Of a stretch of 64,000 nt of DNA, positions 1 to 64,000 are shown in pieces. The position numbers and the translations under genes were made by a program. This DNA is from Acidobacteria bacterium Ga0077534 (GTDB lineage: Bacteria; Acidobacteriota; Blastocatellia; Pyrinomonadales; Pyrinomonadaceae): assembly GCA_001464455.1 (NCBI GenBank), contig LNEI01000018.1, forward strand, positions 475,343 to 539,342, read 5' to 3'. The first letter of the stretch is position 1; each line of letters starts with the position of its first letter. The notes under the pieces were generated by a model. That model was not told the origin of the DNA. It did not search any database and worked only from the letters and a program-made list of their open reading frames with translations.

Positions 1-232
1 GTTCGAGCAACGCATACAGCGGCTCCATCTCAAGCGGGTGATTTACCGCATACCGAATCGCCGCCTCACGATTCGGCAAACCCTTGATCGGCGGATTCGG
101 ATAAATAACCCGCGTCCCGATCGGAAGATCTTCAAGAATAAAATCCTCGCCATTCGGCATGATCCGCGGAGCGGAATCCTTGTCGATGTACACGATCGAT
201 TCGTGCGTTTTCCTGCGTAGTTGTAACGCCAT
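1..232 (-). CDS. LarA-like (lactate racemase / DUF2088) family protein, N-terminal fragment
   Basis: Reading leftwards from an ATG at 232, the frame stays open to the window edge, giving about 77 residues. It starts [17 protein letters not shown], and later has [11 protein letters not shown] followed by an alanine-rich segment ending in a run around [13 protein letters not shown]. This order (basic start, Pro-rich strand, then A..AI.YA..HPL...L..LL) resembles the N-terminus of LarA-type nickel-dependent racemases, but the metal-binding part lies outside the window. It follows the M28 peptidase gene by 6 nt on the same strand and is probably cotranscribed with it. The family call is tentative because only the least conserved end is visible. 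Confidence 0.45.
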
Positions 233-238
233 ATTCTG

Positions 239-1174
239 CTATTTGGTCTTGTCCAATTCTTTTATCGCCTCTATTACGGTCTCGACCGCCCTCACATAAA
301 AAACCTGATCGATCTTCTCAAAATCATCCGTGGGCTTGTGATAGTCCGGGTGGTCTTCGACGCCGAAATATATGAACGGGATCTTTTCGCGGTGAAATGA
401 GGCTTGATCGCTCTGATTCGTCCAATCGTCGCGGCCTAATTTGGGGTCGTCGTGGCCGAGGAGTAGCTTGACGGTTGCCCTTTTCTGGGCCGCTTCGAGG
501 GCTGGACGGAACTGCGGATAAGGGAACGTTCCGGCCGCATAAAGTTCGCCCTTGTCACTCCGCGAGAGCATATCCATGTTTACGTTGAGCAGGATCTTGT
601 CTTTGGCTACCGGGAGATTAGCAACGAAATGCCTCGAGCCCTGAAGCCCTTTCTCTTCGGCATCAAAAGCCACAAATATCAGCGTATGCTCGGGCTTGTG
701 CTTCGTAAAATATTTCGCTATCGCAAAAAGCGCCGCCGTTCCGGATGCGTTATCGTCAGCTCCGTTGAATATCTGGCCGTTTTTTATCCCGTCGTGATCA
801 TAGTGAGCGGTTATGACGATGTATCTATCGATCTTCTTTCCCGCTATCTGGCCTAAAAAGTTGACGCCATTCAGCTTTGTATTCGTACGCCTGACCGTAA
901 ACTCAAAATCCTGCCTGTAAGACGGACCAAACGGCTTCACACCGGATTCCTTAAACCGTTTTTCTACGTATTCACGTGCCTTCTGCATCGACGGAAGATC
1001 CGGCGAACGCCCTTCCATATCGTCGGCCGAAAGTGTCTTTATATCGTGCAGGAGCTTTGCCGCGTCCAACAGCTTTGAAGTTGGGACCGCCCCCGATCCG
1101 TTTTGAGCGTTAACGCTCGAAGCAGTAGCGACGATAAAAATGAAGAAAAATGCAAGGTACTTCTTAAGGTTCAT
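239..1174 (-). CDS. Secreted M28-family zinc aminopeptidase
   Basis: A 311-residue protein with a Sec signal peptide (MNLKKYLAFFFIFIVATASS, cut probably after VNAQ near residue 24). The rest matches the M28 di-zinc exopeptidase fold. Visible ligands are H124 and D126 in AHYDHDG, the bridging Asp in NGADDNASG (about 140), the catalytic and metal Glu pair in FDAEEKG (about 173), Asp in NMDMLS (about 201) and a late His in DYHKPTDD. It should act in the periplasm or outside the cell, removing N-terminal residues from peptides. It lies in a minus-strand operon between the HAD phosphatase (17 nt upstream) and the LarA-like gene. Substrate preference cannot be read from the sequence. Confidence 0.88.
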   Translation of the reverse strand: MNLKKYLAFFFIFIVATASSVNAQNGSGAVPTSKLLDAAKLLHDIKTLSADDMEGRSPDLPSMQKAREYVEKRFKESGVKPFGPSYRQDFEFTVRRTNTKLNGVNFLGQIAGKKIDRYIVITAHYDHDGIKNGQIFNGADDNASGTAALFAIAKYFTKHKPEHTLIFVAFDAEEKGLQGSRHFVANLPVAKDKILLNVNMDMLSRSDKGELYAAGTFPYPQFRPALEAAQKRATVKLLLGHDDPKLGRDDWTNQSDQASFHREKIPFIYFGVEDHPDYHKPTDDFEKIDQVFYVRAVETVIEAIKELDKTK

Positions 1175-1191
1175 GATAAATCTTAAAACGT

Positions 1192-1866
1192 CTATCTAAG
1201 GTCTAGCACCGCCCAGTCGTGCTGAATCGCAGTCTGTTTAAGCCTGAAATCGGGACAGACGGCGACCGGATGGCCCACTATCGATAGCATCGGCAGATCT
1301 GAAATACTATCGGAGTACGCATATGAGTCGGAAAGGTTTATATTCTCGCGTTCGGCATACTGCCTGATCCACTGAGCCTTCGTCGCGGACGCCATCACCG
1401 GAGGCAGCACACGTCCCGTAGCGTATCCGTTAACAAACTCCAGCCGGTTCGCAACGTAGTCGTCGATGCCGAGGTGCTGCATCAATCTGTCGATCGTAAA
1501 ATCGAGGGCCCCCGTTAAAACAACCTGGCTCTGCCCGATCTTCCTGCCGGATCTGATCAGGTCAAATGTGCCGGGAAAGATCGCCGGCTTCAGCACCTCT
1601 TCGAAAAGCTCCTCAGAAAAATACCGCAGCCTGTCCTGCGAAAACCCTTCGTAACTCCGGAAAAACACCTCGTTAAAAACGTTTCGCGAGTAAAGATCGG
1701 TTAGCCCGAAAAACGGCAGCTTCGCGAGTGTGCCAACGCTTTTCTTCGCAGTTTGCCACAGCCCCTGCTGGCGTTTGGCGTAGAACGCAAGTGTGTGGAC
1801 CAGATTTGTACTGACCAGTGTGCCTTCGAGATCATAGAAAGCTGCCGGTTGTGCGTCTTTATTCAT
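1192..1866 (-). CDS. HAD-IB family phosphatase (phosphoserine-phosphatase-like)
   Basis: A 224-residue HAD-superfamily hydrolase. Motif I is AFYDLEGTLVST: nucleophile D12 is present, but the general acid/base normally found two residues later as Asp is Glu (E14). Motif II is VVLTGALDF with its Thr, and motif IV is YSDSISDLPML, giving the two acidic magnesium ligands. The helical cap between motifs I and II is typical of subclass IB (SerB, or the HAD-IB domains linked to acyltransferases). The physiological substrate is unknown. It is the first gene of the minus-strand set and is divergent from the TPR lipoprotein across a 90-bp gap. Family is secure, function is not. Confidence 0.8.
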   Translation of the reverse strand: MNKDAQPAAFYDLEGTLVSTNLVHTLAFYAKRQQGLWQTAKKSVGTLAKLPFFGLTDLYSRNVFNEVFFRSYEGFSQDRLRYFSEELFEEVLKPAIFPGTFDLIRSGRKIGQSQVVLTGALDFTIDRLMQHLGIDDYVANRLEFVNGYATGRVLPPVMASATKAQWIRQYAERENINLSDSYAYSDSISDLPMLSIVGHPVAVCPDFRLKQTAIQHDWAVLDLR

Positions 1867-1956
1867 TCAGCTCTTTGTGTTACCTTAATCAAACTTCTAA
1901 AGCTAAAAGATGTTCGGGTAAGGAGTATCCTATCACGATTGAAGAGGTTTTTCGCT

Positions 1957-2727
1957 ATGAAACTCATAACTCTTTGCTTTGCGGTAATTACATTGTGCTT
2001 ACAATTTGGCTGTTCCACCACCGATGCCCTCGAACCGGAGCGCCCGAAAGTCACTGAAGAGGCCATTTCCTCCGCTTTGACCCAGTCCGAAGCCCTTTTC
2101 AAGCAGCGAGAAGACGTCGCAAAACTACGCGAATCGGTCGAGCAGCTTAGAAAGGCACGCGATTATCGGCAGCGAAACTTCGAAGTCGAGTGGCGATTCG
2201 CGAAGTACAACTACTTCCTTGGTAAGCAGTCAAAAGATGAGAAGGAAGCAAATACTGCCTTTGAAGAAGGTCGTGACGCCGGAAAGATAGCGTCGGGAAT
2301 CAGCCCGGACAAGCCGGAAGGGTATTTCTGGTTCGCTGCAAATCTGGGCGAACTCGCTCGCAAGAACATGCTGACAGGGATCAAGTCGATAGGCGACGTT
2401 CGCGGAGCGCTGGAAAAGGTAGTCGAGATCCAGCCAGACTATCAAGACTCAAGTGCCTACGACGTGCTTGCCCAGATCGAACTTGAGACGCGGCTCTACG
2501 GCGGTAAAGCTGAGAAAGCTATCGAACTGCTCGAAAAAGCTCTGGAAACTGAAAAGAACAATATGAATCTCCACCTCCATCTCGGTGAAGCCTATCTCGC
2601 AGTCAAGAAAGAGGCTGAAGCCCGAAAGCAGCTTGAAAAAGTGCTCGGCATGAAGCCGAATCCCAACTATCTGATCGAGAGCCGCGAGGCGGCTGAAAAG
2701 GCAAAGAAGCTGCTCGCAAGACTCTAA
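1957..2727 (+). CDS. TPR lipoprotein resembling TRAP-associated TatT
   Basis: The frame is open from 1753, but the ATG at 1957 gives a proper lipoprotein start: MKLITLCFAVITLCLQFGC with lipobox LQFGC, so this start is preferred (256 residues). The mature part is helical, with TPR-like repeats. The stretch ALEKVVEIQPDY followed by LYGGKAEKAIELLEKALE resembles the TatT family, soluble or lipid-anchored TPR proteins that partner periplasmic TRAP-transporter binding proteins. No TRAP permease is nearby, so a transport role is only suggested by the family. coaD follows 23 nt downstream and may be cotranscribed. Confidence 0.7.
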   Translation: MKLITLCFAVITLCLQFGCSTTDALEPERPKVTEEAISSALTQSEALFKQREDVAKLRESVEQLRKARDYRQRNFEVEWRFAKYNYFLGKQSKDEKEANTAFEEGRDAGKIASGISPDKPEGYFWFAANLGELARKNMLTGIKSIGDVRGALEKVVEIQPDYQDSSAYDVLAQIELETRLYGGKAEKAIELLEKALETEKNNMNLHLHLGEAYLAVKKEAEARKQLEKVLGMKPNPNYLIESREAAEKAKKLLARL

Positions 2728-2750
2728 TTTCTGTTCGCTCAAAAACCATA

Positions 2751-3248
2751 ATGCGACGTGCCATATTTCCAGGCTCTTTTGATCCATTGACCAACGGTCA
2801 TCTCGATATCATCAAGCGAAGCTCGCCGCTTTTTGACGAGATCGTGATCGCTGTACTTAACAATGCGGACAAGAATCCGATGTTCTCGGTCGAGGAACGC
2901 TGCGAGATGATCCGCGAAGTTTTGCCCCTGGTTGAAACGGGCACTTGTCGGCTTATGGTCGACAGCTTCTCAGGATTGACTGCCGATTTTGCCAGACAGA
3001 TGAAGGCCACGGCGATTGTTCGAGGAATCAGGGCCGTCAGCGATTACGAGTATGAGCTGCGAATGGCACTAATGAACCGCCGACTCGAACCGACCATCGA
3101 AACCGTTTTCCTGATGGCCGGCGAGGAATATAGTTACGTCTCGTCAACGCTTATGAAACAGGTCTTTCAACTCGGGGGACGGGTGGAAGGACTGATACCC
3201 GAACTCGTCGAAGATCGCATGCGACGGAAGACGGAAAACGGGGTTTAG
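2751..3248 (+). CDS. coaD: Phosphopantetheine adenylyltransferase
   Basis: A 165-residue enzyme that transfers AMP from ATP to 4'-phosphopantetheine to make dephospho-CoA, the penultimate step of coenzyme A synthesis in the cytosol. The nucleotidyltransferase signature is clear: AIFPGSFDPLTNGH with the TxGH motif at residues 14-17. The central VRGIRAVSDYEYE is characteristic of CoaD, and the late SSTLMKQV segment corresponds to the second ATP-binding motif. Length matches the family (about 160). Start ATG at 2751 places the motif at the normal distance from the N-terminus. Confidence 0.97.
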   Translation: MRRAIFPGSFDPLTNGHLDIIKRSSPLFDEIVIAVLNNADKNPMFSVEERCEMIREVLPLVETGTCRLMVDSFSGLTADFARQMKATAIVRGIRAVSDYEYELRMALMNRRLEPTIETVFLMAGEEYSYVSSTLMKQVFQLGGRVEGLIPELVEDRMRRKTENGV

Positions 3249-3371
3249 GACGAAGTGACAAGCACGTGCATTCTTCGGTCATTTTCTACAAATTTGTACT
3301 TCTTTTAGATCAGCCGCTCAGTAATCTGCGGATTTATGGTTTTGCGCATCTGCGTCTTTCCGACTTTGCGT

Positions 3372-3377
3372 TAAAAT
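3372..3377 (+). promoter_or_regulatory. Putative -10 box of the aminotransferase gene
   Basis: TAAAAT lies 10 nt before the ATG at 3388. There is no Shine-Dalgarno sequence in between and no convincing -35. If used, the 5' UTR would be only about 3-5 nt. Confidence 0.35.
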
Positions 3378-3387
3378 AGGGTCCCGT

Positions 3388-4593
3388 ATGGCAACCTTCC
3401 CTGTTTCTGAGAATGTAGGAAAAATGAAAGGCTCTTCGACCTTGCTTGCCGCTCAGGCAGCGGCCGAGATGAGGGCTCGCGGCATCGACGTGATCGATCT
3501 CTCAGTCGGAGAGCCGGATTTTGACACGCCTGAGTTTATTAAGAAATACGCGTGGGAGGGCATGGAAAAGGGCCTGACCAAATACACGGCGACCGCAGGT
3601 CTTGCTGACTTCCGAAATGCGATCACTGAGTTCTATTCTCGGCAATTTGGAGCAGACGTCGACTTGGCTGAGGTCGCGGCCTCGTGCGGTGGCAAGCAAG
3701 CCCTATTTAATGCCGCTTGCACGCTGCTAAACCCGGGCGACGATGTTTTGATACCCAAACCATATTGGGTCACATTCCCCGAGATCGTAACTTTTTGCCG
3801 AGCGAACAGCGTTTTTATAGAGACCGAGGAGACCGATTTCGTTCTGACTGCCGATCAGGTCGCCGCCGCGATAACCGATAAGACCAAACTGCTGATCCTA
3901 AACTCGCCCAGCAACCCGTCAGGCCGCGTTGTTCCATCGGAGGAAATGCGTAAGATAGTCGAGGTTTGTGCCGCACGGGAGGTCTATGTACTTACGGATG
4001 AGTGCTATCTATTCTTCGCCTATCCGCCGGCGAAACCTTTTTCACTCGCTGTTCTGCCGCCGGACTTGCGCAAGTTTGTCTGCATCGCCGGAAGCTTTTC
4101 TAAAACTTACGCAATGACCGGCTGGCGCGTTGGTTACACCATCGCAAGCATCGAATGGACCAAGGCGATGATCAAACTACAAAGTCACTCAGCCACGCAC
4201 CCCACATCATTCGTCCAGTACGCATGCGCCAAAGCCCTCCGCGACACAGATGCCTCGATGAACGCCGTCGCCGCGATGACCACCGAATACGAAAAACGCC
4301 GTGACTGGTTCGTCCCGGCTCTCAATGAGATCAACGGCTTCAGATGCTCGATGCCTGAAGGAGCTTTCTATGCTTTTGTAGATGTTCGCGGAGTTTTTGG
4401 CGATCGTTTCCAAAGCTCCGCTGATGTCGCCGATGAGCTCCTAAAAGAAGCCCACATCGTGGTGACCGACGGCAAGGGCTTTGGAGCAGATGGATTTTTA
4501 AGATTTTCTTACGCGACCTCGATGGAGAATCTTCGACAAGCCATCGAAAAGATGCGGGCTATATTCGGAGCAAAAACGAGAGCGACCGCATAA
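3388..4593 (+). CDS. Class I/II PLP-dependent aminotransferase (aspartate aminotransferase type)
   Basis: A 401-residue fold-type I aminotransferase. Features in order: N-terminal DLSVGEPDFDTPEFI, GGKQALFNA and LNPGDDVLIPKPYWVTF, the LNSPSNPSGRV stretch with the Asn that contacts PLP, then DECYLFF, and SFSKTYAMTGWRVGY with Schiff-base lysine K239. The C-terminal Arg that binds the substrate carboxylate lies in GFLRFSYAT. The arrangement matches the Ib aspartate/prephenate aminotransferase subgroup, which moves amino groups between Asp or Glu and 2-oxo acids. It stands alone, with 139 bp upstream and a convergent ABC gene 14 bp downstream. Exact amino-acid specificity cannot be assigned. Confidence 0.9.
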   Translation: MATFPVSENVGKMKGSSTLLAAQAAAEMRARGIDVIDLSVGEPDFDTPEFIKKYAWEGMEKGLTKYTATAGLADFRNAITEFYSRQFGADVDLAEVAASCGGKQALFNAACTLLNPGDDVLIPKPYWVTFPEIVTFCRANSVFIETEETDFVLTADQVAAAITDKTKLLILNSPSNPSGRVVPSEEMRKIVEVCAAREVYVLTDECYLFFAYPPAKPFSLAVLPPDLRKFVCIAGSFSKTYAMTGWRVGYTIASIEWTKAMIKLQSHSATHPTSFVQYACAKALRDTDASMNAVAAMTTEYEKRRDWFVPALNEINGFRCSMPEGAFYAFVDVRGVFGDRFQSSADVADELLKEAHIVVTDGKGFGADGFLRFSYATSMENLRQAIEKMRAIFGAKTRATA

Positions 4594-4607
4594 CCGCGAT
4601 TTCAACA

Positions 4608-6104
4608 TTAGCTTCCACCCGTCATCATAAGCCCGATCTCTTCGACCGTGGCAACCTTTGGGTCAACCTCGCCAACGATCTTGCCCTCGCGAAGCACTAG
4701 TAAGCGGTCTGCGAGAGCGGTCACTTCCTCTAGTTCGGCTGAAACGAGCAGCACTGCCGAACCCGCGTCACGAAGCTCGATCAGTTTACGATGAATAAAC
4801 TCTATGGCTCCAATATCTACGCCGCGTGTCGGTTGCGAAACAAGGAGAAGTTTCGGATTTAGCCCGAATTCGCGTCCGATCACAAGTTTTTGCTGATTTC
4901 CACCGGAAAGCGATTTCGCTGATTGCGATGAGTCGCCGGGCCGCACATCAAAATTATCGATGATCCCTGCGACTCGCTCACCAACCGCCGCACGGTTTAC
5001 GAAGCCGGAGGCGGCAGCGATCGGAGCCCGGTAATGAACCCCAAGGATCGAGTTTTCCGAAAGATCCGATCGCAGCAACAGCCCGCGCTTATGTCGATCC
5101 TCAGGCACATGGGCAACGCCGAGTTCCTTTAATTGCCGAGCGGTGTACTCTGTAACGTTCTTGCCCTTAAAACTGATCGAGCCGCCGGCCGGTTTCGCGA
5201 GACCTGCAAGAGCCTCAATGAGTTCGGTCTGCCCGTTGCCCTCGATACCTGCGACACCGACGATCTCACCGGAGCGAACCTCGAAAGAAACGCCATCAAG
5301 AGCCGGCCCATGTTTGCCGTCTACTCGAAGGCCTGAGACTTCGAGGACTACATCCGCAGGCTTCGCATCAGTTTTCTCGACCCGCAAGAGAACATCGCGA
5401 CCGACGATAAGTCGGGCGAGATCCTTTGCAGTGGTTTCGCTGGTCACCACGTGTCCGACCGTTCGTCCGTCACGCATAACGGTAACCTCGTCTGAGATCG
5501 CGAGTACTTCGTCGAGCTTGTGGGTGATGATGACGATGGTTTTCCCCTGCGCTTTCATTCGGCGAAGAATGCCAAAAAACTCCTCGATCTCTTGCGGAGT
5601 TAAAACTGCTGTAGGTTCATCAAGAATAAGGAGATCGGCGTTTCGGTAGAGAGCTTTGAGAAGTTCGACCCGCTGCTGTTGGCCAACGGAAAGGTCTTCG
5701 ATCACGGCACGAGGGTTGACCCCAAGCCTAAGCTCGTTTGAAAGGGCCAGAATATCGTCGTTCGCTTTTTCAAGGTCGAGACTCGCAGTCGAACCTGTCT
5801 CGGCCCCGAGGATGATGTTCTCAGCAGCCGTCATCGTGTCGACCAGCATAAAATGCTGATGCACCATCCCTATCCCAAGAGCGATGGCGTCATGGGGATT
5901 ACGAATTGTGACAGGCTTTCCATCTAGCAAGATCTCGCCGCTGTCCGGGTTGTAAAATCCATAAACGACCTTCATCGCCGTCGATTTCCCTGCCCCGTTT
6001 TCACCGACTATCGCGTGGATCGTCGCTTTCTTGATCGAAAGCGAAACGTCTTCATTGGCAACGCAGTCGCCAAAGGCTTTTCTGATATTACGTAACTCGA
6101 GCAT
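4608..6104 (-). CDS. Nucleoside-type ABC transporter, double ATP-binding subunit
   Basis: A 498-residue protein with two ABC cassettes in tandem, as in sugar and BMP-type nucleoside importers (RbsA/NupO class). Cassette 1 has Walker [10 protein letters not shown], signature [10 protein letters not shown] and Walker [12 protein letters not shown]. Cassette 2 has the degenerate Walker [10 protein letters not shown], signature [14 protein letters not shown] and a QPTRGVD segment in place of the usual Walker B end, all normal for this subfamily. It directly follows the BMP lipoprotein gene (5-nt gap). The membrane subunits are absent here, but matching permeases lie at 41.2-43.2 kb. Confidence 0.92.
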
Positions 6105-6109
6105 AAGTC

Positions 6110-7165
6110 TTAATTCGCCATCGCGTCTGTCACTTTTATCTCGCCGGCGACTATCTTGCTCTTTGCTTCCTCAGCTTTATTGATCACATCGGCCGGGATG
6201 AGGCTTCGATTGAAATCGTCCATCGCATAAGTAACGCCGTCTTTGTCGAGGCCAAAAGCATGAAAACCGCCGCGAAAACGGTTCTCAAGGACTTCTCTAA
6301 CCACATCAAACACGGCATTATCGACACGCTTGACCATTGATGTCAGAACAAATCCCGGTTTTACTCCATTCTGATTCGAATCGACGCCGATAACGAACTT
6401 GTTGGCCTCGCCCTCAGCATTTCTGCCGTACTGCTCAACGGCGTCGAATGCTCCAAGGCCTGAATTCCCAGCCGCCGTAAAGATCACATCCGCTCCCTTA
6501 TCGATCTGAGCGAGCGATATCTCCTTGCCTTTTCCGGGATTGTTCCAAGCTCCGTCGGTTACACCAACATAGTTGGTAACGATCCTGATATTGGGGTTTA
6601 TCGATTTGGCTCCCTCTTCATAGCCCTTATTAAATCGATGTATCAAAGGAATGTCCATTCCACCAAGGAAGCCCAAAACGCCCGTCTTCGACTTAGAAGC
6701 GGCAATGATTCCGACAAGGTAAGACCCCTCATGCTCGCGAAAAACCAAAGACGCGACATTTTTCACCGGCGTTTTGCCGTCCGCCTCGAAGATAACACCA
6801 TCGACAATTGCGAACTTATTATTTGGGTAATCGAGAGCGACCTTTTGCATGATCGGTCCCTGGGCGAAACCAACGCCGATAACTAGATCAAAATTCTTTT
6901 CGGCAAAAGCCCGCATCGCAGGCTCGATCGAGGTCGGATTACCAGGTTCAACGTCGTAAAGACAGATCCCGAGTTCCTTCTCTGCCCGCTTTACTCCTTC
7001 CCAGGCAGCGGCATTGAACGAACGGTCATTCTTACCGCCGATGTCGAAGACGATCCCGACACGAATATTGCAGCCTGCTCGGGCGTCAATGACCGGGCCG
7101 CAAGACGAAGTTAGAAGGCCTCCAATAAAAACCAGAAATGCAAAAAAAAGCTCTTTGTATCTCAT
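6110..7165 (-). CDS. BMP-family nucleoside-binding lipoprotein
   Basis: A 351-residue substrate-binding lipoprotein. The signal [22 protein letters not shown] ends in lipobox TSSC. The body shows BMP/PnrA features: [16 protein letters not shown] at the mature start, [10 protein letters not shown], then [29 protein letters not shown] and [10 protein letters not shown]. Family members capture purine or pyrimidine nucleosides for ABC import. It sits between thymidine phosphorylase (21 nt upstream) and the ABC ATPase, which fits uptake followed by phosphorolysis of nucleosides. Confidence 0.92.
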
Positions 7166-7186
7166 TTCAATCCCAAAGCTTGGACG

Positions 7187-8497
7187 TTAGACAACTGCTC
7201 TGATAAGTTTCGTTGTCCGGGTTATCTCACGCGAAACCTTATACGCTCCCCGGAGCCTGTCAGTAACTTTTGCAGCCTGATTCTTACGACAATAGATAAT
7301 GCCGATCTCATCGCCAGCCTGAACTCTGTCACCGATCATCCTGATGCAGGCATAGCCGACAGCGTGATCGACTTTGTCCTCGGCCTTTTGTCGCCCGCCG
7401 CCGATCTCGCCGACCATGCTTCCTATTGCTAAAGAGTCGACATCGGCAATGTAGCCGCTGCTTTCTGCAAAGACCTTTACCTCAGTCAGTCCCTTGGTTA
7501 GCAACATCTCAGGCTTGTCGCAGATCTTAGGGTCGCCGCCTTGGAGTTCGACATTCTTTCTAAATCTTTCGAGGGCTTCGCCAGTCGCAAGAGCCCGACG
7601 GATCTTGTCTCGAGCATTCTCCATTGTTCCCGCGATCTTGCATTGAACCAATAGCGTTGCGGTCAGCTCGACGGAAAGATCCAGAGATGGCTTCATCTCC
7701 TCTTCGCCCTCACCGCGCAATAGTTTGAGACACTCAAAGACTTCGAGAGCATTCCCGACGTATTTGCCGAGCGGCTGATTCATCTCAGTAATGATCGCCT
7801 TTGTGTTGACACCAAAAGTTTTCCCCGTTTCACACAGCGACTTCGCGAGCTTTAGCGTTTCGGCATATTTGGGGATGAATGCTCCGGTACCGGTCTTCAC
7901 GTCAAGCACTAGTGCGTCCAAACCTTCTGCGAGCTTCTTCGACATTATCGAAGCAACGATAAGCGGAATATATGGAACAGTCGATGTCGCGTCGCGAAGA
8001 GCGTAGATCTTTTTATCCGCCGGAGCGATCTCATTCGTCTGCCCCGCAAGGGCGAAACCGCATTTTTTTAGAACTTTCTTAAAATTAGCGAATGAGAGAT
8101 TTACATTGAAACCCGGGATCGATTCCAGCTTATCGAGCGTGCCGCCCGTGTGGCCGAGGCCGCGGCCCGAGATCATCGGCACTGCTACGCCGCAAGCCGC
8201 CGCGAGCGGTGCGATGAGTAACGAAGTCTTATCCCCGACGCCGCCGGTCGAATGCTTATCACCTTTCGGGGCATCGATGTCGGAGAAATCCATGATCGTC
8301 CCCGAATTGAGCATTGCCCCGGTTATGGAATACTGCTCACGGCGGTTCAGGCCACGGATAAACATCGCCATGACAAGTGCGGTTATCTGGTAATCGGCCC
8401 ACGTGCCATCGCACACGCCGTCAATGAACGCGACGATGTCGTCATCAGAAAGCGCTTTTCCGTCGCGTTTTGTAGCGATTATTTCCTGTGGACGCAT
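7187..8497 (-). CDS. deoA: Thymidine (pyrimidine-nucleoside) phosphorylase
   Basis: Cleaves thymidine or related pyrimidine nucleosides with phosphate to base plus (deoxy)ribose-1-phosphate. The frame opens at 8563, but the ATG at 8497 (MRPQEIIATKRDGKALS) matches the family N-terminus and gives 436 residues, the usual length. Key motifs are DKHSTGGVGDKTSLL (phosphate binding), SGRGLGHTGGTLDKLES (the family signature), LRDATSTVPYIPLI and DVKTGTGAF. The next two genes encode a nucleoside-binding lipoprotein and an ABC ATPase, so this is a nucleoside salvage unit. No clear Shine-Dalgarno precedes the chosen start. Confidence 0.93.
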   Translation of the reverse strand: MRPQEIIATKRDGKALSDDDIVAFIDGVCDGTWADYQITALVMAMFIRGLNRREQYSITGAMLNSGTIMDFSDIDAPKGDKHSTGGVGDKTSLLIAPLAAACGVAVPMISGRGLGHTGGTLDKLESIPGFNVNLSFANFKKVLKKCGFALAGQTNEIAPADKKIYALRDATSTVPYIPLIVASIMSKKLAEGLDALVLDVKTGTGAFIPKYAETLKLAKSLCETGKTFGVNTKAIITEMNQPLGKYVGNALEVFECLKLLRGEGEEEMKPSLDLSVELTATLLVQCKIAGTMENARDKIRRALATGEALERFRKNVELQGGDPKICDKPEMLLTKGLTEVKVFAESSGYIADVDSLAIGSMVGEIGGGRQKAEDKVDHAVGYACIRMIGDRVQAGDEIGIIYCRKNQAAKVTDRLRGAYKVSREITRTTKLIRAVV

Positions 8498-8605
8498 AAA
8501 AATCGGTGTTACAAGTTTCTCACAGATAGCCGGGATTTTAAACGCAAAGAACGCATAGGTCACCGGGGAAGACGGAATACCCTGCGATAAACTCGATTAT
8601 TCGTG

Positions 8606-9097
8606 TCAGCAATCGCCGCGTTCAGCAATTTGAAGCAAAACTACAGCCTGCGCCCGTATCGCCCCTCGCTCTCCAACTGCGTCAACCGCTTCACCGGTCT
8701 TTGCCTTGACACTGACCTGATCGATACTTACTCGAAGCGCCTCAGCAAGACCTCGACGAATGTCCCCGATATACGGCCGCAGCTTTGGCAGCTCAAGATC
8801 GACAATTGTATCGATATTTACAACCTTGTAACCACGATGATCCGCAAGGCCAATAGCGTAAAGCAGAAACTCCGAGCTTTCCGCATTTCGCCAGCGGTCA
8901 TCGCTATTGGGGAAATGCGTTCCAATATCGCCAAGAGCAAGCGCCCCGAGCACCGCATCGGTGGCCGCATGCATCAGTACGTCAGCATCTGAGTGGCCGT
9001 CCGCCCCAAGCTCCGATTCGATCTGGACACCACCAATAAGAAGCGGCCGTCCGGGAACAAGCCGGTGAACGTCAGTGCCAAAACCAATTCGAAACAT
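8606..9097 (-). CDS. ispF: 2-C-methyl-D-erythritol 2,4-cyclodiphosphate synthase
   Basis: A 163-residue MEP-pathway enzyme that cyclises CDP-methylerythritol 2-phosphate with loss of CMP, leading to isoprenoid precursors. The start has FGTDVHRL with the zinc ligands Asp and His, followed by LIGGVQI, DADVLMHAATDAVLGALALGDIG with the third ligand His, and FP..D.RW. The late VNIDTIVDLELPKLRP is also typical. It follows ispD by 10 nt on the same strand, the common arrangement for consecutive or near-consecutive pathway steps. Confidence 0.96.
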   Translation of the reverse strand: MFRIGFGTDVHRLVPGRPLLIGGVQIESELGADGHSDADVLMHAATDAVLGALALGDIGTHFPNSDDRWRNAESSEFLLYAIGLADHRGYKVVNIDTIVDLELPKLRPYIGDIRRGLAEALRVSIDQVSVKAKTGEAVDAVGERGAIRAQAVVLLQIAERGDC

Positions 9098-9107
9098 ACA
9101 ATAAGGG

Positions 9108-9794
9108 CTATGGACGAATGTTCTCTTCGCCTAGCAGCATCTCTGCGAGAAGTATATCTTCACGTCGTGTGACCTTAATATTTCGCGAACTGCCGTCAAC
9201 AAAAAAGATCGGATGGCCTAGCTTTTCGACAAGATAGCATTCATCGGTCACCGCGGCCGAGATCTCGCCAATTTCGAAAGCTCGTCGCAGAACATCGATC
9301 CGAAATGCCTGTGGCGTCAAAGCACGTCGTAATTTCGTTCGATCAAGGGTCGCGGAGATCTCGCCGCCGCGGATCGATTTGATCGTATCAGTCACCTCGC
9401 CGACCAGACACGCAGCCCCGGTTTCATCTGCTTTTCTCAGAATCGCCGCGATCTCGTCCGCTGCGACAAGCGGCCTCGCCCCGTCGTGAACGGCGACAAT
9501 GTCCGTATTATTGCCCACAACCGCCAGACCGTTTTCGACCGACTCGGCCCGACACGATCCTCCCCCAACAACCTTCGTCAGCTTCGAAACCGAGGGACGA
9601 AATTGCGAGCCTTCAAACTCATCGATCGCTGCAGCTGAAAGAACAAGCACGATCTCATCAACTTCATCGCACGATTGAAAACGATCTAGGGTGTGAAAGA
9701 TCAGTGGCTTTCCTAGGATCTCGACGAACTGCTTTGGCTTATCGCCGGCAAATCGGGTCCCGCTTCCTGCGGCAACAATAATTGCGGTGTTCAT
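9108..9794 (-). CDS. ispD: 2-C-methyl-D-erythritol 4-phosphate cytidylyltransferase
   Basis: A 228-residue cytidylyltransferase that makes CDP-methylerythritol from CTP and MEP in the non-mevalonate pathway. Diagnostic pieces are the N-terminal IIVAAGSGTRF and KPKQFVEI, the central VHDGARPLV and the Lys in VTDTIKSI. TLDRTKLRRALTPQAF matches the IspD TLdR...L....TPQ.F signature. It lies between the PIN/TRAM gene (28 nt upstream) and ispF. Length fits the family. Confidence 0.96.
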   Translation of the reverse strand: MNTAIIVAAGSGTRFAGDKPKQFVEILGKPLIFHTLDRFQSCDEVDEIVLVLSAAAIDEFEGSQFRPSVSKLTKVVGGGSCRAESVENGLAVVGNNTDIVAVHDGARPLVAADEIAAILRKADETGAACLVGEVTDTIKSIRGGEISATLDRTKLRRALTPQAFRIDVLRRAFEIGEISAAVTDECYLVEKLGHPIFFVDGSSRNIKVTRREDILLAEMLLGEENIRP

Positions 9795-9822
9795 CGGCGG
9801 TTATGATTTGGACGAGGGGCCG

Positions 9823-10983
9823 TTAGGATTCGATCTCTTCAATTATCGTGGTCTGTCGCAGTTCGCGGGTGGCACGCCTAAAGCCAAGCGAGCGTGAATC
9901 GTGTATGCCGAGATTGTTGTCACCGTTTCCGTTTGCTTCTTCTTTTTCTTCCCAAAGACGTCCGAATATCATCTTACCCGCAGTCGTTTGCAGAACACTA
10001 GTCACGGCAATGTCGGCTGTCTTGCCGATCAATCGTCTAGCATTGTCAACCACGACCATGGTCCCGTCATCAAGATAAGCGACGCCCTGATTATATTCTT
10101 TTCCTTCCTTAAGGATGAAGACGCGCATTGCCTCGCCAGGAAGAACCACCGGTTTAAGAGCGTTAGCCAACTCGTTGATATTTAGGACGGCCACGCCTCG
10201 AAGCTGAGATACTTTATTGAGATTAAAATCGTTGGTAACTATTACGGCGTCGAGCTGGGTACCGAGTTCGATCAGCTTAAGGTCGACCTCCTTGATAGCA
10301 GGAAAGTCCGTCTCAATGATCTGAACGTCGAGCTTGCTGTTGTTGCGCAACCGCTGGAGCATGTCGAGCCCGCGACGTCCGCGTTGGCGCTTTGACGAAT
10401 CTGCCGAGTCAGCAACCTGCTGCAATTCAGCGAGAATAAAGTGGGGGATGATCAACGAACCACCAAGAAAACCGGTTTCCGCAACGTCGGCTATTCGGCC
10501 ATCGATGATTACGGATGTATCGAGGATCTTATAGTCGCGCTTAACGTTCTTGTCGCTAAATATGCCGCCGAGCGCCGAAAGGTCAAGGTAGTCACCTTTC
10601 GCAGCCCCGATCATCAGGCCTATATAGCCCATGAATCCCATCAGCGAGATGGTCAGAAACGTTTGCATCTCGGCCGAGACTGCGGCCTCTTTCTGTATCG
10701 AGATAAGTACCCCGATCAAGAATGCACCGACGATACCAAGTATCGATCCGACCGCTGCGCCGATGAGCGTTTTCAACGATGCCTGACGAACCCGGATTTC
10801 GAAAACAATGACGAGAGCTCCTAGAACCGCTCCCAAACCGGCAGAGAGCCAGTGACGCGTCATGTCGTTCCCAATGATGCCAAGCCCGAACCTTTGAGTC
10901 CGCTCAAACGGATTTAGCAGGTAGCCCAGCAAAATGAGCATTCCCACAAAGGTAAGTCTTAGGATGAGAACATCGATCTTCAT
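9823..10983 (-). CDS. Membrane-anchored PIN/TRAM-domain protein (YacL-like)
   Basis: Begins at the ATG at 10983 (MKIDVLILRLTF), preceded by a GAGAG element; an upstream in-frame start at 11001 is possible. The 386-residue protein has about four hydrophobic segments in its first 120 residues, then a PIN nuclease domain starting at YKILDTSVIIDGRIADV with acidic residues at the expected places (TNDFNLNKV later). A TRAM-like beta domain follows (EGKEYNQGVAYLDDGTMVVVDNAR). YacL proteins are probably RNA-acting; the biochemical role is unclear. Association with ispD and ispF is also seen in Firmicutes, so the order is conserved rather than accidental. Confidence 0.88.
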   Translation of the reverse strand: MKIDVLILRLTFVGMLILLGYLLNPFERTQRFGLGIIGNDMTRHWLSAGLGAVLGALVIVFEIRVRQASLKTLIGAAVGSILGIVGAFLIGVLISIQKEAAVSAEMQTFLTISLMGFMGYIGLMIGAAKGDYLDLSALGGIFSDKNVKRDYKILDTSVIIDGRIADVAETGFLGGSLIIPHFILAELQQVADSADSSKRQRGRRGLDMLQRLRNNSKLDVQIIETDFPAIKEVDLKLIELGTQLDAVIVTNDFNLNKVSQLRGVAVLNINELANALKPVVLPGEAMRVFILKEGKEYNQGVAYLDDGTMVVVDNARRLIGKTADIAVTSVLQTTAGKMIFGRLWEEKEEANGNGDNNLGIHDSRSLGFRRATRELRQTTIIEEIES

Positions 10984-11144
10984 CTCTCGAAATGGTAACA
11001 CGGAAAAGCCCGATGGTTAAACATTCTCAATATAGAAAACCCATCAAACGGTCTTTTGAACCCGCACCTGTGTAAGCCCAAAAACCTTTCTCTGTTATGA
11101 TAAAAAGGCGATTGAACGGAGTATTTCATTTTCCCGCGAGTGCG

Positions 11145-12518
11145 ATGGCGAAACAACCTTCGACAATTTACGTCTGCCAAAATTGCGGTTCTCAGTCACG
11201 AAAATGGCTGGGCCAGTGTCCGGACTGTCAGCAATGGAACACCCTCGTTGAGGAACGTTTTCGTGCTACGGCTCAGCCTGCCGGGCAAACAAAATTTACA
11301 GCTCATTACCGCCAGTCATCCCCAATTGCCTACGATTCTATTGAGTCGCAGGACGATGCTCGAACAGAGTCGGGGATAGACGAACTTGACCGAGTCCTCG
11401 GCGGTGGTATCGTCGCAGGGTCGCTGGTCTTGATCGGGGGTTCGCCCGGCATCGGCAAATCGACGATCGTCATGCAGATGGCGGATAGGCTCGGAAAGAA
11501 CGGCACGAAAGTTCTTTACGTTTCAGGGGAAGAATCGGAAAGGCAGATTAAAATGCGAGGAGAAAGGCTCGGCGTCGCTGCCGAGAATCTTTTTCTCCTG
11601 CCGGAGACCAATCTTCAGGCCATTCTCGCGGAGACCGAAAAGCTAAAGCCTGATTTCCTCATAGTCGACTCGATACAAACCGTTTTTAGCGACCAGATCG
11701 AATCTGCTCCGGGCAGCGTCTCACAGGTTCGAGAGGTTGCTGCTCAGTTCATGCATTTTGCCAAACAAACGGCAACGCCGGTCTTTCTAACCGGCCATGT
11801 AACAAAAGAAGGCTCGATCGCCGGGCCAAAAACGCTCGAGCACATCGTAGATACCGTTCTCTATTTCGAAGGCGACCGCCATCACAATCACAGGATCATC
11901 CGTGCGACAAAGAATCGCTTTGGTGCTGCGAATGAGATCGGCATTTTTGAGATGACCAACTCAGGCCTCGTTCCGGTTGGCAATCCATCTGAACTTTTCC
12001 TCCAGGAACGGCCCGAAAATGCAACCGGCTCGGTTGTAACCGTTTGCATGGAAGGTACGCGGCCAATGCTCGTCGAGATACAGGCTCTTGTTAGCGGCAC
12101 AAAGTATGGATCGGGGCGAAGGATGACACAAGGCTTCGATCAGAACCGAACGTCGCTTCTTATTGCAGTCGCCGAAAAACAGCTCGGGTTCCAACTCGCG
12201 GGCGACGACGTCTTCGTCAACGTCGCGGGCGGCATGGAGATCGACGAACCCGCAGCCGACCTTGGCGTAATTGCCGCGATCGCCTCAAGCTTTCGCAATC
12301 TGCAAGTTCCACCGGAAACGGCAGTCTTCGGCGAAGTAGGCCTAACCGGCGAAGTACGTGGAGTCCTTCAGGCTCAGGCCCGGGCTCGCGAAGCTCAGAC
12401 TCTCGGATTTAAGAAATTGATTCTGCCGGAATCGAATAAGAAAGGGCTGGAGAAATTACTGGGAATCAGGGTGATCGGTGTGAAGAATTTAGAACAAGCG
12501 ATGGACGCTTTGTTTTAG
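11145..12518 (+). CDS. radA: DNA repair ATPase RadA/Sms
   Basis: The ATG at 11145 (MAKQPSTIYVCQNCG) is preferred over an open-frame start at 11097, giving 457 residues. Order of parts: a C4 zinc finger (CQNCG...CPDC), a RecA-like ATPase with Walker A GGSPGIGKST and Walker B DFLIVDSIQTV, the RadA-specific KNRFG motif in ATKNRFGAANEIG, and a C-terminal Lon-protease-like domain (LQAQARAREAQTLGFKKLILP). RadA promotes branch migration in recombination and processing of stalled forks. It is divergent from the PIN/TRAM gene; the 161-bp gap should hold both promoters. A TATGAT at 11096-11101 could be a -10 box. Confidence 0.96.
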   Translation: MAKQPSTIYVCQNCGSQSRKWLGQCPDCQQWNTLVEERFRATAQPAGQTKFTAHYRQSSPIAYDSIESQDDARTESGIDELDRVLGGGIVAGSLVLIGGSPGIGKSTIVMQMADRLGKNGTKVLYVSGEESERQIKMRGERLGVAAENLFLLPETNLQAILAETEKLKPDFLIVDSIQTVFSDQIESAPGSVSQVREVAAQFMHFAKQTATPVFLTGHVTKEGSIAGPKTLEHIVDTVLYFEGDRHHNHRIIRATKNRFGAANEIGIFEMTNSGLVPVGNPSELFLQERPENATGSVVTVCMEGTRPMLVEIQALVSGTKYGSGRRMTQGFDQNRTSLLIAVAEKQLGFQLAGDDVFVNVAGGMEIDEPAADLGVIAAIASSFRNLQVPPETAVFGEVGLTGEVRGVLQAQARAREAQTLGFKKLILPESNKKGLEKLLGIRVIGVKNLEQAMDALF

Positions 12519-12524
12519 TTATTT

Positions 12525-13016
12525 ATGAAAAGGATCGAACCGAAACCCGGTCAGGAATCTGTTTGGGATTATCCGCGGCCACCACGTTTGGAGCCAGTGT
12601 CAAAACATCTACGGATCGAACACGGCGGCGAGACCATCGCTCAAACGAATCAGGCCTTTCGTGTTCTCGAAACCAGCCATCCACCAGTATATTACTTTCC
12701 GCCGGACGATGTTCGGCTTGATCTTTTGGCTGTCGTGCCTGCGGCATCTAGCTTCTGCGAATGGAAAGGCCGAGCCAAGTATTATGACTTACTTTTGGCA
12801 GGTCGGCGGGTTTCAAGGGCCGCCTGGTTTTATCCGGAGCCGACCAGTCGCTTCCTTTCGATCGCAAGTTTTGTTTCATTCTATCCCTCTAAAATGGACG
12901 CGTGTTTTGTGGGCGACGAGAGGGTTGTTTCGCAACCGGGTGATTTTTACGGCGGGTGGATAACAAGTGATATCGTCGGTCCATTCAAAGGCGGCGAAGG
13001 CACTTGGGGATGGTAA
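12525..13016 (+). CDS. DUF427 domain protein
   Basis: A 163-residue soluble protein matching the DUF427 pattern: ESVWDYPRPP near the N-terminus, GGETIAQTNQAFRVLETSHPPVYYFP cut here into its two halves (G.TIA....A.RVLET and PPVYYFP), DVRLDLL, the conserved FCEWKGRAKYYDL, then AWFYPEPT and SFYPSKM. DUF427 proteins form a small beta-rich fold of unknown biochemical activity. It starts 6 nt after radA and is probably cotranscribed, which says little about its role. Confidence 0.85.
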   Translation: MKRIEPKPGQESVWDYPRPPRLEPVSKHLRIEHGGETIAQTNQAFRVLETSHPPVYYFPPDDVRLDLLAVVPAASSFCEWKGRAKYYDLLLAGRRVSRAAWFYPEPTSRFLSIASFVSFYPSKMDACFVGDERVVSQPGDFYGGWITSDIVGPFKGGEGTWGW

Positions 13017-13093
13017 TTCCGGAACATTGTCGATCCTTTCTCCGTAGGACATCAGGTGCGCAATTTCTTTCTAGTTTTCGGAGAAATAATTTC

Positions 13094-13561
13094 ATGAAGT
13101 TCACTTTCCTGTTGTTCCTGACATTCTTTTGCAGTGTTTTGTCCTTTGCCCAGACTGCAGACCCGCAGTCTTTTCGGTCACTGTTAAAGAAGATGACCGA
13201 TGCTCAGACCGCATACGATGCGCCCGCCTTGGATCGCATACTCTCCTCTGATTTTATTGAAATATCGCCAGTGGGCGAGTTTGATTCTCGCGACAAGGTT
13301 CTGGGGTTTTACACGCCGAAGGCGAAAGCTGACGCCGGGAACGTGACGGCTTCGCTTGAGGTTTCCGATCTCTCGATTCGGGTTTACGATCAATTTGCGA
13401 TCGGCATATCTAAGTTCACGTACTCGATCACGGCCGATGGCAAGGCCTTGCCGCCTCGAAGCATGCGTGTGACGACCGTATTCAGAAAGGAGAATGGCGA
13501 ATGGAAGATCGCGTCGGCCCAGTACACGGGCATTCGTCCGGCTCTGGTGGCAAAACCCTAG
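13094..13561 (+). CDS. Secreted NTF2-like (SnoaL/DUF4440) protein
   Basis: The frame is open from 13004, but the ATG at 13094 begins a clear signal peptide (MKFTFLLFLTFFCSVLSFAQ) and has a GGAGA element 10 nt upstream. The 155-residue product has a cone-shaped NTF2-like domain: an N-terminal helix (FRSLLKKMTDAQTAYDA), LDRILSSDFIEISPVGE, DKVLGFY, then strands ending in TTVFRKENGEWKIASAQYTG. Family members bind small molecules or act as accessory domains; no catalytic residues can be named. Its stop is 6 bp from the convergent PilZ gene. Confidence 0.8.
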   Translation: MKFTFLLFLTFFCSVLSFAQTADPQSFRSLLKKMTDAQTAYDAPALDRILSSDFIEISPVGEFDSRDKVLGFYTPKAKADAGNVTASLEVSDLSIRVYDQFAIGISKFTYSITADGKALPPRSMRVTTVFRKENGEWKIASAQYTGIRPALVAKP

Positions 13562-13567
13562 TAGCGT

Positions 13568-14014
13568 TCAATCCGTCGACATGATCCGCTCCAATATGCT
13601 GTCGCGTTTTTCTCGGATCTCAGTGATCTTTGGGATCACGTCCTCGGTAACAAAGGTCGGCGGCAGAGTGAACGGGTCGATCTGAAGAGGCACACCTTCC
13701 ATATCAAGTTTATGGGCAATGATCTTCGAGATCAGTTCCTGCTCAAACGCGCTTATATTCAGGAACTTAACGCCGATGCCCGCGTGGTCGAATCGATACA
13801 GGGCACGGCAATGGAGCGGGAGAAAATTGCGGTTTGGCAGTTCGATCTCCATCCGAAACTCGTCGCCCACCAAAATATTCTCTTCCCAAGCAGTAAAGCA
13901 GCCGCCAACACTGATCTGTTCGAGCCGCGTAAACTGCCTTTCACCAAACTTGGTGTGAATGATCGCCGGGATATCTAGCGAAAATCGAATATGTTGTCGC
14001 TGATTGATGGACAT
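13568..14014 (-). CDS. PilZ-domain protein, atypical c-di-GMP motif
   Basis: The start at 14014 (MSINQRQHIRFSLDIPA) covers the PilZ core and avoids overlap with the bacilliredoxin gene. In-frame ATGs at 14062 and 14083 are possible; none has a Shine-Dalgarno. The RxxxR motif is present (RQHIR), but the second motif, normally (D/N)xSxxG, reads QISVGG, so its acidic or Asn position is Gln. The beta barrel continues through RMEIELPNRNFLPLHCRALYRFDHAGIGVKF. A charged tail with EIREKRDSILERI follows. It may bind c-di-GMP weakly or act as a non-binding adaptor. Confidence 0.72.
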   Translation of the reverse strand: MSINQRQHIRFSLDIPAIIHTKFGERQFTRLEQISVGGCFTAWEENILVGDEFRMEIELPNRNFLPLHCRALYRFDHAGIGVKFLNISAFEQELISKIIAHKLDMEGVPLQIDPFTLPPTFVTEDVIPKITEIREKRDSILERIMSTD

Positions 14015-14177
14015 TTGGACGGTGGACGGTGAGACATGGCCGCTACCAACGGTATCTACCATTCTAGCGATTGTACGTTGCATCACGCAATAGTTATTAT
14101 TCGTCCACTCGCCGCTTACAAAATGCGAAAGACCGCCGATAGCCAGCGGTCTCTTCACAGATTCCATTTCCGCCAGT

Positions 14178-14621
14178 TTAGTTGTTCGCGGCCTCTGCCT
14201 TTGAGCAGTGTTTGTCAAAGGTTTCGACGAGGGCCTGAGCGATCACTTGCGGCGGACGGCCTTCCAGGTCGCGGCGTTCGAACATTGCGACGAGTTCACC
14301 GTTCTTCAGAAAACCGATCGACGGCGACGAGGGCATGTATCCGCTGAAATACTCGCGTGCGGTATCGGTTGCGTCTATATCAGCACCGGCAAAGACGGTG
14401 ATCGCACGGTCGGGCTTCTGCTCTGACTGCTGCAGAGCCATCGCGATCCCTGGCCTAACGCCGCCCGCCGCACAGCCGCAGACGGAGTTTACAACGACCA
14501 TTAAGGTACCGTCGGTGTTCTTCACCGCTTCATCTACCGCTTCGGAAGTCTTCGTTTCCTCGATGCCGAGACCGGCAAGTTCGGCTCGCATTCCGTAGAT
14601 CATCATTTCTGGATATGGCAT
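14178..14621 (-). CDS. Bacilliredoxin (BrxA/BrxB, YphP/YqiW family)
   Basis: A 147-residue thioredoxin-fold protein. The CxC active site sits in VVNSVCGCAAGGVRPG, which is diagnostic of the family, and the flanks YPEMMIYGMRAEL and SPSIGFLKNGELV match. In Firmicutes these proteins remove bacillithiol from protein cysteines; whether this organism makes bacillithiol cannot be seen here. An AGAGG element lies 8-12 nt before the start. The upstream 163-bp gap is shared with the divergent CYTH gene. Confidence 0.9.
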   Translation of the reverse strand: MPYPEMMIYGMRAELAGLGIEETKTSEAVDEAVKNTDGTLMVVVNSVCGCAAGGVRPGIAMALQQSEQKPDRAITVFAGADIDATDTAREYFSGYMPSSPSIGFLKNGELVAMFERRDLEGRPPQVIAQALVETFDKHCSKAEAANN

Positions 14622-14784
14622 AAATTTAACCTCTGTTCAATAAAATTCAGCGGGCAAGAACAATCTTGACCTTTTTTTCAAGTATTTCGCACCCGACGCT
14701 ACAAGTCAAGCATCAAAATGACCAGCACGACCGTTTGCTTATAGCGCATCCAATTCTTTAAACTCGTGACTTCGGACAAAACCA

Positions 14785-15342
14785 ATGGCAATCGAGATCG
14801 AGAAAAAATACAAGATCGACAAAAAACTCCTTGTCGAGCTAACCGCAAAACTCGGAGAACTCGGCGCCGAGTTTGCCTACGAGACCTTCGAGGAAAATTT
14901 TCTCCATCGCGGCGGCCTACTCGATGGCCGTGCGGCGGTGCTGAGGCTGCGAAAGACCGAGTCTCGCACTACGCTGACCTATAAGGAAAAGGTCACGACC
15001 GAGGGTGAATTCAAACATCAGATCGAATTCGAGACTGATGTTACGGACGTCAACGCCACAGAAAGCATCATCGAGAAGCTCGGTTATAAACTCTCGGTCA
15101 TCTACGAAAAGCACCGAAAGGCCTGGCATTTTCGCAACGTTGAGATCGTCCTCGACGAACTTCCATTCGGCTATTACATGGAGATCGAGGGCGAGAAGGA
15201 TGATATTCTCGAGGTCGAGAAACTCCTTGGCGCCGACGTTTTCGAACCCGAGCCTCGCGGCTATCCGCGGCTCAGCGCCAAGCACGGCAAGCTCATCGAC
15301 GGGATAACCCAATCTCGCTTCGCAAAGTCCACAACAGCCTAG
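14785..15342 (+). CDS. CYTH-domain protein (class IV adenylate cyclase / triphosphatase fold)
   Basis: A 185-residue CYTH protein. The signature ExExK appears as EIEKKYKI at residues 3-10. Alternating basic and acidic strands follow (VLRLRKTES, LTYKEKV, HQIEFETDV, YEKHRKAW, IVLDELPFGYYMEIEGE), lining a triphosphate tunnel in this fold. Family members include CyaB-type adenylate cyclases, thiamine triphosphatases and inorganic tripolyphosphatases. It is convergent with ppk1 and shares a CTAG with it, so a polyphosphate or tripolyphosphate role is a reasonable guess but not shown. Confidence 0.85.
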   Translation: MAIEIEKKYKIDKKLLVELTAKLGELGAEFAYETFEENFLHRGGLLDGRAAVLRLRKTESRTTLTYKEKVTTEGEFKHQIEFETDVTDVNATESIIEKLGYKLSVIYEKHRKAWHFRNVEIVLDELPFGYYMEIEGEKDDILEVEKLLGADVFEPEPRGYPRLSAKHGKLIDGITQSRFAKSTTA

Positions 15343-17486
15343 ACCGGCGTATCAAGGCCTACGAAATGCATCTGCGAATCGAATCCGCCTTTTGTTCGGG
15401 CCGCGATACGCTTGTAAGTGCCATCAGGGCTGAGCGTTCGAGCATTTATCTGGTCCTTTAGATACGAGTCGAGCACTTCCTTTTTCAAATAGCTCCTAAT
15501 GTCCGCATCGAGCACAGGGGCGATGACCTCGACGCGGCGGTCGAAGCTCCGGTTCATCAGGTCAGCACTGCCCATATATACCTCTTCGTTGGGCTCGCCG
15601 CCATTTAGAAAATAAAGTATGCGGCTGTGCTCAAGAAACCTTCCAATTATCGAACGCACACGAATATTCTCCGACAGGCCCTTGATACCAGGCCGTAGAG
15701 CGCAAATTCCGCGTATGATAAGGTCGATCTCTACGCCCGCTTTTGACGCCTCGTAAAGCTCCCTGATCAGCGCCGAGTCCGTAATGCTGTTTGCCTTGAT
15801 AATGATCCGGGCGTCTTTGCCTGCCAGCTTGTGTTTCTTTTCCCGGCGGATGAGTTCGAGCAGCCTTTCGCGCAGATTGAGCGGGGCGACTATCAGGCGT
15901 TTGTATTTGTCCTGCTGCGAATAGCCGGTAAGGAAGTTAAATAGACTCGACGCATCTTCGCCGATCTCGGGATCGGCGGTCAGGATGCCGAGATCAGTGT
16001 ATATCTTTGCGGTGAAAGGATTGTAATTACCGGTCGCGAGATGAACATAGCGAACGAGCTTTTCCTTTTCACGGCGAACGACCAGCAGAACCTTTGAGTG
16101 AGTTTTTAGCGTGCTTATACCGTAAACGACGTGAACGCCCTCGTTTTCAAGCCGACGGGCCCATTCGATGTTGTTCCCTTCGTCAAACCGGGCCTTTAGC
16201 TCGACCAGAGCGGTAACCTGCTTGCCCAAACGGCTGGCCCGCATCAAGGAACTAACGATCGGCGAATCCTTTCCAGTGCGATAAAGACATATCTTGATCG
16301 CCTGAACATCCGCATCCTCGGCGGCCTCGGATATAAAATCCGTAACCGTGCTGAACGAGATATACGGATGATGCAGCAGGATATCCTGCTTACGGATCAC
16401 CTCGAAAATGTCCTCTTTCTTGTGAAGAGGGGCCGGAACGATCGGGGTTATCGGTTTCTCCTTAAGCCGCGGCCGATCAAGCGAATACAACTGCATCAGA
16501 TCGGGAATGTCGACAAAACCATCGACGCTATGGACCTCATCCTCGCTCAATCCAGTGCCGCTCATCAACAGTTTGATCATCTTGTCTGGCATCGTTGCCG
16601 AAACTTCGAGCCTGACGGCAAAGCGGTCGCGTCGACGCTGCAGCTCTCGTTCGAGCGTGCGGAGCAGATCGCCCGCTTCATCTTCGCGTATTTCTATGTC
16701 GGCATCGCGGGTCACGCGAAACAGGTATGCTTGGCTCGTTTTCATGTTCGGAAACAGCTCAGCAACGTTCGCCGATATAACTTCCTCGACCAAGGCAAAA
16801 CGTCCGCCGCGAGGCGTGATCGGGATCAATCTGGGTACTGACGGCGGCAATTTAATTCGAATAAACCGCCGCTGGCGAAACAGATGTTTGAGATTCGGCT
16901 GCGTGAAAGCCCGGTCGGGTTCAATGTAGAGCCCAAGATTCAGGCTAAGATTTGAAACGTAAGGGAAAGGATGGCTCGAATCAACCGATTGCGGCGTCAG
17001 GATCGGGAACAGATTGTTGTGAAAATACTTGTCGAGCGTCTTCTTTTCCTTAGCGTTTAGGCCCGCATAGGATTCGACCGTAATGCCTTCTTTCTCGAGT
17101 GCCGGAAAGACATTCTCCCCCAGATATTTGACCTGCTTCTGAAGCATCGGCTTTAGCCGTTCGTAGATCTCGGCGATCTGTTCTGCCGCCGTCATTCCGT
17201 CCGACGAAGTGCTCCCGATGCCCTCAGCGGCCTGTTCCATTAGGCCCGAAACTCGGATCATGAAAAACTCGTCGAGATTGGTCGAGAAGATACATAGAAA
17301 CTTAAGCCTTTCGAGTATCGGCAGGCTGTCGTCGGTCGCTTCGTCGAGCACGCGGCGGTTGAACTCGAGCCAACTCAGTTCTCGATTAAAGAACGGCTTC
17401 CCGTCGAATTCCGTCACGGCCGAAATTGCTTCTACCGGTGCGTCTGTTACCTTTGCTCTAGTTTTTTTCACTGATTCCATGGTCAT
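15339..17486 (-). CDS. ppk1: Polyphosphate kinase 1
   Basis: A 715-residue PPK1 that reversibly polymerises the ATP gamma-phosphate into polyphosphate. Order: N-terminal helical domain with FFNRELSWLEFNRRVL, head domain, then two PLD-like catalytic domains. Visible landmarks are LLHHPYISF, LYRTGKDSPIV, LVELKARFDEGNNI, STLKTHSKVLLV containing the His that is phosphorylated, and LATGNYNPFTAKIYTD. The late GSADLMNRSFDRRVEV is also conserved. Starts at 17486 and 17480 are both possible. It overlaps the convergent CYTH stop by 4 bp. Confidence 0.97.
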   Translation of the reverse strand: MTMESVKKTRAKVTDAPVEAISAVTEFDGKPFFNRELSWLEFNRRVLDEATDDSLPILERLKFLCIFSTNLDEFFMIRVSGLMEQAAEGIGSTSSDGMTAAEQIAEIYERLKPMLQKQVKYLGENVFPALEKEGITVESYAGLNAKEKKTLDKYFHNNLFPILTPQSVDSSHPFPYVSNLSLNLGLYIEPDRAFTQPNLKHLFRQRRFIRIKLPPSVPRLIPITPRGGRFALVEEVISANVAELFPNMKTSQAYLFRVTRDADIEIREDEAGDLLRTLERELQRRRDRFAVRLEVSATMPDKMIKLLMSGTGLSEDEVHSVDGFVDIPDLMQLYSLDRPRLKEKPITPIVPAPLHKKEDIFEVIRKQDILLHHPYISFSTVTDFISEAAEDADVQAIKICLYRTGKDSPIVSSLMRASRLGKQVTALVELKARFDEGNNIEWARRLENEGVHVVYGISTLKTHSKVLLVVRREKEKLVRYVHLATGNYNPFTAKIYTDLGILTADPEIGEDASSLFNFLTGYSQQDKYKRLIVAPLNLRERLLELIRREKKHKLAGKDARIIIKANSITDSALIRELYEASKAGVEIDLIIRGICALRPGIKGLSENIRVRSIIGRFLEHSRILYFLNGGEPNEEVYMGSADLMNRSFDRRVEVIAPVLDADIRSYLKKEVLDSYLKDQINARTLSPDGTYKRIAARTKGGFDSQMHFVGLDTPV

Positions 17487-17497
17487 GGCGGGCTTTG

Positions 17498-17503
17498 ATT
17501 ATA
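17498..17503 (-). promoter_or_regulatory. Putative -10 box (TATAAT) of ppk1
   Basis: On the minus strand TATAAT lies 11 nt before the ppk1 ATG at 17486, with TTTGTA 17 nt further upstream as a weak -35. There is no Shine-Dalgarno, so the 5' UTR would be about 4 nt. Confidence 0.45.
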
Positions 17504-17553
17504 TGAGAACCCCGCGCCGCTACAAAGAACATCGATGTTAAATCTTTTTCGGC

Positions 17554-17982
17554 TTAACGCTTTACGGACACCCGCCGCGGCTCGTCGCCATCGCCTTCGA
17601 TGCGTATCTCGACCGCCTTTCCCGGAAACGAAGTAGGGCCAAGCCGGTCGGCCCATTCTATGATAATGATCGCTTTTTCGTCATCAAATATCTCTTCCAG
17701 CCCAACCGCCTCGGCCGCGTTCAGCCCCGATTCGATCCTCCAAAGATCGATGTGATAAACATTGAACTTTTCGGTCTTGTATAGGTTTACCAAAGTAAAA
17801 CTCGGGCTCGTCACCTCGTCGACATCATACCCCAGGGCACTCGCAATGCCCTTCGTGAGCAGAGTCTTCCCCGCCCCGAGCCCGCCATAAAGCAAAACAG
17901 CTTCGCCGCCTTTCAGTGATCCCGCAAGGCTCTCACCAAACGCGAACATCTCATCAGGCGTATCTAATACCAAAGTTTCCAT
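17554..17982 (-). CDS. tsaE: tRNA threonylcarbamoyladenosine synthesis ATPase TsaE
   Basis: A 142-residue P-loop ATPase needed, with TsaB, TsaC and TsaD, for t6A modification of ANN-decoding tRNAs. Walker A is GGLGAGKTLLTKGIA. The family motifs SPSFTLVNLY, VYHIDLWRI and IIIIEWADRLG are all present. The ATG at 17982 is preferred to the TTG one codon earlier. It follows nnr by about 34 nt, a very common tsaE neighbour. Confidence 0.95.
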   Translation of the reverse strand: METLVLDTPDEMFAFGESLAGSLKGGEAVLLYGGLGAGKTLLTKGIASALGYDVDEVTSPSFTLVNLYKTEKFNVYHIDLWRIESGLNAAEAVGLEEIFDDEKAIIIIEWADRLGPTSFPGKAVEIRIEGDGDEPRRVSVKR

Positions 17983-18016
17983 CAAAAAAATTAGCTAATA
18001 GCTTTTTAGCTAGGAG

Positions 18017-19819
18017 CTAATAGCTCTTTTTCTCAAACTCCGCAAAAACATCCACCAGGCATTCCCTTACATCTGATGCGGTCATTACGCGTTTCCCGTA
18101 CTTTTTCTCGGCAATGTCTCCGGCCATTCCGGCGACATACACGGCGGCGACCACGGTCTCGAAGATATCGATCTCAAACTTCACCGCCTGAGCAACAAAC
18201 CCTGCGAGAATACCCGCCAAAGTATCACCATTCCCAGCCTTCCCAAGCCCGGAATTCCCGGTCGGATTTACAACCACCCGCCCATCCGGCGACCCGATCA
18301 AAACCCGCTCGCCTTTCAGGACGAGTATCACGTTACGTTCAACCGCAAACTCCCGAACAGTCGCAACCCGGTCCTTTATCGCATCCTTGTCGTCCGTACC
18401 AAGCAGCCGCAGAAACTCACCCTCGTGCGGTGTCAGGATGAGCGGCTGAAGCCGCTCCAAGCTCGCCTCCTTACGAAGGAGGGGTGTCGCCGCTTCGGCG
18501 ACGGGGTGGTTCTCTACTCTCGGCACCACGGACGTTGATGTATCCCGCGACGAGAGAACCACCCCGTCATCCGCAAAAGACGCGGATGCCACCCCTCCTT
18601 CGTAAGGAGGGGAGCCGTCGCGTGGCTCTTCTTGCAATAGACTAGTCGGAGCTTCACAAAACCCCAACGCCCCGGCATCGAGAATAACTGGCACAGTCCG
18701 CGTCGAAACGATCTCTCGCACCAACTTCCCGCCCTCGCCATCATTTACATCAAGCCCCGGCCCGATCAAGATCGAATCCGCTTTCCCAATCGCGCCCGCA
18801 TTCTCGCCAATTGTTCCTACAATCACCTCCGGAATCACCCGCGAAGCGACCTCAACCTTACACGAAGCCGGAACCAGCAAGGTCGTCAACCCAACCCCAG
18901 ACCGCATCGCCGAATTCCCACACATCACCGCCGCCCCGGAATATTGCTCGGAACCCGCGACGATCAAGGCGTGGCCGCGTTTGTTCTTATAATCGCTGCT
19001 TTCAAAATTTAGCCAGTAGTGCAACAAACCACGAACATCTTCCTCTTCGGAGACATAGAGTTGCGAATTGGCTTCGTTGATCAACTCCATGGGCGATCCG
19101 ATATCTGCGATAATCAACTCGCCGTTACGTGCCGCCGCAGGCGGAAGTACATTCGGGATCTTGGGAGCGGTAAATGTGACGGTTACGTCCGCGTTCGCGC
19201 TGATTTCATCAGCCCAGTCTGTCCGTACTCGCAAGCCCGTTGGCAAATCTACAGATATCAACAAAAATAGACTATCTCGTTCCGACCTTTCGTCGAACCA
19301 TTCACTCGTTACGACCTGGCAAATATTTTCTTCTAATTTTCTCGACAAACCCGTTCCAAAGATTGCGTCTACAACGACTTCGGGGCGTGCGAGCGGGCGA
19401 AACCTCTTTCTGAAATACTCGCCGTCGTGTTCTTCGCAAAAATAGATTCTACCGGCATCAGGCTTGTCATACGGATCGTACTCTTTACGAGAGTGGAAAT
19501 TTGAGATCGATCTCAAAATATCAAAGTTGATGCGAGCATCGCCTTTGGTGTCTTCGACCTTGCCGAATAGGAACACAGAAACCACAGCTCCCGCCGTCCA
19601 AAGCATCCTCGCCAGAGCCGCTCCATCCCCGCCATTATTCCCTCTCCCGCAAAGTATCAGTACCGACTTCCCTTTCACCGAACCGCCGAGTTTCTCAGTA
19701 ATGACGCGGGCGACGGCGTGGGCGGCGTTTTCCATTAGGATGATGGATGGAATGCCGTACCGCTCGGTCGTCAGACGGTCGACCTCTCGCATTTGTTCGG
19801 CTGTCAGGACTTTTAGCAT
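18017..19819 (-). CDS. nnr: Bifunctional NAD(P)H-hydrate epimerase / ADP-dependent dehydratase, with in-frame repeat insertion
   Basis: A 600-residue metabolite-repair enzyme. The N-terminal YjeF epimerase domain has LCGRGNNGGDGAALAR; the C-terminal ADP-dependent dehydratase domain has GHALIVAGSEQYSGAA, ILIGPGLDVND, TPHEGEFLRLLG and NPTGNSGLGKAGNGDTLAG. Together they repair hydrated NADH and NADPH. The protein is longer than usual (about 500) because residues about 402-459 are encoded by a palindromic DNA repeat, read as SPPYEGGVASASFADD and later HPVAEAATPLLRKEAS. The insertion falls before the TPHEGEF segment of the dehydratase domain and keeps the frame. GGAG lies 9 nt before the ATG. Confidence 0.94.
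   Translation of the reverse strand: MLKVLTAEQMREVDRLTTERYGIPSIILMENAAHAVARVITEKLGGSVKGKSVLILCGRGNNGGDGAALARMLWTAGAVVSVFLFGKVEDTKGDARINFDILRSISNFHSRKEYDPYDKPDAGRIYFCEEHDGEYFRKRFRPLARPEVVVDAIFGTGLSRKLEENICQVVTSEWFDERSERDSLFLLISVDLPTGLRVRTDWADEISANADVTVTFTAPKIPNVLPPAAARNGELIIADIGSPMELINEANSQLYVSEEEDVRGLLHYWLNFESSDYKNKRGHALIVAGSEQYSGAAVMCGNSAMRSGVGLTTLLVPASCKVEVASRVIPEVIVGTIGENAGAIGKADSILIGPGLDVNDGEGGKLVREIVSTRTVPVILDAGALGFCEAPTSLLQEEPRDGSPPYEGGVASASFADDGVVLSSRDTSTSVVPRVENHPVAEAATPLLRKEASLERLQPLILTPHEGEFLRLLGTDDKDAIKDRVATVREFAVERNVILVLKGERVLIGSPDGRVVVNPTGNSGLGKAGNGDTLAGILAGFVAQAVKFEIDIFETVVAAVYVAGMAGDIAEKKYGKRVMTASDVRECLVDVFAEFEKKSY
18441..18614. repeat. Palindromic element D inside nnr
   Basis: Two inverted arms, 18461-18515 and 18552-18614, share CTCCTTACGAAGGAGGGGTG and ACGGGGTGGTTCTCT. 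Each encloses a different small hairpin (GCCGCTTCGGCG in one, ATCCGC...GCGGAT in the other). A further hairpin, AGCGGC-tgaa-GCCGCT, adjoins at 18441-18456. The core CTCCTTACGAAGGAG is self-complementary. All of it is translated in frame on the minus strand as part of nnr. Confidence 0.9.
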
Positions 19820-19868
19820 TTCTTAACTCCGGGCGACTTCCAAATATACCATTTTCGGCTCGGGTTTC

Positions 19869-19903
19869 GTCCCATCTTGTCCCACGGCGGGACAAGATGG
19901 GAC
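19869..19903. repeat. Perfect 15-bp hairpin with related direct repeats
   Basis: GTCCCATCTTGTCCC and its exact complement GGGACAAGATGGGAC are separated by 5 nt. ATCTTGTCCCAC recurs at 19957-19968, followed by another GTCCCAC. It lies between the nnr start and the leuS promoter. There is no T-run, so it does not look like an intrinsic terminator. Confidence 0.8.
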
Positions 19904-19919
19904 ATGAACCTAGCCCTGT

Positions 19920-20144
19920 AACTTATTTAGAATATATATGTTACCGCCTCTCGTGATCTTGTCCCACTGTCCCACATAAATCAAATACTGTTCATAATTT
20001 GTTCATATATACCAACGTTTATCCTGTTCCGGTCAATCGAACATACTTAACATATCACTATACGAAACTGTATCATGATTTGTTCATTTTTTTATCTCTG
20101 CAACGCCGATGGCAGATAGTTTTTCTATAGTGAACAGGGTTTCT
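19920..20144. other. AT-rich non-coding region with repeated TGTTCA sites
   Basis: No credible gene in 19820-20180. TGTTCAT occurs near 19989, 19999 and 20080, and TGAACA at about 20131 in the opposite sense. TGTTC-N9-GAACA forms an inverted repeat at 20025-20043. The clustering suggests protein-binding sites, for example a regulator of leuS or nnr, but no known operator consensus is matched. Confidence 0.4.
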
Positions 20145-20173
20145 TAGACATACACTCTCAACTGCGTTAGAAT
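20145..20173 (+). promoter_or_regulatory. Putative leuS promoter
   Basis: TAGACA (20145-20150), a 17-bp spacer and TAGAAT (20168-20173) match the sigma-70 pattern at five of six and about five of six positions. A start 7-8 nt downstream would fall at 20180-20181, exactly at the ATG of the leader peptide. Confidence 0.55.
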
Positions 20174-20180
20174 TCTCGCG

Positions 20181-20216
20181 ATGATCACGCTGCTGAGAAC
20201 CCTCGCCCTTAGATAG
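20181..20216 (+). CDS. Candidate leucine-rich leader peptide of leuS
   Basis: An 11-codon frame, MITLLRTLALR then TAG, with four leucine codons (CTG, CTG, CTC, CTT). It begins at the predicted transcription start of the promoter at 20145-20173, so it could be read from a leaderless mRNA. leuS starts 111 nt after its stop and has no Shine-Dalgarno. This arrangement resembles amino-acid-dependent attenuation, where slow decoding of Leu codons changes downstream RNA folding. It is inferred from composition and position only; an 11-codon frame can arise by chance. Confidence 0.4.
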   Translation: MITLLRTLALR

Positions 20217-20301
20217 CCGCTCGTGCTAAAACGCGACGCGGCGATGCTCACCCGAACCCGTATTAAATTTCATTTTTAGGCGAATTACTTTAAGAGTAAT
20301 T
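20216..20301 (+). promoter_or_regulatory. Leader RNA hairpins between leader peptide and leuS
   Basis: A GC hairpin starts at the last base of the leader stop codon: GCCGC-TCG pairs with CGA-c-GCGGC (20216-20242, one bulge). A second, AT-rich stem pairs AATTACT with AGTAATT (20283-20301), 26 nt before leuS. Neither is followed by a T-run, so a classical terminator is not evident. Confidence 0.35.
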
Positions 20302-20327
20302 AATAATAACTTTGTAACGACACGACA

Positions 20328-23108
20328 ATGGACGACAAATATTTTGCGAAGAAGATAGAGCAGAAATGGCAGAAGATATGGGCCGAGACCGGGGCTTTTC
20401 ATGCCGAGGTTGACGACGAGAAGCCGAAGTTTTACGCGCTCGAGATGCTTCCGTACCCGTCGGGCAATCTGCACATGGGCCACGTGCGAAATTATTCGGC
20501 CGGCGACGCATTAGCCTGGTATAAGCGGCTTCGCGGGTTCAACGTGCTGCACCCGATCGGCTGGGATTCGTTTGGCCAGCCTGCTGAGGATGCGGCGGTA
20601 AAGCGCGGCGTCAATCCTCGCGAATGGACCGAGGCAAATATCGTCTCGATGCGCGGCCAGCTTCAGCGGTTGGGTTTAAGCTACGACTGGCGGCGGCAGA
20701 TGTACGCCCACCGGCCTGAGTACTACAAATTCGACCAGTGGTTTTTTCTCAAAATGTACGAAATGGGCCTCGCGTACAAAAAGCAGACCCAGGTCAACTG
20801 GTGCTCGCACGACCAGGCGACCCTTTCAAACGAGCAGGCTAGCGGCGGACTGTGCTGGCGCTGCGGTAATCCGGTCACGAAGAAAGACCTCGAGCAATGG
20901 TTCCTCAAAACGACCGCATATACCGACGAGCTTCTCGATGACATGACGGAGATCGAGTCGGGCTGGCCAGCGAGCGTTATCAAGCGGCAGCAGGACTGGA
21001 TGGGCCGCTCTTACGGGGCGTATGTCGATTTTGAGATATCAGCATCGGGCGAGTCGCTATTCGCTTGCCCGATAGTCGACGGCATTACGAGCACGACCGA
21101 CCTTGGTAAAAAGCGCGTCCGCGTTTTCACGACGCGGATCGACACGATATTCGGGGCGAACGCGATCGTCCTCGCAGCCGAGCATCCGGTGATACAGGCA
21201 AACATGGACAATTTTGCCGAGGATGTCGCCGCCAAGATCGCCTACATCCGTACCGAAAATGCCAAGCCCGCAGATCACGAGGTCGAGATCGAAAAAGACG
21301 GCATCGACACGGGGCTGAAAGCTCTGAATCCTTTCAGCAACGAGGAGATCCCCGTCTGGGTCGGCAACTACGTGATGATGGGCTACGGCACGGGCGCCGT
21401 GATGAGCGTTCCGGCTCATGATGAGAGGGATTTTGAGTTTGCAAGGAAATTTGGGCTGCCGGTCAAGACGGTGATCGTGTCAGAACCCCCTGCGTCAGCG
21501 GGGGGCAATCAAGAGGCTTGTAGTTTAACTTCGGATACGGCAGACAAAGTTGAGTTGGGTTCAACACTGACGCCGCCCGCTTACGCAGGCGGTTCTGACG
21601 GCGTTCTCATCAACTCCGGCGTGTGGTCGGGGATGACGAGCGAAGAGGCTAAAGCGTCAATGACGGAATATGCCGTCAAATATTTCTTCGGCGAAGCCGC
21701 GACGACGTATCGGCTTCGCGACTGGGGCATTTCGCGGCAGCGTTTCTGGGGATCGCCGATCCCGATCGTCTATTGCGACGACTGCGGGACCGTGCCCGAG
21801 AAGTTTGAGAATCTGCCGGTCGAACTGCCTGAAACCGCTCCGTTCACGGGAACCGGCGAATCCCCGCTCGCAAAGGTTCCTGAGTTTTACGAGACCACGT
21901 GTCCGAAATGCGACGGCCCTGCCCGACGCGAGACCGACACGATGGACACGTTTGTCGATTCGAGCTGGTACTTTTTCCGCTATTCGGACGCGACCAATGA
22001 GATCTTGCCTTTCGATCCCGCGATTGCGGCATATTGGATGCCGGTTGACCAGTACATTGGCGGCGACGACCACGCCGTGATGCATCTGATCTACGCGCGT
22101 TTTTGGACAAAGGTGATGCGTGACCTCGAGCTCATTCCATTTGGCGAACCTTTCAAACGCTTGCTGACGCAGGGGATGGTCGTAGGAGAGACGTTTTTTG
22201 ATGATTCGAGTGGAAAGCGTATTTATTTCCCGCCTGACAAGGTCGAGGTCGAACGAGATTCGAAGGGAAAGATAACTTCAGCGACGGCGGTCGGTCTCGG
22301 CGGGGGAACCGCAGATGCGGACAGGAGTGTCCGCACTCCATTGAAATACGCCATCGAGCGGATGTCGAAGTCCAAGGGCAACGGCGTCGATCCTGACGAA
22401 ATGGTCGAGGCATACGGAGCTGACGCGGCAAGGCTTTTCGTGATGTTCGCCGCCCCGATCGACAACGAACTTGTCTGGAACGAAGCCGGTATCGAGGGCG
22501 CCGTCCGCTTTATCCAACGCGTTTGGCGGCTCGTCCATAGGTGGAATGAGCTGCTCAGAACCACGTATGAAGGTGCACCGCCAGCGGAAACAGCCGCTTC
22601 GCGTAAGCTCCGCCAGAAAACGCACCAGACGATCGAGCGCGTGACGGACAGCCTTGAGAGCCTTCAGTTCAACACGCCGGTTGCGGCATTGATGGAGCTT
22701 TCAAATGCGATCAGCGATTTCCCCGTCGAGCCGCAGCACGCTGCCGCCGAAGAGATCTTCGCCGTCCGCGAGGCTCTGACCGCGCTCACGCTGATGCTGA
22801 CACCATTTGCCCCGCATGTCGCGGAGGAATTTTACTCGATCCTCGTCGGAAATGAGGACGGGTTGATCGCGAATAATGCCCGTTTCCCGGAATTCGACCC
22901 GGAGCTCGCCAAAGCGGACGAGATCGAGTTCCCGATCCAGGTCAACGGCAAACTCCGCTCGCGGATCACCGCTTCGCCCGAAATATCGAACGAAGACCTC
23001 GAAAGACTAACCTTCGCCGACGCTAAGGTGAAGGAAATTACAGATGGAAAGGAGATCGTCAAGGTCATCATCGTGCCGAAACGGCTTGTAAACATCGTCG
23101 TTAGATAG
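20328..23108 (+). CDS. leuS: Leucyl-tRNA synthetase carrying two repeat-derived insertions
   Basis: A 926-residue class Ia synthetase charging tRNA-Leu. The HIGH motif is HMGH in PYPSGNLHMGHVRNY and the KMSKS motif is RMSKSKGNGVDPDEM. The CP1 editing domain is present (GYGTGAVMSVPAHDERD). The anticodon-binding and C-terminal domains are complete. Residues about 385-424, at the end of CP1, come from palindromic element A and read EPPASAGGN...LTPPAYAGGSDG. Residues about 660-672, immediately before the KMSKS loop, come from element B and read GGTADADRSVRTP. Both keep the frame. The enzyme is essential, so the insertions must be tolerated. Confidence 0.97.
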   Translation: MDDKYFAKKIEQKWQKIWAETGAFHAEVDDEKPKFYALEMLPYPSGNLHMGHVRNYSAGDALAWYKRLRGFNVLHPIGWDSFGQPAEDAAVKRGVNPREWTEANIVSMRGQLQRLGLSYDWRRQMYAHRPEYYKFDQWFFLKMYEMGLAYKKQTQVNWCSHDQATLSNEQASGGLCWRCGNPVTKKDLEQWFLKTTAYTDELLDDMTEIESGWPASVIKRQQDWMGRSYGAYVDFEISASGESLFACPIVDGITSTTDLGKKRVRVFTTRIDTIFGANAIVLAAEHPVIQANMDNFAEDVAAKIAYIRTENAKPADHEVEIEKDGIDTGLKALNPFSNEEIPVWVGNYVMMGYGTGAVMSVPAHDERDFEFARKFGLPVKTVIVSEPPASAGGNQEACSLTSDTADKVELGSTLTPPAYAGGSDGVLINSGVWSGMTSEEAKASMTEYAVKYFFGEAATTYRLRDWGISRQRFWGSPIPIVYCDDCGTVPEKFENLPVELPETAPFTGTGESPLAKVPEFYETTCPKCDGPARRETDTMDTFVDSSWYFFRYSDATNEILPFDPAIAAYWMPVDQYIGGDDHAVMHLIYARFWTKVMRDLELIPFGEPFKRLLTQGMVVGETFFDDSSGKRIYFPPDKVEVERDSKGKITSATAVGLGGGTADADRSVRTPLKYAIERMSKSKGNGVDPDEMVEAYGADAARLFVMFAAPIDNELVWNEAGIEGAVRFIQRVWRLVHRWNELLRTTYEGAPPAETAASRKLRQKTHQTIERVTDSLESLQFNTPVAALMELSNAISDFPVEPQHAAAEEIFAVREALTALTLMLTPFAPHVAEEFYSILVGNEDGLIANNARFPEFDPELAKADEIEFPIQVNGKLRSRITASPEISNEDLERLTFADAKVKEITDGKEIVKVIIVPKRLVNIVVR
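21480..21598. repeat. Palindromic element A, copy inside leuS
   Basis: Bounded by TCAGAACC at 21480 and its complement GGTTCTGA ending at 21598. The ends continue as CCCTGCGTCAGCGGGGGGC and GCCGCCCGCTTACGCAGGC, which are inverted copies of one consensus, CCGCCTGCGTnAGCGGGCGGC. The same ends bound the intergenic element at 43971-44099. Confidence 0.88.
22305..22340. repeat. Palindromic element B, short copy inside leuS
   Basis: GGAACCGCAGATGCGGACA continues with GGAG and TGTCCGCA; TGCGGACA (22316-22323) and TGTCCGCA (22328-22335) form a perfect 8-bp stem. Nearly the same sequence is found at 39554-39590 inside the YdeP-type gene, on the opposite coding strand. Confidence 0.85.
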
Positions 23109-23332
23109 CGAAGTGAGGCTCATTAGATCTGGCTTTGAACCGGCCATTTTCTGAAGGCAGTTCTGCGGTTGATACGGCTTTGGGGACAAATCCGTCGCCG
23201 GCTTTCCCGCAAAATGCTTCATCTTGCTTGGATCGGGTAAAGAAATTAGAATTAAAGCGTGTTAATCTACAGTTTTAGGGTGTAGCGATCCGGTTGATCG
23301 TTCGAGCACCCGTCGGTGAACTTTCCGCCATC

Positions 23333-23338
23333 TAACAT
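23333..23338 (+). promoter_or_regulatory. Putative -10 box of the kinase gene
   Basis: TAACAT lies 6 nt before the ATG at 23345 with no Shine-Dalgarno between, suggesting a leaderless transcript. No good -35 is visible. Confidence 0.35.
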
Positions 23339-23344
23339 TCGAGC

Positions 23345-25576
23345 ATGAAAGAATGCCAGCTTTGTAAAAACTGTTTCGCTGATTCCGTCGCGACCTGCCC
23401 GAATGACGGTATGCCGACGGTTCACACTATTCCTGGCGAACCGGTGCTCGAGGGCAAATACCAGATCGAGTGCCGCCTCGGCCAAGGCGGAATGGGCGTC
23501 GTTTACAAAGCTCGCCACGCATATCTAAAGACCCAACTCGCGATCAAGGTCATTCTTCCCGATCTTGTCGGAAATGACCCGCAACTCGTCACGCGTTTTC
23601 GTCAGGAAGCCCTCGCCGCTGCCGCCATCCGGCATCAAAACGTTGTCAGCGTAACCGATTATGGCGTCATCGACGGGACCGTCCCGTTCCTCGTGATGGA
23701 GTATGTCGAGGGCGAATCGTTGCACGACCTTCTTGCCCGTGAAAAAGCATTGTCGCCGGAGAAGACGTTCGAATTGATGGCCGCGGTCTGCGCGGGTGTC
23801 GGTGCCGCGCATCATCAGGGCATCGTCCATCGCGACCTGAAACCGCTCAATATCATGATCTGCAGCGACAAGCCTAATATGTCGCAAGCGGTGAAGATCC
23901 TCGATTTCGGCCTCGCGAAGATAAAGTCCGGCGAACTTCTCGGCTCGTTCATTCAGGCTCAGACGACCGGGCTGATGGGATCGCCCTATTACATGGCCCC
24001 CGAACAGTGGGCGGATGAAGATCCTGATTCGAGAGCCGACATTTATTCACTCGGCGTGATGCTCTATCAGATGCTCGCCGGCGACGTGCCTTTCAAAGGA
24101 TCGTCCATTCCGGCGATCATGAAAAAGCACATATCCGACCCCGCCCCTACACTGGCCGCCGCCGGCTTGAATGTTTCGCCGGAACTCGAAAGAGCTGTAC
24201 AACACGCTCTTGCCAAAAATCCTGACCATCGAACGCAGTCAGTCGACGTGATGGTCAACGAGTTGCGAGATGCCATCCAACCGGGAACGCAGTTCATTCA
24301 CACGGCACCAGCTCCGGCACTTCCGGTCTCGTCATTAAGGGTCGTGTCGAGGCCCCCGCAGTCGGCCGTCTTTGTCGATAACGTAGCGGTTGGCCGTACG
24401 GCTGAGAGCGGTATGCTCCTGATCGAAGGATTGCAGAGTGGAAACCATCGCCTGCGGGTCAGCCACAACGGCTATTACGACTGGATGGGTGAGGTCACCT
24501 GCGACGGTAAACCGGTAGAGGTAGTTGCTGAATTACGTGCCGGGACGCTTGACTCGCGCAGCTCGATCCCGATGCCGGATGTCACTGTCGGCGGTGTCCA
24601 CAGGACGATCGCCTCTCAGGGCGGCCATGGTGATGACATGGCCCAGACAGTTCAGCAGGAATTTTCGCCCAGCCGCTTCGACGTTAAGGTCGATACCACG
24701 CCCGAGCCGAAAAAATCTTCGTCAAAAGGCTTGCTTTTAGGAATTGGCGGAGTATTCGCTCTATTGCTGATTGGAATCGTCGGGCTCGGTGCAGCTTATG
24801 TGCTCGGGGTTTTTGATACAAAGCCCGTCGGGCCAGGAAATACGGCGAGCACGCCCACGCCGGCTCCGTCGCCCGTCGAAGGGCCGTCAGCCAACCTCGT
24901 AGCCATTCCGGGAGGCACTTTCAGAATGGGACGCGACGATGGTAGGGATAACGAAAAACCTGAGAACACGGTAACCGTGCAGGCTTTCAAGATTGACAAG
25001 ACCGAGGTCACAAATGGTGAGTACTTCGATTTCGTAAAGGAAACCGGGTACCGGCCAGTTCCGGCTCACTGGGTCAACGATGCTCCGCTTCCGATCCAGG
25101 AAAAAATGCCTGTGCGGTTTGTGAACATCGAAGATATTACGGCTTTTGCCGCGTGGCGATCGACGCGGGACCGCAAGACGTATCGATTGCCGACCGAGGC
25201 CGAATGGGAATTTGCCGCCCGTAACGGACCGAAGAATAACCTCTATCCGTGGGGAGACACATTCGATCCAAAGTGTGCGGTTCTTGATAAGGACAATACG
25301 GAGCCCGAGGCAGTCGACACCGCATCTTGCGCGAACGACTGGGGAGCAGTCGACCTGATAGGCAATGTGTATGAGTGGACGGGAAGCAAAGCGAGTCTGT
25401 ACCCGGGAAGCAAAGGCACGATGCGTGAGACCAAGGAACTAAGGTACATGATCCGGGGCGGCGCTGGTTACTCAAAATCTTCGGGGCCGTTTGCGATAAC
25501 CTCTACGTTTCGTGCCGATGTCGAAGCAAGCAGGCGGGACAAAGAATTAGGGTTCCGATTGGTGACACAGAATTGA
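23345..25576 (+). CDS. Membrane Ser/Thr protein kinase with PEGA and SUMF1 (formylglycine-enzyme-like) domains
   Basis: A 743-residue protein. An N-terminal zinc-ribbon-like segment (CQLCKNC...CPNDG) precedes an active-looking Hanks kinase: GQGGMG loop (46-51), K68 in AIK, HRDLKPLN at 162-169 and DFG at 187-189. A PEGA repeat follows at about 320-390 (VVSRPPQSAVFVDN), then one membrane helix at about 460-487. The outer C-terminal domain from about 515 (IPGGTFRMGRDD, DKTEVTNGEYFDF, RLPTEAEWEFAARNG, IRGGAGYSKS) is the SUMF1/FGE-sulfatase fold, used for sensing or modification. It likely transmits an outside signal to cytosolic targets. The next genes, a TPR protein and a pseudokinase, are 19 and 14 nt apart, so all three probably form an operon. 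Confidence 0.92.
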   Translation: MKECQLCKNCFADSVATCPNDGMPTVHTIPGEPVLEGKYQIECRLGQGGMGVVYKARHAYLKTQLAIKVILPDLVGNDPQLVTRFRQEALAAAAIRHQNVVSVTDYGVIDGTVPFLVMEYVEGESLHDLLAREKALSPEKTFELMAAVCAGVGAAHHQGIVHRDLKPLNIMICSDKPNMSQAVKILDFGLAKIKSGELLGSFIQAQTTGLMGSPYYMAPEQWADEDPDSRADIYSLGVMLYQMLAGDVPFKGSSIPAIMKKHISDPAPTLAAAGLNVSPELERAVQHALAKNPDHRTQSVDVMVNELRDAIQPGTQFIHTAPAPALPVSSLRVVSRPPQSAVFVDNVAVGRTAESGMLLIEGLQSGNHRLRVSHNGYYDWMGEVTCDGKPVEVVAELRAGTLDSRSSIPMPDVTVGGVHRTIASQGGHGDDMAQTVQQEFSPSRFDVKVDTTPEPKKSSSKGLLLGIGGVFALLLIGIVGLGAAYVLGVFDTKPVGPGNTASTPTPAPSPVEGPSANLVAIPGGTFRMGRDDGRDNEKPENTVTVQAFKIDKTEVTNGEYFDFVKETGYRPVPAHWVNDAPLPIQEKMPVRFVNIEDITAFAAWRSTRDRKTYRLPTEAEWEFAARNGPKNNLYPWGDTFDPKCAVLDKDNTEPEAVDTASCANDWGAVDLIGNVYEWTGSKASLYPGSKGTMRETKELRYMIRGGAGYSKSSGPFAITSTFRADVEASRRDKELGFRLVTQN

Positions 25577-25595
25577 GCCCCGCAGTAGGCTATTT

Positions 25596-26972
25596 ATGGT
25601 TTTGGTTGCAAGATTTGCATTGTTGATGATCCTGCCCGTTACTTTCGCGGCAGCCTCAACAGCGCAAGACCTGGGAAGCAGCAATAAGCTTTTTAAGAAG
25701 ACCCCGCCCAAGACGAGTAGTCCAACAAAGAAACCGGCGGCAAAACCAAAAGCCCCAGCGGCAAAACCCAAAACGACTGCCGCAAAACCTAAAACAACGA
25801 CAAAAAGATCTTCTCCGGCGGCCAGGATCCCTGCGAGATCAAATTCTAATAAAAGCTCAACAGCGGCAAAGTCAAAGTTTACCGAGTTCAAGGACTCACG
25901 CTCGTCAAAGGTCGAGATAATCCCCAAAAGATCTCAGCCCAACATCATCGCTGAAGGAAGCCCCAACGAAGAGAAATTCGAAGACCTGATAATAGAGGGC
26001 AATGAGGCCCGCGACGAGCGAAATTATTCAGCGGCTGAGGCGGCCTACAAGAAGGCCCGGGTCGTGAAACCGAAAGACGCTCGGGCGACCTACGGTCTTG
26101 GCAATCTCTACAGCGATCAGCAACGGTGGGAAGATGCCGAGATCGCATACCGCAATGCCTTGCAGCTCGAGCCGGGTAATGCGATCGCCCACGTGGCGTT
26201 AAGCTACGTATTGACTCAGCCCATCGCCGCGCCGGACCTCGCCGACAGATACGAGGAAGCCGAGAAGGTCGCTCGAAGGGCGATCCAACTCGCCCCCGCG
26301 AATGCCCTTGCGTTTGACCAGCTCGGTGCTGCTCTGGAACTGCGGGGCCTGATCGGCTCAGAAACCGAGGCTGCTTATCGCAAAGCGATCGAGCTAGACC
26401 CTACTTTTGCCCCGGCATACGCACATCTCGGCCGATTGCTTAGAAGGCGAGGCCTTCAGCAGGAATCGCAGGCTGCGTATGATGATGCTGTAAAGCGTTC
26501 GAATGACGTCGCTACGCTGATCCTGGTTGCCGAAGTGCTCCAGTCCGAACAGCGTTATGCCGAGTCGGAAAAGCTGCTCCAGCGAGCCCTTTTGGGTGAC
26601 CCGCGAAATCCCTCGGCATTGCTGCTGCTCGGCCGGGCTCTGACCGCTCAGGCGAAATATCCCGAGGCTGAAAAAGCTCTTCGCTCGAATCTTGCCGTTA
26701 GCTCAAACCGATTCGCGGCAAACAGCCTCCTAGGTTCCCTCTATGCCCGTCAGGGAAATTTTGCAATGGCCGAAACGTCGCTACTTGAGGCAATGAAATC
26801 AGTTTCAACGCTTGAGAAACGAGGCCTGTCGATACAGTTCGAGAGCGTCGGTGACGGTTTTATGAAAACGGGTGATCGGCGTGGGGCCGAACGCTCCTAC
26901 CGGCAAGCTATCGCTTTAGACGCGGAAAATCAGGCACTCGTCGGCAAGCTTTCAAGAGCACAACGAGGATAA
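25596..26972 (+). CDS. Exported TPR-repeat protein with Lys/Pro/Ala-rich linker
   Basis: A 458-residue protein with an N-terminal signal sequence (FALLMILPVTFAAASTAQ). Residues about 30-95 are a low-complexity basic linker built from AAKPKTT-like repeats, which might bind peptidoglycan, nucleic acid or acidic surfaces. The rest, from about 130, is a chain of TPR units (YSAAEAAYKKARVVKPKD, WEDAEIAYRNALQLEPGN, then AEKVARRAIQLAPANA and more). It sits between two kinase genes and could be a scaffold for them. No catalytic motif is seen. Confidence 0.82.
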   Translation: MVLVARFALLMILPVTFAAASTAQDLGSSNKLFKKTPPKTSSPTKKPAAKPKAPAAKPKTTAAKPKTTTKRSSPAARIPARSNSNKSSTAAKSKFTEFKDSRSSKVEIIPKRSQPNIIAEGSPNEEKFEDLIIEGNEARDERNYSAAEAAYKKARVVKPKDARATYGLGNLYSDQQRWEDAEIAYRNALQLEPGNAIAHVALSYVLTQPIAAPDLADRYEEAEKVARRAIQLAPANALAFDQLGAALELRGLIGSETEAAYRKAIELDPTFAPAYAHLGRLLRRRGLQQESQAAYDDAVKRSNDVATLILVAEVLQSEQRYAESEKLLQRALLGDPRNPSALLLLGRALTAQAKYPEAEKALRSNLAVSSNRFAANSLLGSLYARQGNFAMAETSLLEAMKSVSTLEKRGLSIQFESVGDGFMKTGDRRGAERSYRQAIALDAENQALVGKLSRAQRG

Positions 26973-26986
26973 CTCAGTAAATTTCG

Positions 26987-29251
26987 ATGTATTGTCCTAA
27001 ATGCAAGGATACGTTCGAGGAAGGTTCGCGGCGCTTTTGTCCGACCGATGGCTCGCGCCTGATCTCGGAAGTGGCAGGTGCCAGCCAGCGTCAGCCGGGC
27101 GGTATCTTTGCCAATCTCATCCCAAAGATCGAGACGTCCAGCCGGCTTGACGAGATACTGACCACGGACAAGCCTTCCGCGGTTCGGCAGGCGGCCCCGG
27201 CGATCCCCCAACCGAGCAGACCGCTAGCCCCGGACGACATACCTTTCTTTGAACTCGACGACCCCGAAATCGACGCTCCGGCGGCTTTCCAGCGACCCCA
27301 TGAACCGCTTGAAATCCCGGAATTCCCTCTTGAGGATGTAACGCGGCCGCTCGCCAGAAAGGTGCAGCCTTTCGAAATACCTGCGGGCCACGTCGAACTT
27401 AATAAGGAAAATAGATTCCCGAGCCCGGCTGAGGATTTTAGTCTCGATAATCCGGAGCGATTTGTCGGACGCACGGTCAAAGGGAGATATGTCGTTAATG
27501 AATTTTTAGGTGGCGACGAAACCGGGCTTGCGTATCTCGGTGACGACCGTATCGTCGCAGATCGAAAAGTTCTTGTCCGAATCCTGATCGAGGACGACTA
27601 CGACCCGATCATGAGCAGCGTCCTGGCCGAGGAGCGAGTTTCGCTTTCTCATTTCAGCCACCCGAATGTTGCGCGGATGATCGATTCCGGTGAATTTTCC
27701 AACGGGTTGAACTTCCTTGTAAGTGAATACGTTGATGCCCTTTCGGTAAACGACATCCTGACGATCCACGGCAAATTCAATGAGCAGAGAGCCGGCCGGA
27801 TCATTCGCCAGGCTTCGAGTGCTCTTAACGAAGCTCATCAGGAAGGCATAATCCATCGTGATATTCGCCCCGAGAATCTGATCATCGACGCATCAGGCGA
27901 TACCGAGCAGGTGAAGATCGTCAATTTCGGTGCGTCGAGCGGCGAACCAAACATTCACAGCATGGGCTACAAAGCCCCCGAGGTACTTGAAGGCAAGATC
28001 GCGACGGTCGCAAGCGATATTTTCTCGTTGGCGGTGGTCGCGTTTGAAATGCTGACAGGCGAAATGCCCTTTGAGGGCGAGAGCGAAAGGGAATATCTTA
28101 AAGCCCACAATTATGGGCTCATGCGTTTGCCGAGTTCCATAAACAAAGACCTTCCGCGTTCCGTTGACGAGGTTTTCGAACGCGGCCTTGCGTACGGCCC
28201 CGGCGAGCGATTTTCGAAGGCCAGGGATTTTGGCGATGCGCTGGTTGCAGCCATTTCTGAACCGGTCGCAATCCCGCCTCCTCCGCCCATCAGTCGCCCC
28301 GATGCCGAGGTTTCCGAACCGGTTGCGGCTCCTGGCGAGCAGCCGACTCTGATAAAGAAAGGGCCCGTGATCTCGCTTGAACCGGCAGTGCCTGCGTCAG
28401 TTCCGGCAGCCGTAATGACCGGATCAGGAAAGGAGGAACCAAACTGGCGAAATCGCTCTCCGGAGCCGCCGGTGGTCGATTCTCCTCAAAGATCGATGTA
28501 TGCGGTCGGCGGGACTTTGGCGTTGCTGGCGGTCGTCGCGGGCATTTGGTACTTCGCGACAACTAATCAGCCTGTCACTCCTGCAAATAATTCTGTTGAG
28601 GTTCAATCACCGCCGCCGGTTAACGCGTCGGCGACCGAGATGCCGCCGATGCCTCGCACTATCGTTCAGCCGCCGGACACTAGCTTCTTCCAGAACAGCA
28701 AGACGGCTCTGAAAGGCGACCTGCTGCGTAACTTTGTCGGTTTCACACTCTTTTATCCGAAAGACTGGAAAGTAAACGGCCCGCAGAATGGTACCAGTAA
28801 TGACTCTCGCGGAAAGTTTCTCGATATTTCGAGCGTTACAGCCGACGACCGGATGAAGGAGCAGATGCTGATCAGCTACTATCCGAGCAAGGGAACCTTT
28901 GATCTGGACGGTGAGCGTTTTCCGCAGATGGTCAAGGAGACCAATGATACGCTCAAGAAGATACTGCCGGGCTACCAGATGGTCTCAGAGGGCGAGATCA
29001 TGCTCAACCAGAACTGGCGGGCTTATGAGATTAAGTTTCAGGCCGGCGGTACGTCTGATGACGGTGAGAAGATCGTCGTATGGGGACGCCGCCTGTTCGT
29101 TCCGGCCGCACGGCTGGGAACGCGAAACGGCTTCGAGATAACAATGCTTGCAACGTCATACGCCGACGGCGTGACAAATGTCGACGACGTCGGCGTTAAA
29201 GGCCAGCTTGGCACTGTTCTGGATACGTTCGAACCAAGCCAAAACTTCTAA
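26987..29251 (+). CDS. Kinase-fold membrane protein, probable pseudokinase
   Basis: A 754-residue protein with an N-terminal zinc ribbon (CPKCKDTF...FCPTDG), a disordered Pro-rich stretch, and a Hanks kinase fold at about 160-415. Key residues are changed: the ATP-anchoring Lys is R198 (VLVR), the glycine loop is GGDETG, the catalytic loop is HRDIRPEN (Asp and Asn kept, Lys replaced by R294), and DFG is NFG (N313). One membrane helix lies at about 503-525. The outer part from about 565 (GFTLFYPKDWKVNG) resembles PsbP/DUF1795-like beta domains. Loss of both the VAIK Lys and the DFG Asp argues for a regulatory rather than catalytic role. Confidence 0.85.
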   Translation: MYCPKCKDTFEEGSRRFCPTDGSRLISEVAGASQRQPGGIFANLIPKIETSSRLDEILTTDKPSAVRQAAPAIPQPSRPLAPDDIPFFELDDPEIDAPAAFQRPHEPLEIPEFPLEDVTRPLARKVQPFEIPAGHVELNKENRFPSPAEDFSLDNPERFVGRTVKGRYVVNEFLGGDETGLAYLGDDRIVADRKVLVRILIEDDYDPIMSSVLAEERVSLSHFSHPNVARMIDSGEFSNGLNFLVSEYVDALSVNDILTIHGKFNEQRAGRIIRQASSALNEAHQEGIIHRDIRPENLIIDASGDTEQVKIVNFGASSGEPNIHSMGYKAPEVLEGKIATVASDIFSLAVVAFEMLTGEMPFEGESEREYLKAHNYGLMRLPSSINKDLPRSVDEVFERGLAYGPGERFSKARDFGDALVAAISEPVAIPPPPPISRPDAEVSEPVAAPGEQPTLIKKGPVISLEPAVPASVPAAVMTGSGKEEPNWRNRSPEPPVVDSPQRSMYAVGGTLALLAVVAGIWYFATTNQPVTPANNSVEVQSPPPVNASATEMPPMPRTIVQPPDTSFFQNSKTALKGDLLRNFVGFTLFYPKDWKVNGPQNGTSNDSRGKFLDISSVTADDRMKEQMLISYYPSKGTFDLDGERFPQMVKETNDTLKKILPGYQMVSEGEIMLNQNWRAYEIKFQAGGTSDDGEKIVVWGRRLFVPAARLGTRNGFEITMLATSYADGVTNVDDVGVKGQLGTVLDTFEPSQNF

Positions 29252-29266
29252 TTCACCACTCTTGAT

Positions 29267-30826
29267 CTATTGGACCGCAGGAACTTCGCCGCCGCCTTTT
29301 AGGCGTCTGCGCTTGCGGGCGGCACGCCAGGTTCGGATACCTTCGCCTGTTAGGCTGAGGATCGTCCGGCGATTGTCGAACAAGAGTTTCATCCAGGCCA
29401 CCTTACTCATTTGCGGGAAATAAATGCCGCGGAAAAACAGCCGTGCGACGAGATGACCGATGCGGACGTCGATCGGAGCTTCTCGTATCGCATTCACCGC
29501 TTCCCAGTTCCTTTGCGGACTGTAAGAGCGTGACCAGGCGTCGAAGGTCTCCTTCTTGGCGTCCTCGATCGTCATCTTGAGCGGATCGTGAGCCATTACG
29601 AACGGAGCGAATTCAAGCCAATGCTTTGGCCGCGAAAGCCGCCCGGCTTTTTGCAAGCGATCGTATAACGGAGTCGACGGGAACGGGGTCAGCTGCCCAA
29701 ACACCGGAAGTCCCGGGGCCCAGCTTTCGATCTCATCGACCGTGCGGTTAGCGACGCCCGGCGTGTCGTTGTCCATTCCGAAGATGAAAGATGTGATCGC
29801 GTAAATATTGCGTTTTCTCAAGCCTTCGAGGACTGCCTGATAATTTTCCGGTTTGGAGAAATTCTTATTTACATCCGCCATGTTGGCCGGATCGATCGAC
29901 TCCATCCCGATGAAAACCCACTTGCCGCCGGCCTGAGCAATGAGATCTACGAGCTCCTCATCGGCCAGGAGATTTGCACTGATCTGTGCCACCCATGGAA
30001 GAGTTGCCCCAGCAGCAATCATGTCGCGGAGCAGTCCTTTGAGGCGTTTTTTATTGATCGCAAGATTATCGTCGATAAAGAAAACTGCCATCTGGCCCTT
30101 TTCTTTCTTAGCTCTCGCTTTGAGTCGAAGCAACTCTTCGACCACACTCTCATTGGTCCTAAAGCGGATCGAGTCACCAAAAAATCCGGTTACCGTACAA
30201 AATTCACATCCATACGGGCATCCGCGTCCGGTTTCGATCGGCACGACGAAGAATTTGCCCCAGCCCTCACCCATTTTGGACATCACGGGCTGCAAAAATT
30301 TCGGGATAAGGGAAAACTGATCGAGGTCGAGAGTTTCCCAAGGGATATGCGGATACTGCTGCAGCGAAGGCTTTACATCATTGCCCTTTTCATCGAGGGC
30401 CGGCTGATAAGTCTCTTTCAGTTCGCCGCGAGCCGCGTCCTCTACGATCTGAGCCCAATAATCGTCAGCTTCGCCGAGTGCAACAGCGTCAGCATGGCGC
30501 GGGCCGCCGTCTTTACCGAGAGCTTCGTCAGGGCATTCCGTTACGTGCGGACCGCCCATTACTACTTTGAAACCAGCTTCACGAAGCGAATCCGCGACCA
30601 GATATGCCCGCGCAACCATGCGTGTCATCGCGCCGATCCCGACGAGGCCGATGTCATTATCTTTGCAGAACTGCACCAGTTCCGGGCGGGTCATCGCCTT
30701 AGCGTTGCCGTCGATCAGGATGACCTCATGCTCAGGCGGTGTCAGCGACTGCAGCAGAAACATCCAAAGATGCGGCATAAAATTGCGCGTTATACCGTTA
30801 TCAGGGTTATAGAGTAAGATCTTCAT
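29267..30826 (-). CDS. B12-binding-domain radical SAM protein
   Basis: A 519-residue protein. The N-terminal half resembles a cobalamin-binding Rossmann domain (ILLYNPDNG, LIDGNAKAM, VMGGPHVTECPDEAL). The radical SAM cluster motif CxxxCxxC is CPYGCEFC in GRGCPYGCEFCTVTGFFG. The TIM-barrel continues through FIDDNLAIN and FIGMESIDPANM, with LTPFPSTPLYDRL late. This architecture occurs in BchE, HpnJ, HpnP and many methyltransferases. The substrate cannot be told, and no hopanoid or pigment genes are near. It faces the pseudokinase gene across 15 bp. Confidence 0.9.
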   Translation of the reverse strand: MKILLYNPDNGITRNFMPHLWMFLLQSLTPPEHEVILIDGNAKAMTRPELVQFCKDNDIGLVGIGAMTRMVARAYLVADSLREAGFKVVMGGPHVTECPDEALGKDGGPRHADAVALGEADDYWAQIVEDAARGELKETYQPALDEKGNDVKPSLQQYPHIPWETLDLDQFSLIPKFLQPVMSKMGEGWGKFFVVPIETGRGCPYGCEFCTVTGFFGDSIRFRTNESVVEELLRLKARAKKEKGQMAVFFIDDNLAINKKRLKGLLRDMIAAGATLPWVAQISANLLADEELVDLIAQAGGKWVFIGMESIDPANMADVNKNFSKPENYQAVLEGLRKRNIYAITSFIFGMDNDTPGVANRTVDEIESWAPGLPVFGQLTPFPSTPLYDRLQKAGRLSRPKHWLEFAPFVMAHDPLKMTIEDAKKETFDAWSRSYSPQRNWEAVNAIREAPIDVRIGHLVARLFFRGIYFPQMSKVAWMKLLFDNRRTILSLTGEGIRTWRAARKRRRLKGGGEVPAVQ

Positions 30827-30939
30827 GCAAAAACGACCGAAATCAACTAGACTACTTCAGAATTCTAATCGCCTTGAGGAAAATTTGGATAGTAGTACGA
30901 TTAAAGCGCCCTAATCATCTCACTTTTCCTCAGAAATAC

Positions 30940-31749
30940 CTATTTGATAATAATCTTTTTAATTATCGCGTAGAAGAGCCTTTCAGGCAAGAGCCGTCGA
31001 AGAACCAATAGACCTTTCGTATTGACACCGTAGCGCAGCCGCTTTGACGTATCGGTTACAGCGTCGTAGATCTTTTGAGCGACTATCTCACCATCCGGAG
31101 CACTTAGGCCCCCTTTCGTCATTGTTTCATCGACTCTCGCGACAAAACTATCGTAAGCGGTCAATCCCTCTTTCTTGGTTGACTCCCGAGAACGGTCATA
31201 AAAATCGGTCTTGATCGGGCCTGGTTCGATGATCTTGACGCGGATATTGAAGGGCTCCAGCTCGTAATGCAGCGATTCGGAAAACCCCTCGACCGCCCAT
31301 TTGGTCGCATTATACAAACTCGAAGCAGGAAAGGTCACTCGGCCGCCGATCGAGGTAACATTGACTATCGTGCCTCGCTTCTGCTCGCGAAAATACGGAA
31401 GGATCTCGCGACAAACGCTCATCAGGCCCAGCACGTTCGTCTCGAACTGCCGCTCGATCTGCTCTGGCGATGCCGTCTCGAAAGCTCCGAGCAAGCCGTA
31501 TCCCGCATTATTGACGACAACGTCGATACGTCCAAATCGATCAAGCGTGGCGGCGATCGCCTCCTTTATCGAGTCCGTATCGGTCACATCGAGCCGGAAA
31601 CATTCGAGATCGACGATCTTTTGCAGTTCCGTGACCTTGTCCGGCGACCGCATCGTCGCGGCCACCTTCCAGTTCTTTGCCTGAAATAATTTTGCGGTAT
31701 GCAGGCCGATGCCCGTCGAGGCTCCGGTGATGAGTATGACTTTGTCCAT
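30940..31749 (-). CDS. Short-chain dehydrogenase/reductase
   Basis: A 269-residue classical SDR. The cofactor motif TGxxxGxG is TGASTGIG at residues 7-14, followed by the structural NNAG (VVNNAGYG), catalytic Ser in NVTSIGG, and YxxxK in SLYNATKWA. A C-terminal amphipathic, basic tail (LFYAIIKKIIIK) may touch membranes. It oxidises or reduces an unknown alcohol or carbonyl with NAD(P). It is divergent from the SbcD-like gene; the radical SAM gene lies 113 nt downstream. Confidence 0.9.
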   Translation of the reverse strand: MDKVILITGASTGIGLHTAKLFQAKNWKVAATMRSPDKVTELQKIVDLECFRLDVTDTDSIKEAIAATLDRFGRIDVVVNNAGYGLLGAFETASPEQIERQFETNVLGLMSVCREILPYFREQKRGTIVNVTSIGGRVTFPASSLYNATKWAVEGFSESLHYELEPFNIRVKIIEPGPIKTDFYDRSRESTKKEGLTAYDSFVARVDETMTKGGLSAPDGEIVAQKIYDAVTDTSKRLRYGVNTKGLLVLRRLLPERLFYAIIKKIIIK

Positions 31750-31816
31750 TCCCGGATTTTATCATTTTGCAATTTATTTATTGATTCATTGTCTCAATGA
31801 AAAAATTATTAAATGA

Positions 31817-31822
31817 TAAAAT
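31817..31822 (+). promoter_or_regulatory. Putative -10 box of the SbcD-like gene
   Basis: TAAAAT ends 6 nt before the ATG at 31829 within an AT-rich stretch. There is no Shine-Dalgarno, consistent with a leaderless mRNA. Confidence 0.4.
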
Positions 31823-31828
31823 TTAGCT

Positions 31829-33103
31829 ATGAAGTTTCTGCACATCGCCGACGTCCATTTGGGCTGCACGCGATATCAGCTGCCCGAAAGCCCGCGTGAC
31901 TTTTTTGACGCTTGGATCGACGTTCTAAAACGTTACGCCATCGGTGAGAATGTCGATTTCGTGGTTATGTGCGGAGATTTTTTTCACAAACGCTCGGTCC
32001 CGCCCGAGACGATGAACTACGCGGTCGAGGGTTTGAACATGATGCGCGAGGCCGGCATTCCGGTAGTATCGATCGAGGGGAATCACGATCAAAAATACTC
32101 CGACAGCCAGTTTTCGTGGCTCAGGTCGCTGGCGAGCTGGGGGCTTTTGACCTTGCTCGAACCGATCAACCTGGAGGGCAAGGCGACCTACGAACCGTGG
32201 AACAGCGAGACGAAGAAGGGTGGTTTTGTGGACATCGGCAGAGCCAGAATATTTGGCTCGGACTGGTACGGGGCATCGGGAAACTGGGCGATACCGCTGC
32301 TGACCGAGGCGATAAAAGAGAACCGCCGCGACGACGCCTTTCACATACTGCTGCTGCACACCGATGTCGAAGGGCATCAGATGCACCCGATCCCGGCGCT
32401 TTCGGTCGCCGCATTGAAGGAGCTTCGCTCGGCAGTCGAATACGTGGGCCTCGGCCACACGCACAAACGTTATGAGATCGATAATTGGGCGTTCAATCCC
32501 GGATCGATCGAGATCACGAATATCACCGAATTTCGTGAGACGCGTGGAGCCTTTCTGGTCGAGATCGGCCAGGATAATTCGGTGACTGCGACGCACGTCG
32601 AGGATTATGTTCACCGGCCGTTCCAGCAGTTAAAGTTTGATGTCGACAATCACGATGCCGGCTCAAAAATAACCTCAGGCGTCATCGAAAAAGTCCGCCT
32701 CGAAGCGCGTGTCGCCGAACCAGGCAAGCCCGAGCCGATAATTGAGATCGCCCTTCGCGGCCAGCTTGGGTTTCCGAATTCCCTGCTCGAAACGCAGAAG
32801 ATCCGTGACGAGGTGAAAGCGATAACCGGTGCCCTGCACGTACGTGTAAAGAATCAAACGGTTCCGGCCGACTATCTCGATACCGACCGCGAAACGCCCG
32901 ACGAGGGCCGCGAACATCTGGAAAAACGCGTGATCGCCGACCTCGTAGCACGCGATAATCGGTACAAGTCGATCGGGATGGACGTTTCCGACGCCGTGAT
33001 CGGTGCAAAACGGATGGCTCTGAGCGATGATGAACCGGCGAAGATCGCCGATTTTATAGCCGTCAAGGCAAAACTCGCAGCCGCGGGGAGGAATGAAAAC
33101 TAA
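31829..33103 (+). CDS. SbcD/Mre11-like DNA repair metallophosphoesterase
   Basis: A 424-residue calcineurin-like nuclease. Metal motifs are in order: FLHIADVHLG (D-x-H), VVMCGDFFHKR (GD), IEGNHDQ (GNHD), LLLHTDVEG (H) and GLGHTHKRY (GHxH). This matches SbcD/Mre11 exonucleases acting on DNA ends and hairpins. The usual partner ATPase SbcC is not adjacent. Its TAA overlaps the next gene's ATG (TAATG), so translation of the two is probably coupled. Confidence 0.88.
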   Translation: MKFLHIADVHLGCTRYQLPESPRDFFDAWIDVLKRYAIGENVDFVVMCGDFFHKRSVPPETMNYAVEGLNMMREAGIPVVSIEGNHDQKYSDSQFSWLRSLASWGLLTLLEPINLEGKATYEPWNSETKKGGFVDIGRARIFGSDWYGASGNWAIPLLTEAIKENRRDDAFHILLLHTDVEGHQMHPIPALSVAALKELRSAVEYVGLGHTHKRYEIDNWAFNPGSIEITNITEFRETRGAFLVEIGQDNSVTATHVEDYVHRPFQQLKFDVDNHDAGSKITSGVIEKVRLEARVAEPGKPEPIIEIALRGQLGFPNSLLETQKIRDEVKAITGALHVRVKNQTVPADYLDTDRETPDEGREHLEKRVIADLVARDNRYKSIGMDVSDAVIGAKRMALSDDEPAKIADFIAVKAKLAAAGRNEN

Positions 33104-33801
33104 TGTCCGACGCGTTGGAAAAGGTCAGTGGGATCACGCAATTGCCAATCTTTCCGCTCCCGCTCGTTATGGTGCCGAACGAGCTTTTGCCGCTTCATAT
33201 TTTTGAGCCGCGATATAGGCAGATGCTCAAGGACATCGAAGATCAGGGGCGTCTGTTCGGCGTTATGCTCTTTGAGCCCTCGAGTGATTTCGAAGATCGG
33301 CCTCTCGAAGGTTCGATCGGTTGCGTCGCCGAGATACGTGAGTCGGAAACTCTCGAAGACGGACGCTCAAATATTTTGGCATTTGGCATTGTGCGTTTTC
33401 GGCTGCTTGAATACGTCGCCGCTGACGATCCGTATCTCGTAGGCGAGATCGCATTTTTTGAGGATGAGAAGGACGACGATCCTGAAGTGGAAAAGCTTGC
33501 CGATACAGTTTTCGCACTATTCGAACGGATGGCAAAGGCAGCTTTCAAGCTCAGCAGCGGCCGTGGACAGTTGCCGCAAATACATCGCACCGACCCCGAA
33601 TCGCTCTCATTTCTGATCACGATGGCGTTCAGTTTCGATAACGAGCGCAAATACCGTCTTCTCGAGATGACCTCAACAAAGGACCGCCTGACCGAACTCC
33701 GCGAGGTGCTCGACCAGGCGGTCGTTCAGATCGAATCAAGTGCCGATATCCACACTGTCGCAAAGACGAACGGACACAGCAAGAAAAAGCTGGATATTTA
33801 G
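33103..33801 (+). CDS. LON-protease substrate-binding (LON-N) domain protein
   Basis: A 232-residue protein made of the N-terminal domain of Lon without ATPase or protease. Landmarks are LPIFPLPLVMVPNELLPLHIFEPRYRQML split here as LPIFPLPLVMVPNE and LPLHIFEPRYRQML, then GCVAEI, a helical bundle and a lysine-rich end. Stand-alone versions are widespread, of unknown role, perhaps substrate adaptors. Its start overlaps the SbcD stop by one base. Its TAG overlaps the convergent hydrolase stop. Confidence 0.9.
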   Translation: MSDALEKVSGITQLPIFPLPLVMVPNELLPLHIFEPRYRQMLKDIEDQGRLFGVMLFEPSSDFEDRPLEGSIGCVAEIRESETLEDGRSNILAFGIVRFRLLEYVAADDPYLVGEIAFFEDEKDDDPEVEKLADTVFALFERMAKAAFKLSSGRGQLPQIHRTDPESLSFLITMAFSFDNERKYRLLEMTSTKDRLTELREVLDQAVVQIESSADIHTVAKTNGHSKKKLDI

Positions 33802-34763
33802 TTACTAAGCGAATTTCTAAAGAAATCGATCAAGCGTTGGTCGTAAGTCTCGGATTGTTCCATCGAGGCGTTGATGATGCTGAATCCCGACGGGCTAAGG
33901 TCGGTCTTTGTATCGACCTTATTGCTCTGAGGAAAGCACTTGCTTGATTTCAAGGTCGAGTCCTGAAACTCCGGAGCATCGACGCCTGCGAGCAGCAGCA
34001 CATTACTGCCTTCGATCTTTCTCGCCGTTTCGCAGACCGCTTCGCGTTGATAGCAGCCGTCGAAATAGTAGACGCGGGTACCTATCTGAGCGAGCCTGGC
34101 TGTTGCAAAGCTAGCAAATGGAAAACGCTTATCAACTGCCTCGACCAGAACACCGTCCGAATCTGCTGGCACCGAATCGATGGCGACCGCTTTGATCGTC
34201 TTGTCTTTTGCCGCCGTCGCGACCGCAACGATCGCTCCCATCTCGACGCCGAAAATTCCCATCTTATTCTGATCGACAAGCGAGATCCCATTTGAATTTT
34301 TAAGGTTCTTTAGGAATGCGACGGCCGCCATGGCGTCCTCGGTCTCGCACCCGCCGAACGACGCCTGCTTGACCGGCGGATTCTCGCCGTGGCCACGCTG
34401 ATCGGGCATGAGAACGGTAAAATTGGTCGATTCATTGAGCTTTACGCCGAGATTTAGGACGTAGGAACGATCCGCCCCGAACTTGTGAAGCAGGATGACC
34501 GCCGGAGCTCCATCGGCACCGCGCAGAAGCCAGCCACGGCTCGTCGCCCCTTCGCGGTTGGCCCATGTTTCCTCGGTCACCTGTGCGGCCCGAGTGCTGA
34601 GCTGACCGTACTTTTGTGGCGTCACCAGATATCGCGACGTAAGCGGGCGCGACGAAACATACACGAGCGAGACTGCCCCCGCGATGAGCGCGACGACGAC
34701 AAGAAGGACAACCGGAAGCAGCAATCGAGAAAAACTCTTTAAAAGTCGAGTAGATTTTGCCAT
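33798..34763 (-). CDS. Membrane-anchored alpha/beta-hydrolase-fold protein lacking the nucleophile
   Basis: The ATG at 34763 (MAKSTRLLKSF) starts a basic N-terminus followed by one membrane helix (LLLPVVLLVVVALIAGAV), giving 321 residues. Alpha/beta hydrolase features are VILLHKFGADRS, LMPDQRGHGEN and the nucleophile-elbow strand KMGIFGVEMGAIVA. The elbow should be GxSxG, but it is GVEMG: Glu (E174) replaces the nucleophilic Ser. DNA at 34242-34244 reads CTC on the plus strand, so this is not a translation slip. The protein may be non-catalytic, or may use another chemistry as in epoxide-hydrolase-like variants. A frame upstream to 35228 overlaps the S55 gene and is rejected. Confidence 0.82.
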   Translation of the reverse strand: MAKSTRLLKSFSRLLLPVVLLVVVALIAGAVSLVYVSSRPLTSRYLVTPQKYGQLSTRAAQVTEETWANREGATSRGWLLRGADGAPAVILLHKFGADRSYVLNLGVKLNESTNFTVLMPDQRGHGENPPVKQASFGGCETEDAMAAVAFLKNLKNSNGISLVDQNKMGIFGVEMGAIVAVATAAKDKTIKAVAIDSVPADSDGVLVEAVDKRFPFASFATARLAQIGTRVYYFDGCYQREAVCETARKIEGSNVLLLAGVDAPEFQDSTLKSSKCFPQSNKVDTKTDLSPSGFSIINASMEQSETYDQRLIDFFRNSLSN

Positions 34764-34853
34764 AGCAGTGCTTTTAATGCAGAGAACTAAGCCGGAACGG
34801 CATCGAAAACAGAGTGGGTGAAAGCCGATGAAAGAGAGCCTTTCGACCGGCCT

Positions 34854-34869
34854 TGGTAAAATGTTACCA
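34854..34869. promoter_or_regulatory. Palindrome in the promoter region of the S55 peptidase gene
   Basis: TGGTAA-aatg-TTACCA, a perfect inverted repeat of 6-bp arms, lies 34 nt before the ATG at 34903 in the divergent intergenic region. It overlaps possible -10 sequences and could be an operator. Confidence 0.35.
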
Positions 34870-34902
34870 TAACTGACGTTTCCTAAGGAAGAAGTTTTTA
34901 CG

Positions 34903-36756
34903 ATGTTAAACAGATTTTTTACCGCGTCGCTTCTGCTGCTTTTGGGCTTGTTTTCAATCGCAAACGGGCAGATGGCCGCTCCCGCCGGCGGGCCCGGAAA
35001 GGTCCAGGTCATGCCGCTGTCCGAGGTGCGCGAGGGCATGCGCGGGACGTCTCGCACCGTTTTTCGCGGGTCGAAGTCAGAAGAATTCAACGTCGAGGTG
35101 CTCGGTGTTATCCCAAATTGGATCGGCCCGCGGCAGGATGTGATCATCGGAAAGCTGAGCGGCGCCCTCGCCGAACGCACCTTCGTTTTCGCGGGAATGT
35201 CGGGCTCACCGGTATATGTTGATGGCAAGCTGATCGGGGCGATATCCTACAGTTTCCCTTTTGCCAAAGAACCGATATGCGGTATCACGCCCTATGAGCA
35301 GATGACGTCGATCATGGACCAGGCCATCGCGGAGGTGCCTGGGAACACAACACCGAGAAGCTTTTCATATGCCGAACTCCGGCAGGACATTTGGCGTCCG
35401 GCGTTTCGCAATGTGGCCCCATCGCCGGCCGCTTCGGGCTTTTCGAGCAATTCGCGATTGATGGAAGTAGCGGGCCAGACGATGATGCCGATATCGACAC
35501 CGCTTTATTTTTCGGGAATCTCGCGTGAAGTGTTGGACGGAATTGCACCGGGGCTTGCCGGAGCAGGGTTTATGCCGGTCGCCGCGGCTGCCGGTGGGTC
35601 AAAGACGGAGAAGCTCTCTCCGATAACGGAAAACACCCTGCTCGGCGGCGATTCCGTAATGGTCTTTCTCTCCCGCGGAGACATCTCTATCGGGGCGGCA
35701 GGAACGGTAACGCATCGCGACGGCGAGAAGATCTACGCCTTTGGACACCCATTCTTTGGGCTTGGCGGCGCGAACCTGCCGATGACCGAATCGCACGTGA
35801 TAACGGTCATCCCGAACGCAAATAATTCTTTCAAACTCGCCGTTCCCGACGACACGGTCGGAGCGATGACACAGGACCGCCAGACGGCGATTTACGGCAA
35901 ACTCGGCGTGGCTCCGAAGATGCTGCCGATCCGCATCAAGATGATCAACAGCCGCGGGCGGGCGAACGAGATCAATTTTGAATCCGCCGTAGACGAGTTT
36001 CTAACGCCACTGCTGGTCAACGCCGGCGTAGCGAATACGCTCGCGTCGCAGGAACGAACTCTGGGCGAGATAACAATTGAAATGCAGGGCGAGATACGCG
36101 TCAAGGGCGAAGAATCGATCCGCCTTAACCGCCGTTTTGGCGGCCAGCAAGGGCTGGCTCTCGCGTCATCTGCGGCCGCCGTGCCGCTCGCCGCTCTACT
36201 TCGTGGGAACTTCCCGGGCCTCGAAATAACCGGCGTCGACATGACGATGACGTCAAAAGATGGTGGACGAAGCAGCTCGGTCGAACGGATCTCAGTCGAT
36301 AAAAGCGAGGTCAAACCCGGCGAGACCGTAGAAGTCACGGTAGTCGAAAGAACCGAAAGCGGTATGGTCAATGTAAGAAAAGTGCCGGTCAAGATCCCTG
36401 AAGACGCTATTCCGGGAGCGATCACCATCAAGGTCGGCGACGGCAACGCCGTTTCGGAGAACACCGCCATAACGCAGTTCACGCCCCGAACCGCCTCCGA
36501 GTTGATATCAACGATCAATCGAATGAAACGCTCAGACCGGCTCTATCTCGTGGTCTCGCGTGCGACGGCCGGAACGATAATAGGCGCCAGCGAAATGCCA
36601 AATCTGCCGCCGTCAATGCTCGCCACACTAAACAACGACCGCTCGGCAGGCGGTTCAAAGGCTTCGGTCAACACAATAATTTCAGAGATCGAACTACCGC
36701 AAAGCGAAATGATCGCCTCCGGCTCTCAGTCGATCACTTTGAACGTGGTCCGTTAG
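34903..36756 (+). CDS. Secreted S55 (SpoIVB-type) serine peptidase
   Basis: A 617-residue exported protein with signal peptide MLNRFFTASLLLLLGLFSIA. The S55 segment is clear: MPLSEVREGMRGTSRTVF, then FAGMSGSPVYVDGKLIG with catalytic Ser in GMSGSP and the expected following ICGITPYEQM. In Bacillus, SpoIVB starts sigma-K signalling; in non-sporulating bacteria the role is unknown. The long C-terminal half is beta-rich (VERISVDKSEVKPGETVEVTV split as VERISVDKSE and VKPGETVEVTV), like Ig-type domains. GGAAG lies about 12 nt upstream. Its TAG overlaps the purF stop (TTAG). Confidence 0.85.
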   Translation: MLNRFFTASLLLLLGLFSIANGQMAAPAGGPGKVQVMPLSEVREGMRGTSRTVFRGSKSEEFNVEVLGVIPNWIGPRQDVIIGKLSGALAERTFVFAGMSGSPVYVDGKLIGAISYSFPFAKEPICGITPYEQMTSIMDQAIAEVPGNTTPRSFSYAELRQDIWRPAFRNVAPSPAASGFSSNSRLMEVAGQTMMPISTPLYFSGISREVLDGIAPGLAGAGFMPVAAAAGGSKTEKLSPITENTLLGGDSVMVFLSRGDISIGAAGTVTHRDGEKIYAFGHPFFGLGGANLPMTESHVITVIPNANNSFKLAVPDDTVGAMTQDRQTAIYGKLGVAPKMLPIRIKMINSRGRANEINFESAVDEFLTPLLVNAGVANTLASQERTLGEITIEMQGEIRVKGEESIRLNRRFGGQQGLALASSAAAVPLAALLRGNFPGLEITGVDMTMTSKDGGRSSSVERISVDKSEVKPGETVEVTVVERTESGMVNVRKVPVKIPEDAIPGAITIKVGDGNAVSENTAITQFTPRTASELISTINRMKRSDRLYLVVSRATAGTIIGASEMPNLPPSMLATLNNDRSAGGSKASVNTIISEIELPQSEMIASGSQSITLNVVR

Positions 36757-38138
36757 GCGGCCTTTCCGTTTGCGATCAGGGTGGGATATTTGCCGGTCCA
36801 GCAGGCGGAGCAGGCACGTGAGCCGTCGATGCCGATGGCTTCGAGCATGCCTTCGAGCGAGAGGTAGCCGAGGCTGTCGGCCCCGATCGCGTCGCGAATT
36901 TCTTCGACCGTCATTTGCGAAGCGATAAGGTCACGGCGATCGGGAGTATCGACGCCGTAGTAGCAGGAATGTGCGGTCGGTGGGCAGGAGATACGCATGT
37001 GAACCTCGGTCGCACCGGCTTCGCGGACCATTTCTACGATCTTTTTCGACGTCGTACCACGGACGATCGAATCATCCACCAAAACGATACGCCTTCCATT
37101 GATCAGGTCCTTGATCGGATTGAGCTTGAGCCTAACGCCGAATGAGCGGATCTGCTGCGAGGGCTCAATGAATGTGCGGCCAACGTAGTGGTTTCGAATG
37201 ATCGCCTGGCGAAAGTTGATCCCTGACTCGCGTGCGTAACCGATAGCGGCGGCAACTCCGGAATCTGGAACAGGAACGATCAGGTCGGCGTCGACCGGAT
37301 GTTCGATGGCGAGGCGTTTGCCCATTTTGTGACGTGATTCGTTAACCGAACGACCAAAGATCGTCGAATCTGGCCGTGAAAAGTACACATGCTCAAAGGT
37401 GCAGACCGAAACGGGTTTCGCCTCAAAAGGCCTTGACGAATGCAGGCCGTCGGCGTCGATTATCAGCATTTCGCCTGGCTCGATCTCGCGTTCATAGGTC
37501 GCGTCCATCAGGTCGAACGCACACGTTTCAGAAGCCACGCACCAAGCGTCCTGATACTTACCTAAAACCAGCGGCCGAAATCCACGCGGGTCTCGGATGG
37601 CAATAAGCGAATTGGGCGTGAGAAACAGCAGAGAAAACGCCCCCTCGGTGTCGGTCAAAACCTTTCGGATCGCCTCGACGGCGTCTTTCGCCGGAGTTCG
37701 GGCGATACCGTGAAGTATGGTCTCCGTGTCCGACGTCGAGGAGAAAATTGCTCCAGCTTTTTCCAGCTTCTCCCTTTCGCGGCCCGCGAATGGAAGGTTG
37801 CCGTTATGGCAAATCGCGATCTGGCCGTGCTGACACGTCACCGAAAATGGCTGGACCTCTTTTATCGTGTTTCTTCCGGTCGTTGAATACCGCGTGTGCC
37901 CGATCGCACTGGAACCGATGAGCCGCGGCAGAACCTGCGGGTTCAAAACATCCGCCACCAGCCCGATCGCACGATGCTGATACAGGTTCTCGCCATCCGA
38001 AGACACGATGCCACACGCCTCCTGACCCCGATGCTGCAAAGCAAAAAGCCCAAGCTGCGTCAACGTCGAAGCCTCAGCGTCGCCGAAAATACCGAAGACA
38101 CCGCATTCTTCGTGAAGTTTGTCCAGGACAAGTTCCAT
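36753..38138 (-). CDS. purF: Amidophosphoribosyltransferase
   Basis: A 461-residue enzyme for the first committed step of purine synthesis, PRPP plus glutamine to phosphoribosylamine. After an 11-residue propeptide, Cys12 in HEECGVFGIFG would be the Ntn glutaminase nucleophile. GHTRYSTTG and CHNGNL follow. The PRTase half has LVPVPDSGVAAAIGYA and the PRPP loop RIVLVDDSIVRGTT. Cys residues in SCPPT and ACSACWTGKYP suggest the iron-sulfur form as in Bacillus. Length is normal. It stands alone on the minus strand between the S55 and mobA genes. Confidence 0.96.
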   Translation of the reverse strand: MELVLDKLHEECGVFGIFGDAEASTLTQLGLFALQHRGQEACGIVSSDGENLYQHRAIGLVADVLNPQVLPRLIGSSAIGHTRYSTTGRNTIKEVQPFSVTCQHGQIAICHNGNLPFAGREREKLEKAGAIFSSTSDTETILHGIARTPAKDAVEAIRKVLTDTEGAFSLLFLTPNSLIAIRDPRGFRPLVLGKYQDAWCVASETCAFDLMDATYEREIEPGEMLIIDADGLHSSRPFEAKPVSVCTFEHVYFSRPDSTIFGRSVNESRHKMGKRLAIEHPVDADLIVPVPDSGVAAAIGYARESGINFRQAIIRNHYVGRTFIEPSQQIRSFGVRLKLNPIKDLINGRRIVLVDDSIVRGTTSKKIVEMVREAGATEVHMRISCPPTAHSCYYGVDTPDRRDLIASQMTVEEIRDAIGADSLGYLSLEGMLEAIGIDGSRACSACWTGKYPTLIANGKAA

Positions 38139-38185
38139 GCTTCTCTATTGTGCCATCCCAGCGGTGTGAGAACAAAAAGCGATAC

Positions 38186-38797
38186 TTACTGAACCAGTGC
38201 ACCAGTAAGATCGCCCGGCGTGTTCACGTTATAAAACAGGCGCTCATGATCGTCTAGATGCTCATATTCGAGCGGACGAACGATCAGAGGTTTCAGATTC
38301 TCGACCAGCTCGCGCATCGGAGGCGCCGATCTTTGGCGCTCGACGATCTCGGCAATAACGGGCCTCAGCGTTTCGACTCTGTAAAAAGCAAACAGCGGTT
38401 GCAGACGGCCATCGGGTTGTTCGGGAATGACGGCTCCGTGGTCGTCCGATATCCTGTCGGCAAGCAGATCGATCAATTCGGGCTTAGTAAACGGATAGTC
38501 GCAGGCTGTCACAAACATCCACTCGGCTTTCACATCGGCCAAAGCCGTATGCAACCCACTCAGCGGCCCGCGACCCGGATAGATGTCAAAAATAAACGGA
38601 GCGCCGAGCTGAATCGCCGGTATTGCAAACCGTGCATCGTGACCGGCGACAAAGGTGATCTGCGAAAACAGCTTCGTCGCCTTCAGCGTGCCAAGCGTCC
38701 GCTCCGCGAGCGAAACACCATCGATCTCGATAAACGCCTTGTCCCGCCCCATCCGGGACGATCTGCCGCCAATCAATATAAACGCTTCGATATTCAC
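38186..38797 (-). CDS. mobA: Molybdenum cofactor guanylyltransferase
   Basis: A 203-residue nucleotidyltransferase that attaches GMP to molybdopterin cofactor. The N-terminus FILIGGRSSRMGRDKAFIEI is the MobA GGxSxRMGxDK signature. The metal-binding Asp is in TACDYPF, and RGPLSGLHTAL is conserved. The start is GTG, overlapping the stop of the upstream oxidoreductase gene (TAGTG), so the two are coupled. That fits supply of bis-MGD to the adjacent enzyme. Confidence 0.94.
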   Translation of the reverse strand: MNIEAFILIGGRSSRMGRDKAFIEIDGVSLAERTLGTLKATKLFSQITFVAGHDARFAIPAIQLGAPFIFDIYPGRGPLSGLHTALADVKAEWMFVTACDYPFTKPELIDLLADRISDDHGAVIPEQPDGRLQPLFAFYRVETLRPVIAEIVERQRSAPPMRELVENLKPLIVRPLEYEHLDDHERLFYNVNTPGDLTGALVQ

Positions 38798-41202
38798 TAC
38801 GATGGTTTTATAGATATCTCGATCGCTTTCGACGCAGGTGTTTTGCTTCGCTTTGCAAAGCTGCCGAGCGGGACGAGTGGATTTGCTTCAGGAAAGTAGG
38901 CGGCGGCGCAGCCCTTTGGTATCGGGTAAGGGACGACGGCGAACCCGTGAACGTGGCGTTCACCATCGTCGAAATAGCTGGTTATATCGACTAACGCATC
39001 TGACTTGAGGCCGTGCTCCTCGATATCCTGTTCGTTCATGAAGATCACACGCCGACTGCCTTTGACGCCCCGATAACGGTCATCAAATCCGTAGATGGTC
39101 GTGTTGAATTGATCGTGTGAACGAATAGTCGTCAAGATCAGGCGTCCGGGCTCGAGTTCGCTTTTCACGAGTTTGCTGGCGACAAATCTCGCCTTGCCGG
39201 CCTTAGTTTGGAAGACGCGATCACGCGGCGGGTTATTAAGGTAAAACCCCCCTGGTTTTCGCACTCTCTCGTTGTAATTCTCGCAACCGTCCACGACCCG
39301 CGAGATAGAGTCGCGGATGTTGTCGTAATTCTCGACCATCCGGTCCCAATCGACCGTCGACCTCGCCCCCAGCGTCGCTTTTGCCAACTCAGCGACTATC
39401 CAGGGCTCGCTCCGGAGATCTGTGGACGCGGGTTCGAAGATCCCCTTCGACATCTGTACGTTGAGCATCGTGCTCTCGGTCGTTACGAACTGCGGAGCTC
39501 GGACACTCCTGTTCGCATCGACGCCGCTTCGGCGTTGAGAGGAATTCTCGCCGGAGGAACCGGCGATGCGGACAAGAGTGTCCGCGCTCCCGTCGATCTC
39601 GCTTCTTCCGAGACACGGTAGGATCAGCGTTTGATCACTTGCAACGAGCGCGGTTCGATTGAGCTTTGTCAGCACCTGGACAGTCAACCGGCAATTCCCG
39701 AGAGCATTGAAAACCGTCTCGGTGTCGGGCGAAGCAACGGCAAAGTTCCCGCCCATCGCGAAAAAAACCTTAGCCCGACCGTCCGCCATCGCGGCGATGC
39801 TCTCGATCGTGTCAAAACCGTCATTTAGCGGTGGCGTAAAGTTGAATTCCGTACCCAAAGCAGCCGCAAACTTCTCGCTGATCTTCTCCGAGACACCCAT
39901 CGTCCGGTCGCCCTGAACATTCGAATGGCCTCGCACCGGACAAAGTCCAGCACCAGGCTTGCCGATCTGCCCGCGAAGAAGATGGAGATTTACAACATCC
40001 TGTATCGTCGCGACCGACTCGACGTGCTGTGTCAACCCCATCGCCCAGCAAGTGATCACGCGATCTGCTGCGACAAACATCTCGGCCGAGTCTGCGATCT
40101 GTTCGCGGCTAAGCCCGCTTGCCTTCAAGATCTCTTCCCAGGTGGTCGCGTTAATTGCGGAGATCAGCTCGTCGTATCCGTCGCAGTATTTGTCAATAAA
40201 CTCGTGATCAAAGATCGAACCCGGCGACGCAAGTTCCCGCTCGAGCATGGCCTTCATCATTCCCTTTAGCACCGCCATATCCCCACCGATCCTGACCGGC
40301 AAATGCAGATCGGCGAGCTTTGTTGATCGGTTTGTGAGGATGTCGATGGCAAAGGTCAGCGGATTGGACCCGTGCTGCGGATTTGGGTCTACGAAACCGA
40401 GCAGGCCGGCCTCGGGCAGCGGGTTTATCGCGATCATCTTGGCCCCGGAGCGTTTTGCATCCTGAAGCGAAGGCATCATTCTCGGGGCATTCGTTCCCGG
40501 ATTCTGGCCGATGACGATAACCAGATCCGTCTCGTTAAAATCCGAAAGCCGCACCGTTGCTTTGCCCAGGCCTATCGATTCGGTGAGAGCGACACCTGAA
40601 GATTCGTGGCACATGTTCGAGCAGTCGGGCAGGTTGTTCGTGCCGAATTGCCGAACGAAAAGCTGATAGAGAAATGCCGCCTCGTTCGAGGTGCGGCCCG
40701 AGGTATAAAAGATCGCTTCATCAGGAGAATCCAAAGCGTTCAGTTCGTTGGCTATCAGCGCAAACGCATCTTCCCACGAGATCGGCTCGAAGTGCTTCGA
40801 GCCTTTCCGCCGAATGACCGGCTCGGTCAAGCGTCCCTGATCGTTGATCCAGTGGTCGTCGCGTTCCGCGAGTTGGTCGACGCTGTTCTCTCGCCAAAAA
40901 TCGCTCTCAATGCGCTTCCTGGTCCCTTCGTCGGCCATCGCCTTTGCCCCGCTTTCGCAGAACTCGGCGAAGGTGCGCTTTCCATCCGGATCCGGCCACG
41001 CACATGACTGACAGTCGATGCCGCCAATTTGGTTAATCGTAGTAAGAGCACGAAGTGCCTTTACGGAGCCCATCGCCGCCGTGGTCCTCTTGATGGCCGA
41101 AGTAACAGCACCGATCCCAGCCGCCGTCTCAAGCGGTTTTGTGACCGTCAGGCGGCCTCCGTCCGCTGAGGGGATATCTGTCTTTCTATGTTCTGATGAC
41201 AC
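38797..41202 (-). CDS. FdhF/YdeP-family molybdopterin oxidoreductase with in-frame repeat insertion
   Basis: An 801-residue bis-MGD enzyme of the YdeP branch of the DMSO-reductase family, starting at GTG. The N-terminus has GGIDCQSCAWPDP and AEFCESG in place of the classical iron-sulfur ligands. The molybdenum-ligand region is DCSNMCHESSGVAL, with Cys rather than selenocysteine. VIVIGQNPGTNAPRM and the late MGD-binding TTIRSHDQFNTTIYG follow. YdeP proteins are linked to acid tolerance in enterics, but their substrate is unsettled. Residues about 536-570 come from palindromic element B and read AGSSGENSS then DANRSVRAP, still in frame. mobA follows immediately. Confidence 0.9.
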   Translation of the reverse strand: MSSEHRKTDIPSADGGRLTVTKPLETAAGIGAVTSAIKRTTAAMGSVKALRALTTINQIGGIDCQSCAWPDPDGKRTFAEFCESGAKAMADEGTRKRIESDFWRENSVDQLAERDDHWINDQGRLTEPVIRRKGSKHFEPISWEDAFALIANELNALDSPDEAIFYTSGRTSNEAAFLYQLFVRQFGTNNLPDCSNMCHESSGVALTESIGLGKATVRLSDFNETDLVIVIGQNPGTNAPRMMPSLQDAKRSGAKMIAINPLPEAGLLGFVDPNPQHGSNPLTFAIDILTNRSTKLADLHLPVRIGGDMAVLKGMMKAMLERELASPGSIFDHEFIDKYCDGYDELISAINATTWEEILKASGLSREQIADSAEMFVAADRVITCWAMGLTQHVESVATIQDVVNLHLLRGQIGKPGAGLCPVRGHSNVQGDRTMGVSEKISEKFAAALGTEFNFTPPLNDGFDTIESIAAMADGRAKVFFAMGGNFAVASPDTETVFNALGNCRLTVQVLTKLNRTALVASDQTLILPCLGRSEIDGSADTLVRIAGSSGENSSQRRSGVDANRSVRAPQFVTTESTMLNVQMSKGIFEPASTDLRSEPWIVAELAKATLGARSTVDWDRMVENYDNIRDSISRVVDGCENYNERVRKPGGFYLNNPPRDRVFQTKAGKARFVASKLVKSELEPGRLILTTIRSHDQFNTTIYGFDDRYRGVKGSRRVIFMNEQDIEEHGLKSDALVDITSYFDDGERHVHGFAVVPYPIPKGCAAAYFPEANPLVPLGSFAKRSKTPASKAIEISIKPS
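39492..39594. repeat. Palindromic element B, long copy inside the YdeP-type gene
   Basis: Ends are inverted versions of one unit: GAGCTCGGACACTCCTGTTC at the left, and GATGCGGACAAGAGTGTCC then GCGCTCC at the right. Between them are hairpins ACGCCGCTTCGGCGT and CCGG-aggaa-CCGG. The right unit matches the short copy in leuS. It is translated in frame on the minus strand. Confidence 0.87.
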
Positions 41203-41223
41203 TTGATCGGTCGCGGAAATGCT

Positions 41224-42144
41224 TTAATTTCCCTTCTTGTACGGGATGCCCAGAGCCTTCGGGGCGCGGGACAAACCGATGAAGCCGGCGAGGACGATTA
41301 TCGTTAGAACGTAAGGAATGATCTGGATAAATTGGACCGGAATATCGTCTCCCGACGGCATTTTCAAAACCCCTTGGAGCTGGATCGCGAGGGCTTCGGT
41401 GAAGCCAAAAAATAGACAGGCAAATAGGACCGGTAGCGGTTTCCATTTTGCGAGGATCAGGGCGGCGAGAGCAATATAGCCGCGGCCCGCGGTCATCCCG
41501 CGAGTAAAGAGCGAAGACTGGCCGATCGAAAGGTAAGCTCCCCCAGCCGCTGCCAGAAGCCCCGAGATCACGACTGCCGTATAGCGAAGACGGATAACGT
41601 TAACCCCCGCCGAATCCGCCGCCGCCGGATTCTCGCCGACCGCCCGAATACGCAGACCAAACGGTGTCTTATAAAGCACGTACCAGCAAACCGGCACTAA
41701 GGCGAAAGCCAAAATTGATGCTAGTGAGATGCGGTTGAAAAATTCCGGCAGCTGAAATTCCTTTGCCACCTGCTGCGTCGACCCCGCCGAGTCGTAAAAC
41801 GCACTGCTGAGAACTGCCGGAAGGCCAAGCATCAGCAGACTGATGGCAAACCCGGTGACGACCTGATCGGCCTCAAACTTGATGACCGCAACCGCAAAAA
41901 CAAATGCAACGATGCCGCCGACCGCCATGCCGCTGACAAATCCGATATACGGGTTGCTCAATTCGTACGTAACAACCGCCGCTGTAAAAGCTCCAGCGAG
42001 CATCAACCCCTCAAGCGCGATATTGATCACGCCCGCTCGCTCGGAAAACATACCGCCGAGAGCCGCGAAGATAAGCGGCGTCGCAAGACGGATCGTCGAG
42101 AAAAGCAGGATAATAAGAAATGTCGGTGTAAAAAATTCTCCCAT
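41224..42144 (-). CDS. Nucleoside-type ABC transporter permease (NupQ-like)
   Basis: A 306-residue inner-membrane permease of the branched-chain/BMP type, with about eight hydrophobic segments. Typical pieces are PLIFAALGGMFSERAGVINIALEG (here split as PLIFAALGGMF and ERAGVINIALEG), the EAA-like AVGENPAAADSAGVNV loop and GRGYIALAALILAKWKP. It follows the partner permease by 2 nt. With the ATPase and BMP lipoprotein at 4.6-7.2 kb it would complete a nucleoside importer. Confidence 0.9.
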   Translation of the reverse strand: MGEFFTPTFLIILLFSTIRLATPLIFAALGGMFSERAGVINIALEGLMLAGAFTAAVVTYELSNPYIGFVSGMAVGGIVAFVFAVAVIKFEADQVVTGFAISLLMLGLPAVLSSAFYDSAGSTQQVAKEFQLPEFFNRISLASILAFALVPVCWYVLYKTPFGLRIRAVGENPAAADSAGVNVIRLRYTAVVISGLLAAAGGAYLSIGQSSLFTRGMTAGRGYIALAALILAKWKPLPVLFACLFFGFTEALAIQLQGVLKMPSGDDIPVQFIQIIPYVLTIIVLAGFIGLSRAPKALGIPYKKGN

Positions 42145-42146
42145 CG

Positions 42147-43226
42147 CTATTTCCTCGTGTATCGCTGCAGTGAAGCAACAAAGATGATAATGATCGCCTG
42201 AAGCACCTCTACCAGGTCTTTCGAGACATATTTTGTCTCAATGTCGACAAATATTTCTCCACGCTTCAAAACAGCGAAAAAGATGGCGGCTATAAAGATA
42301 CCCAGCGGATGATTACGTCCAAGCAGCGCAACCGCGATGCCCAAAAAACCCCAGCCGTCTGAAAATCCGTCGTAATAACGATAGCGATAACCCAAAACTT
42401 CGCCGATCGCTACCATTCCGGCCAAGCCGCCCGAGATGCTCATCGCAATAATGATCTGCTTCTTAGGCGAAATTCCGCCGTATTCGGCCGCCGAGGGATT
42501 TTCGCCGACTGCCCGTAACTCATAGCCCCATTTTGTCTTCCAAAGGAAGATATACACCAGCACACACATCAGCATCGCGAGCAAAAAGGCTACGCTTAGC
42601 GGCACAAAATCGGGCATTCCGGGGATGTATTGGCTGATACGGGGAATGTGGGCGTTCTGCCCTATCTCAGCTGTTTGCAGGATCGGGTCGCCAGGGATCT
42701 TGAAATAATATTGCGTAAAATAGCTGACCAGAGCGATACCGACAAAGTTCAGCATGATGGTATTGATCACCTCGTGCGAACCAAATCTGGCCTTTAGGAT
42801 GCCCGGGATCGCTCCCCACAGTCCGCCGGCCACGACAGCCGTAACGATGCAGAGCAATACTAACAGGATCGAGGGCAGGCTGAACCATGACCAATTTTCT
42901 TCCTTGCCAAAGATATTGACCATCGCTCCGCCAAACTTGATGCCGACCCACGCCGTTGCGAATGCAGCGACATAGAGCTGCCCTTCGGCACCGATGTTCA
43001 AAAGTCCGCAACGGAACGCCACCGCCACCGCGAGACCTGTAAATATCAGCGGTGTCGCGATAAACAGCGTATAGCCGAGATCATTCAGCGACCCGAATGA
43101 GTTGCCCACCAGGTGGTAGAACGTAAGAAAGGGATTGTCGCCGATCAGCAGGACAATGATCCCGCCAACGACAAACGCCGCAAATACTGCGGTAAGGGGC
43201 CAAAGTATCTCGCGAAGAATCTTCAT
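42147..43226 (-). CDS. Nucleoside-type ABC transporter permease (NupP-like)
   Basis: The ATG at 43226 (MKILREILWPLTAVFAAF) is preferred; an upstream start at 43271 adds an unlikely polar stretch. The 359-residue protein is highly hydrophobic. It has family landmarks TPLIFTGLAVAVAFRCG, LLNIGAEGQLYVAA, AVGENPSAAEYGGI and GYRYRYYDGFSDGWGFLGIAVALLGRN (given as two parts, GYRYRYYDGFSDG and WGFLGIAVALLG). It pairs with the NupQ-like permease. No transporter ATPase or binding protein is adjacent. Confidence 0.9.
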   Translation of the reverse strand: MKILREILWPLTAVFAAFVVGGIIVLLIGDNPFLTFYHLVGNSFGSLNDLGYTLFIATPLIFTGLAVAVAFRCGLLNIGAEGQLYVAAFATAWVGIKFGGAMVNIFGKEENWSWFSLPSILLVLLCIVTAVVAGGLWGAIPGILKARFGSHEVINTIMLNFVGIALVSYFTQYYFKIPGDPILQTAEIGQNAHIPRISQYIPGMPDFVPLSVAFLLAMLMCVLVYIFLWKTKWGYELRAVGENPSAAEYGGISPKKQIIIAMSISGGLAGMVAIGEVLGYRYRYYDGFSDGWGFLGIAVALLGRNHPLGIFIAAIFFAVLKRGEIFVDIETKYVSKDLVEVLQAIIIIFVASLQRYTRK

Positions 43227-43388
43227 CCGGTAAGGCAAGCGATCAATGCAGCCCGTCAGGCTCACGATCATCCGCTAAGTTCTACTAAAGGTTGCGAAAA
43301 CCACTATAGCCGACAACCGGCGAAGTGTCACCTGCTCACGGAGCCAAGATCGGGTAAAAATAAATCTGAAAGTTTTGCGGAAATATAC

Positions 43389-43417
43389 TTGACAATACCA
43401 CACTCATATTTTATTAT
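43389..43417 (+). promoter_or_regulatory. Strong sigma-70-type promoter of hsp20
   Basis: TTGACA (43389-43394), a 17-bp spacer and TATTAT (43412-43417). The -35 is perfect and the -10 has five of six consensus bases. It is the best promoter in the window. Confidence 0.75.
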
Positions 43418-43424
43418 CCTTGTA

Positions 43425-43441
43425 GACTAATTGAATTAGTC
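43425..43441. promoter_or_regulatory. Candidate heat-shock operator
   Basis: GACTAATT-g-AATTAGTC, a perfect 8-bp inverted repeat around one base, spans the expected transcription start of hsp20. It is neither CIRCE (TTAGCACTC-N9-GAGTGCTAA) nor a HAIR element. Confidence 0.5.
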
Positions 43442-43474
43442 ATTTACACCAGAAATTTTTGGAGGAAATGAATA

Positions 43475-43966
43475 ATGAACATAGTAAAATACGATCCCTT
43501 CCGCGAACTTCGCTCGCTCCAGGATGAAATGACGCGTCTTTTTACCGGAAATGTTCCGGGTGGCTTTGCTCGTGAGGAAGCACTGAACTCAGGATGGTTC
43601 CCGAAAGTCGACATTTTTGAGAACAAGGATCATCTCGTGCTCGAAGCCGAGCTTCCGGGCATGAACCGCGACGATTTTGAACTTTCGTTCGAGAATAACG
43701 TTCTAACCCTCAAGGGCGAACGCAAGTTTGAAAAGAAGACGGATGGCGATAATTATCATCGTGTTGAGCGTTCGTACGGTTCGTTTACGCGTTCTTTTAC
43801 GCTGCCGCAGACCGTCACCGCTGAAGGTGCGTCAGCAAACTTCGACGCCGGCATCCTGACCGTCAGCCTGCCGAAGCGCGAAGACACCAAGGCACGCAAG
43901 ATCGAGATCACCGGAACCGACGCCGGAGCTAAGACGATCGAGGCCACGAAGACGGCTAGTGCCTAA
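43475..43966 (+). CDS. hsp20: Small heat-shock protein (Hsp20/alpha-crystallin)
   Basis: A 163-residue holdase chaperone. The N-terminal MNIVKYDPFRELRSLQDEM is typical of bacterial Hsp20. The alpha-crystallin domain runs from about 40 to 140: PKVDIFENKDHLVLEAELPG, NNVLTLKGERK, YGSFTRSFTLP and ANFDAGILTVSLPK. The C-terminal IxI-type anchor is weak (KIEITGTD). A strong GGAGG sits 10 nt before the ATG. It heads a proteostasis block with clpB and grpE downstream. Confidence 0.95.
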   Translation: MNIVKYDPFRELRSLQDEMTRLFTGNVPGGFAREEALNSGWFPKVDIFENKDHLVLEAELPGMNRDDFELSFENNVLTLKGERKFEKKTDGDNYHRVERSYGSFTRSFTLPQTVTAEGASANFDAGILTVSLPKREDTKARKIEITGTDAGAKTIEATKTASA

Positions 43967-43970
43967 CTCA

Positions 43971-44099
43971 AAACCGCCTGTGTATGCGGGCGGCAAATTT
44001 GTCAGCAGTAAGAACCGCCGGCAAATCGGACGAGCTCTCGTCAGTTGGAACTTAAATCCACTGGGAGAACAGGTCGCCCGCTCACGCAGGCGGTTCTGC
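43971..44099. repeat. Palindromic element A, intergenic copy
   Basis: Begins AACCGCCTGTGTATGCGGGC and ends in GTCGCCCGCTCACGCAGG followed by CGGTTCTG, inverted copies of the element-A terminus. It fills almost the whole gap between hsp20 and clpB. The centre differs from the leuS copy. Confidence 0.85.
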
Positions 44100-44110
44100 A
44101 TTGTATGCGG

Positions 44111-44116
44111 TAAAAT
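44111..44116 (+). promoter_or_regulatory. Putative -10 box of clpB
   Basis: TAAAAT ends 6 nt before the ATG at 44123, with no Shine-Dalgarno. Repeat element A ends 11 nt upstream, so any -35 would lie within the repeat. Confidence 0.4.
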
Positions 44117-44122
44117 AAGATT

Positions 44123-46732
44123 ATGAGATTCGACAGATTCACGATCCGCGGCCAGGAAGCCGTGCAGGAAGCCATCACTTTGGCCGAAAAAGGCCAAAAT
44201 CAACAGGTCGAGCCGGAGCACATTCTGGCCGTCATGCTTGAGCAAAAAGAGGGCGTAGTCAAGCCTATCCTGGGCAAGATAGGAGCCAACGCGGCCGCCA
44301 TCATTACTGAACTTGAAGCCGCGATAGCGAAGTTTCCAAAGGTGAGCGGCGGGCAGCAGTATTTCAGCTCGCGAACGAACACGCTCTTTCAGGAAGCTCA
44401 GAAAGAGGCGGAGAAGATGCAGGACGAATACCTTTCGACCGAGCATCTGTTGCTGTCGATCTCCGACGAAAAAACCGGCGACGCCGGCCGCATTTTGCGT
44501 TCGAACGGTATCACTCGCGAGGATCTTGAAAAGGTCATCACCGACATGCGAGGCGGTTCGCGGATCACGGACCAGAATGCCGAAGAAAATTTCCAGGCTC
44601 TCGACAAATACGCTCAGGACCTGACCGAACGTGCCCGCAAAGGCAAGCTCGACCCCGTGATCGGGCGAGATGATGAAATACGTCGTGCTATTCAAATTCT
44701 GTCGCGTCGAACGAAAAACAATCCCGTCCTGATCGGCGAGCCGGGCGTTGGCAAAACCGCTATCGTCGAAGGTTTGGCTCAGCGTATTGTTTCCGGGGAC
44801 GTTCCGGAAGGCCTGAAAAACAAACGCCTCGTATCGCTCGATTTGGGAGCAATGCTCGCCGGTGCGAAATATCGCGGCGAGTTCGAAGACCGTTTGAAAG
44901 CTGTTCTCAACGAGATCGAAAAAGCCGAGGGACAAATAATCCTATTCATCGACGAACTTCACACACTCGTCGGCGCCGGAGCCAGCGAAGGTGCTATTGA
45001 CGCTTCGAACATGCTCAAACCCGCACTTGCCCGTGGTACTTTGCGTTCGGTTGGAGCGACAACGCTTGCGGAATATCAGAAATATATTGAAAAAGATAAG
45101 GCTCTCGAACGCCGTTTTCAGCAGGTTTACGTTGGTGAACCGAATGTTGAGGACACGATCGCGATCCTTCGCGGATTGAAGGAAAGATATGAGGTTCACC
45201 ACGGTGTGCGGATCAAAGACGCTGCGATCGTTGCCGCCGCGACTCTATCCAATAGATACATCACCGACCGGTTTCTGCCGGACAAAGCCATTGATCTTAT
45301 CGACGAAGCTGCTTCGCGAATTCGCATCGAGATCGATTCCCTGCCGCAGGAGATCGATGTGCTTGAGCGTGAAATTCTCCAGCTCGAGATCGAACGCCAG
45401 GCGCTGACGCGCGAAACTGACGATAAATCCAAAGCCCGCCTCGACGACATTGAGAAACGCATTGCCGATCTCAACGAAAAATCTTCGGCGATGAAGGCTC
45501 AATGGCAATCTGAGAAGGACGAGATCCAGAAGATGCGCGAGGGCAAGGAGCAGCTCGAACAGGCAAAACTCGAACTCGAACAAGCCCGTCAGGCCGGTGA
45601 TCTGAATAAAGCCGCCGAGATCCAGTATGGGCTGATTCCTCAGCTCGAAAAGTCGCTTGAGACCGAACAGGCTCGTTTAGGCGAACTACAAAAAGACGGC
45701 GTTTTCCTTAAGGAAGAAGTTGACGAAGAAGATGTGGCCGAGATCGTCGCCAAATGGACCGGCGTTCCTGTCTCGAAGATGCTTGAAGGCGAGATGCAGA
45801 AGCTCGTCAATATGGAATCGGGCCTTAGAAAACGTGTCATCGGCCAGGACGAGGCTCTTGAAGCCGTAGCCAACGCCGTTCGACGTGCCCGTGCCGGCTT
45901 GCAGGACCCGAATCGTCCGGTAGGTTCGTTTATCTTCCTCGGCCCGACAGGTGTGGGTAAAACCGAAACCGCCCGTGCTCTCGCCGAATTCATGTTCGAC
46001 GACGAACGTGCGATGGTCCGGCTCGACATGTCTGAGTACATGGAAAAACACGCGGTGGCCCGCATGATCGGTGCTCCTCCAGGCTATGTCGGCTATGACG
46101 AAGGCGGGCAGTTGACCGAGGCCGTTCGTCGACGCCCATACTCGGTGATCCTCTTCGACGAGATCGAAAAAGCTCATCCGGACGTTTTCAACGTGCTGCT
46201 GCAGATACTCGACGACGGACGTTTGACCGACAGCAAGGGCCGAGTGGTTGATTTTAAGAACACGGTTCTGATCATGACATCGAATCTCGGGTCGCGTGAG
46301 ATACAGGCGGCAACCCAGAATCCATTGGCCGATCGCGATATCAGAAGTGATGTTTTGCAGGTGCTTCGCGATCACTTCAAGCCGGAGTTTCTGAACCGTA
46401 TCGACGACATAGTCGTCTTTGGCCAGCTCGGCCGTGATCAGATCGCAACGATCATTGACGTGCAGCTTGAGAAACTGAGAAAGAACCTCGATGAACGCGG
46501 CATCACGATCGAACTCGATGACACCGCTCGCGAGCTGATCATCGAGGAAGGCTACGATCCGGTCTATGGAGCAAGGCCGCTCAAGCGTGCGATCCAGTCG
46601 CTGATCCAGAATCCGCTGGCGGTCAGCCTTTTGAAAGGCGACATTCGCAGCGGTAATACGGTCAGGGTCTCGGCCGCTGACGGGGCGATGAAATTCACGC
46701 CAATCGAATCGAGCGCGGAGGCGAAAGCATGA
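44123..46732 (+). CDS. clpB: Protein disaggregase ClpB
   Basis: An 869-residue Hsp100 ATPase that extracts proteins from aggregates with DnaK/DnaJ/GrpE. Order: N-domain, AAA-1 with Walker [10 protein letters not shown] and Walker [13 protein letters not shown], the long M-domain coiled coil at about 410-530, and AAA-2 with GPTGVGKTE. After SNLGS the loop reads [15 protein letters not shown], without the hydrophobic GF tripeptide needed for ClpP docking. That distinguishes it from the Clp gene at 48.5 kb. grpE follows; dnaK is not in the window. Confidence 0.97.
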
Positions 46733-46737
46733 TCGCG

Positions 46738-46832
46738 TCAGTACCGGGAACGACAGTGACCGGGACTTTCCGACTCGCGCACTGCTCAAGCTGAGCGTTC
46801 AAAAGCCCGGTCACTACCGTTCCCGGTTCTGA
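46738..46832. repeat. Palindromic element C between clpB and grpE
   Basis: Starts TCAGTACCGGGAACGACAG then TGACCGGG, and ends with the inverted copy CCCGGTCACTACCGT then TCCCGGTTCTGA. The terminal TCAG(A/T)ACC/GGTTCTGA matches that of element A. The right end runs directly into the grpE promoter. Confidence 0.87.
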
Positions 46833-46857
46833 CACGAGAGGCGAAAAGTCTTACAAT
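46829..46857 (+). promoter_or_regulatory. Putative grpE promoter using the repeat end as -35
   Basis: CTGACA (46829-46834), a 17-bp spacer and TACAAT (46852-46857), then the ATG after 7 nt. The first four bases of the -35 box are the last bases of palindromic element C. The transcript would be leaderless. Confidence 0.5.
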
Positions 46858-46864
46858 TAAGAGA

Positions 46865-47521
46865 ATGTTTGGAAAAAAGAAAATGAACGAGAAAGAGATC
46901 GAGGAATTTGACGATTTGGGTGAGGGAAAGATCCCTGTTTTCGACAAACGAAGATTTAATGATGACGGCGAACGGATCGCTGATGACGAAATGCCAAAAG
47001 AACCGGTCAGATCAGCAAAAGAGATAGCCCTCGAGGCATCGCTAAAGGCCGAGACGGAACGCCGCGAGGCCGCCGAAAGCAAACTAGTGGGCGTACAGGC
47101 GAAGTTCGACGAGGCAAAAGCCACCCTTGAACGCGAAACTGCCGAGATGCGTGAACGCTTGAAGAAGACCCTTGAGGCGAAAGCGAGTCAGGACCAGTTC
47201 AATTTTCTGACGACATTGCTGCCGGTGCTCGACAACCTGAATCTGGCAGTTTCGGCCAGCGAGACCGATGCATCGATCGAAAACCTGCGTAGCGGCGTGA
47301 TCGGCACGGCTCGAAGCTTTGAACAGGCGTTAATGAGCGTCGGCGTAGAACCTGTCGCCGCGGTTGGAGTCGTGTTCGACCCCGAGGTCCATCAGGCGAT
47401 CGACATGAAAGAGGTCGACGCTGACAAGGATGGAACCGTAACCGCCGAGTATTCGCGAGGGTACAGATTCGGCAATCAGCTACTCCGACCGGCAAAGGTG
47501 CAGGTCGGCAAAGCCGGGTAA
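46865..47521 (+). CDS. grpE: Nucleotide exchange factor GrpE
   Basis: A 218-residue DnaK cofactor. A charged, disordered N-terminus leads to a long coiled coil (ALEASLKAETERREAAESKL and on), then the GrpE head: FLTTLLPVLDNLNLAV, GVEPVAAVGVVFDPEVHQAI in two parts (GVEPVAAVG and FDPEVHQAI), and EYSRGYRFGNQLLRPAKVQV which is the family signature YRxGxxLLRPAxV. It speeds ADP release from DnaK. Neither dnaK nor dnaJ is adjacent. Confidence 0.95.
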   Translation: MFGKKKMNEKEIEEFDDLGEGKIPVFDKRRFNDDGERIADDEMPKEPVRSAKEIALEASLKAETERREAAESKLVGVQAKFDEAKATLERETAEMRERLKKTLEAKASQDQFNFLTTLLPVLDNLNLAVSASETDASIENLRSGVIGTARSFEQALMSVGVEPVAAVGVVFDPEVHQAIDMKEVDADKDGTVTAEYSRGYRFGNQLLRPAKVQVGKAG

Positions 47522-47550
47522 AAAGGCCCCTTAGTTTGCTGTTTTCGCCG

Positions 47551-47556
47551 TATTAT
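47551..47556 (+). promoter_or_regulatory. Putative -10 box of the Uma2 gene
   Basis: TATTAT ends 6 nt before the ATG at 47563 with no Shine-Dalgarno. The -35 is weak. Confidence 0.35.
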
Positions 47557-47562
47557 TTCGTT

Positions 47563-48219
47563 ATGAGCGTTGCAGAAGCAAAGATCAAACGCCGATATTC
47601 GCCCGAGGAATATCTGGAACTCGAACGAGAAGCCCGTGAACGTCACGAGTTTCTCGATGGTGTGATCTATGCGATGGACGGTGAGTCGCTTTCTCACAGC
47701 CGAATATGCACGAACATCTCGGGCGAAGTTCGTAACAAATTAAAAGGTAAACCTTGCGAGGCTCTATCACCTAACATGAAGGTTAGGACTTCTAATGCTA
47801 GTCTCTTCTCCTATCCAGACTTGACCATACTTTGCGGCGAACCCTTGCTTCATGACTCGAAGAAGGATGTCCTTACAAATCCAAAGGTCATTTTTGAAGT
47901 TCTTTCGCCCTCGACTGAAACGTATGACCGCACGACCAAGTTCCTCCGTTACCGGATGGGCAATCAATCACTGACGGATTACATTTTGATCTCTCAAGAC
48001 CGAACGTTCGTCGAACATTTTTCCAAGCAGACTGATGGCAGCTGGCTCTACAAAAGTTTCAGCGAAATAACGGACGAATTGAAACTCGACAGCGTTGACA
48101 TTTCATTGAGTTTGACCGAAATATACGATCGCGTGGAACTTGTCGCCGAGCCTGAGGAAACTGATGGCATCGAACTCGAGGAATCGGCAACAATACGAGG
48201 AAATGCCGACTCGGAATAG
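47563..48219 (+). CDS. Uma2-family (DUF820) putative endonuclease
   Basis: The frame opens at 47536, but the ATG at 47563 (MSVAEAKIKRRYSPEEYLEL) fits the family and gives 218 residues. It shows the PD-(D/E)xK-like Uma2 pattern: RHEFLDGVIYAMDGES, HSRICTNISGEV, FSYPDLTILCGEP and NPKVIFEVLSPSTETYDR, then DYILISQDRTFVEHF. These genes are numerous in cyanobacteria and some other phyla and have unknown roles. Base composition looks more AT-rich than the neighbouring chaperone genes, which may mean transfer. It interrupts the clp/grpE block. Confidence 0.88.
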   Translation: MSVAEAKIKRRYSPEEYLELEREARERHEFLDGVIYAMDGESLSHSRICTNISGEVRNKLKGKPCEALSPNMKVRTSNASLFSYPDLTILCGEPLLHDSKKDVLTNPKVIFEVLSPSTETYDRTTKFLRYRMGNQSLTDYILISQDRTFVEHFSKQTDGSWLYKSFSEITDELKLDSVDISLSLTEIYDRVELVAEPEETDGIELEESATIRGNADSE

Positions 48220-48397
48220 GACTCGAGATCGCTACCAGCCATGCGATCTCGGAGGCTTTCGACCGTATACAAAGGCTTTGAGCCAGTCGATCGTTTTCGC
48301 GAAACCATCAAGCGATCGCCCGCGAATACATTTCCATGTGGTTTCGGATGTTAGATGTTGTGATCACGGGAATTGCGGGGTCACGCTTCAAAACTCC

Positions 48398-48425
48398 TTT
48401 CACGGCACTTTTCAAAGTGTTATCA
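48398..48425 (+). promoter_or_regulatory. Putative promoter of the ClpA/C-like gene with internal palindrome
   Basis: TTTCAC (48398-48403), a 16-bp spacer and TTATCA (48420-48425). The spacer contains CACTTT-tc-AAAGTG (48406-48419), a perfect inverted repeat that could bind a repressor. The remainder of the 262-bp gap has GTGATCAC at about 48359. Confidence 0.4.
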
Positions 48426-48481
48426 TTGAAGGGCCGTTCCGGGTGGATGGCGGAGATCTCGGCAGTATTTGAGAGAATTTT

Positions 48482-50761
48482 ATGGCAGACATAGACGCAT
48501 ACAAAGATAAATTCAGCGAAAGCGGGCAGCGTATCTTGGAGACGGCTCTGAGCGAATCCAAAAAGCGTGATCAGAATTACGTGTCGGTCGAACACATTTT
48601 GCACGCGATCGCTTTTGAAGAAGACGATCTTTTCTCGGCCACCATGCGTGACCTTTCTGTTGACCCGCGTTCGGTCAAAATGCTGATCGAAAAGCGTATG
48701 GAAGAGGGCAGGCAGCACAGCGGCAAGGGCTTTCGTATCGCTCCGGAAACGACCGAACTTTTCAAACGTGCGATGGATCGTGCCCGTTCGCAGGGCCGCC
48801 GCGTCATCGACGGCAGCGATATTTTCTATGTATTGTCGAACGACGAGCGAAGCATTCTCAACGACGTCCTGCAAAATCTCGGCGTTCCGTCGGACGAAGT
48901 TGCAACGACAGCTCGCACCCGTATCCGTAAGCGTGAGAAAGAAGAAGAAAGAACGCGTGCGAAGTACGAGCTGCCATCGTTCCTTCGCCATTTTGGCGTG
49001 TCGATGAATAAGCTCGCTCGTCAGGACAAGATCCCGCCGACGATCGGCCGCGAACGCGAGATCCTGCAGATGATCGAGATCTTGTCGCACCGTGAACGTT
49101 CGAATTCGCCGATGCTCGTCGGTGAACCCGGCGTAGGCAAGACGGCGGTTGTAGAAGGTTTGGCGAGGCTGATCGAGCTTGAGCCGGAGAAAGTTCCGGC
49201 ACGGCTGCGTGAAGCACATATTGTGCAGCTCCAGATGGGCGGTCTCGTCGCGGGGACGATGCTTCGCGGCATGTTTGAGGAGCGTATCAAGGGCATTATT
49301 GACGAGGTCAAAGAAAAGGACAACATCATCCTTTTCATCGACGAAGCCCACACAATCATCGGTGCCGGTGCCGCAATGGGCACGACATCTGATGCTGCAA
49401 ATATGTTCAAATCCGCTCTCGCCCGCGGCGAGCTCCGGATCATCGGTGCGACCACGATCACCGAATATAAGGAATACATCAGCGACGACGAAGCTCTCGC
49501 TCGCCGTTTCAGGCTCGTCAAGGTCGATGAGCCGACGATCGATGAAACCAAGCAGATCCTGCTCGGCGTACGGCCTCGGCTTGAGAAGAATTATTCGGTC
49601 ACGATCTCGGACGAAGCCATCAACATGGCCCTCGAAATGTCGCCGAAGTACATCCGCAACCTCCACCTCCCGGACAAGGCCATCGGCTGGCTAGACACTG
49701 CTTCGGTCAAAGTCGAGATCAACGAGCCGCTCGAGATGATCGTCAGGCCCGAGCACATAATCGATGTCATTTCTCAGGAATCTCGCATTCCTAAGGACAT
49801 GATCTACCGCGACACTTCGGATCGCTTTTCAGCAATGGAAACGGATCTCGGAAATCGAGTGATCGGTCAAAAAGATGCGGTCCGTGCAGTGGCTGAAAGG
49901 TTACGCCTTAACAAAGGCCCTCTGAAAGAGAATCACTACGCTCCGGACGGTGTTCTGTTGTTCCTCGGCCCGACTGGTGTCGGCAAGACCGAACTTGCCA
50001 AGGCTGTAGCCGAATTCATGTTCGGTGACGAATCGAAAATGGTCCGCATCGACATGAGCGAATACGGCGACGGAACCGTCGGCATCGAAAAGCTGATCGG
50101 CATGCCGCGAGGCATCGTCGGCAGCGAACGCGGCGGCATCTTGACCGAGCAGCTTCGGGATAATCCGTATACAGTCCTCTTGCTCGATGAGGTCGAAAAA
50201 GCTTCGCCGTACCTGATGAACATTTTCCTGCAGGCTTTTGACGAAGGCTGGATCACTGACGGCCGCGGCAAGAAAGTCTACCTGTCGGACGCGATCGTCA
50301 TCATGACGTCTAATCTGGGCTCGGAAAACTTCAAGAAGTACGAAAAACCGCTAGGTTTCGGCCAGAAATCACAGGGCGAGATGAAGAATATTCGCCAGGA
50401 CGTGATGAAAGCCGCCGAGAACCGCTTCACGCCGGAGTTTCGCAACCGTATCGACGAGATCGTCATCTTCTCGCCGCTGGTCATGGACGAGGTTCGCGAG
50501 ATCGCCAAGCTTTACCTTGCCAAGATCAAGCGAAACATGGAACGCCAGGGCAAAAAGGTCGAGATCACCGATGCGGCACTCGATCTGCTCACCGAGAAGG
50601 GATTCAGCCCAGCGTACGGTGCCCGCTTCCTCAAGCGTCACATCGACCAAAAGGTAAAACTGCCGATCACCAACGAATGGAAAGCCGCGATGAAATTCAC
50701 GGTAGACGCCGTCGACGGCGAGATCTCGGTTTTGCCTGGCGAGGTTTTTAGTTTGAATTAG
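48482..50761 (+). CDS. Clp ATPase, ClpA/ClpC type with ClpP-docking loop
   Basis: A 759-residue two-ring Hsp100 unfoldase. It has the Clp N-domain (ILETALSESKKRDQNYVSVE, EHILHAI), AAA-1 with GEPGVGKTA and ILFIDEAHTIIGAG, and AAA-2 with GPTGVGKTE. The long ClpB M-domain and the shorter ClpC M-domain both appear absent between the two rings. Residues 624-626 are LGF in EKPLGFGQ, the type of loop that inserts into ClpP. It therefore probably feeds a protease. No clpP or clpS lies next to it. The downstream 75-residue gene starts 1 nt after its stop. Confidence 0.9.
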   Translation: MADIDAYKDKFSESGQRILETALSESKKRDQNYVSVEHILHAIAFEEDDLFSATMRDLSVDPRSVKMLIEKRMEEGRQHSGKGFRIAPETTELFKRAMDRARSQGRRVIDGSDIFYVLSNDERSILNDVLQNLGVPSDEVATTARTRIRKREKEEERTRAKYELPSFLRHFGVSMNKLARQDKIPPTIGREREILQMIEILSHRERSNSPMLVGEPGVGKTAVVEGLARLIELEPEKVPARLREAHIVQLQMGGLVAGTMLRGMFEERIKGIIDEVKEKDNIILFIDEAHTIIGAGAAMGTTSDAANMFKSALARGELRIIGATTITEYKEYISDDEALARRFRLVKVDEPTIDETKQILLGVRPRLEKNYSVTISDEAINMALEMSPKYIRNLHLPDKAIGWLDTASVKVEINEPLEMIVRPEHIIDVISQESRIPKDMIYRDTSDRFSAMETDLGNRVIGQKDAVRAVAERLRLNKGPLKENHYAPDGVLLFLGPTGVGKTELAKAVAEFMFGDESKMVRIDMSEYGDGTVGIEKLIGMPRGIVGSERGGILTEQLRDNPYTVLLLDEVEKASPYLMNIFLQAFDEGWITDGRGKKVYLSDAIVIMTSNLGSENFKKYEKPLGFGQKSQGEMKNIRQDVMKAAENRFTPEFRNRIDEIVIFSPLVMDEVREIAKLYLAKIKRNMERQGKKVEITDAALDLLTEKGFSPAYGARFLKRHIDQKVKLPITNEWKAAMKFTVDAVDGEISVLPGEVFSLN

Positions 50762-50762
50762 A

Positions 50763-50990
50763 GTGCAGAATCAGCGAACGATAAATATAAGCGACAGAAC
50801 CTACGCGGCCCTCATCAAGCTTGTGGGACGGCAGGGAGCAAGTGGGTTTGTTGAAGAAGTTTTACAGCCATTTGTAGCTATAGCCGAAAATCGCGAAGTG
50901 GCTACGATCCACTCCCCGAGATTGGCGGATCCATCTCAGATCGCGGACTTTGTCATGGAGAAGGTGCTGACTACCGATGGCCGATTGTGA
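50763..50990 (+). CDS. Small protein resembling a toxin-antitoxin antidote, no toxin adjacent
   Basis: A 75-residue frame starting at GTG (INISDRTYAALIKLVGRQGASGFVEEV), shown here in two parts INISDRTYAALIKLV and GRQGASGFVEEV. The beta strand plus two-helix N-terminus recalls ribbon-helix-helix antitoxins. The remainder (AENREVATIHSPRLADP) would be the toxin-binding tail. No toxin follows in the next 80 bp. It could be an orphan antitoxin or a small adaptor. It begins 1 nt after the Clp gene, so coupling is likely. Confidence 0.55.
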   Translation: MQNQRTINISDRTYAALIKLVGRQGASGFVEEVLQPFVAIAENREVATIHSPRLADPSQIADFVMEKVLTTDGRL

Positions 50991-51076
50991 ATTAGTTTCT
51001 CCGTCGATCTTCACAACTATTTCCTGCATCCAAGGCTTCGGTGATAAAATCTCATCGAAGCCTTTTTATTTGCAGC

Positions 51077-52165
51077 ATGAAGAAGATCTACCTCTGTTTG
51101 GCTCTGGTTTTGGTTAACGCTGTTGCGATGCTGGCACAGGACAGTCGGCTGAAGATCGTTGAGCAGCCGCGGCCTGAGCTGCCGGTCAGGCATGGGACTC
51201 TGGACATTCAGGGGACGGTCGTGCTGCGTGTTCAGTTTCTGGAATTTGGCGAGGTAGGCGAGATCACGCCGGTAAAGGACCTGCCTTCCGGGCTGACACA
51301 GCTTGCGGTCTCGGCGGCCAGAAAGATCAAGTTCGAGCCGGAAATAAAGGAAGGAAAGCCTGTCACGGTCGTTCGAGAGGTCCAGTACATTTATAGCTGG
51401 AACGGCGGTTGGCGGATCCCGTCGAGTGGCAGCGAAAGTGTCGCCGCTGGCGACCCTGCAAAGGCCGAGGCGATCGTGGCGAAGGCCATCGAGCTTCTTG
51501 GCGGAAATCGATATCTCGCCGTCCGAACTCAGGTCAGCAAAGGCTCGTTCACGACCCTGCGAGATGGCATGGCGGCGACATTTCAGACCTTTCTCGACAT
51601 CCTCATCTTTCCGGACAAGGAGCGGACCGAGTTCAAAGGCGGCGGGTCCCGCTTCATTCAGGTGAACACCGGCGAAACCGGCTGGGTCTACGACGGCGAC
51701 ACAGAACTGGTCAAAGTCCAGACCGCCGATCAGATCGCCAACTTCAAAAAAGGGATCCGAACGAGCCTCGACAACCTGCTTCGCGGCTACTGGAAAGGCG
51801 AAGCGGAGCTTTCCTATATCGGCCGCCGTCCTGCCACGCTCGGCAAGCGTAACGATGTCGTCCGCCTCGCCTACAAGGACGGTTTCACCGTCGATTACGA
51901 ATTCTCCGCCGACGACGGAATGCCCCAGAAAGCCGTCCACACACGCACCAATACCGACGGCGACGAGGTAAAAGAAGAAGACCGCTACGCCCAGTTCATC
52001 GAGGTCGCCGGCGTCAAAGTCCCCTTCATCATCGACCGCTCCACCAACGGCCGCTCCTCTTCCCGCATCAACTTCGACTCAATAGAATTCAACCGCACCA
52101 TCCCCGAAACCGTCTTCACCAAACCCGCCAACGCAAAAGAAGCAAAGAAGGACGTGAAGTACTAA
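51077..52165 (+). CDS. Exported TonB-C-domain protein
   Basis: The ATG at 51077 gives a signal peptide (MKKIYLCLALVLVNAVAMLAQ) and 362 residues. Residues about 20-115 form a TonB C-terminal-like domain: GTVVLRVQFLEFGEVGEITPV, here GTVVLRVQFLEFGEVG, then LAVSAARKIKFEPEIKEGKP. It lacks the membrane helix and Pro-rich linker of TonB itself. From about 130 there is a beta-rich domain resembling outer-membrane lipoprotein-sorting proteins (GNRYLAVRTQVSKGSFTT, VDYEFSADDGMPQKAVH). It is probably periplasmic, of unknown role. A TAAAAT lies at 51045-51050. Confidence 0.78.
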   Translation: MKKIYLCLALVLVNAVAMLAQDSRLKIVEQPRPELPVRHGTLDIQGTVVLRVQFLEFGEVGEITPVKDLPSGLTQLAVSAARKIKFEPEIKEGKPVTVVREVQYIYSWNGGWRIPSSGSESVAAGDPAKAEAIVAKAIELLGGNRYLAVRTQVSKGSFTTLRDGMAATFQTFLDILIFPDKERTEFKGGGSRFIQVNTGETGWVYDGDTELVKVQTADQIANFKKGIRTSLDNLLRGYWKGEAELSYIGRRPATLGKRNDVVRLAYKDGFTVDYEFSADDGMPQKAVHTRTNTDGDEVKEEDRYAQFIEVAGVKVPFIIDRSTNGRSSSRINFDSIEFNRTIPETVFTKPANAKEAKKDVKY

Positions 52166-52169
52166 AGCA

Positions 52170-55100
52170 TCATTCCAGACCGACGAAGTCGAGGTCGTTG
52201 AGGCTTTGGCTGATCACCTGGATACGCGGGGCGAAGCGGTAGCGTTTGGATGCGACGCTGATGGTGTAGTTTTGGCCCGACGCGACGTTTGCAAATGAGT
52301 AGATGCCGAACGAGCTGGTCGTCGCGGTTCGGCGGACCCCGCCAGGTTCGACCAACGTCACGATGGCATTCCGCAGCCCAAGCCCCGACGGCGTCGTCAC
52401 CCGCCCACCGATCGTCACCGGCGGCCCGGCTAAAGCAACTGCCGGGGTAAACTCCGACGAATTCCCATCCGCATCCGTCGCCGTCGCCGTCAAACGGTCA
52501 CCCGCCACCACCCCAAGAGCCGCCGCATTCCCAAGATTCTTCTGCCTGGTTCCAGGTAAGCCGTTCGCATAGTCGCTCGCAGAATACTGATCAGTCCCAA
52601 TTAAAGTAATGCCCTGACCCATCGCGTCTGCCTCGTAAAAGTCGACCTTGATACCACTTGTACCGTAAACGGAATTTGCCGGGGCTGAATCTAACTGATA
52701 ACTAACGATCAGGTCTCCATCCACCAACGAAAGTGTCAAAGTCGGATAATTTTGCAGATTGTTTGGCCCGACATCAGCATCGGTTGGGTCATTGACAGTT
52801 AGGCCGTTACCGCCCAAATCGATGCCAGACAGAGCATTTCCAGAGATCCTGTTGGTGCCAATCCGGTTACCGCTACCCGCGGTCGACGCGAGAGTGATCC
52901 CGTTGCCGCCGTTATTCGCGATCACGTTGGCCGACTCAGGAGTCGTGCCGCCGATCGTGTTCGCTGACGACCCGGCCTCAACGTAGATACCCGAACCCAG
53001 ATTCTCATAGCTTCCTGCGATCTGAAGCGGGTTTTCCAAGAGCGTTCCCGTGGCATTGGGCGTAACAACGAATCCTTCAGGGATCGTGCCGATATAGTTG
53101 CCGTCGATTCTGTTCGCCTCGGCGTCGAACAGAATAATGCCGTGACCAGGAGTCATACCGATGCCGCGGTTACCGACGATGATGTTGTCTAGGAGGGTGT
53201 TATTTATCGCTCGAAGCACGGCGATCCCGCCTCCGCCGTTGCCAACGACGTTCATAAGGCCGTCACCCGAAACACCGAGCACGTTCTTGCGAACGGCATT
53301 CGACTGCGGCAAAAGTTCGTCAGAACTGCTAGCATTTGCGGTCATGATGATCCCTGCCTGCGTATTCCCGGAAATGAGATTGGCGTCGTCGTAAAGTGCA
53401 TTCACCGAGCCGAAACTGTTACTGCGGGCCCTCTCACCGATACCCATTCCATAAGCATTGGGTATTGGCGTTGCCCTGCCGGCTGATAGGCCGATAGTAT
53501 TTCTTCGTATGGAATTTTGCGTTATGTAGACCGCCCCGCTGGGAGCCTCGGATCTTTCAGCTTCATCGTCGAAATCCGGCCTCGGGTCGATTCCCGAGTT
53601 GAGCGTCGTCCCGACAAGAATGCCTACCACCTGGTTGCAAACCAAATTGTCGCTGACTATATTCCCACGAGAAGAGCCGCTAATGTGTACGCCAAACCCC
53701 TTGACACCAAACGCACCATCATCGATGGCGGCAGAGCCGAGGTCGTTCGTGCCGATCCGGTTTCCTATTACTTCCGTCCCGACCGAGTTCCCCGTTAGCA
53801 TGACACCCTTTGTATTGCCTGAGATGGTGTTGCCGATGACTGAGTTAGTCTCTGCTATTCCCTCTACACGAACGCCGTTTTCGTTGCCGATCGCTGTCAG
53901 ACCATCCATGGCCAGCCCGATCTTGTTATCAGCGACGATGTTACTGATCGCCTCTCCAAGAATGAGCACGCCGTTTGTATTGTTGCCAGAGATCAGATTC
54001 CGGCTTATGCCGACCTCACTGGCTTCGTCCTGTATAACAACTCCATTCGCATTGGGCAGAGCTTCATTGCCGGCTTTGTTCGTGCCAATACGGTTCTCAA
54101 TGATGAGCGTCTCACTAACGAGACCGGAAATCCGGATGCCGCTCGCTGTGTTGCCTGAGATCGTATTTCGCTTGATCTCGTTCAAGTTGGCCTCAGAATT
54201 CGCGGCTACGCCGATGTCGTTTGGTATAGAAAGTGTGCCGGCTTTGTTCGTGCCAATTTCATTGTCAAGAATAAAGTTTTGACTCGCCTCATCCGTGAGC
54301 AGCACACCAAACATCTCGTTCCCAGATATCAGGTTGAATTCGATGCGATTGCCGGCCGCGAAGTCCTGTAACCGTATGCCGGCCTGGTTGTTCCTGATCC
54401 GCGCAGACCCCGCTCGGTTTGTCCCGATCTGATTCTCGGCGATCACGTTGGCGTTTGCCTGCTCGGCAAATCTAATCCCGTCTTCTGTATTTCCCGAGAT
54501 GACATTGCGCTTGATCTGGTTGAGTCGAGAGCCACCGACCAAAAGTGCGCCGAAACGATTCTCGATCCTCAGCGTTTCGGCGCGGTTCACTCCGATGAAA
54601 TTGTCGAGTACCTCATTTGAAACTGAACCTTCCGACAGTAGAACGCCTGCCTCGGTGTTTCCGGCAATCACATTGTCGGTGACGCGATTGAGTGAAGCCG
54701 TGCCGGCGAATCTAACGCCGACGGCATTAGGGAGCGGTGCCGTCTCGGCCAGATTAGTCCCGAAACGGTTATTCGTGATTATATTGTTCGACGCCGTTCC
54801 CGACAGGTCCACTCCGAAATCGTTGCCCGAGATCAGGTTGTCTTCTATTCTATTTGCCGACGTGCCTGCAGCTGTGGTCAGTACTTTTATTCCAACAAGA
54901 TTCGGGCGTGGGTTGGCACCGTTCGGGTCGGTGCCGATCTTGTTGCGTCGGATCCGGCTGCGTGTTGCATCGGACGAGAGTTGAACGCCGGTCCGGTATG
55001 CTCCGATGACGCTAACGTCGATCTCGGTATTATCAGAAAAGATGGCAATGCCTGCCGACGGGTCCACTGCGCTTCCGGCCGCCCCTCCGCTGGGAGTGAT

Positions 55101-57023
55101 GCCGATGTAGCAAGAAGCAATGGAAACGTCTCTTGTCTCTACGCTGACTCCTACAACTGGGAATCGGGTAATAGAGATATTCGTCATTAACGATCCCTCA
55201 CTGCCCGGGGCGAAAACGAATCCTCGAGTTGCTTCCCCCTCAGAACTTCGTTCAACCTCGATTACGGGTGTTCCGTTCCACCCCGGCTGCGATCCTCCAA
55301 ACAGATTGACCGGCCCTGTTATTTCAGGAAGATTGGTACTAGGACGGATCGTCTGTGCAGTGCCGCCGGGGATGTTAAAGGCGATTAGATTCGGTCCCGC
55401 CAGGTCGTTGGCGGTCTGAATTGCCGCCCGAAGCGAGCATTCATTTTGATTGCCAGGCTGAGGATTGACGTCACAATAGTCGTCATCAAGATTGGCGTCA
55501 GGCTGATCGGTAGTTATGTTGACCTCAATATCGCTCGTGCATTGTCCTCCGAGCGATCGATTCTCCGGTCCGCCCGGCGGCGGTGGTGTGAGACGGTCTA
55601 TCACATAAGCAGAGCCATGCTGTGTCTGGGCCGTTCCGGGGTCGTCGAGGCGGGCTCCGATGACTATTGTGTCACTCGATATTGCTACGCTATAGCCGAA
55701 TTCATCTGAAGGTTGGCCATCGCTCGGGCTGATCGTTTCCTGTAATGCCCATGTCGTGCCGCTGCGAAGGTAGGCGAGGACCGTACCACTAGTGCTACCG
55801 GTTCCCAGCACAAACTGGGTGGGCTTTCCGACGATTGCGGTATCTCCTAAAATTGCAACGCTGGAGCCAAATCGGCTACTTGTTCCACCATCGTCTGCCG
55901 TTAGCTTTTGCTGCTGGGTCCACGTCGTGCCGTCGCTAACAAAAATATAGGCCGACCCTTGGAACCGGTTGGTTGTTCCGAGCTGGTCCCTGTCGGCGCC
56001 GACGATGACGGTATTGCCTGAAATTGCCACGCTACCCCCGAAATTTTTGTAGGCTGATCCATCGCCTGGAGTCAGTCGCTGTTGCTGCGTCCACTCGGTG
56101 CCGCATCGTACATAAATGTATGCCGCCTCTTGCGTTGTAAGGCTGGCGTTTGGCTCGCCGATGACGGCGGTATCACCTGAGATTGCCACTCTCGAGCCAA
56201 AACTATTGTCGCCGCCGGTGATGAGTGTCGTTTGCAGTGTCCATGCAGTGCCATCGCGTACAAAGACATGTACAAAGTCGTTATCGTCGGAAAATTCAAG
56301 GAAGCCGAATCCTGTGACAAGAACGGTATCGCCCGAGATTGCTGCGGTATAGCCCAACTTCCCCCCCTTGACGAGTGGTGTATCAGCATTGGTAAATCTC
56401 TTCTGGAGCGTCCATGTTGTACCGGTTCGGACAAATACGTATACGCCGCCCGAGTACTGTTCGGGCACATCGTGCTGCGGAGCTGCAACGACCACTGTAT
56501 CACCGGAAATACCTACAGTGTCGCCAAAAGCATTTCCATTGCCCGGAGGGGCGTCAGGGGCGGTTAATTTCTGCTGAAAAGTCCAGGACGCCCCGTTTCG
56601 GATAAAGATATAGGCCGCCCCCGGAATATTACCGTTATTGCCCTCAGGAAGGTTCGGTGCTCCGATGATCGCGGTGTTGCCGGAGATCGCCACGCTAGAA
56701 CCGAAATACCCCCGTTCTATACCGTCATTCGCCGTGAGCTTTACCGTGGCCTCCGGGCTGTTCGGTCTATCATCGTCCACAATGGACTTGAACGCGTTCG
56801 CAAGCGAGTCGTGGTCAGACTTTCCCTTCAGATAATTAACGGCTGAATCGCCTTTCAAGGTTGGCATTGTCTCAATCCCCTGAGTAGCGGCCGTTCGCGT
56901 ATAGAGTGCGAGCGACGCGAGGCAAAGAGCGACCATTGCTGCGAACCCAGCGAGAATAAGATATCTCTTTCCAAAACAAGTGTGAGCTCGTCCATGCCTA
57001 AGGTCATTGGTACTTTTCTTCAT
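52170..57023 (-). CDS. Giant secreted beta-propeller / beta-helix protein
   Basis: A 1617-residue exported protein. It has a signal anchor at about 25-45 (LILAGFAAMVALCLASLALY), then seven FG-GAP-like repeats at about 90-470, each built on FGxSVAISGDTxVIGAP, enough for a seven-bladed propeller. A CSLRAAI motif follows near 530. A very long right-handed beta-helix occupies about 545-1420, with recurring GNTxxGV, IxxNxIGTNxAG and SNxVxxN units of about 45 residues. The end (about 1535-1617, VTTPSGLGLRNAIVTLV) is a carboxypeptidase-regulatory-like beta sandwich. It probably binds polysaccharide or surfaces. GGAGC precedes the start. No cell-wall or type IX sorting tail is recognised. Confidence 0.88.
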   Translation of the reverse strand: MKKSTNDLRHGRAHTCFGKRYLILAGFAAMVALCLASLALYTRTAATQGIETMPTLKGDSAVNYLKGKSDHDSLANAFKSIVDDDRPNSPEATVKLTANDGIERGYFGSSVAISGNTAIIGAPNLPEGNNGNIPGAAYIFIRNGASWTFQQKLTAPDAPPGNGNAFGDTVGISGDTVVVAAPQHDVPEQYSGGVYVFVRTGTTWTLQKRFTNADTPLVKGGKLGYTAAISGDTVLVTGFGFLEFSDDNDFVHVFVRDGTAWTLQTTLITGGDNSFGSRVAISGDTAVIGEPNASLTTQEAAYIYVRCGTEWTQQQRLTPGDGSAYKNFGGSVAISGNTVIVGADRDQLGTTNRFQGSAYIFVSDGTTWTQQQKLTADDGGTSSRFGSSVAILGDTAIVGKPTQFVLGTGSTSGTVLAYLRSGTTWALQETISPSDGQPSDEFGYSVAISSDTIVIGARLDDPGTAQTQHGSAYVIDRLTPPPPGGPENRSLGGQCTSDIEVNITTDQPDANLDDDYCDVNPQPGNQNECSLRAAIQTANDLAGPNLIAFNIPGGTAQTIRPSTNLPEITGPVNLFGGSQPGWNGTPVIEVERSSEGEATRGFVFAPGSEGSLMTNISITRFPVVGVSVETRDVSIASCYIGITPSGGAAGSAVDPSAGIAIFSDNTEIDVSVIGAYRTGVQLSSDATRSRIRRNKIGTDPNGANPRPNLVGIKVLTTAAGTSANRIEDNLISGNDFGVDLSGTASNNIITNNRFGTNLAETAPLPNAVGVRFAGTASLNRVTDNVIAGNTEAGVLLSEGSVSNEVLDNFIGVNRAETLRIENRFGALLVGGSRLNQIKRNVISGNTEDGIRFAEQANANVIAENQIGTNRAGSARIRNNQAGIRLQDFAAGNRIEFNLISGNEMFGVLLTDEASQNFILDNEIGTNKAGTLSIPNDIGVAANSEANLNEIKRNTISGNTASGIRISGLVSETLIIENRIGTNKAGNEALPNANGVVIQDEASEVGISRNLISGNNTNGVLILGEAISNIVADNKIGLAMDGLTAIGNENGVRVEGIAETNSVIGNTISGNTKGVMLTGNSVGTEVIGNRIGTNDLGSAAIDDGAFGVKGFGVHISGSSRGNIVSDNLVCNQVVGILVGTTLNSGIDPRPDFDDEAERSEAPSGAVYITQNSIRRNTIGLSAGRATPIPNAYGMGIGERARSNSFGSVNALYDDANLISGNTQAGIIMTANASSSDELLPQSNAVRKNVLGVSGDGLMNVVGNGGGGIAVLRAINNTLLDNIIVGNRGIGMTPGHGIILFDAEANRIDGNYIGTIPEGFVVTPNATGTLLENPLQIAGSYENLGSGIYVEAGSSANTIGGTTPESANVIANNGGNGITLASTAGSGNRIGTNRISGNALSGIDLGGNGLTVNDPTDADVGPNNLQNYPTLTLSLVDGDLIVSYQLDSAPANSVYGTSGIKVDFYEADAMGQGITLIGTDQYSASDYANGLPGTRQKNLGNAAALGVVAGDRLTATATDADGNSSEFTPAVALAGPPVTIGGRVTTPSGLGLRNAIVTLVEPGGVRRTATTSSFGIYSFANVASGQNYTISVASKRYRFAPRIQVISQSLNDLDFVGLE

Positions 57024-57147
57024 AAGGGCTCCGGTCCGTAGTTTTCTATGGCTTCACAAGTATATGCGTGAAAAGTTGCCGGAGGGAGACAAAAACAATG
57101 CTCGCTCCTTCATCTACGTCACTGCCCTATAGAAATAAGCTTATCCG

Positions 57148-57606
57148 TCACTGCTGATGAGATACGCGCGGGTCTTGATCGCGGCGTTCTCTTGGGTCGG
57201 ATTTCCAGCCGGGGCCGGGGTTGCGGCCGCGGCCGGCTCGGGTGGTTTCGTTTAGGTCTAGGATGAGGATGCCGTTGTGGTTGAACTCGGGTTTGGTAAA
57301 AGCTTCCGTGCCCGCGATGGCGATGCGGTTTTGGCGGATGAACTGGGAAGCGGGAATGTAGTAGGCACCGAATGTTTTGGCGATGAGCGGCACTACGCCC
57401 GCTCCGCGTGGGTCCGCGGGCTCGATGGCGATCTTGTTCAGATCCGGCTCGTAATAAAGCGTGACAGCCCGCGGACGGCCCAAGTCAATATGGGCCTGGC
57501 GGTTGACATGGATCTGGCCGTTGCGGTTGATCGTGATGTGATGGCGATTAAACCCCCGTTCCTTCTTGATGCCATTAAACTTGAGCCAATTGCTATGCAG
57601 TGTCAT
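57148..57606 (-). CDS. Unidentified 152-residue protein, possible AbrB-like N-terminus
   Basis: Not recognised. It is probably a real gene because it has a good promoter (57637-57665) and AAGGAG 6-8 nt before its ATG. The N-terminus HHITINRNGQIHVNRQAHID then LGRPRAVTLYY resembles the swapped-hairpin pattern of AbrB/SpoVT DNA-binding domains. The middle (GAYYIPASQFIRQNRIAIAG) is beta-rich. The last 30 residues are Arg/Gly/Pro-rich and probably disordered. It is followed by the large secreted-protein gene with a 124-bp gap. Confidence 0.65.
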   Translation of the reverse strand: MTLHSNWLKFNGIKKERGFNRHHITINRNGQIHVNRQAHIDLGRPRAVTLYYEPDLNKIAIEPADPRGAGVVPLIAKTFGAYYIPASQFIRQNRIAIAGTEAFTKPEFNHNGILILDLNETTRAGRGRNPGPGWKSDPRERRDQDPRVSHQQ

Positions 57607-57636
57607 AAAACGATCTCCTTTTGAAGTAAGGTTTCA

Positions 57637-57665
57637 TAGATAGCACATTCTTGCACACGCGTCAA
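57637..57665 (-). promoter_or_regulatory. Promoter of the 152-residue gene
   Basis: On the minus strand TTGACG (57665-57660), a 17-bp spacer and TATCTA (57642-57637). The start would be near 57630, leaving a leader of about 24 nt that contains AAGGAG. Confidence 0.65.
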
Positions 57666-57687
57666 GGGCACAGGTCTCGAGGTATTG

Positions 57688-57768
57688 CCGTCGGCTTCAG
57701 CCGACGGATCATGACTGCCCACATCGATATCCCGCCAAAAGCCGACGGCGTCGGGTTTTGGCGGGATA
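57688..57768. repeat. Two intergenic hairpins
   Basis: CCGTCGGC-ttca-GCCGACGG (57688-57707) is a perfect 8-bp stem. TATCCCGCCAAAA (57728-57740) pairs exactly with TTTTGGCGGGATA (57756-57768), enclosing CCGAC-ggc-GTCGG. Neither is followed by a T-run or serves an obvious gene end. Confidence 0.8.
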
Positions 57769-57791
57769 GACGCGTTAAAGCTCCTCAAGAG

Positions 57792-58027
57792 GATGGCTGA
57801 AAAGTCTCCTTCTTGGCCGTGGAGCGGCTAAAGATTCTAGCCAGACGTGAAACGTCTGGGGATCTCGCGTCGACGCATATCGCCCTGAAGGGGCGAAGGA
57901 CCCACTGCTTACGGGCGTGTCTGCCGCACCTTCAGTGCGGGGATCGCTGAACGTATTTTTCCAGACGTTCCACGTCTGGCTAGATTCTCTGGCGGTTTCA
58001 CCGCCCAAAATCGACTTTTCAAACATC
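57792..58027. repeat. Long composite palindrome (BIME-like)
   Basis: The inner arms 57832-57859 and 57961-57988 are 28-bp inverted copies with two mismatches, each containing its own hairpin (CCAGACGT-gaa-ACGTCTGG and CCAGACGT-tcc-ACGTCTGG). Similarity extends outward to GATGGCTGAAAAGTC on the left and GACTTTTCAAACATC on the right. Between the arms are further hairpins, including CCGCAC-cttca-GTGCGG. Outside, GGCGGT-ttc-ACCGCC lies at 57991-58005. No gene is present in 57666-58247. Confidence 0.85.
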
Positions 58028-58198
58028 GTCCAATCAAAATTCAAACTCCCCACTACCCAGCATCTTCGTAACCGTCATGTCTTTTCATGGCATCCATCGT
58101 GGCACGACGTTTGAGCGATCGTCGTCTGTGTGTCATTGCGAGACATATATGCGGGATTTGGCCGAAAACGACCCATCCTAGGCGCTGCCAGAAACGCA

Positions 58199-58227
58199 AA
58201 AAAGGCGACCGATCTGGCCGCCTTTTT
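58199..58227 (-). terminator. Intrinsic terminator of rne
   Basis: AAAAAGGCG pairs with CGCCTTTTT around a GG/CC-closed loop, with a run of six T on the minus strand. It begins 20 nt after the RNase stop. It could work in both directions. Confidence 0.8.
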
Positions 58228-58247
58228 GGTTGTTAATACGTCTGAGT

Positions 58248-60836
58248 TTACACAAACGCGAAATCGAACTGGGCCTGGTGGATCGACTTGTCGGAGTTGA
58301 TGTCGATGTGGCCGAGGTAGTGTTCGATCTCGTCGAGGACCTCGCGTTCGGTTGAGCGGAATGCCTGGGTTACGTCGGGGTGAACGCGGAGCGTTGTCTG
58401 GCGTACGTCTTCGACGCTCTTTGAGAGGCGACGGGCTTCGGCGAGTATCTCGTAGCAGACCGTGGTCGGCGATTTCACCCAGCCGGCACCTTCGCAATAG
58501 TCGCACGGGGCACACATGGTGCGTTCGAGCGACTGCTTGACGCGTTTGCGGGTCATGATGATCAGGCCGAAATCGTTGAAAGACAACACCTTAGTAGGCG
58601 AGCGGTCGCTGGCGAGGGCTTCCTGAAGAGCCTGCGAGACCTTGTGCCGGTTGCGGCGGTCTTCCATGTCGATGAGGTCGAGAACGATGATGCCGCCGAG
58701 GTCGCGAAGCCGTATCTGGCGTGCGATCTCATCGACCGCTTCCATATTGGTCTTGGTGATCGTGTCCTCGAGCCGTGCATTGCCTTTACCAACAAATTTG
58801 CCGGTATTGACGTCGATCGAAACGAGAGCCTCGGTCTGATTGATGACGAGATAGCCGCCGGAACGAAGCCAAACACGCGGTTTCAGAGCCTTGTCGATCT
58901 CTTCCTGAACGCCGTAGTAATCGAGGATCGGCTCGTCGCGGGTGTAGAGCTTGATGCGGTTGACCATCCTCGGCTGGATCAGGTTGATAAACTCGACCGT
59001 GCGGAGATATTCCTCTTCGCTGTCAACGCGGATCGCCGCAAAATCCTCGGAAAGCTGGTCGCGAAGGATGCGTTGGACGAGGTCGAGGTCCTGATGGATC
59101 AGTGCCGGGGACTTCTTCTTTTCCGAGCCTTTCTTCGATTCCGCCCACATTTTGGCGAGATACTTGGCATCGTTTCGAAGGTCTTCCTCAGCTATGCCGA
59201 TGCCCGCCGTGCGGACGATAAAGCCGCCAGCCGGAATATCAGCATCCTGACGAATACGCTGGATCAGCGTGCGAAGCCGGCTTCGCTCGGTCGATGACTC
59301 GATCTTACGCGAAACGCCGAGATGCTCGATCGTCGGCATATAGACCAGATATCGTCCCGGAAGAGCGATGTGCGACGTGATGCGTGCTCCCTTCTTGGCG
59401 ATGGGCTCTTTGGCGATCTGGACGAGTATCTCTTGCCCTTCCCGCAGCAGGTCTGAGATGGTCGGCTGCTGAGGACGCCCGCCGCGATCGTTGCGATCGT
59501 TGCGGTCAAATTTTTTGCCGTCGCCACTCGGACGATCACCACTCGGACGATCACCACTCGGACGGTCACCACTCGGACGGTCACCACGATCACGTCCGCC
59601 GCGTCCGCCGCGTCGATTGCGGTCACGATCACGTCCACGATCATCGCCCTGCTGTTGCTGCTGCGGCCTGTCAGGCTGCTCTTCACGAGCTTCCGGCTCG
59701 CGGTCCTCGGTCGGGGCTTCAACTGCGATCGGCTCAGGAGCGGTTTGTTCATCTGCAGACTGCTCGACGCTTTCGCTATCGTTTTCGCCGCCTTCACCGC
59801 TTTCATCCGGATTCTCGTCCGAGCGAAGCTTGCCGTTACCGCCGCGACGACGTCCACGCCCGCCACGCCTTACGGCCATTTCAGCCTTGTCGTCAGACTC
59901 TTTCTCGCTGGCCTGAGCATCAGCAAGTTCCTCTTCCTTGGTCTTCTTTTTGGAGGTTTTCGAGAATTTGCCCTTCGCCGGAGCACGCTTTGCAGCGGGC
60001 TTTTTCTTGGCCGGGGCTTTTTCTTCGCCCTCGTCAGCAGCTTTAGTTTTGCGACGCGTTTTCTTTGCCGGAGCCGGATCTTCGTCTTCGTCAGCTATCC
60101 GTTCAAACCCGCCAGCTTCTCCGCCAACCTCGGCCAGCAGCGAGCCGACCTCGGCTTCCGCCGTCGTCTCCATATCAAACTCGATCGCCCGCACACGGTC
60201 AACGATCGCTTCCTGGACATAAGCGTCCTTGAACATCTCGCCCGTGTCGCTGTCGTCGCTGATCCGCTCAAAGCCGGAGTTGTCAAAATCGATATCGATC
60301 AAAGGCTCCGCTTCGACCTTTTCCTCGACAACTGGCTCCTCGGCCTTGCCGCGTCGGCCTCTACCGCGTGACCCACGGCCTTTCTTCGGTTCGGGATCGG
60401 CTACGGGAAGAACCTCGTCGATGTCGACCTCGACCGCATCGTCAACGGATTCCGTTATCTCAGCAAGTGGCTCGGCAAGCTCCTGTGTGGAGTCCATCTG
60501 CTTCTCACGCTCGATGCGTGAACGATCGATCTGCTCGTTAGCCTCGCGTTTAACTTCCTCAGGCGAGCCTTTCTTATTCATCACGATCCGTTCAATTTCC
60601 TCATCTTCATCGAAGAAATCCGAAACGTAGAGAAACGCGTCTCGCTCCAGGCCGATGTCGACAAATGCCGACTGCATCCCGGGCAAAACCCTCATAACAC
60701 GGCCTTTATAGACATTTCCGACTACGCCGGAATTCTCCTCGCCGCGTTCAATATAAAATTCTGTTACTTTGCCATTCTCTAGAATGGCGATCTTTTTTTC
60801 CCGACCATTAACGGTCACGATCATTTCTTTTGCCAT
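58248..60836 (-). CDS. rne: RNase E/G family endoribonuclease with a large insertion in the S1 domain
   Basis: An 862-residue single-strand endoribonuclease for mRNA decay and rRNA processing. The S1 domain starts normally (NVYKGRVMRVLPGMQSAF, RDAFLYVSDFF to about residue 75), but its second half (ISDLLREGQEILVQIAKEPI) resumes only at about 455. Between lie some 370 residues of acidic, then Lys/Ala-rich, then Arg/Gly-rich low-complexity sequence. The catalytic part has GGIIVLDLIDMEDRRNR with the magnesium-binding Asp pair, and the zinc-link CDYCEGAG. There is no long C-terminal degradosome scaffold. The insertion may take over that role. AGGA lies about 12 nt upstream. Confidence 0.93.
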   Translation of the reverse strand: MAKEMIVTVNGREKKIAILENGKVTEFYIERGEENSGVVGNVYKGRVMRVLPGMQSAFVDIGLERDAFLYVSDFFDEDEEIERIVMNKKGSPEEVKREANEQIDRSRIEREKQMDSTQELAEPLAEITESVDDAVEVDIDEVLPVADPEPKKGRGSRGRGRRGKAEEPVVEEKVEAEPLIDIDFDNSGFERISDDSDTGEMFKDAYVQEAIVDRVRAIEFDMETTAEAEVGSLLAEVGGEAGGFERIADEDEDPAPAKKTRRKTKAADEGEEKAPAKKKPAAKRAPAKGKFSKTSKKKTKEEELADAQASEKESDDKAEMAVRRGGRGRRRGGNGKLRSDENPDESGEGGENDSESVEQSADEQTAPEPIAVEAPTEDREPEAREEQPDRPQQQQQGDDRGRDRDRNRRGGRGGRDRGDRPSGDRPSGDRPSGDRPSGDGKKFDRNDRNDRGGRPQQPTISDLLREGQEILVQIAKEPIAKKGARITSHIALPGRYLVYMPTIEHLGVSRKIESSTERSRLRTLIQRIRQDADIPAGGFIVRTAGIGIAEEDLRNDAKYLAKMWAESKKGSEKKKSPALIHQDLDLVQRILRDQLSEDFAAIRVDSEEEYLRTVEFINLIQPRMVNRIKLYTRDEPILDYYGVQEEIDKALKPRVWLRSGGYLVINQTEALVSIDVNTGKFVGKGNARLEDTITKTNMEAVDEIARQIRLRDLGGIIVLDLIDMEDRRNRHKVSQALQEALASDRSPTKVLSFNDFGLIIMTRKRVKQSLERTMCAPCDYCEGAGWVKSPTTVCYEILAEARRLSKSVEDVRQTTLRVHPDVTQAFRSTEREVLDEIEHYLGHIDINSDKSIHQAQFDFAFV
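59521..59585. repeat. 15-bp tandem repeat inside rne
   Basis: About four copies of ACTCGGACGRTCACC (plus-strand orientation), encoding PSGDR repeats on the minus strand. Copies differ at one position, changing in step from A to G. It lies within the disordered insertion. Confidence 0.88.
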
Positions 60837-61283
60837 GCAAACAATATCCTTTTTGTAGATTCGGTCGAGTGCCGCTGCTCATTCAGAAACAGGCGGAAAG
60901 AAGTGATTTTGATGCACAGTGGTTAAAGATCGGCGAGAGCGAATACACGTGTATTGGTCTTACAGCTTGGTCTTAGAGCTATGCCCTAAGTAGAGGTATG
61001 AACAAAATTTCACGTTTGGGAACTCTCTCGGTGAAGAGATATTTCTCTTTACCTTCGGGGAGCACCGATCTTTTCAAAAAGAGTGCTCAAACCCGCAAAT
61101 CTCGAACCGTACAAGGACTTCAGAAGTCCTGCCAAAAATCTTCTACCCGTCTGCTTAATTTCCGTTAAAGATCCCGATCACAAACGGCGGCAAACTGCGA
61201 GCAGTATAACGAATAATTGGAATTTAGTAAATACAAATCGCAGAATCCGTTGGGCCGGATAAACGGCGAACGGTTTTCCGCGA
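60837..61283. other. Long divergent intergenic region between rne and the DNA polymerase gene
   Basis: About 450 bp without a credible gene. It contains the perfect palindrome AATACACGTGTATT (60942-60955), a hairpin AGGACTT-cag-AAGTCCT (61114-61130), AGAGA-tatt-TCTCT, and distant TCGGTG/CACCGA arms around 61028-61068. A structured 5' UTR for rne is possible, as in E. coli where rne autoregulates through its leader. No known small-RNA family was recognised. Confidence 0.4.
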
Positions 61284-61289
61284 TACAAT
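61284..61289 (+). promoter_or_regulatory. Putative -10 box of the DNA polymerase gene
   Basis: TACAAT ends 8 nt before the preferred ATG at 61298, again with no Shine-Dalgarno. Confidence 0.35.
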
Positions 61290-61297
61290 ATAAGCAA

Positions 61298-63097
61298 ATG
61301 GAGATATTTTTTCAGCTCGTAAATGACGCCGAGGGGCTTCGGAAGGCGTGTGATGATCTAAAGGATGCCCCGATGCTGGGGTTCGACGTCGAAACGACCG
61401 AACTCGACCCCTACCGCGGCTACCTGCGGCTCGTCCAGCTATCTGACGGGCGAGAAACCAAGGTGATCGATCTTAAAGCGTTCAGCAACGGATGGCGAAC
61501 TCCTGCGGAGCAAGCCCGTGATCTTCGTGCAAATGCAGACCTTGCACCGCTCCGCGATCTGCTCGCTTCGCCAAAGGTCACTAAGATCGCCCACAATGCA
61601 AAATTCGATACCAAGTGGGTGCGTCATCATCTGGGATGCGAGGTCGGCGGTATTTATGACACGTATCTCGCCAGCGTTTTGATCTCGGCGGGTGAAGGCG
61701 AGCGGCGGCATGGGCTGGCCGATCTGGTGCAGTTTTTTCTCGGCAGGACGCTCGATAAGACCGAGCAGGTCAGCGACTGGGCGGCGGCGGAGCTTTCGGC
61801 ATCGCAAATAGAATACGCCGCAAAAGACGCGGCGATCATGCCCGAAGTTCGTGCGAAAGTTCACGAACGTATCGTGGCGGATGGTCTCGAACGCGTTCTG
61901 CAGCTCGAGAACGAATGCGTCATGCCCATCGCCGATATGGAGCTCAACGGCTTTTATCTCGATACGGAGCGTTGGCGTGAACAACTCGCAAAGGTCACCA
62001 AGATCCAGGATCGAACGGCGTCCGAACTGCAAAATCTACTCGCCGCAGGCGTTGCTCAGGCATCCTTGTTCGGGGCTCCGCAGATAAATCTCGACTCGCA
62101 GGCTCAGGTTTCGGCCGCACTGGTGAACCTTGGGGTTCCCATGCCCGAAACGACGCGAGCGTGGGAATTACAGCCGCTTGCCGAGCAATATCCGGTCGTG
62201 GCGAAGCTGCTCGAATATCGCGGAGCGGCCAAAGCATCGTCAAGTTTTGGCGAGAATATCCTCGAATTTATCGAACCGGCAACCGGCCGCATCCACGCCG
62301 ATTTTCGCCAGATCGGTGCTCCGACGGGCCGTTTTGCCTGCTCGAAGCCAAACCTCCAGCAGATACCGCACGAGGAAGAGTATCGCCGCTGCTTTCGAGC
62401 CCCTGATGGCCGGCGGCTGATCATCGCGGACTATTCGCAGATCGAGCTGCGGATACTCGCGGACATTTCGCAGGACGCGAACTTCATCGCGGCTTTCGAA
62501 TCCGGACAGGATTTCCATTCGGCGACCGCCGCACAGGTTTTTGGCGTGAAGGCCGAAGAAGTGACGCCTGACCAGCGTTCATTCGCAAAAAGGCTGAATT
62601 TCGGCGTGGTTTACGGCCTCGGAGCTTCGCGGTTTGCGATGATGACGGGGATAACGAAGACCGAGGCCGAGAATACGCTTCGCCGCTATTTCGCGACCTA
62701 TCCAAAGATGGACGAGTGGCTACGAACACAGTCGAAGAACGTCCTCACCGAACGCTCGGCCCGAACCGTTTCAGGAAGGATGGCACGAATGAACTTTGAC
62801 GCCAGCGATCGCTCCTCGATCGGAGCCGCCCAGCGTTACGCCAAGAATATGCCGATCCAGGGCACGTCCGCTGATATCCTGAAACGGGCATTAACGCTCC
62901 TTCACTCATCGATCCGCGACACCAACGCTAAACTTGTAAATATCGTTCACGACGAGATAGTCGTCGAATGCGACGCGAACGAGACCGAACAAACGATCGA
63001 AAAACTACAAAACGCTATGCAAAAAGCAGGAAGCGAATTCGTCACCCGCGTGCCTATCAAAGTCGATATTCACGCCGCGGATGAGTGGACGAAGTGA
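61298..63097 (+). CDS. Family A DNA polymerase with 3'-5' exonuclease, no 5' nuclease
   Basis: The ATG at 61298 (MEIFFQLVNDAEGL) is preferred to 61217, giving 599 residues. The N-terminal DEDD exonuclease is intact: GFDVETTELDPY, AHNAKFDTKWV and YAAKDAAIMPEV. The polymerase has motif A DYSQIELRILA, motif B RSFAKRLNFGVVYGLG and motif C NIVHDEIVVE. Full-length Pol I has about 300 more N-terminal residues for a FEN-like nuclease, which are absent. This Klenow-like form may replace or accompany a complete polA elsewhere. The 5' nuclease needed for Okazaki processing must be supplied by another gene. Confidence 0.92.
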   Translation: MEIFFQLVNDAEGLRKACDDLKDAPMLGFDVETTELDPYRGYLRLVQLSDGRETKVIDLKAFSNGWRTPAEQARDLRANADLAPLRDLLASPKVTKIAHNAKFDTKWVRHHLGCEVGGIYDTYLASVLISAGEGERRHGLADLVQFFLGRTLDKTEQVSDWAAAELSASQIEYAAKDAAIMPEVRAKVHERIVADGLERVLQLENECVMPIADMELNGFYLDTERWREQLAKVTKIQDRTASELQNLLAAGVAQASLFGAPQINLDSQAQVSAALVNLGVPMPETTRAWELQPLAEQYPVVAKLLEYRGAAKASSSFGENILEFIEPATGRIHADFRQIGAPTGRFACSKPNLQQIPHEEEYRRCFRAPDGRRLIIADYSQIELRILADISQDANFIAAFESGQDFHSATAAQVFGVKAEEVTPDQRSFAKRLNFGVVYGLGASRFAMMTGITKTEAENTLRRYFATYPKMDEWLRTQSKNVLTERSARTVSGRMARMNFDASDRSSIGAAQRYAKNMPIQGTSADILKRALTLLHSSIRDTNAKLVNIVHDEIVVECDANETEQTIEKLQNAMQKAGSEFVTRVPIKVDIHAADEWTK

Positions 63098-63156
63098 CTA
63101 GGCTCAATAGACGAGTCTATTTTTCGAGCTGCATTTTATGATAATCTGAAGACCTT

Positions 63157-63399
63157 ATGTCTACACAAGTTTTAGAAGGCACTTGGGAAGAGATCGCGTC
63201 GCACTCCAAGAGTCTAATAGGTCGCAGGGTTCGGCTGACGGTGCTTGAAGACGAGACCGTACCGAAGCCAAACGACGCGATGCTGGAGGCCCTTCGCAAG
63301 GTCTCGGAACGGAGCAAAGTGATGCGGGGCAGTTCAGATAGGGACACGCAAAAGCTTCTTCGAGAGGCGCGTTCGGGGAGGATGTTTGGCCGCAAATAG
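63157..63399 (+). CDS. Antitoxin of a PIN-domain toxin-antitoxin pair
   Basis: An 80-residue protein. The N-terminal half (GTWEEIASHSKSLIGRRVRL) is a small beta-rich DNA-binding or dimerisation segment. The basic, helical C-terminal half (KLLREARSGRMFGRK) would wrap the toxin. It overlaps the PIN gene by 14 nt. TATGAT at 63137-63142 or TAATCT at 63142-63147 could be the -10 box. The type is inferred from its partner. Confidence 0.75.
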   Translation: MSTQVLEGTWEEIASHSKSLIGRRVRLTVLEDETVPKPNDAMLEALRKVSERSKVMRGSSDRDTQKLLREARSGRMFGRK

Positions 63400-63862
63400 T
63401 CCACCAGTGGTTGCGGGCAGCGTTGTTGTCGATGCCAATATCCTGATCGCTCTTTGCGCGAAAGAGGCCAAACTAGCGACCGCCGAAAACGCCCTAGAGG
63501 TCTACGCAATCTCCGGTTGGGAGTTCTATGCTCCAGCCGTCTTGATCGCCGAGGTCCTTTATGTCCTCTGTCAAAAACACAAGAGTAACGATCTAAGCGA
63601 TGTAGATTATTCAGTAGCGATCGATAATTTTCAGGATCAAATAAAAGCTATCGCGATTGCCGATGACTCGTCGCTCATCGAAAGAGCGGTCGAAATTCAG
63701 CAAGGATACGGATGCAGCCGCACCTCGGACAGCATCTACATAGCGTTAGCGGAACATCTTGGACAAACCGGGTCGGTTGAGATACTCACATTTGATGACG
63801 GATTCGTCAACCAATCCGGGAAAAATGCTCCAACCGTTACTGTCAATCTCCTGCCGAACTAA
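63386..63862 (+). CDS. PIN-domain ribonuclease toxin (VapC-like)
   Basis: A 158-residue PIN protein read from a TTG at 63386. The N-terminal VVVDANILIALCAKE carries the first metal-binding Asp. A middle Glu is in APAVLIAEVLYVL, and the later acidic residues are in SRTSDSIYIALAEHL and ILTFDDGFVNQ. PIN toxins cleave tRNA or rRNA until bound by the antitoxin. A GTG start near 63407 is an alternative but leaves a very short lead to the active site. The frame is closed by TAA 3 nt from the convergent zinc-ribbon gene. Confidence 0.85.
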   Translation: MAANSPPVVAGSVVVDANILIALCAKEAKLATAENALEVYAISGWEFYAPAVLIAEVLYVLCQKHKSNDLSDVDYSVAIDNFQDQIKAIAIADDSSLIERAVEIQQGYGCSRTSDSIYIALAEHLGQTGSVEILTFDDGFVNQSGKNAPTVTVNLLPN

Positions 63863-63865
63863 AAA

Positions 63866-64000
63866 CTACGCCGAGGCTTCAGACTGACGCGGGACGATGT
63901 ACATTATCCGCGTGCAGTTCTCACAGGTGATGATCTCGTCGCCTTTTTTCACATTTAGCTGTACTTGCGGCCGCAGCTGCATGTTGCAGGCTGAGCAGGA
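63866..64000 (-). CDS. C4-type zinc-ribbon protein, C-terminal fragment
   Basis: The last 44 residues of a gene entering from the right edge. They read CSACNMQLRPQVQLNV then KKGDEIITCENCTRIMYIV, with two CxxC pairs spaced as in the C-terminal zinc ribbon of CT398/YbgI-neighbour coiled-coil proteins (zf-RING_7 family). Those proteins have a long N-terminal coiled coil, outside this window. Stop codon TAG at 63868-63866. Confidence 0.75.
   Translation of the reverse strand, partial: SCSACNMQLRPQVQLNVKKGDEIITCENCTRIMYIVPRQSEASA

Follow-up and report, generated by a model that had tools for sequence, protein, structure and literature searches.

How a long palindrome came to lie in frame within nnr, the gene for the bifunctional NAD(P)H-hydrate repair enzyme, in Acidobacteria bacterium Ga0077534 (Pyrinomonadaceae), and which enzyme may have brought it there, are the questions raised by this locus. 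The window, by which we mean the whole stretch of 64,000 nt that was analyzed, corresponds to LNEI01000018.1:475,343-539,342 (forward strand) of assembly GCA_001464455.1.

The palindrome within nnr

The nnr gene (18017-19819, minus strand) is an unbroken open reading frame of 600 aa that aligns to the solved Nnr 2ax3, and both Pfam domains, YjeF_N and Carb_kinase, are detected with the insert in place, which confirms an earlier sequence-only reading that had recognized an in-frame palindrome inside this gene. The span given there, 18441-18614 with about 58 residues, is revised here to 18461-18615, that is, about 52 codons (residues 402-453, GSPPYEGGVASASFADDGVVLSSRDTSTSVVPRVENHPVAEAATPLLRKEAS), as 18441-18460 is host sequence. 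In the host sequence directly beside the insert, a perfect 8-bp inverted repeat (GAGCGGCTGAAGCCGCTC) is found at 18440-18457.

The palindrome is a composite of 155 nt, consisting of two units of about 54 nt in inverted orientation with their tails inward, and each unit is made up of a conserved hairpin 1 (CTCCTTACGAAGGAG), a hairpin 2 with a variable stem, and a GGGGTGGTTCTC tail. The left unit (18462-18514, plus strand, 53 nt, with the tail GGGGTGGTTCTC) and the inverted right unit (18554-18613, minus strand, 60 nt, with a longer hairpin 2) were delimited by alignment and by covariance-model matches (G000:C18:493805-493856 and G000:C18:493896-493955, respectively). In the left unit, arm complementarity and the unit alignment place hairpin 1, GCCTCCTTACGAAGGAGGGG, at 18465-18484, and the alignment, with four pairs showing compensatory changes, and the fold place hairpin 2, GTCGCCG-CTT-CGGCGAC, at 18486-18502. 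The counterparts in the right unit are hairpin 2 with the stem CATCCGC/GCGGATG at 18568-18588 (alignment and fold) and hairpin 1, CCCCTCCTTCGTAAGGAGGGG, at 18592-18612 (complementarity and alignment). Complementarity is 96% over 26 nt between the outer arms (18461-18486 and 18590-18615) and 88% between the inner arms (18500-18523 and 18545-18568); by complementarity and fold, the inner arm of the left unit at 18503-18523 pairs with 18545-18565. Between the units lies a middle spacer of 45 nt (18512-18556), the place at which full-length elements of relatives carry a gene of the DUF559 family.

As a single strand, the composite is predicted to fold at -62.9 kcal/mol, compared with -28.9 +/- 3.2 for shuffled sequences (z = -10.5; 0/200 shuffles as stable), and the fold takes the shape of a cross, with an outer stem, two side hairpins that are unequal in length and sequence, and an inner stem. 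The description of the arms as sharing their ends and enclosing different hairpins, indicative of a modular element, stands: the second hairpins differ, and their stems vary by compensatory changes.

The Ga0077534 enzyme matches 2ax3 over residues 8-395 and again over 453-587, the second stretch starting at the 2ax3 residue where the first ends, so that the alignment is continuous across the insert and leaves out residues 396-452. In the AlphaFold model, pLDDT is below 50 for residues 396-454, and the insert is predicted to form a disordered loop of about 52 residues. Orthologues were drawn from named records, mostly of Pyrinomonadaceae and other Acidobacteriota, and from 41 genomes of the genus, and none of those aligned shares the insert peptide. 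Some of them carry unit-derived peptides (PLLRKEGS) at the insert loop or at a second loop after LLGDE (ENHPVGETPPPLLRKEGS and similar), and others have peptides of another palindrome family (PPAxAGGS) at these loops instead. The insert loop of nnr is a recurrent landing place for repeats.

A unit family in the genome and the genus

The search for further copies that the sequence-only reading had called for was positive, and neither of the observations that would have refuted that reading was made: further copies are numerous, and the aligned orthologues lack the insert peptide. In the 4.2-Mb genome, the palindrome core CTCCTTNNNAAGGAG is present at 21 places, compared with one for a reversed control pattern. 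A unit alignment and covariance model were built from 18 copies of one genome, none of them associated with DUF559, and gave a consensus of about 54 nt, TCCCCTCCTTACGAAGGAGGGGTGGCAGCCGCTTCGGCTGACGGGGTGGTTCTC. Hairpin 1 is nearly invariant across these copies; in hairpin 2, four of the six counted pairs are changed on both sides and 98% of cells remain paired, a covariation exceeding that of all 500 shuffles and all slid controls. With this model, 106 matches were obtained in the genome at E<=0.01, and an Rfam scan returned only sub-threshold (microRNA) matches for the unit. At E<=1e-10, the unit is confined, among 149 acidobacterial genomes, to the Pyrinomonadaceae genus of the window. Units are present in 34 of 41 genomes of the genus. 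That the palindrome is no mobile element at all, arising by chance or as a conserved part of Nnr, is refuted by this copy number, by the fold z of -10.5 and by its absence from orthologues, and its probability is practically nil.

The 106 matches include a divergent subfamily with the loop GGACA and the tail GGTTGAG or GGTTGAT, whose copies are arranged in tandem between genes, in one array with a period of 194 nt. These arrays (G000:C25, L129 2277-4218; also L131, L132 and L133) have periods of 194 nt and 73 nt, and one of them contains the only intact DUF559 gene of the genome. The divergent subfamily clusters between genes, whereas nnr-type units enter genes.

Units occur as singles or as doublets with tails inward. 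The same composite is found in coaBC and in an acs-like gene, and the spacers of the three doublets (45-63 nt) are homologous, the nnr doublet lying in the opposite orientation, which indicates that the doublet was moved as a whole. There are also two solo palindromes, which have two outer ends (CTCCCCTCCTT...AAGGAGGGGAG) and look like recombination remnants of doublets. Comparison of the outer flanks of composites and full elements revealed nothing consistent except an A-rich AAAAGCT end extension, and neither a target-site duplication nor an exact empty site was found in the flanks compared, in a sample that contains no close empty site.

Genes of Ga0077534 that contain units in frame include coaBC (where the unit falls between the two domains), rluD, hsdM, atuA, an Eco57I-type gene, and genes for an amidohydrolase, an AAA protein and an Fe-S/FAD dehydrogenase. 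The unit-bearing reading frames keep their expected Pfam domains, and in several the domain spans the unit. Of 89 sampled nnr-type units, 44 fall within ORFs of at least 250 aa, so that in this sample, biased to best matches and paired units, they depart from the predominantly extragenic placement of REP and REPIN sequences. The open frames of the composite (two of six) and of the unit (four of six) are no more numerous than in shuffled sequence. A specially open frame was rejected as the reason for the in-frame copies, which are therefore best explained by survival and not by design. Disruption also occurs: the acs-like gene carries the doublet at one shared site in three species, and the frame kept in two relatives (G001 and G025) is lost in the AMP-binding gene of Ga0077534 (L026 2800-2960; G000:C18:312799-312957), which is frameshifted at the truncated right end of the doublet.

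A further possibility is that the insert was kept for the usefulness of its peptide, or of its mRNA hairpin, to Nnr or to nnr expression. Some in-frame copies are indeed retained at one site by several species, both in the acs-like gene (G001 and G025) and in MutS2, whose orthologues bear PPYEGG units at two linkers (e.g., G003 and G016). However, the peptide is found in unrelated proteins too, orthologues lacking the insert are complete, the loop is predicted to be disordered, and other repeat families fill the same loops; we thus consider a useful insert highly improbable.

Repeats of other families were also observed in coding sequence. Across the genus, the MutS2 linkers (L253-L282) are also filled by the repeat-derived peptides PPASAGG, AETRPVGSV, EPGAIATG, SAIRNPQSAI and QSPKSKV. 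In the window, leuS (20328-23108) contains a second in-frame doublet at 21480-21602, which belongs to a different palindrome family (PPASAGG...PPAYAGGS; CCGCCCGCTTACGCAGGCGG). This pattern, allowing up to three mismatches, has 91 matches in the genome on both strands and two in the control; the genomic matches often form inverted pairs spaced by 60-150 nt, and a further inverted pair of the PPAYAGG-type palindrome lies at 43974-44093 (G000:C18:519316-519435).

Association of the units with DUF559 genes

Beyond what could be read from the locus itself, the unit is genus-wide, nnr and other genes have been hit repeatedly at the same loops, and units flank DUF559 genes. In five relatives, paired units 470-620 nt apart were found, and each pair encloses one gene, in all cases of the DUF559 family (PF04480). 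A genus-wide search gave 29 strong DUF559 matches, and 26 loci were examined, comprising 24 stand-alone genes and two domains inside ORFs of more than 1200 aa. All 24 stand-alone genes have a unit within 175 nt, 23 of them on both sides, with tails mostly towards the gene; the two domains inside the long ORFs have no adjacent unit. A gene-bearing element with ends like those of the composite thus exists at the DUF559 loci of the genus.

Unit number and DUF559 also co-occur. Genomes with a stand-alone DUF559 gene contain a median of about 12 units, compared with three in those without (Mann-Whitney p=1e-6), and the difference persists at p=2e-5 after subtraction of the two flanking units, both values being uncorrected for phylogeny. 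The seven unit-free genomes are all without a stand-alone DUF559 gene as well. In addition, unit subtypes tend to track the DUF559 tree, in which three genes with GGTAG tails group together (0.95 support), as do five with TTTTTA/TTCTTA tails (0.94). In Ga0077534 itself, the units beside the one intact DUF559 gene belong to the divergent GGACA-loop subfamily and are not of the nnr type, and two other copies are remnants with weaker units 350-570 nt away. The flanking units in related genomes make DUF559 a candidate for the enzyme that spreads these hairpin repeats.

The doublet architecture and the compensated hairpins resemble those of REPINs (PMC3116915), and the genome has ten Y1_Tnp matches, which might point to an ordinary REP/REPIN mobilized by a RAYT (Y1 transposase) of this genome. 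On inspection of all ten Y1_Tnp loci, however, none was flanked by the unit (0/10 within 400 nt by the covariance model), and the flanking repeats visible at RAYT genes are different palindromes. RAYT was accordingly rejected as the mobilizer, and a RAYT origin of the unit appears very unlikely. Several of the ten Y1_Tnp genes (L030-L038) lie between distinct palindromes of their own, e.g., GCGGGCATCCTGCCCGC and GCAGGCGAGGGCGCCTGC.

A profile built from 20 DUF559 proteins hits 3hrl, an endonuclease-like protein (E 4e-32), and 3r3p, annotated as “mobile intron protein” (E 3e-5); the latter is the catalytic domain of the homing endonuclease I-Bth0305I. The invariant residues of DUF559 include D60, E71, D73, G74 and H77 (D, ExDG, H). 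The EDxHD homing endonuclease family of I-Bth0305I has been described (PMC3943268), and YcjD-like proteins have been assigned to the PD-(D/E)XK superfamily as neighbors of Vsr (PMC1189080). In Caulobacter, a DUF559 protein has been reported to trigger an SOS response in cells without a cytosine methylase (PMC12907096), which suggests that the family contains active nucleases. Judged from the profile and the conserved acidic residues, DUF559 is probably a Vsr/EDxHD-like nuclease, which may act on the units. For DUF559 as a named anti-phage system, the PADLOC matches were only weak and partial.

Of 23 DUF559 loci from outside the genus, 14 lie between inverted repeats with a score of at least 32, mostly C-rich palindromes. 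Such inverted repeats occur in 3 of 379 control windows (two of them next to RAYT genes), and the other nine DUF559 genes have no detectable flanking inverted repeats. The repeat-flanked genes were found in other acidobacteria, cyanobacteria, Deinococcus, Sinorhizobium, a Nitrospira, an Acetothermia and a Chloroflexi record. In a Nitrospira record (L242), and thus in another phylum, a DUF559 fragment is flanked by CCCCTCCTTCGTAAGGAGGGG, the core that is also found in the acidobacterial genus.

The kinship of DUF559 with a homing endonuclease of group I introns also admits a different history, which is the main rival to mobilization by DUF559: the gene may be a passenger. In that case, a homing-type nuclease gene would have entered the spacer of a palindrome moved by something else and would spread by cutting unit-bearing sites. 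Many units indeed have no DUF559 gene nearby, and 11 genomes of the genus contain units and no strong DUF559 match. However, DUF559 genes of other lineages have quite different C-rich palindromes at their flanks, a pattern that points to a standing partnership and not to a single invasion, and no other enzyme was found with the unit; we therefore regard a passenger as unlikely. A broader and more tentative proposal, to which we give somewhat less than even odds, is that DUF559 proteins across bacteria are dedicated mobilizers of a large superfamily of C-rich palindromes (CCCCTCCTT...AAGGAGGGG, CCCTCTCC...GGAGAGGG, CCCCTAAATCCCC...). These would be minimal elements parallel to the RAYT/REP systems, with a homing-type nuclease replacing the transposase, and would provide housekeeping enzymes with new in-frame loops.

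A proposed route of spread and its relation to known systems

We propose, with a probability of about two in three, that the palindrome in nnr is mobile but non-autonomous, a MITE- or REPIN-like doublet derived from a DUF559-encoding element, which was moved by DUF559 cutting and host repair and is kept where the frame and the loop tolerate it. The full-length relatives would comprise two inward-facing units around one small DUF559 endonuclease gene, and the hairpin units would be recognized by DUF559, probably as folded single strands or cruciforms. DUF559 would then cut the element, the target DNA or both, and host repair (or replication) would copy the element into the break. No PD-(D/E)XK nuclease is known to transpose DNA by itself, so the proposal depends on host repair. 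Doublets and singles would be non-autonomous derivatives of the DUF559 element, and genic copies would be lost unless the frame was kept and a permissive loop or linker was hit. The 155-nt composite in nnr would have combined the two, and the resulting loop is presumably translated and may be nearly neutral.

The in-frame insertion had been likened to the RPE palindromes of Rickettsia, in an unrelated lineage, and as behavior this likeness is supported by the further copies, the orthologues, 2ax3 and the AlphaFold model. Like RPEs, the repeats are palindromes of tens to about 150 nt that lie in frame in conserved genes, with several families per genome, as in R. conorii (PMC3733652). The host, in contrast, is a member of the Acidobacteriota, the likeness claimed here is one of behavior rather than of sequence membership in an RPE family, and the unit has a linked candidate partner in DUF559, whereas the CGTC repeats of R. 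conorii were reported without a transposase (PMC3733652).

With the REPINs and BIMEs that are associated with RAYT transposases (PMC3116915, PMC2817692), the family shares a pair of inverted hairpin units separated by a short spacer, the occurrence in arrays, stems with compensatory changes and a non-autonomous nature, but the unit flanks no RAYT, is often intragenic and lacks the GTAG tag, and its partner is DUF559. Similarly, when most of the aligned units are read in reverse, hairpin 2 is preceded by CCCCGTC and followed by GCCA, which recalls the CGTC tag and CCA tail of the CGTC-tagged REPs (PMC3733652), for which intragenic copies and no RAYT association have also been reported. Those REPs have a stem of 8-9 bp and a loop of 4-5 nt, whereas the stem and loop of hairpin 2 vary in length and sequence, and the unit has the additional conserved hairpin 1 and the DUF559 linkage. 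As in MITEs, the insert is short, has terminal inverted repeats and no gene of its own, and shares its ends with a gene-bearing relative; unlike in MITEs, this relative encodes a Vsr/homing-type nuclease and not a DDE/HUH transposase, and no target duplication was seen in the flanks compared. DUF559 is related by profile search to the EDxHD homing endonucleases (I-Bth0305I, 3r3p; PMC3943268) and the Vsr/YcjD nucleases (PMC1189080), from which it differs as a single small domain flanked by hairpin repeats, with no intron or intein. In summary, the insert resembles an RPE in its action and a REPIN or MITE in its architecture, and it has neither the RAYT linkage of REPINs nor the stem length of CGTC repeats.

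In-frame palindromic insertion is itself of a known kind, and what is new is the linkage between DUF559 and the unit. In the titles and abstract openings of a limited literature set, no paper linking DUF559 to dispersed repeats was found, and others could exist. The CGTC repeats “apparently lack a dedicated transposase” (PMC3733652), and the spread of palindromic repeats without RAYT is an open question in the literature, for which the DUF559 linkage offers a concrete and testable candidate enzyme. In addition, within this genus the loops of conserved enzymes have time and again acquired coding sequence from mobile palindromes, a process that had been considered remarkable in the Rickettsiales and is seen here outside that order.
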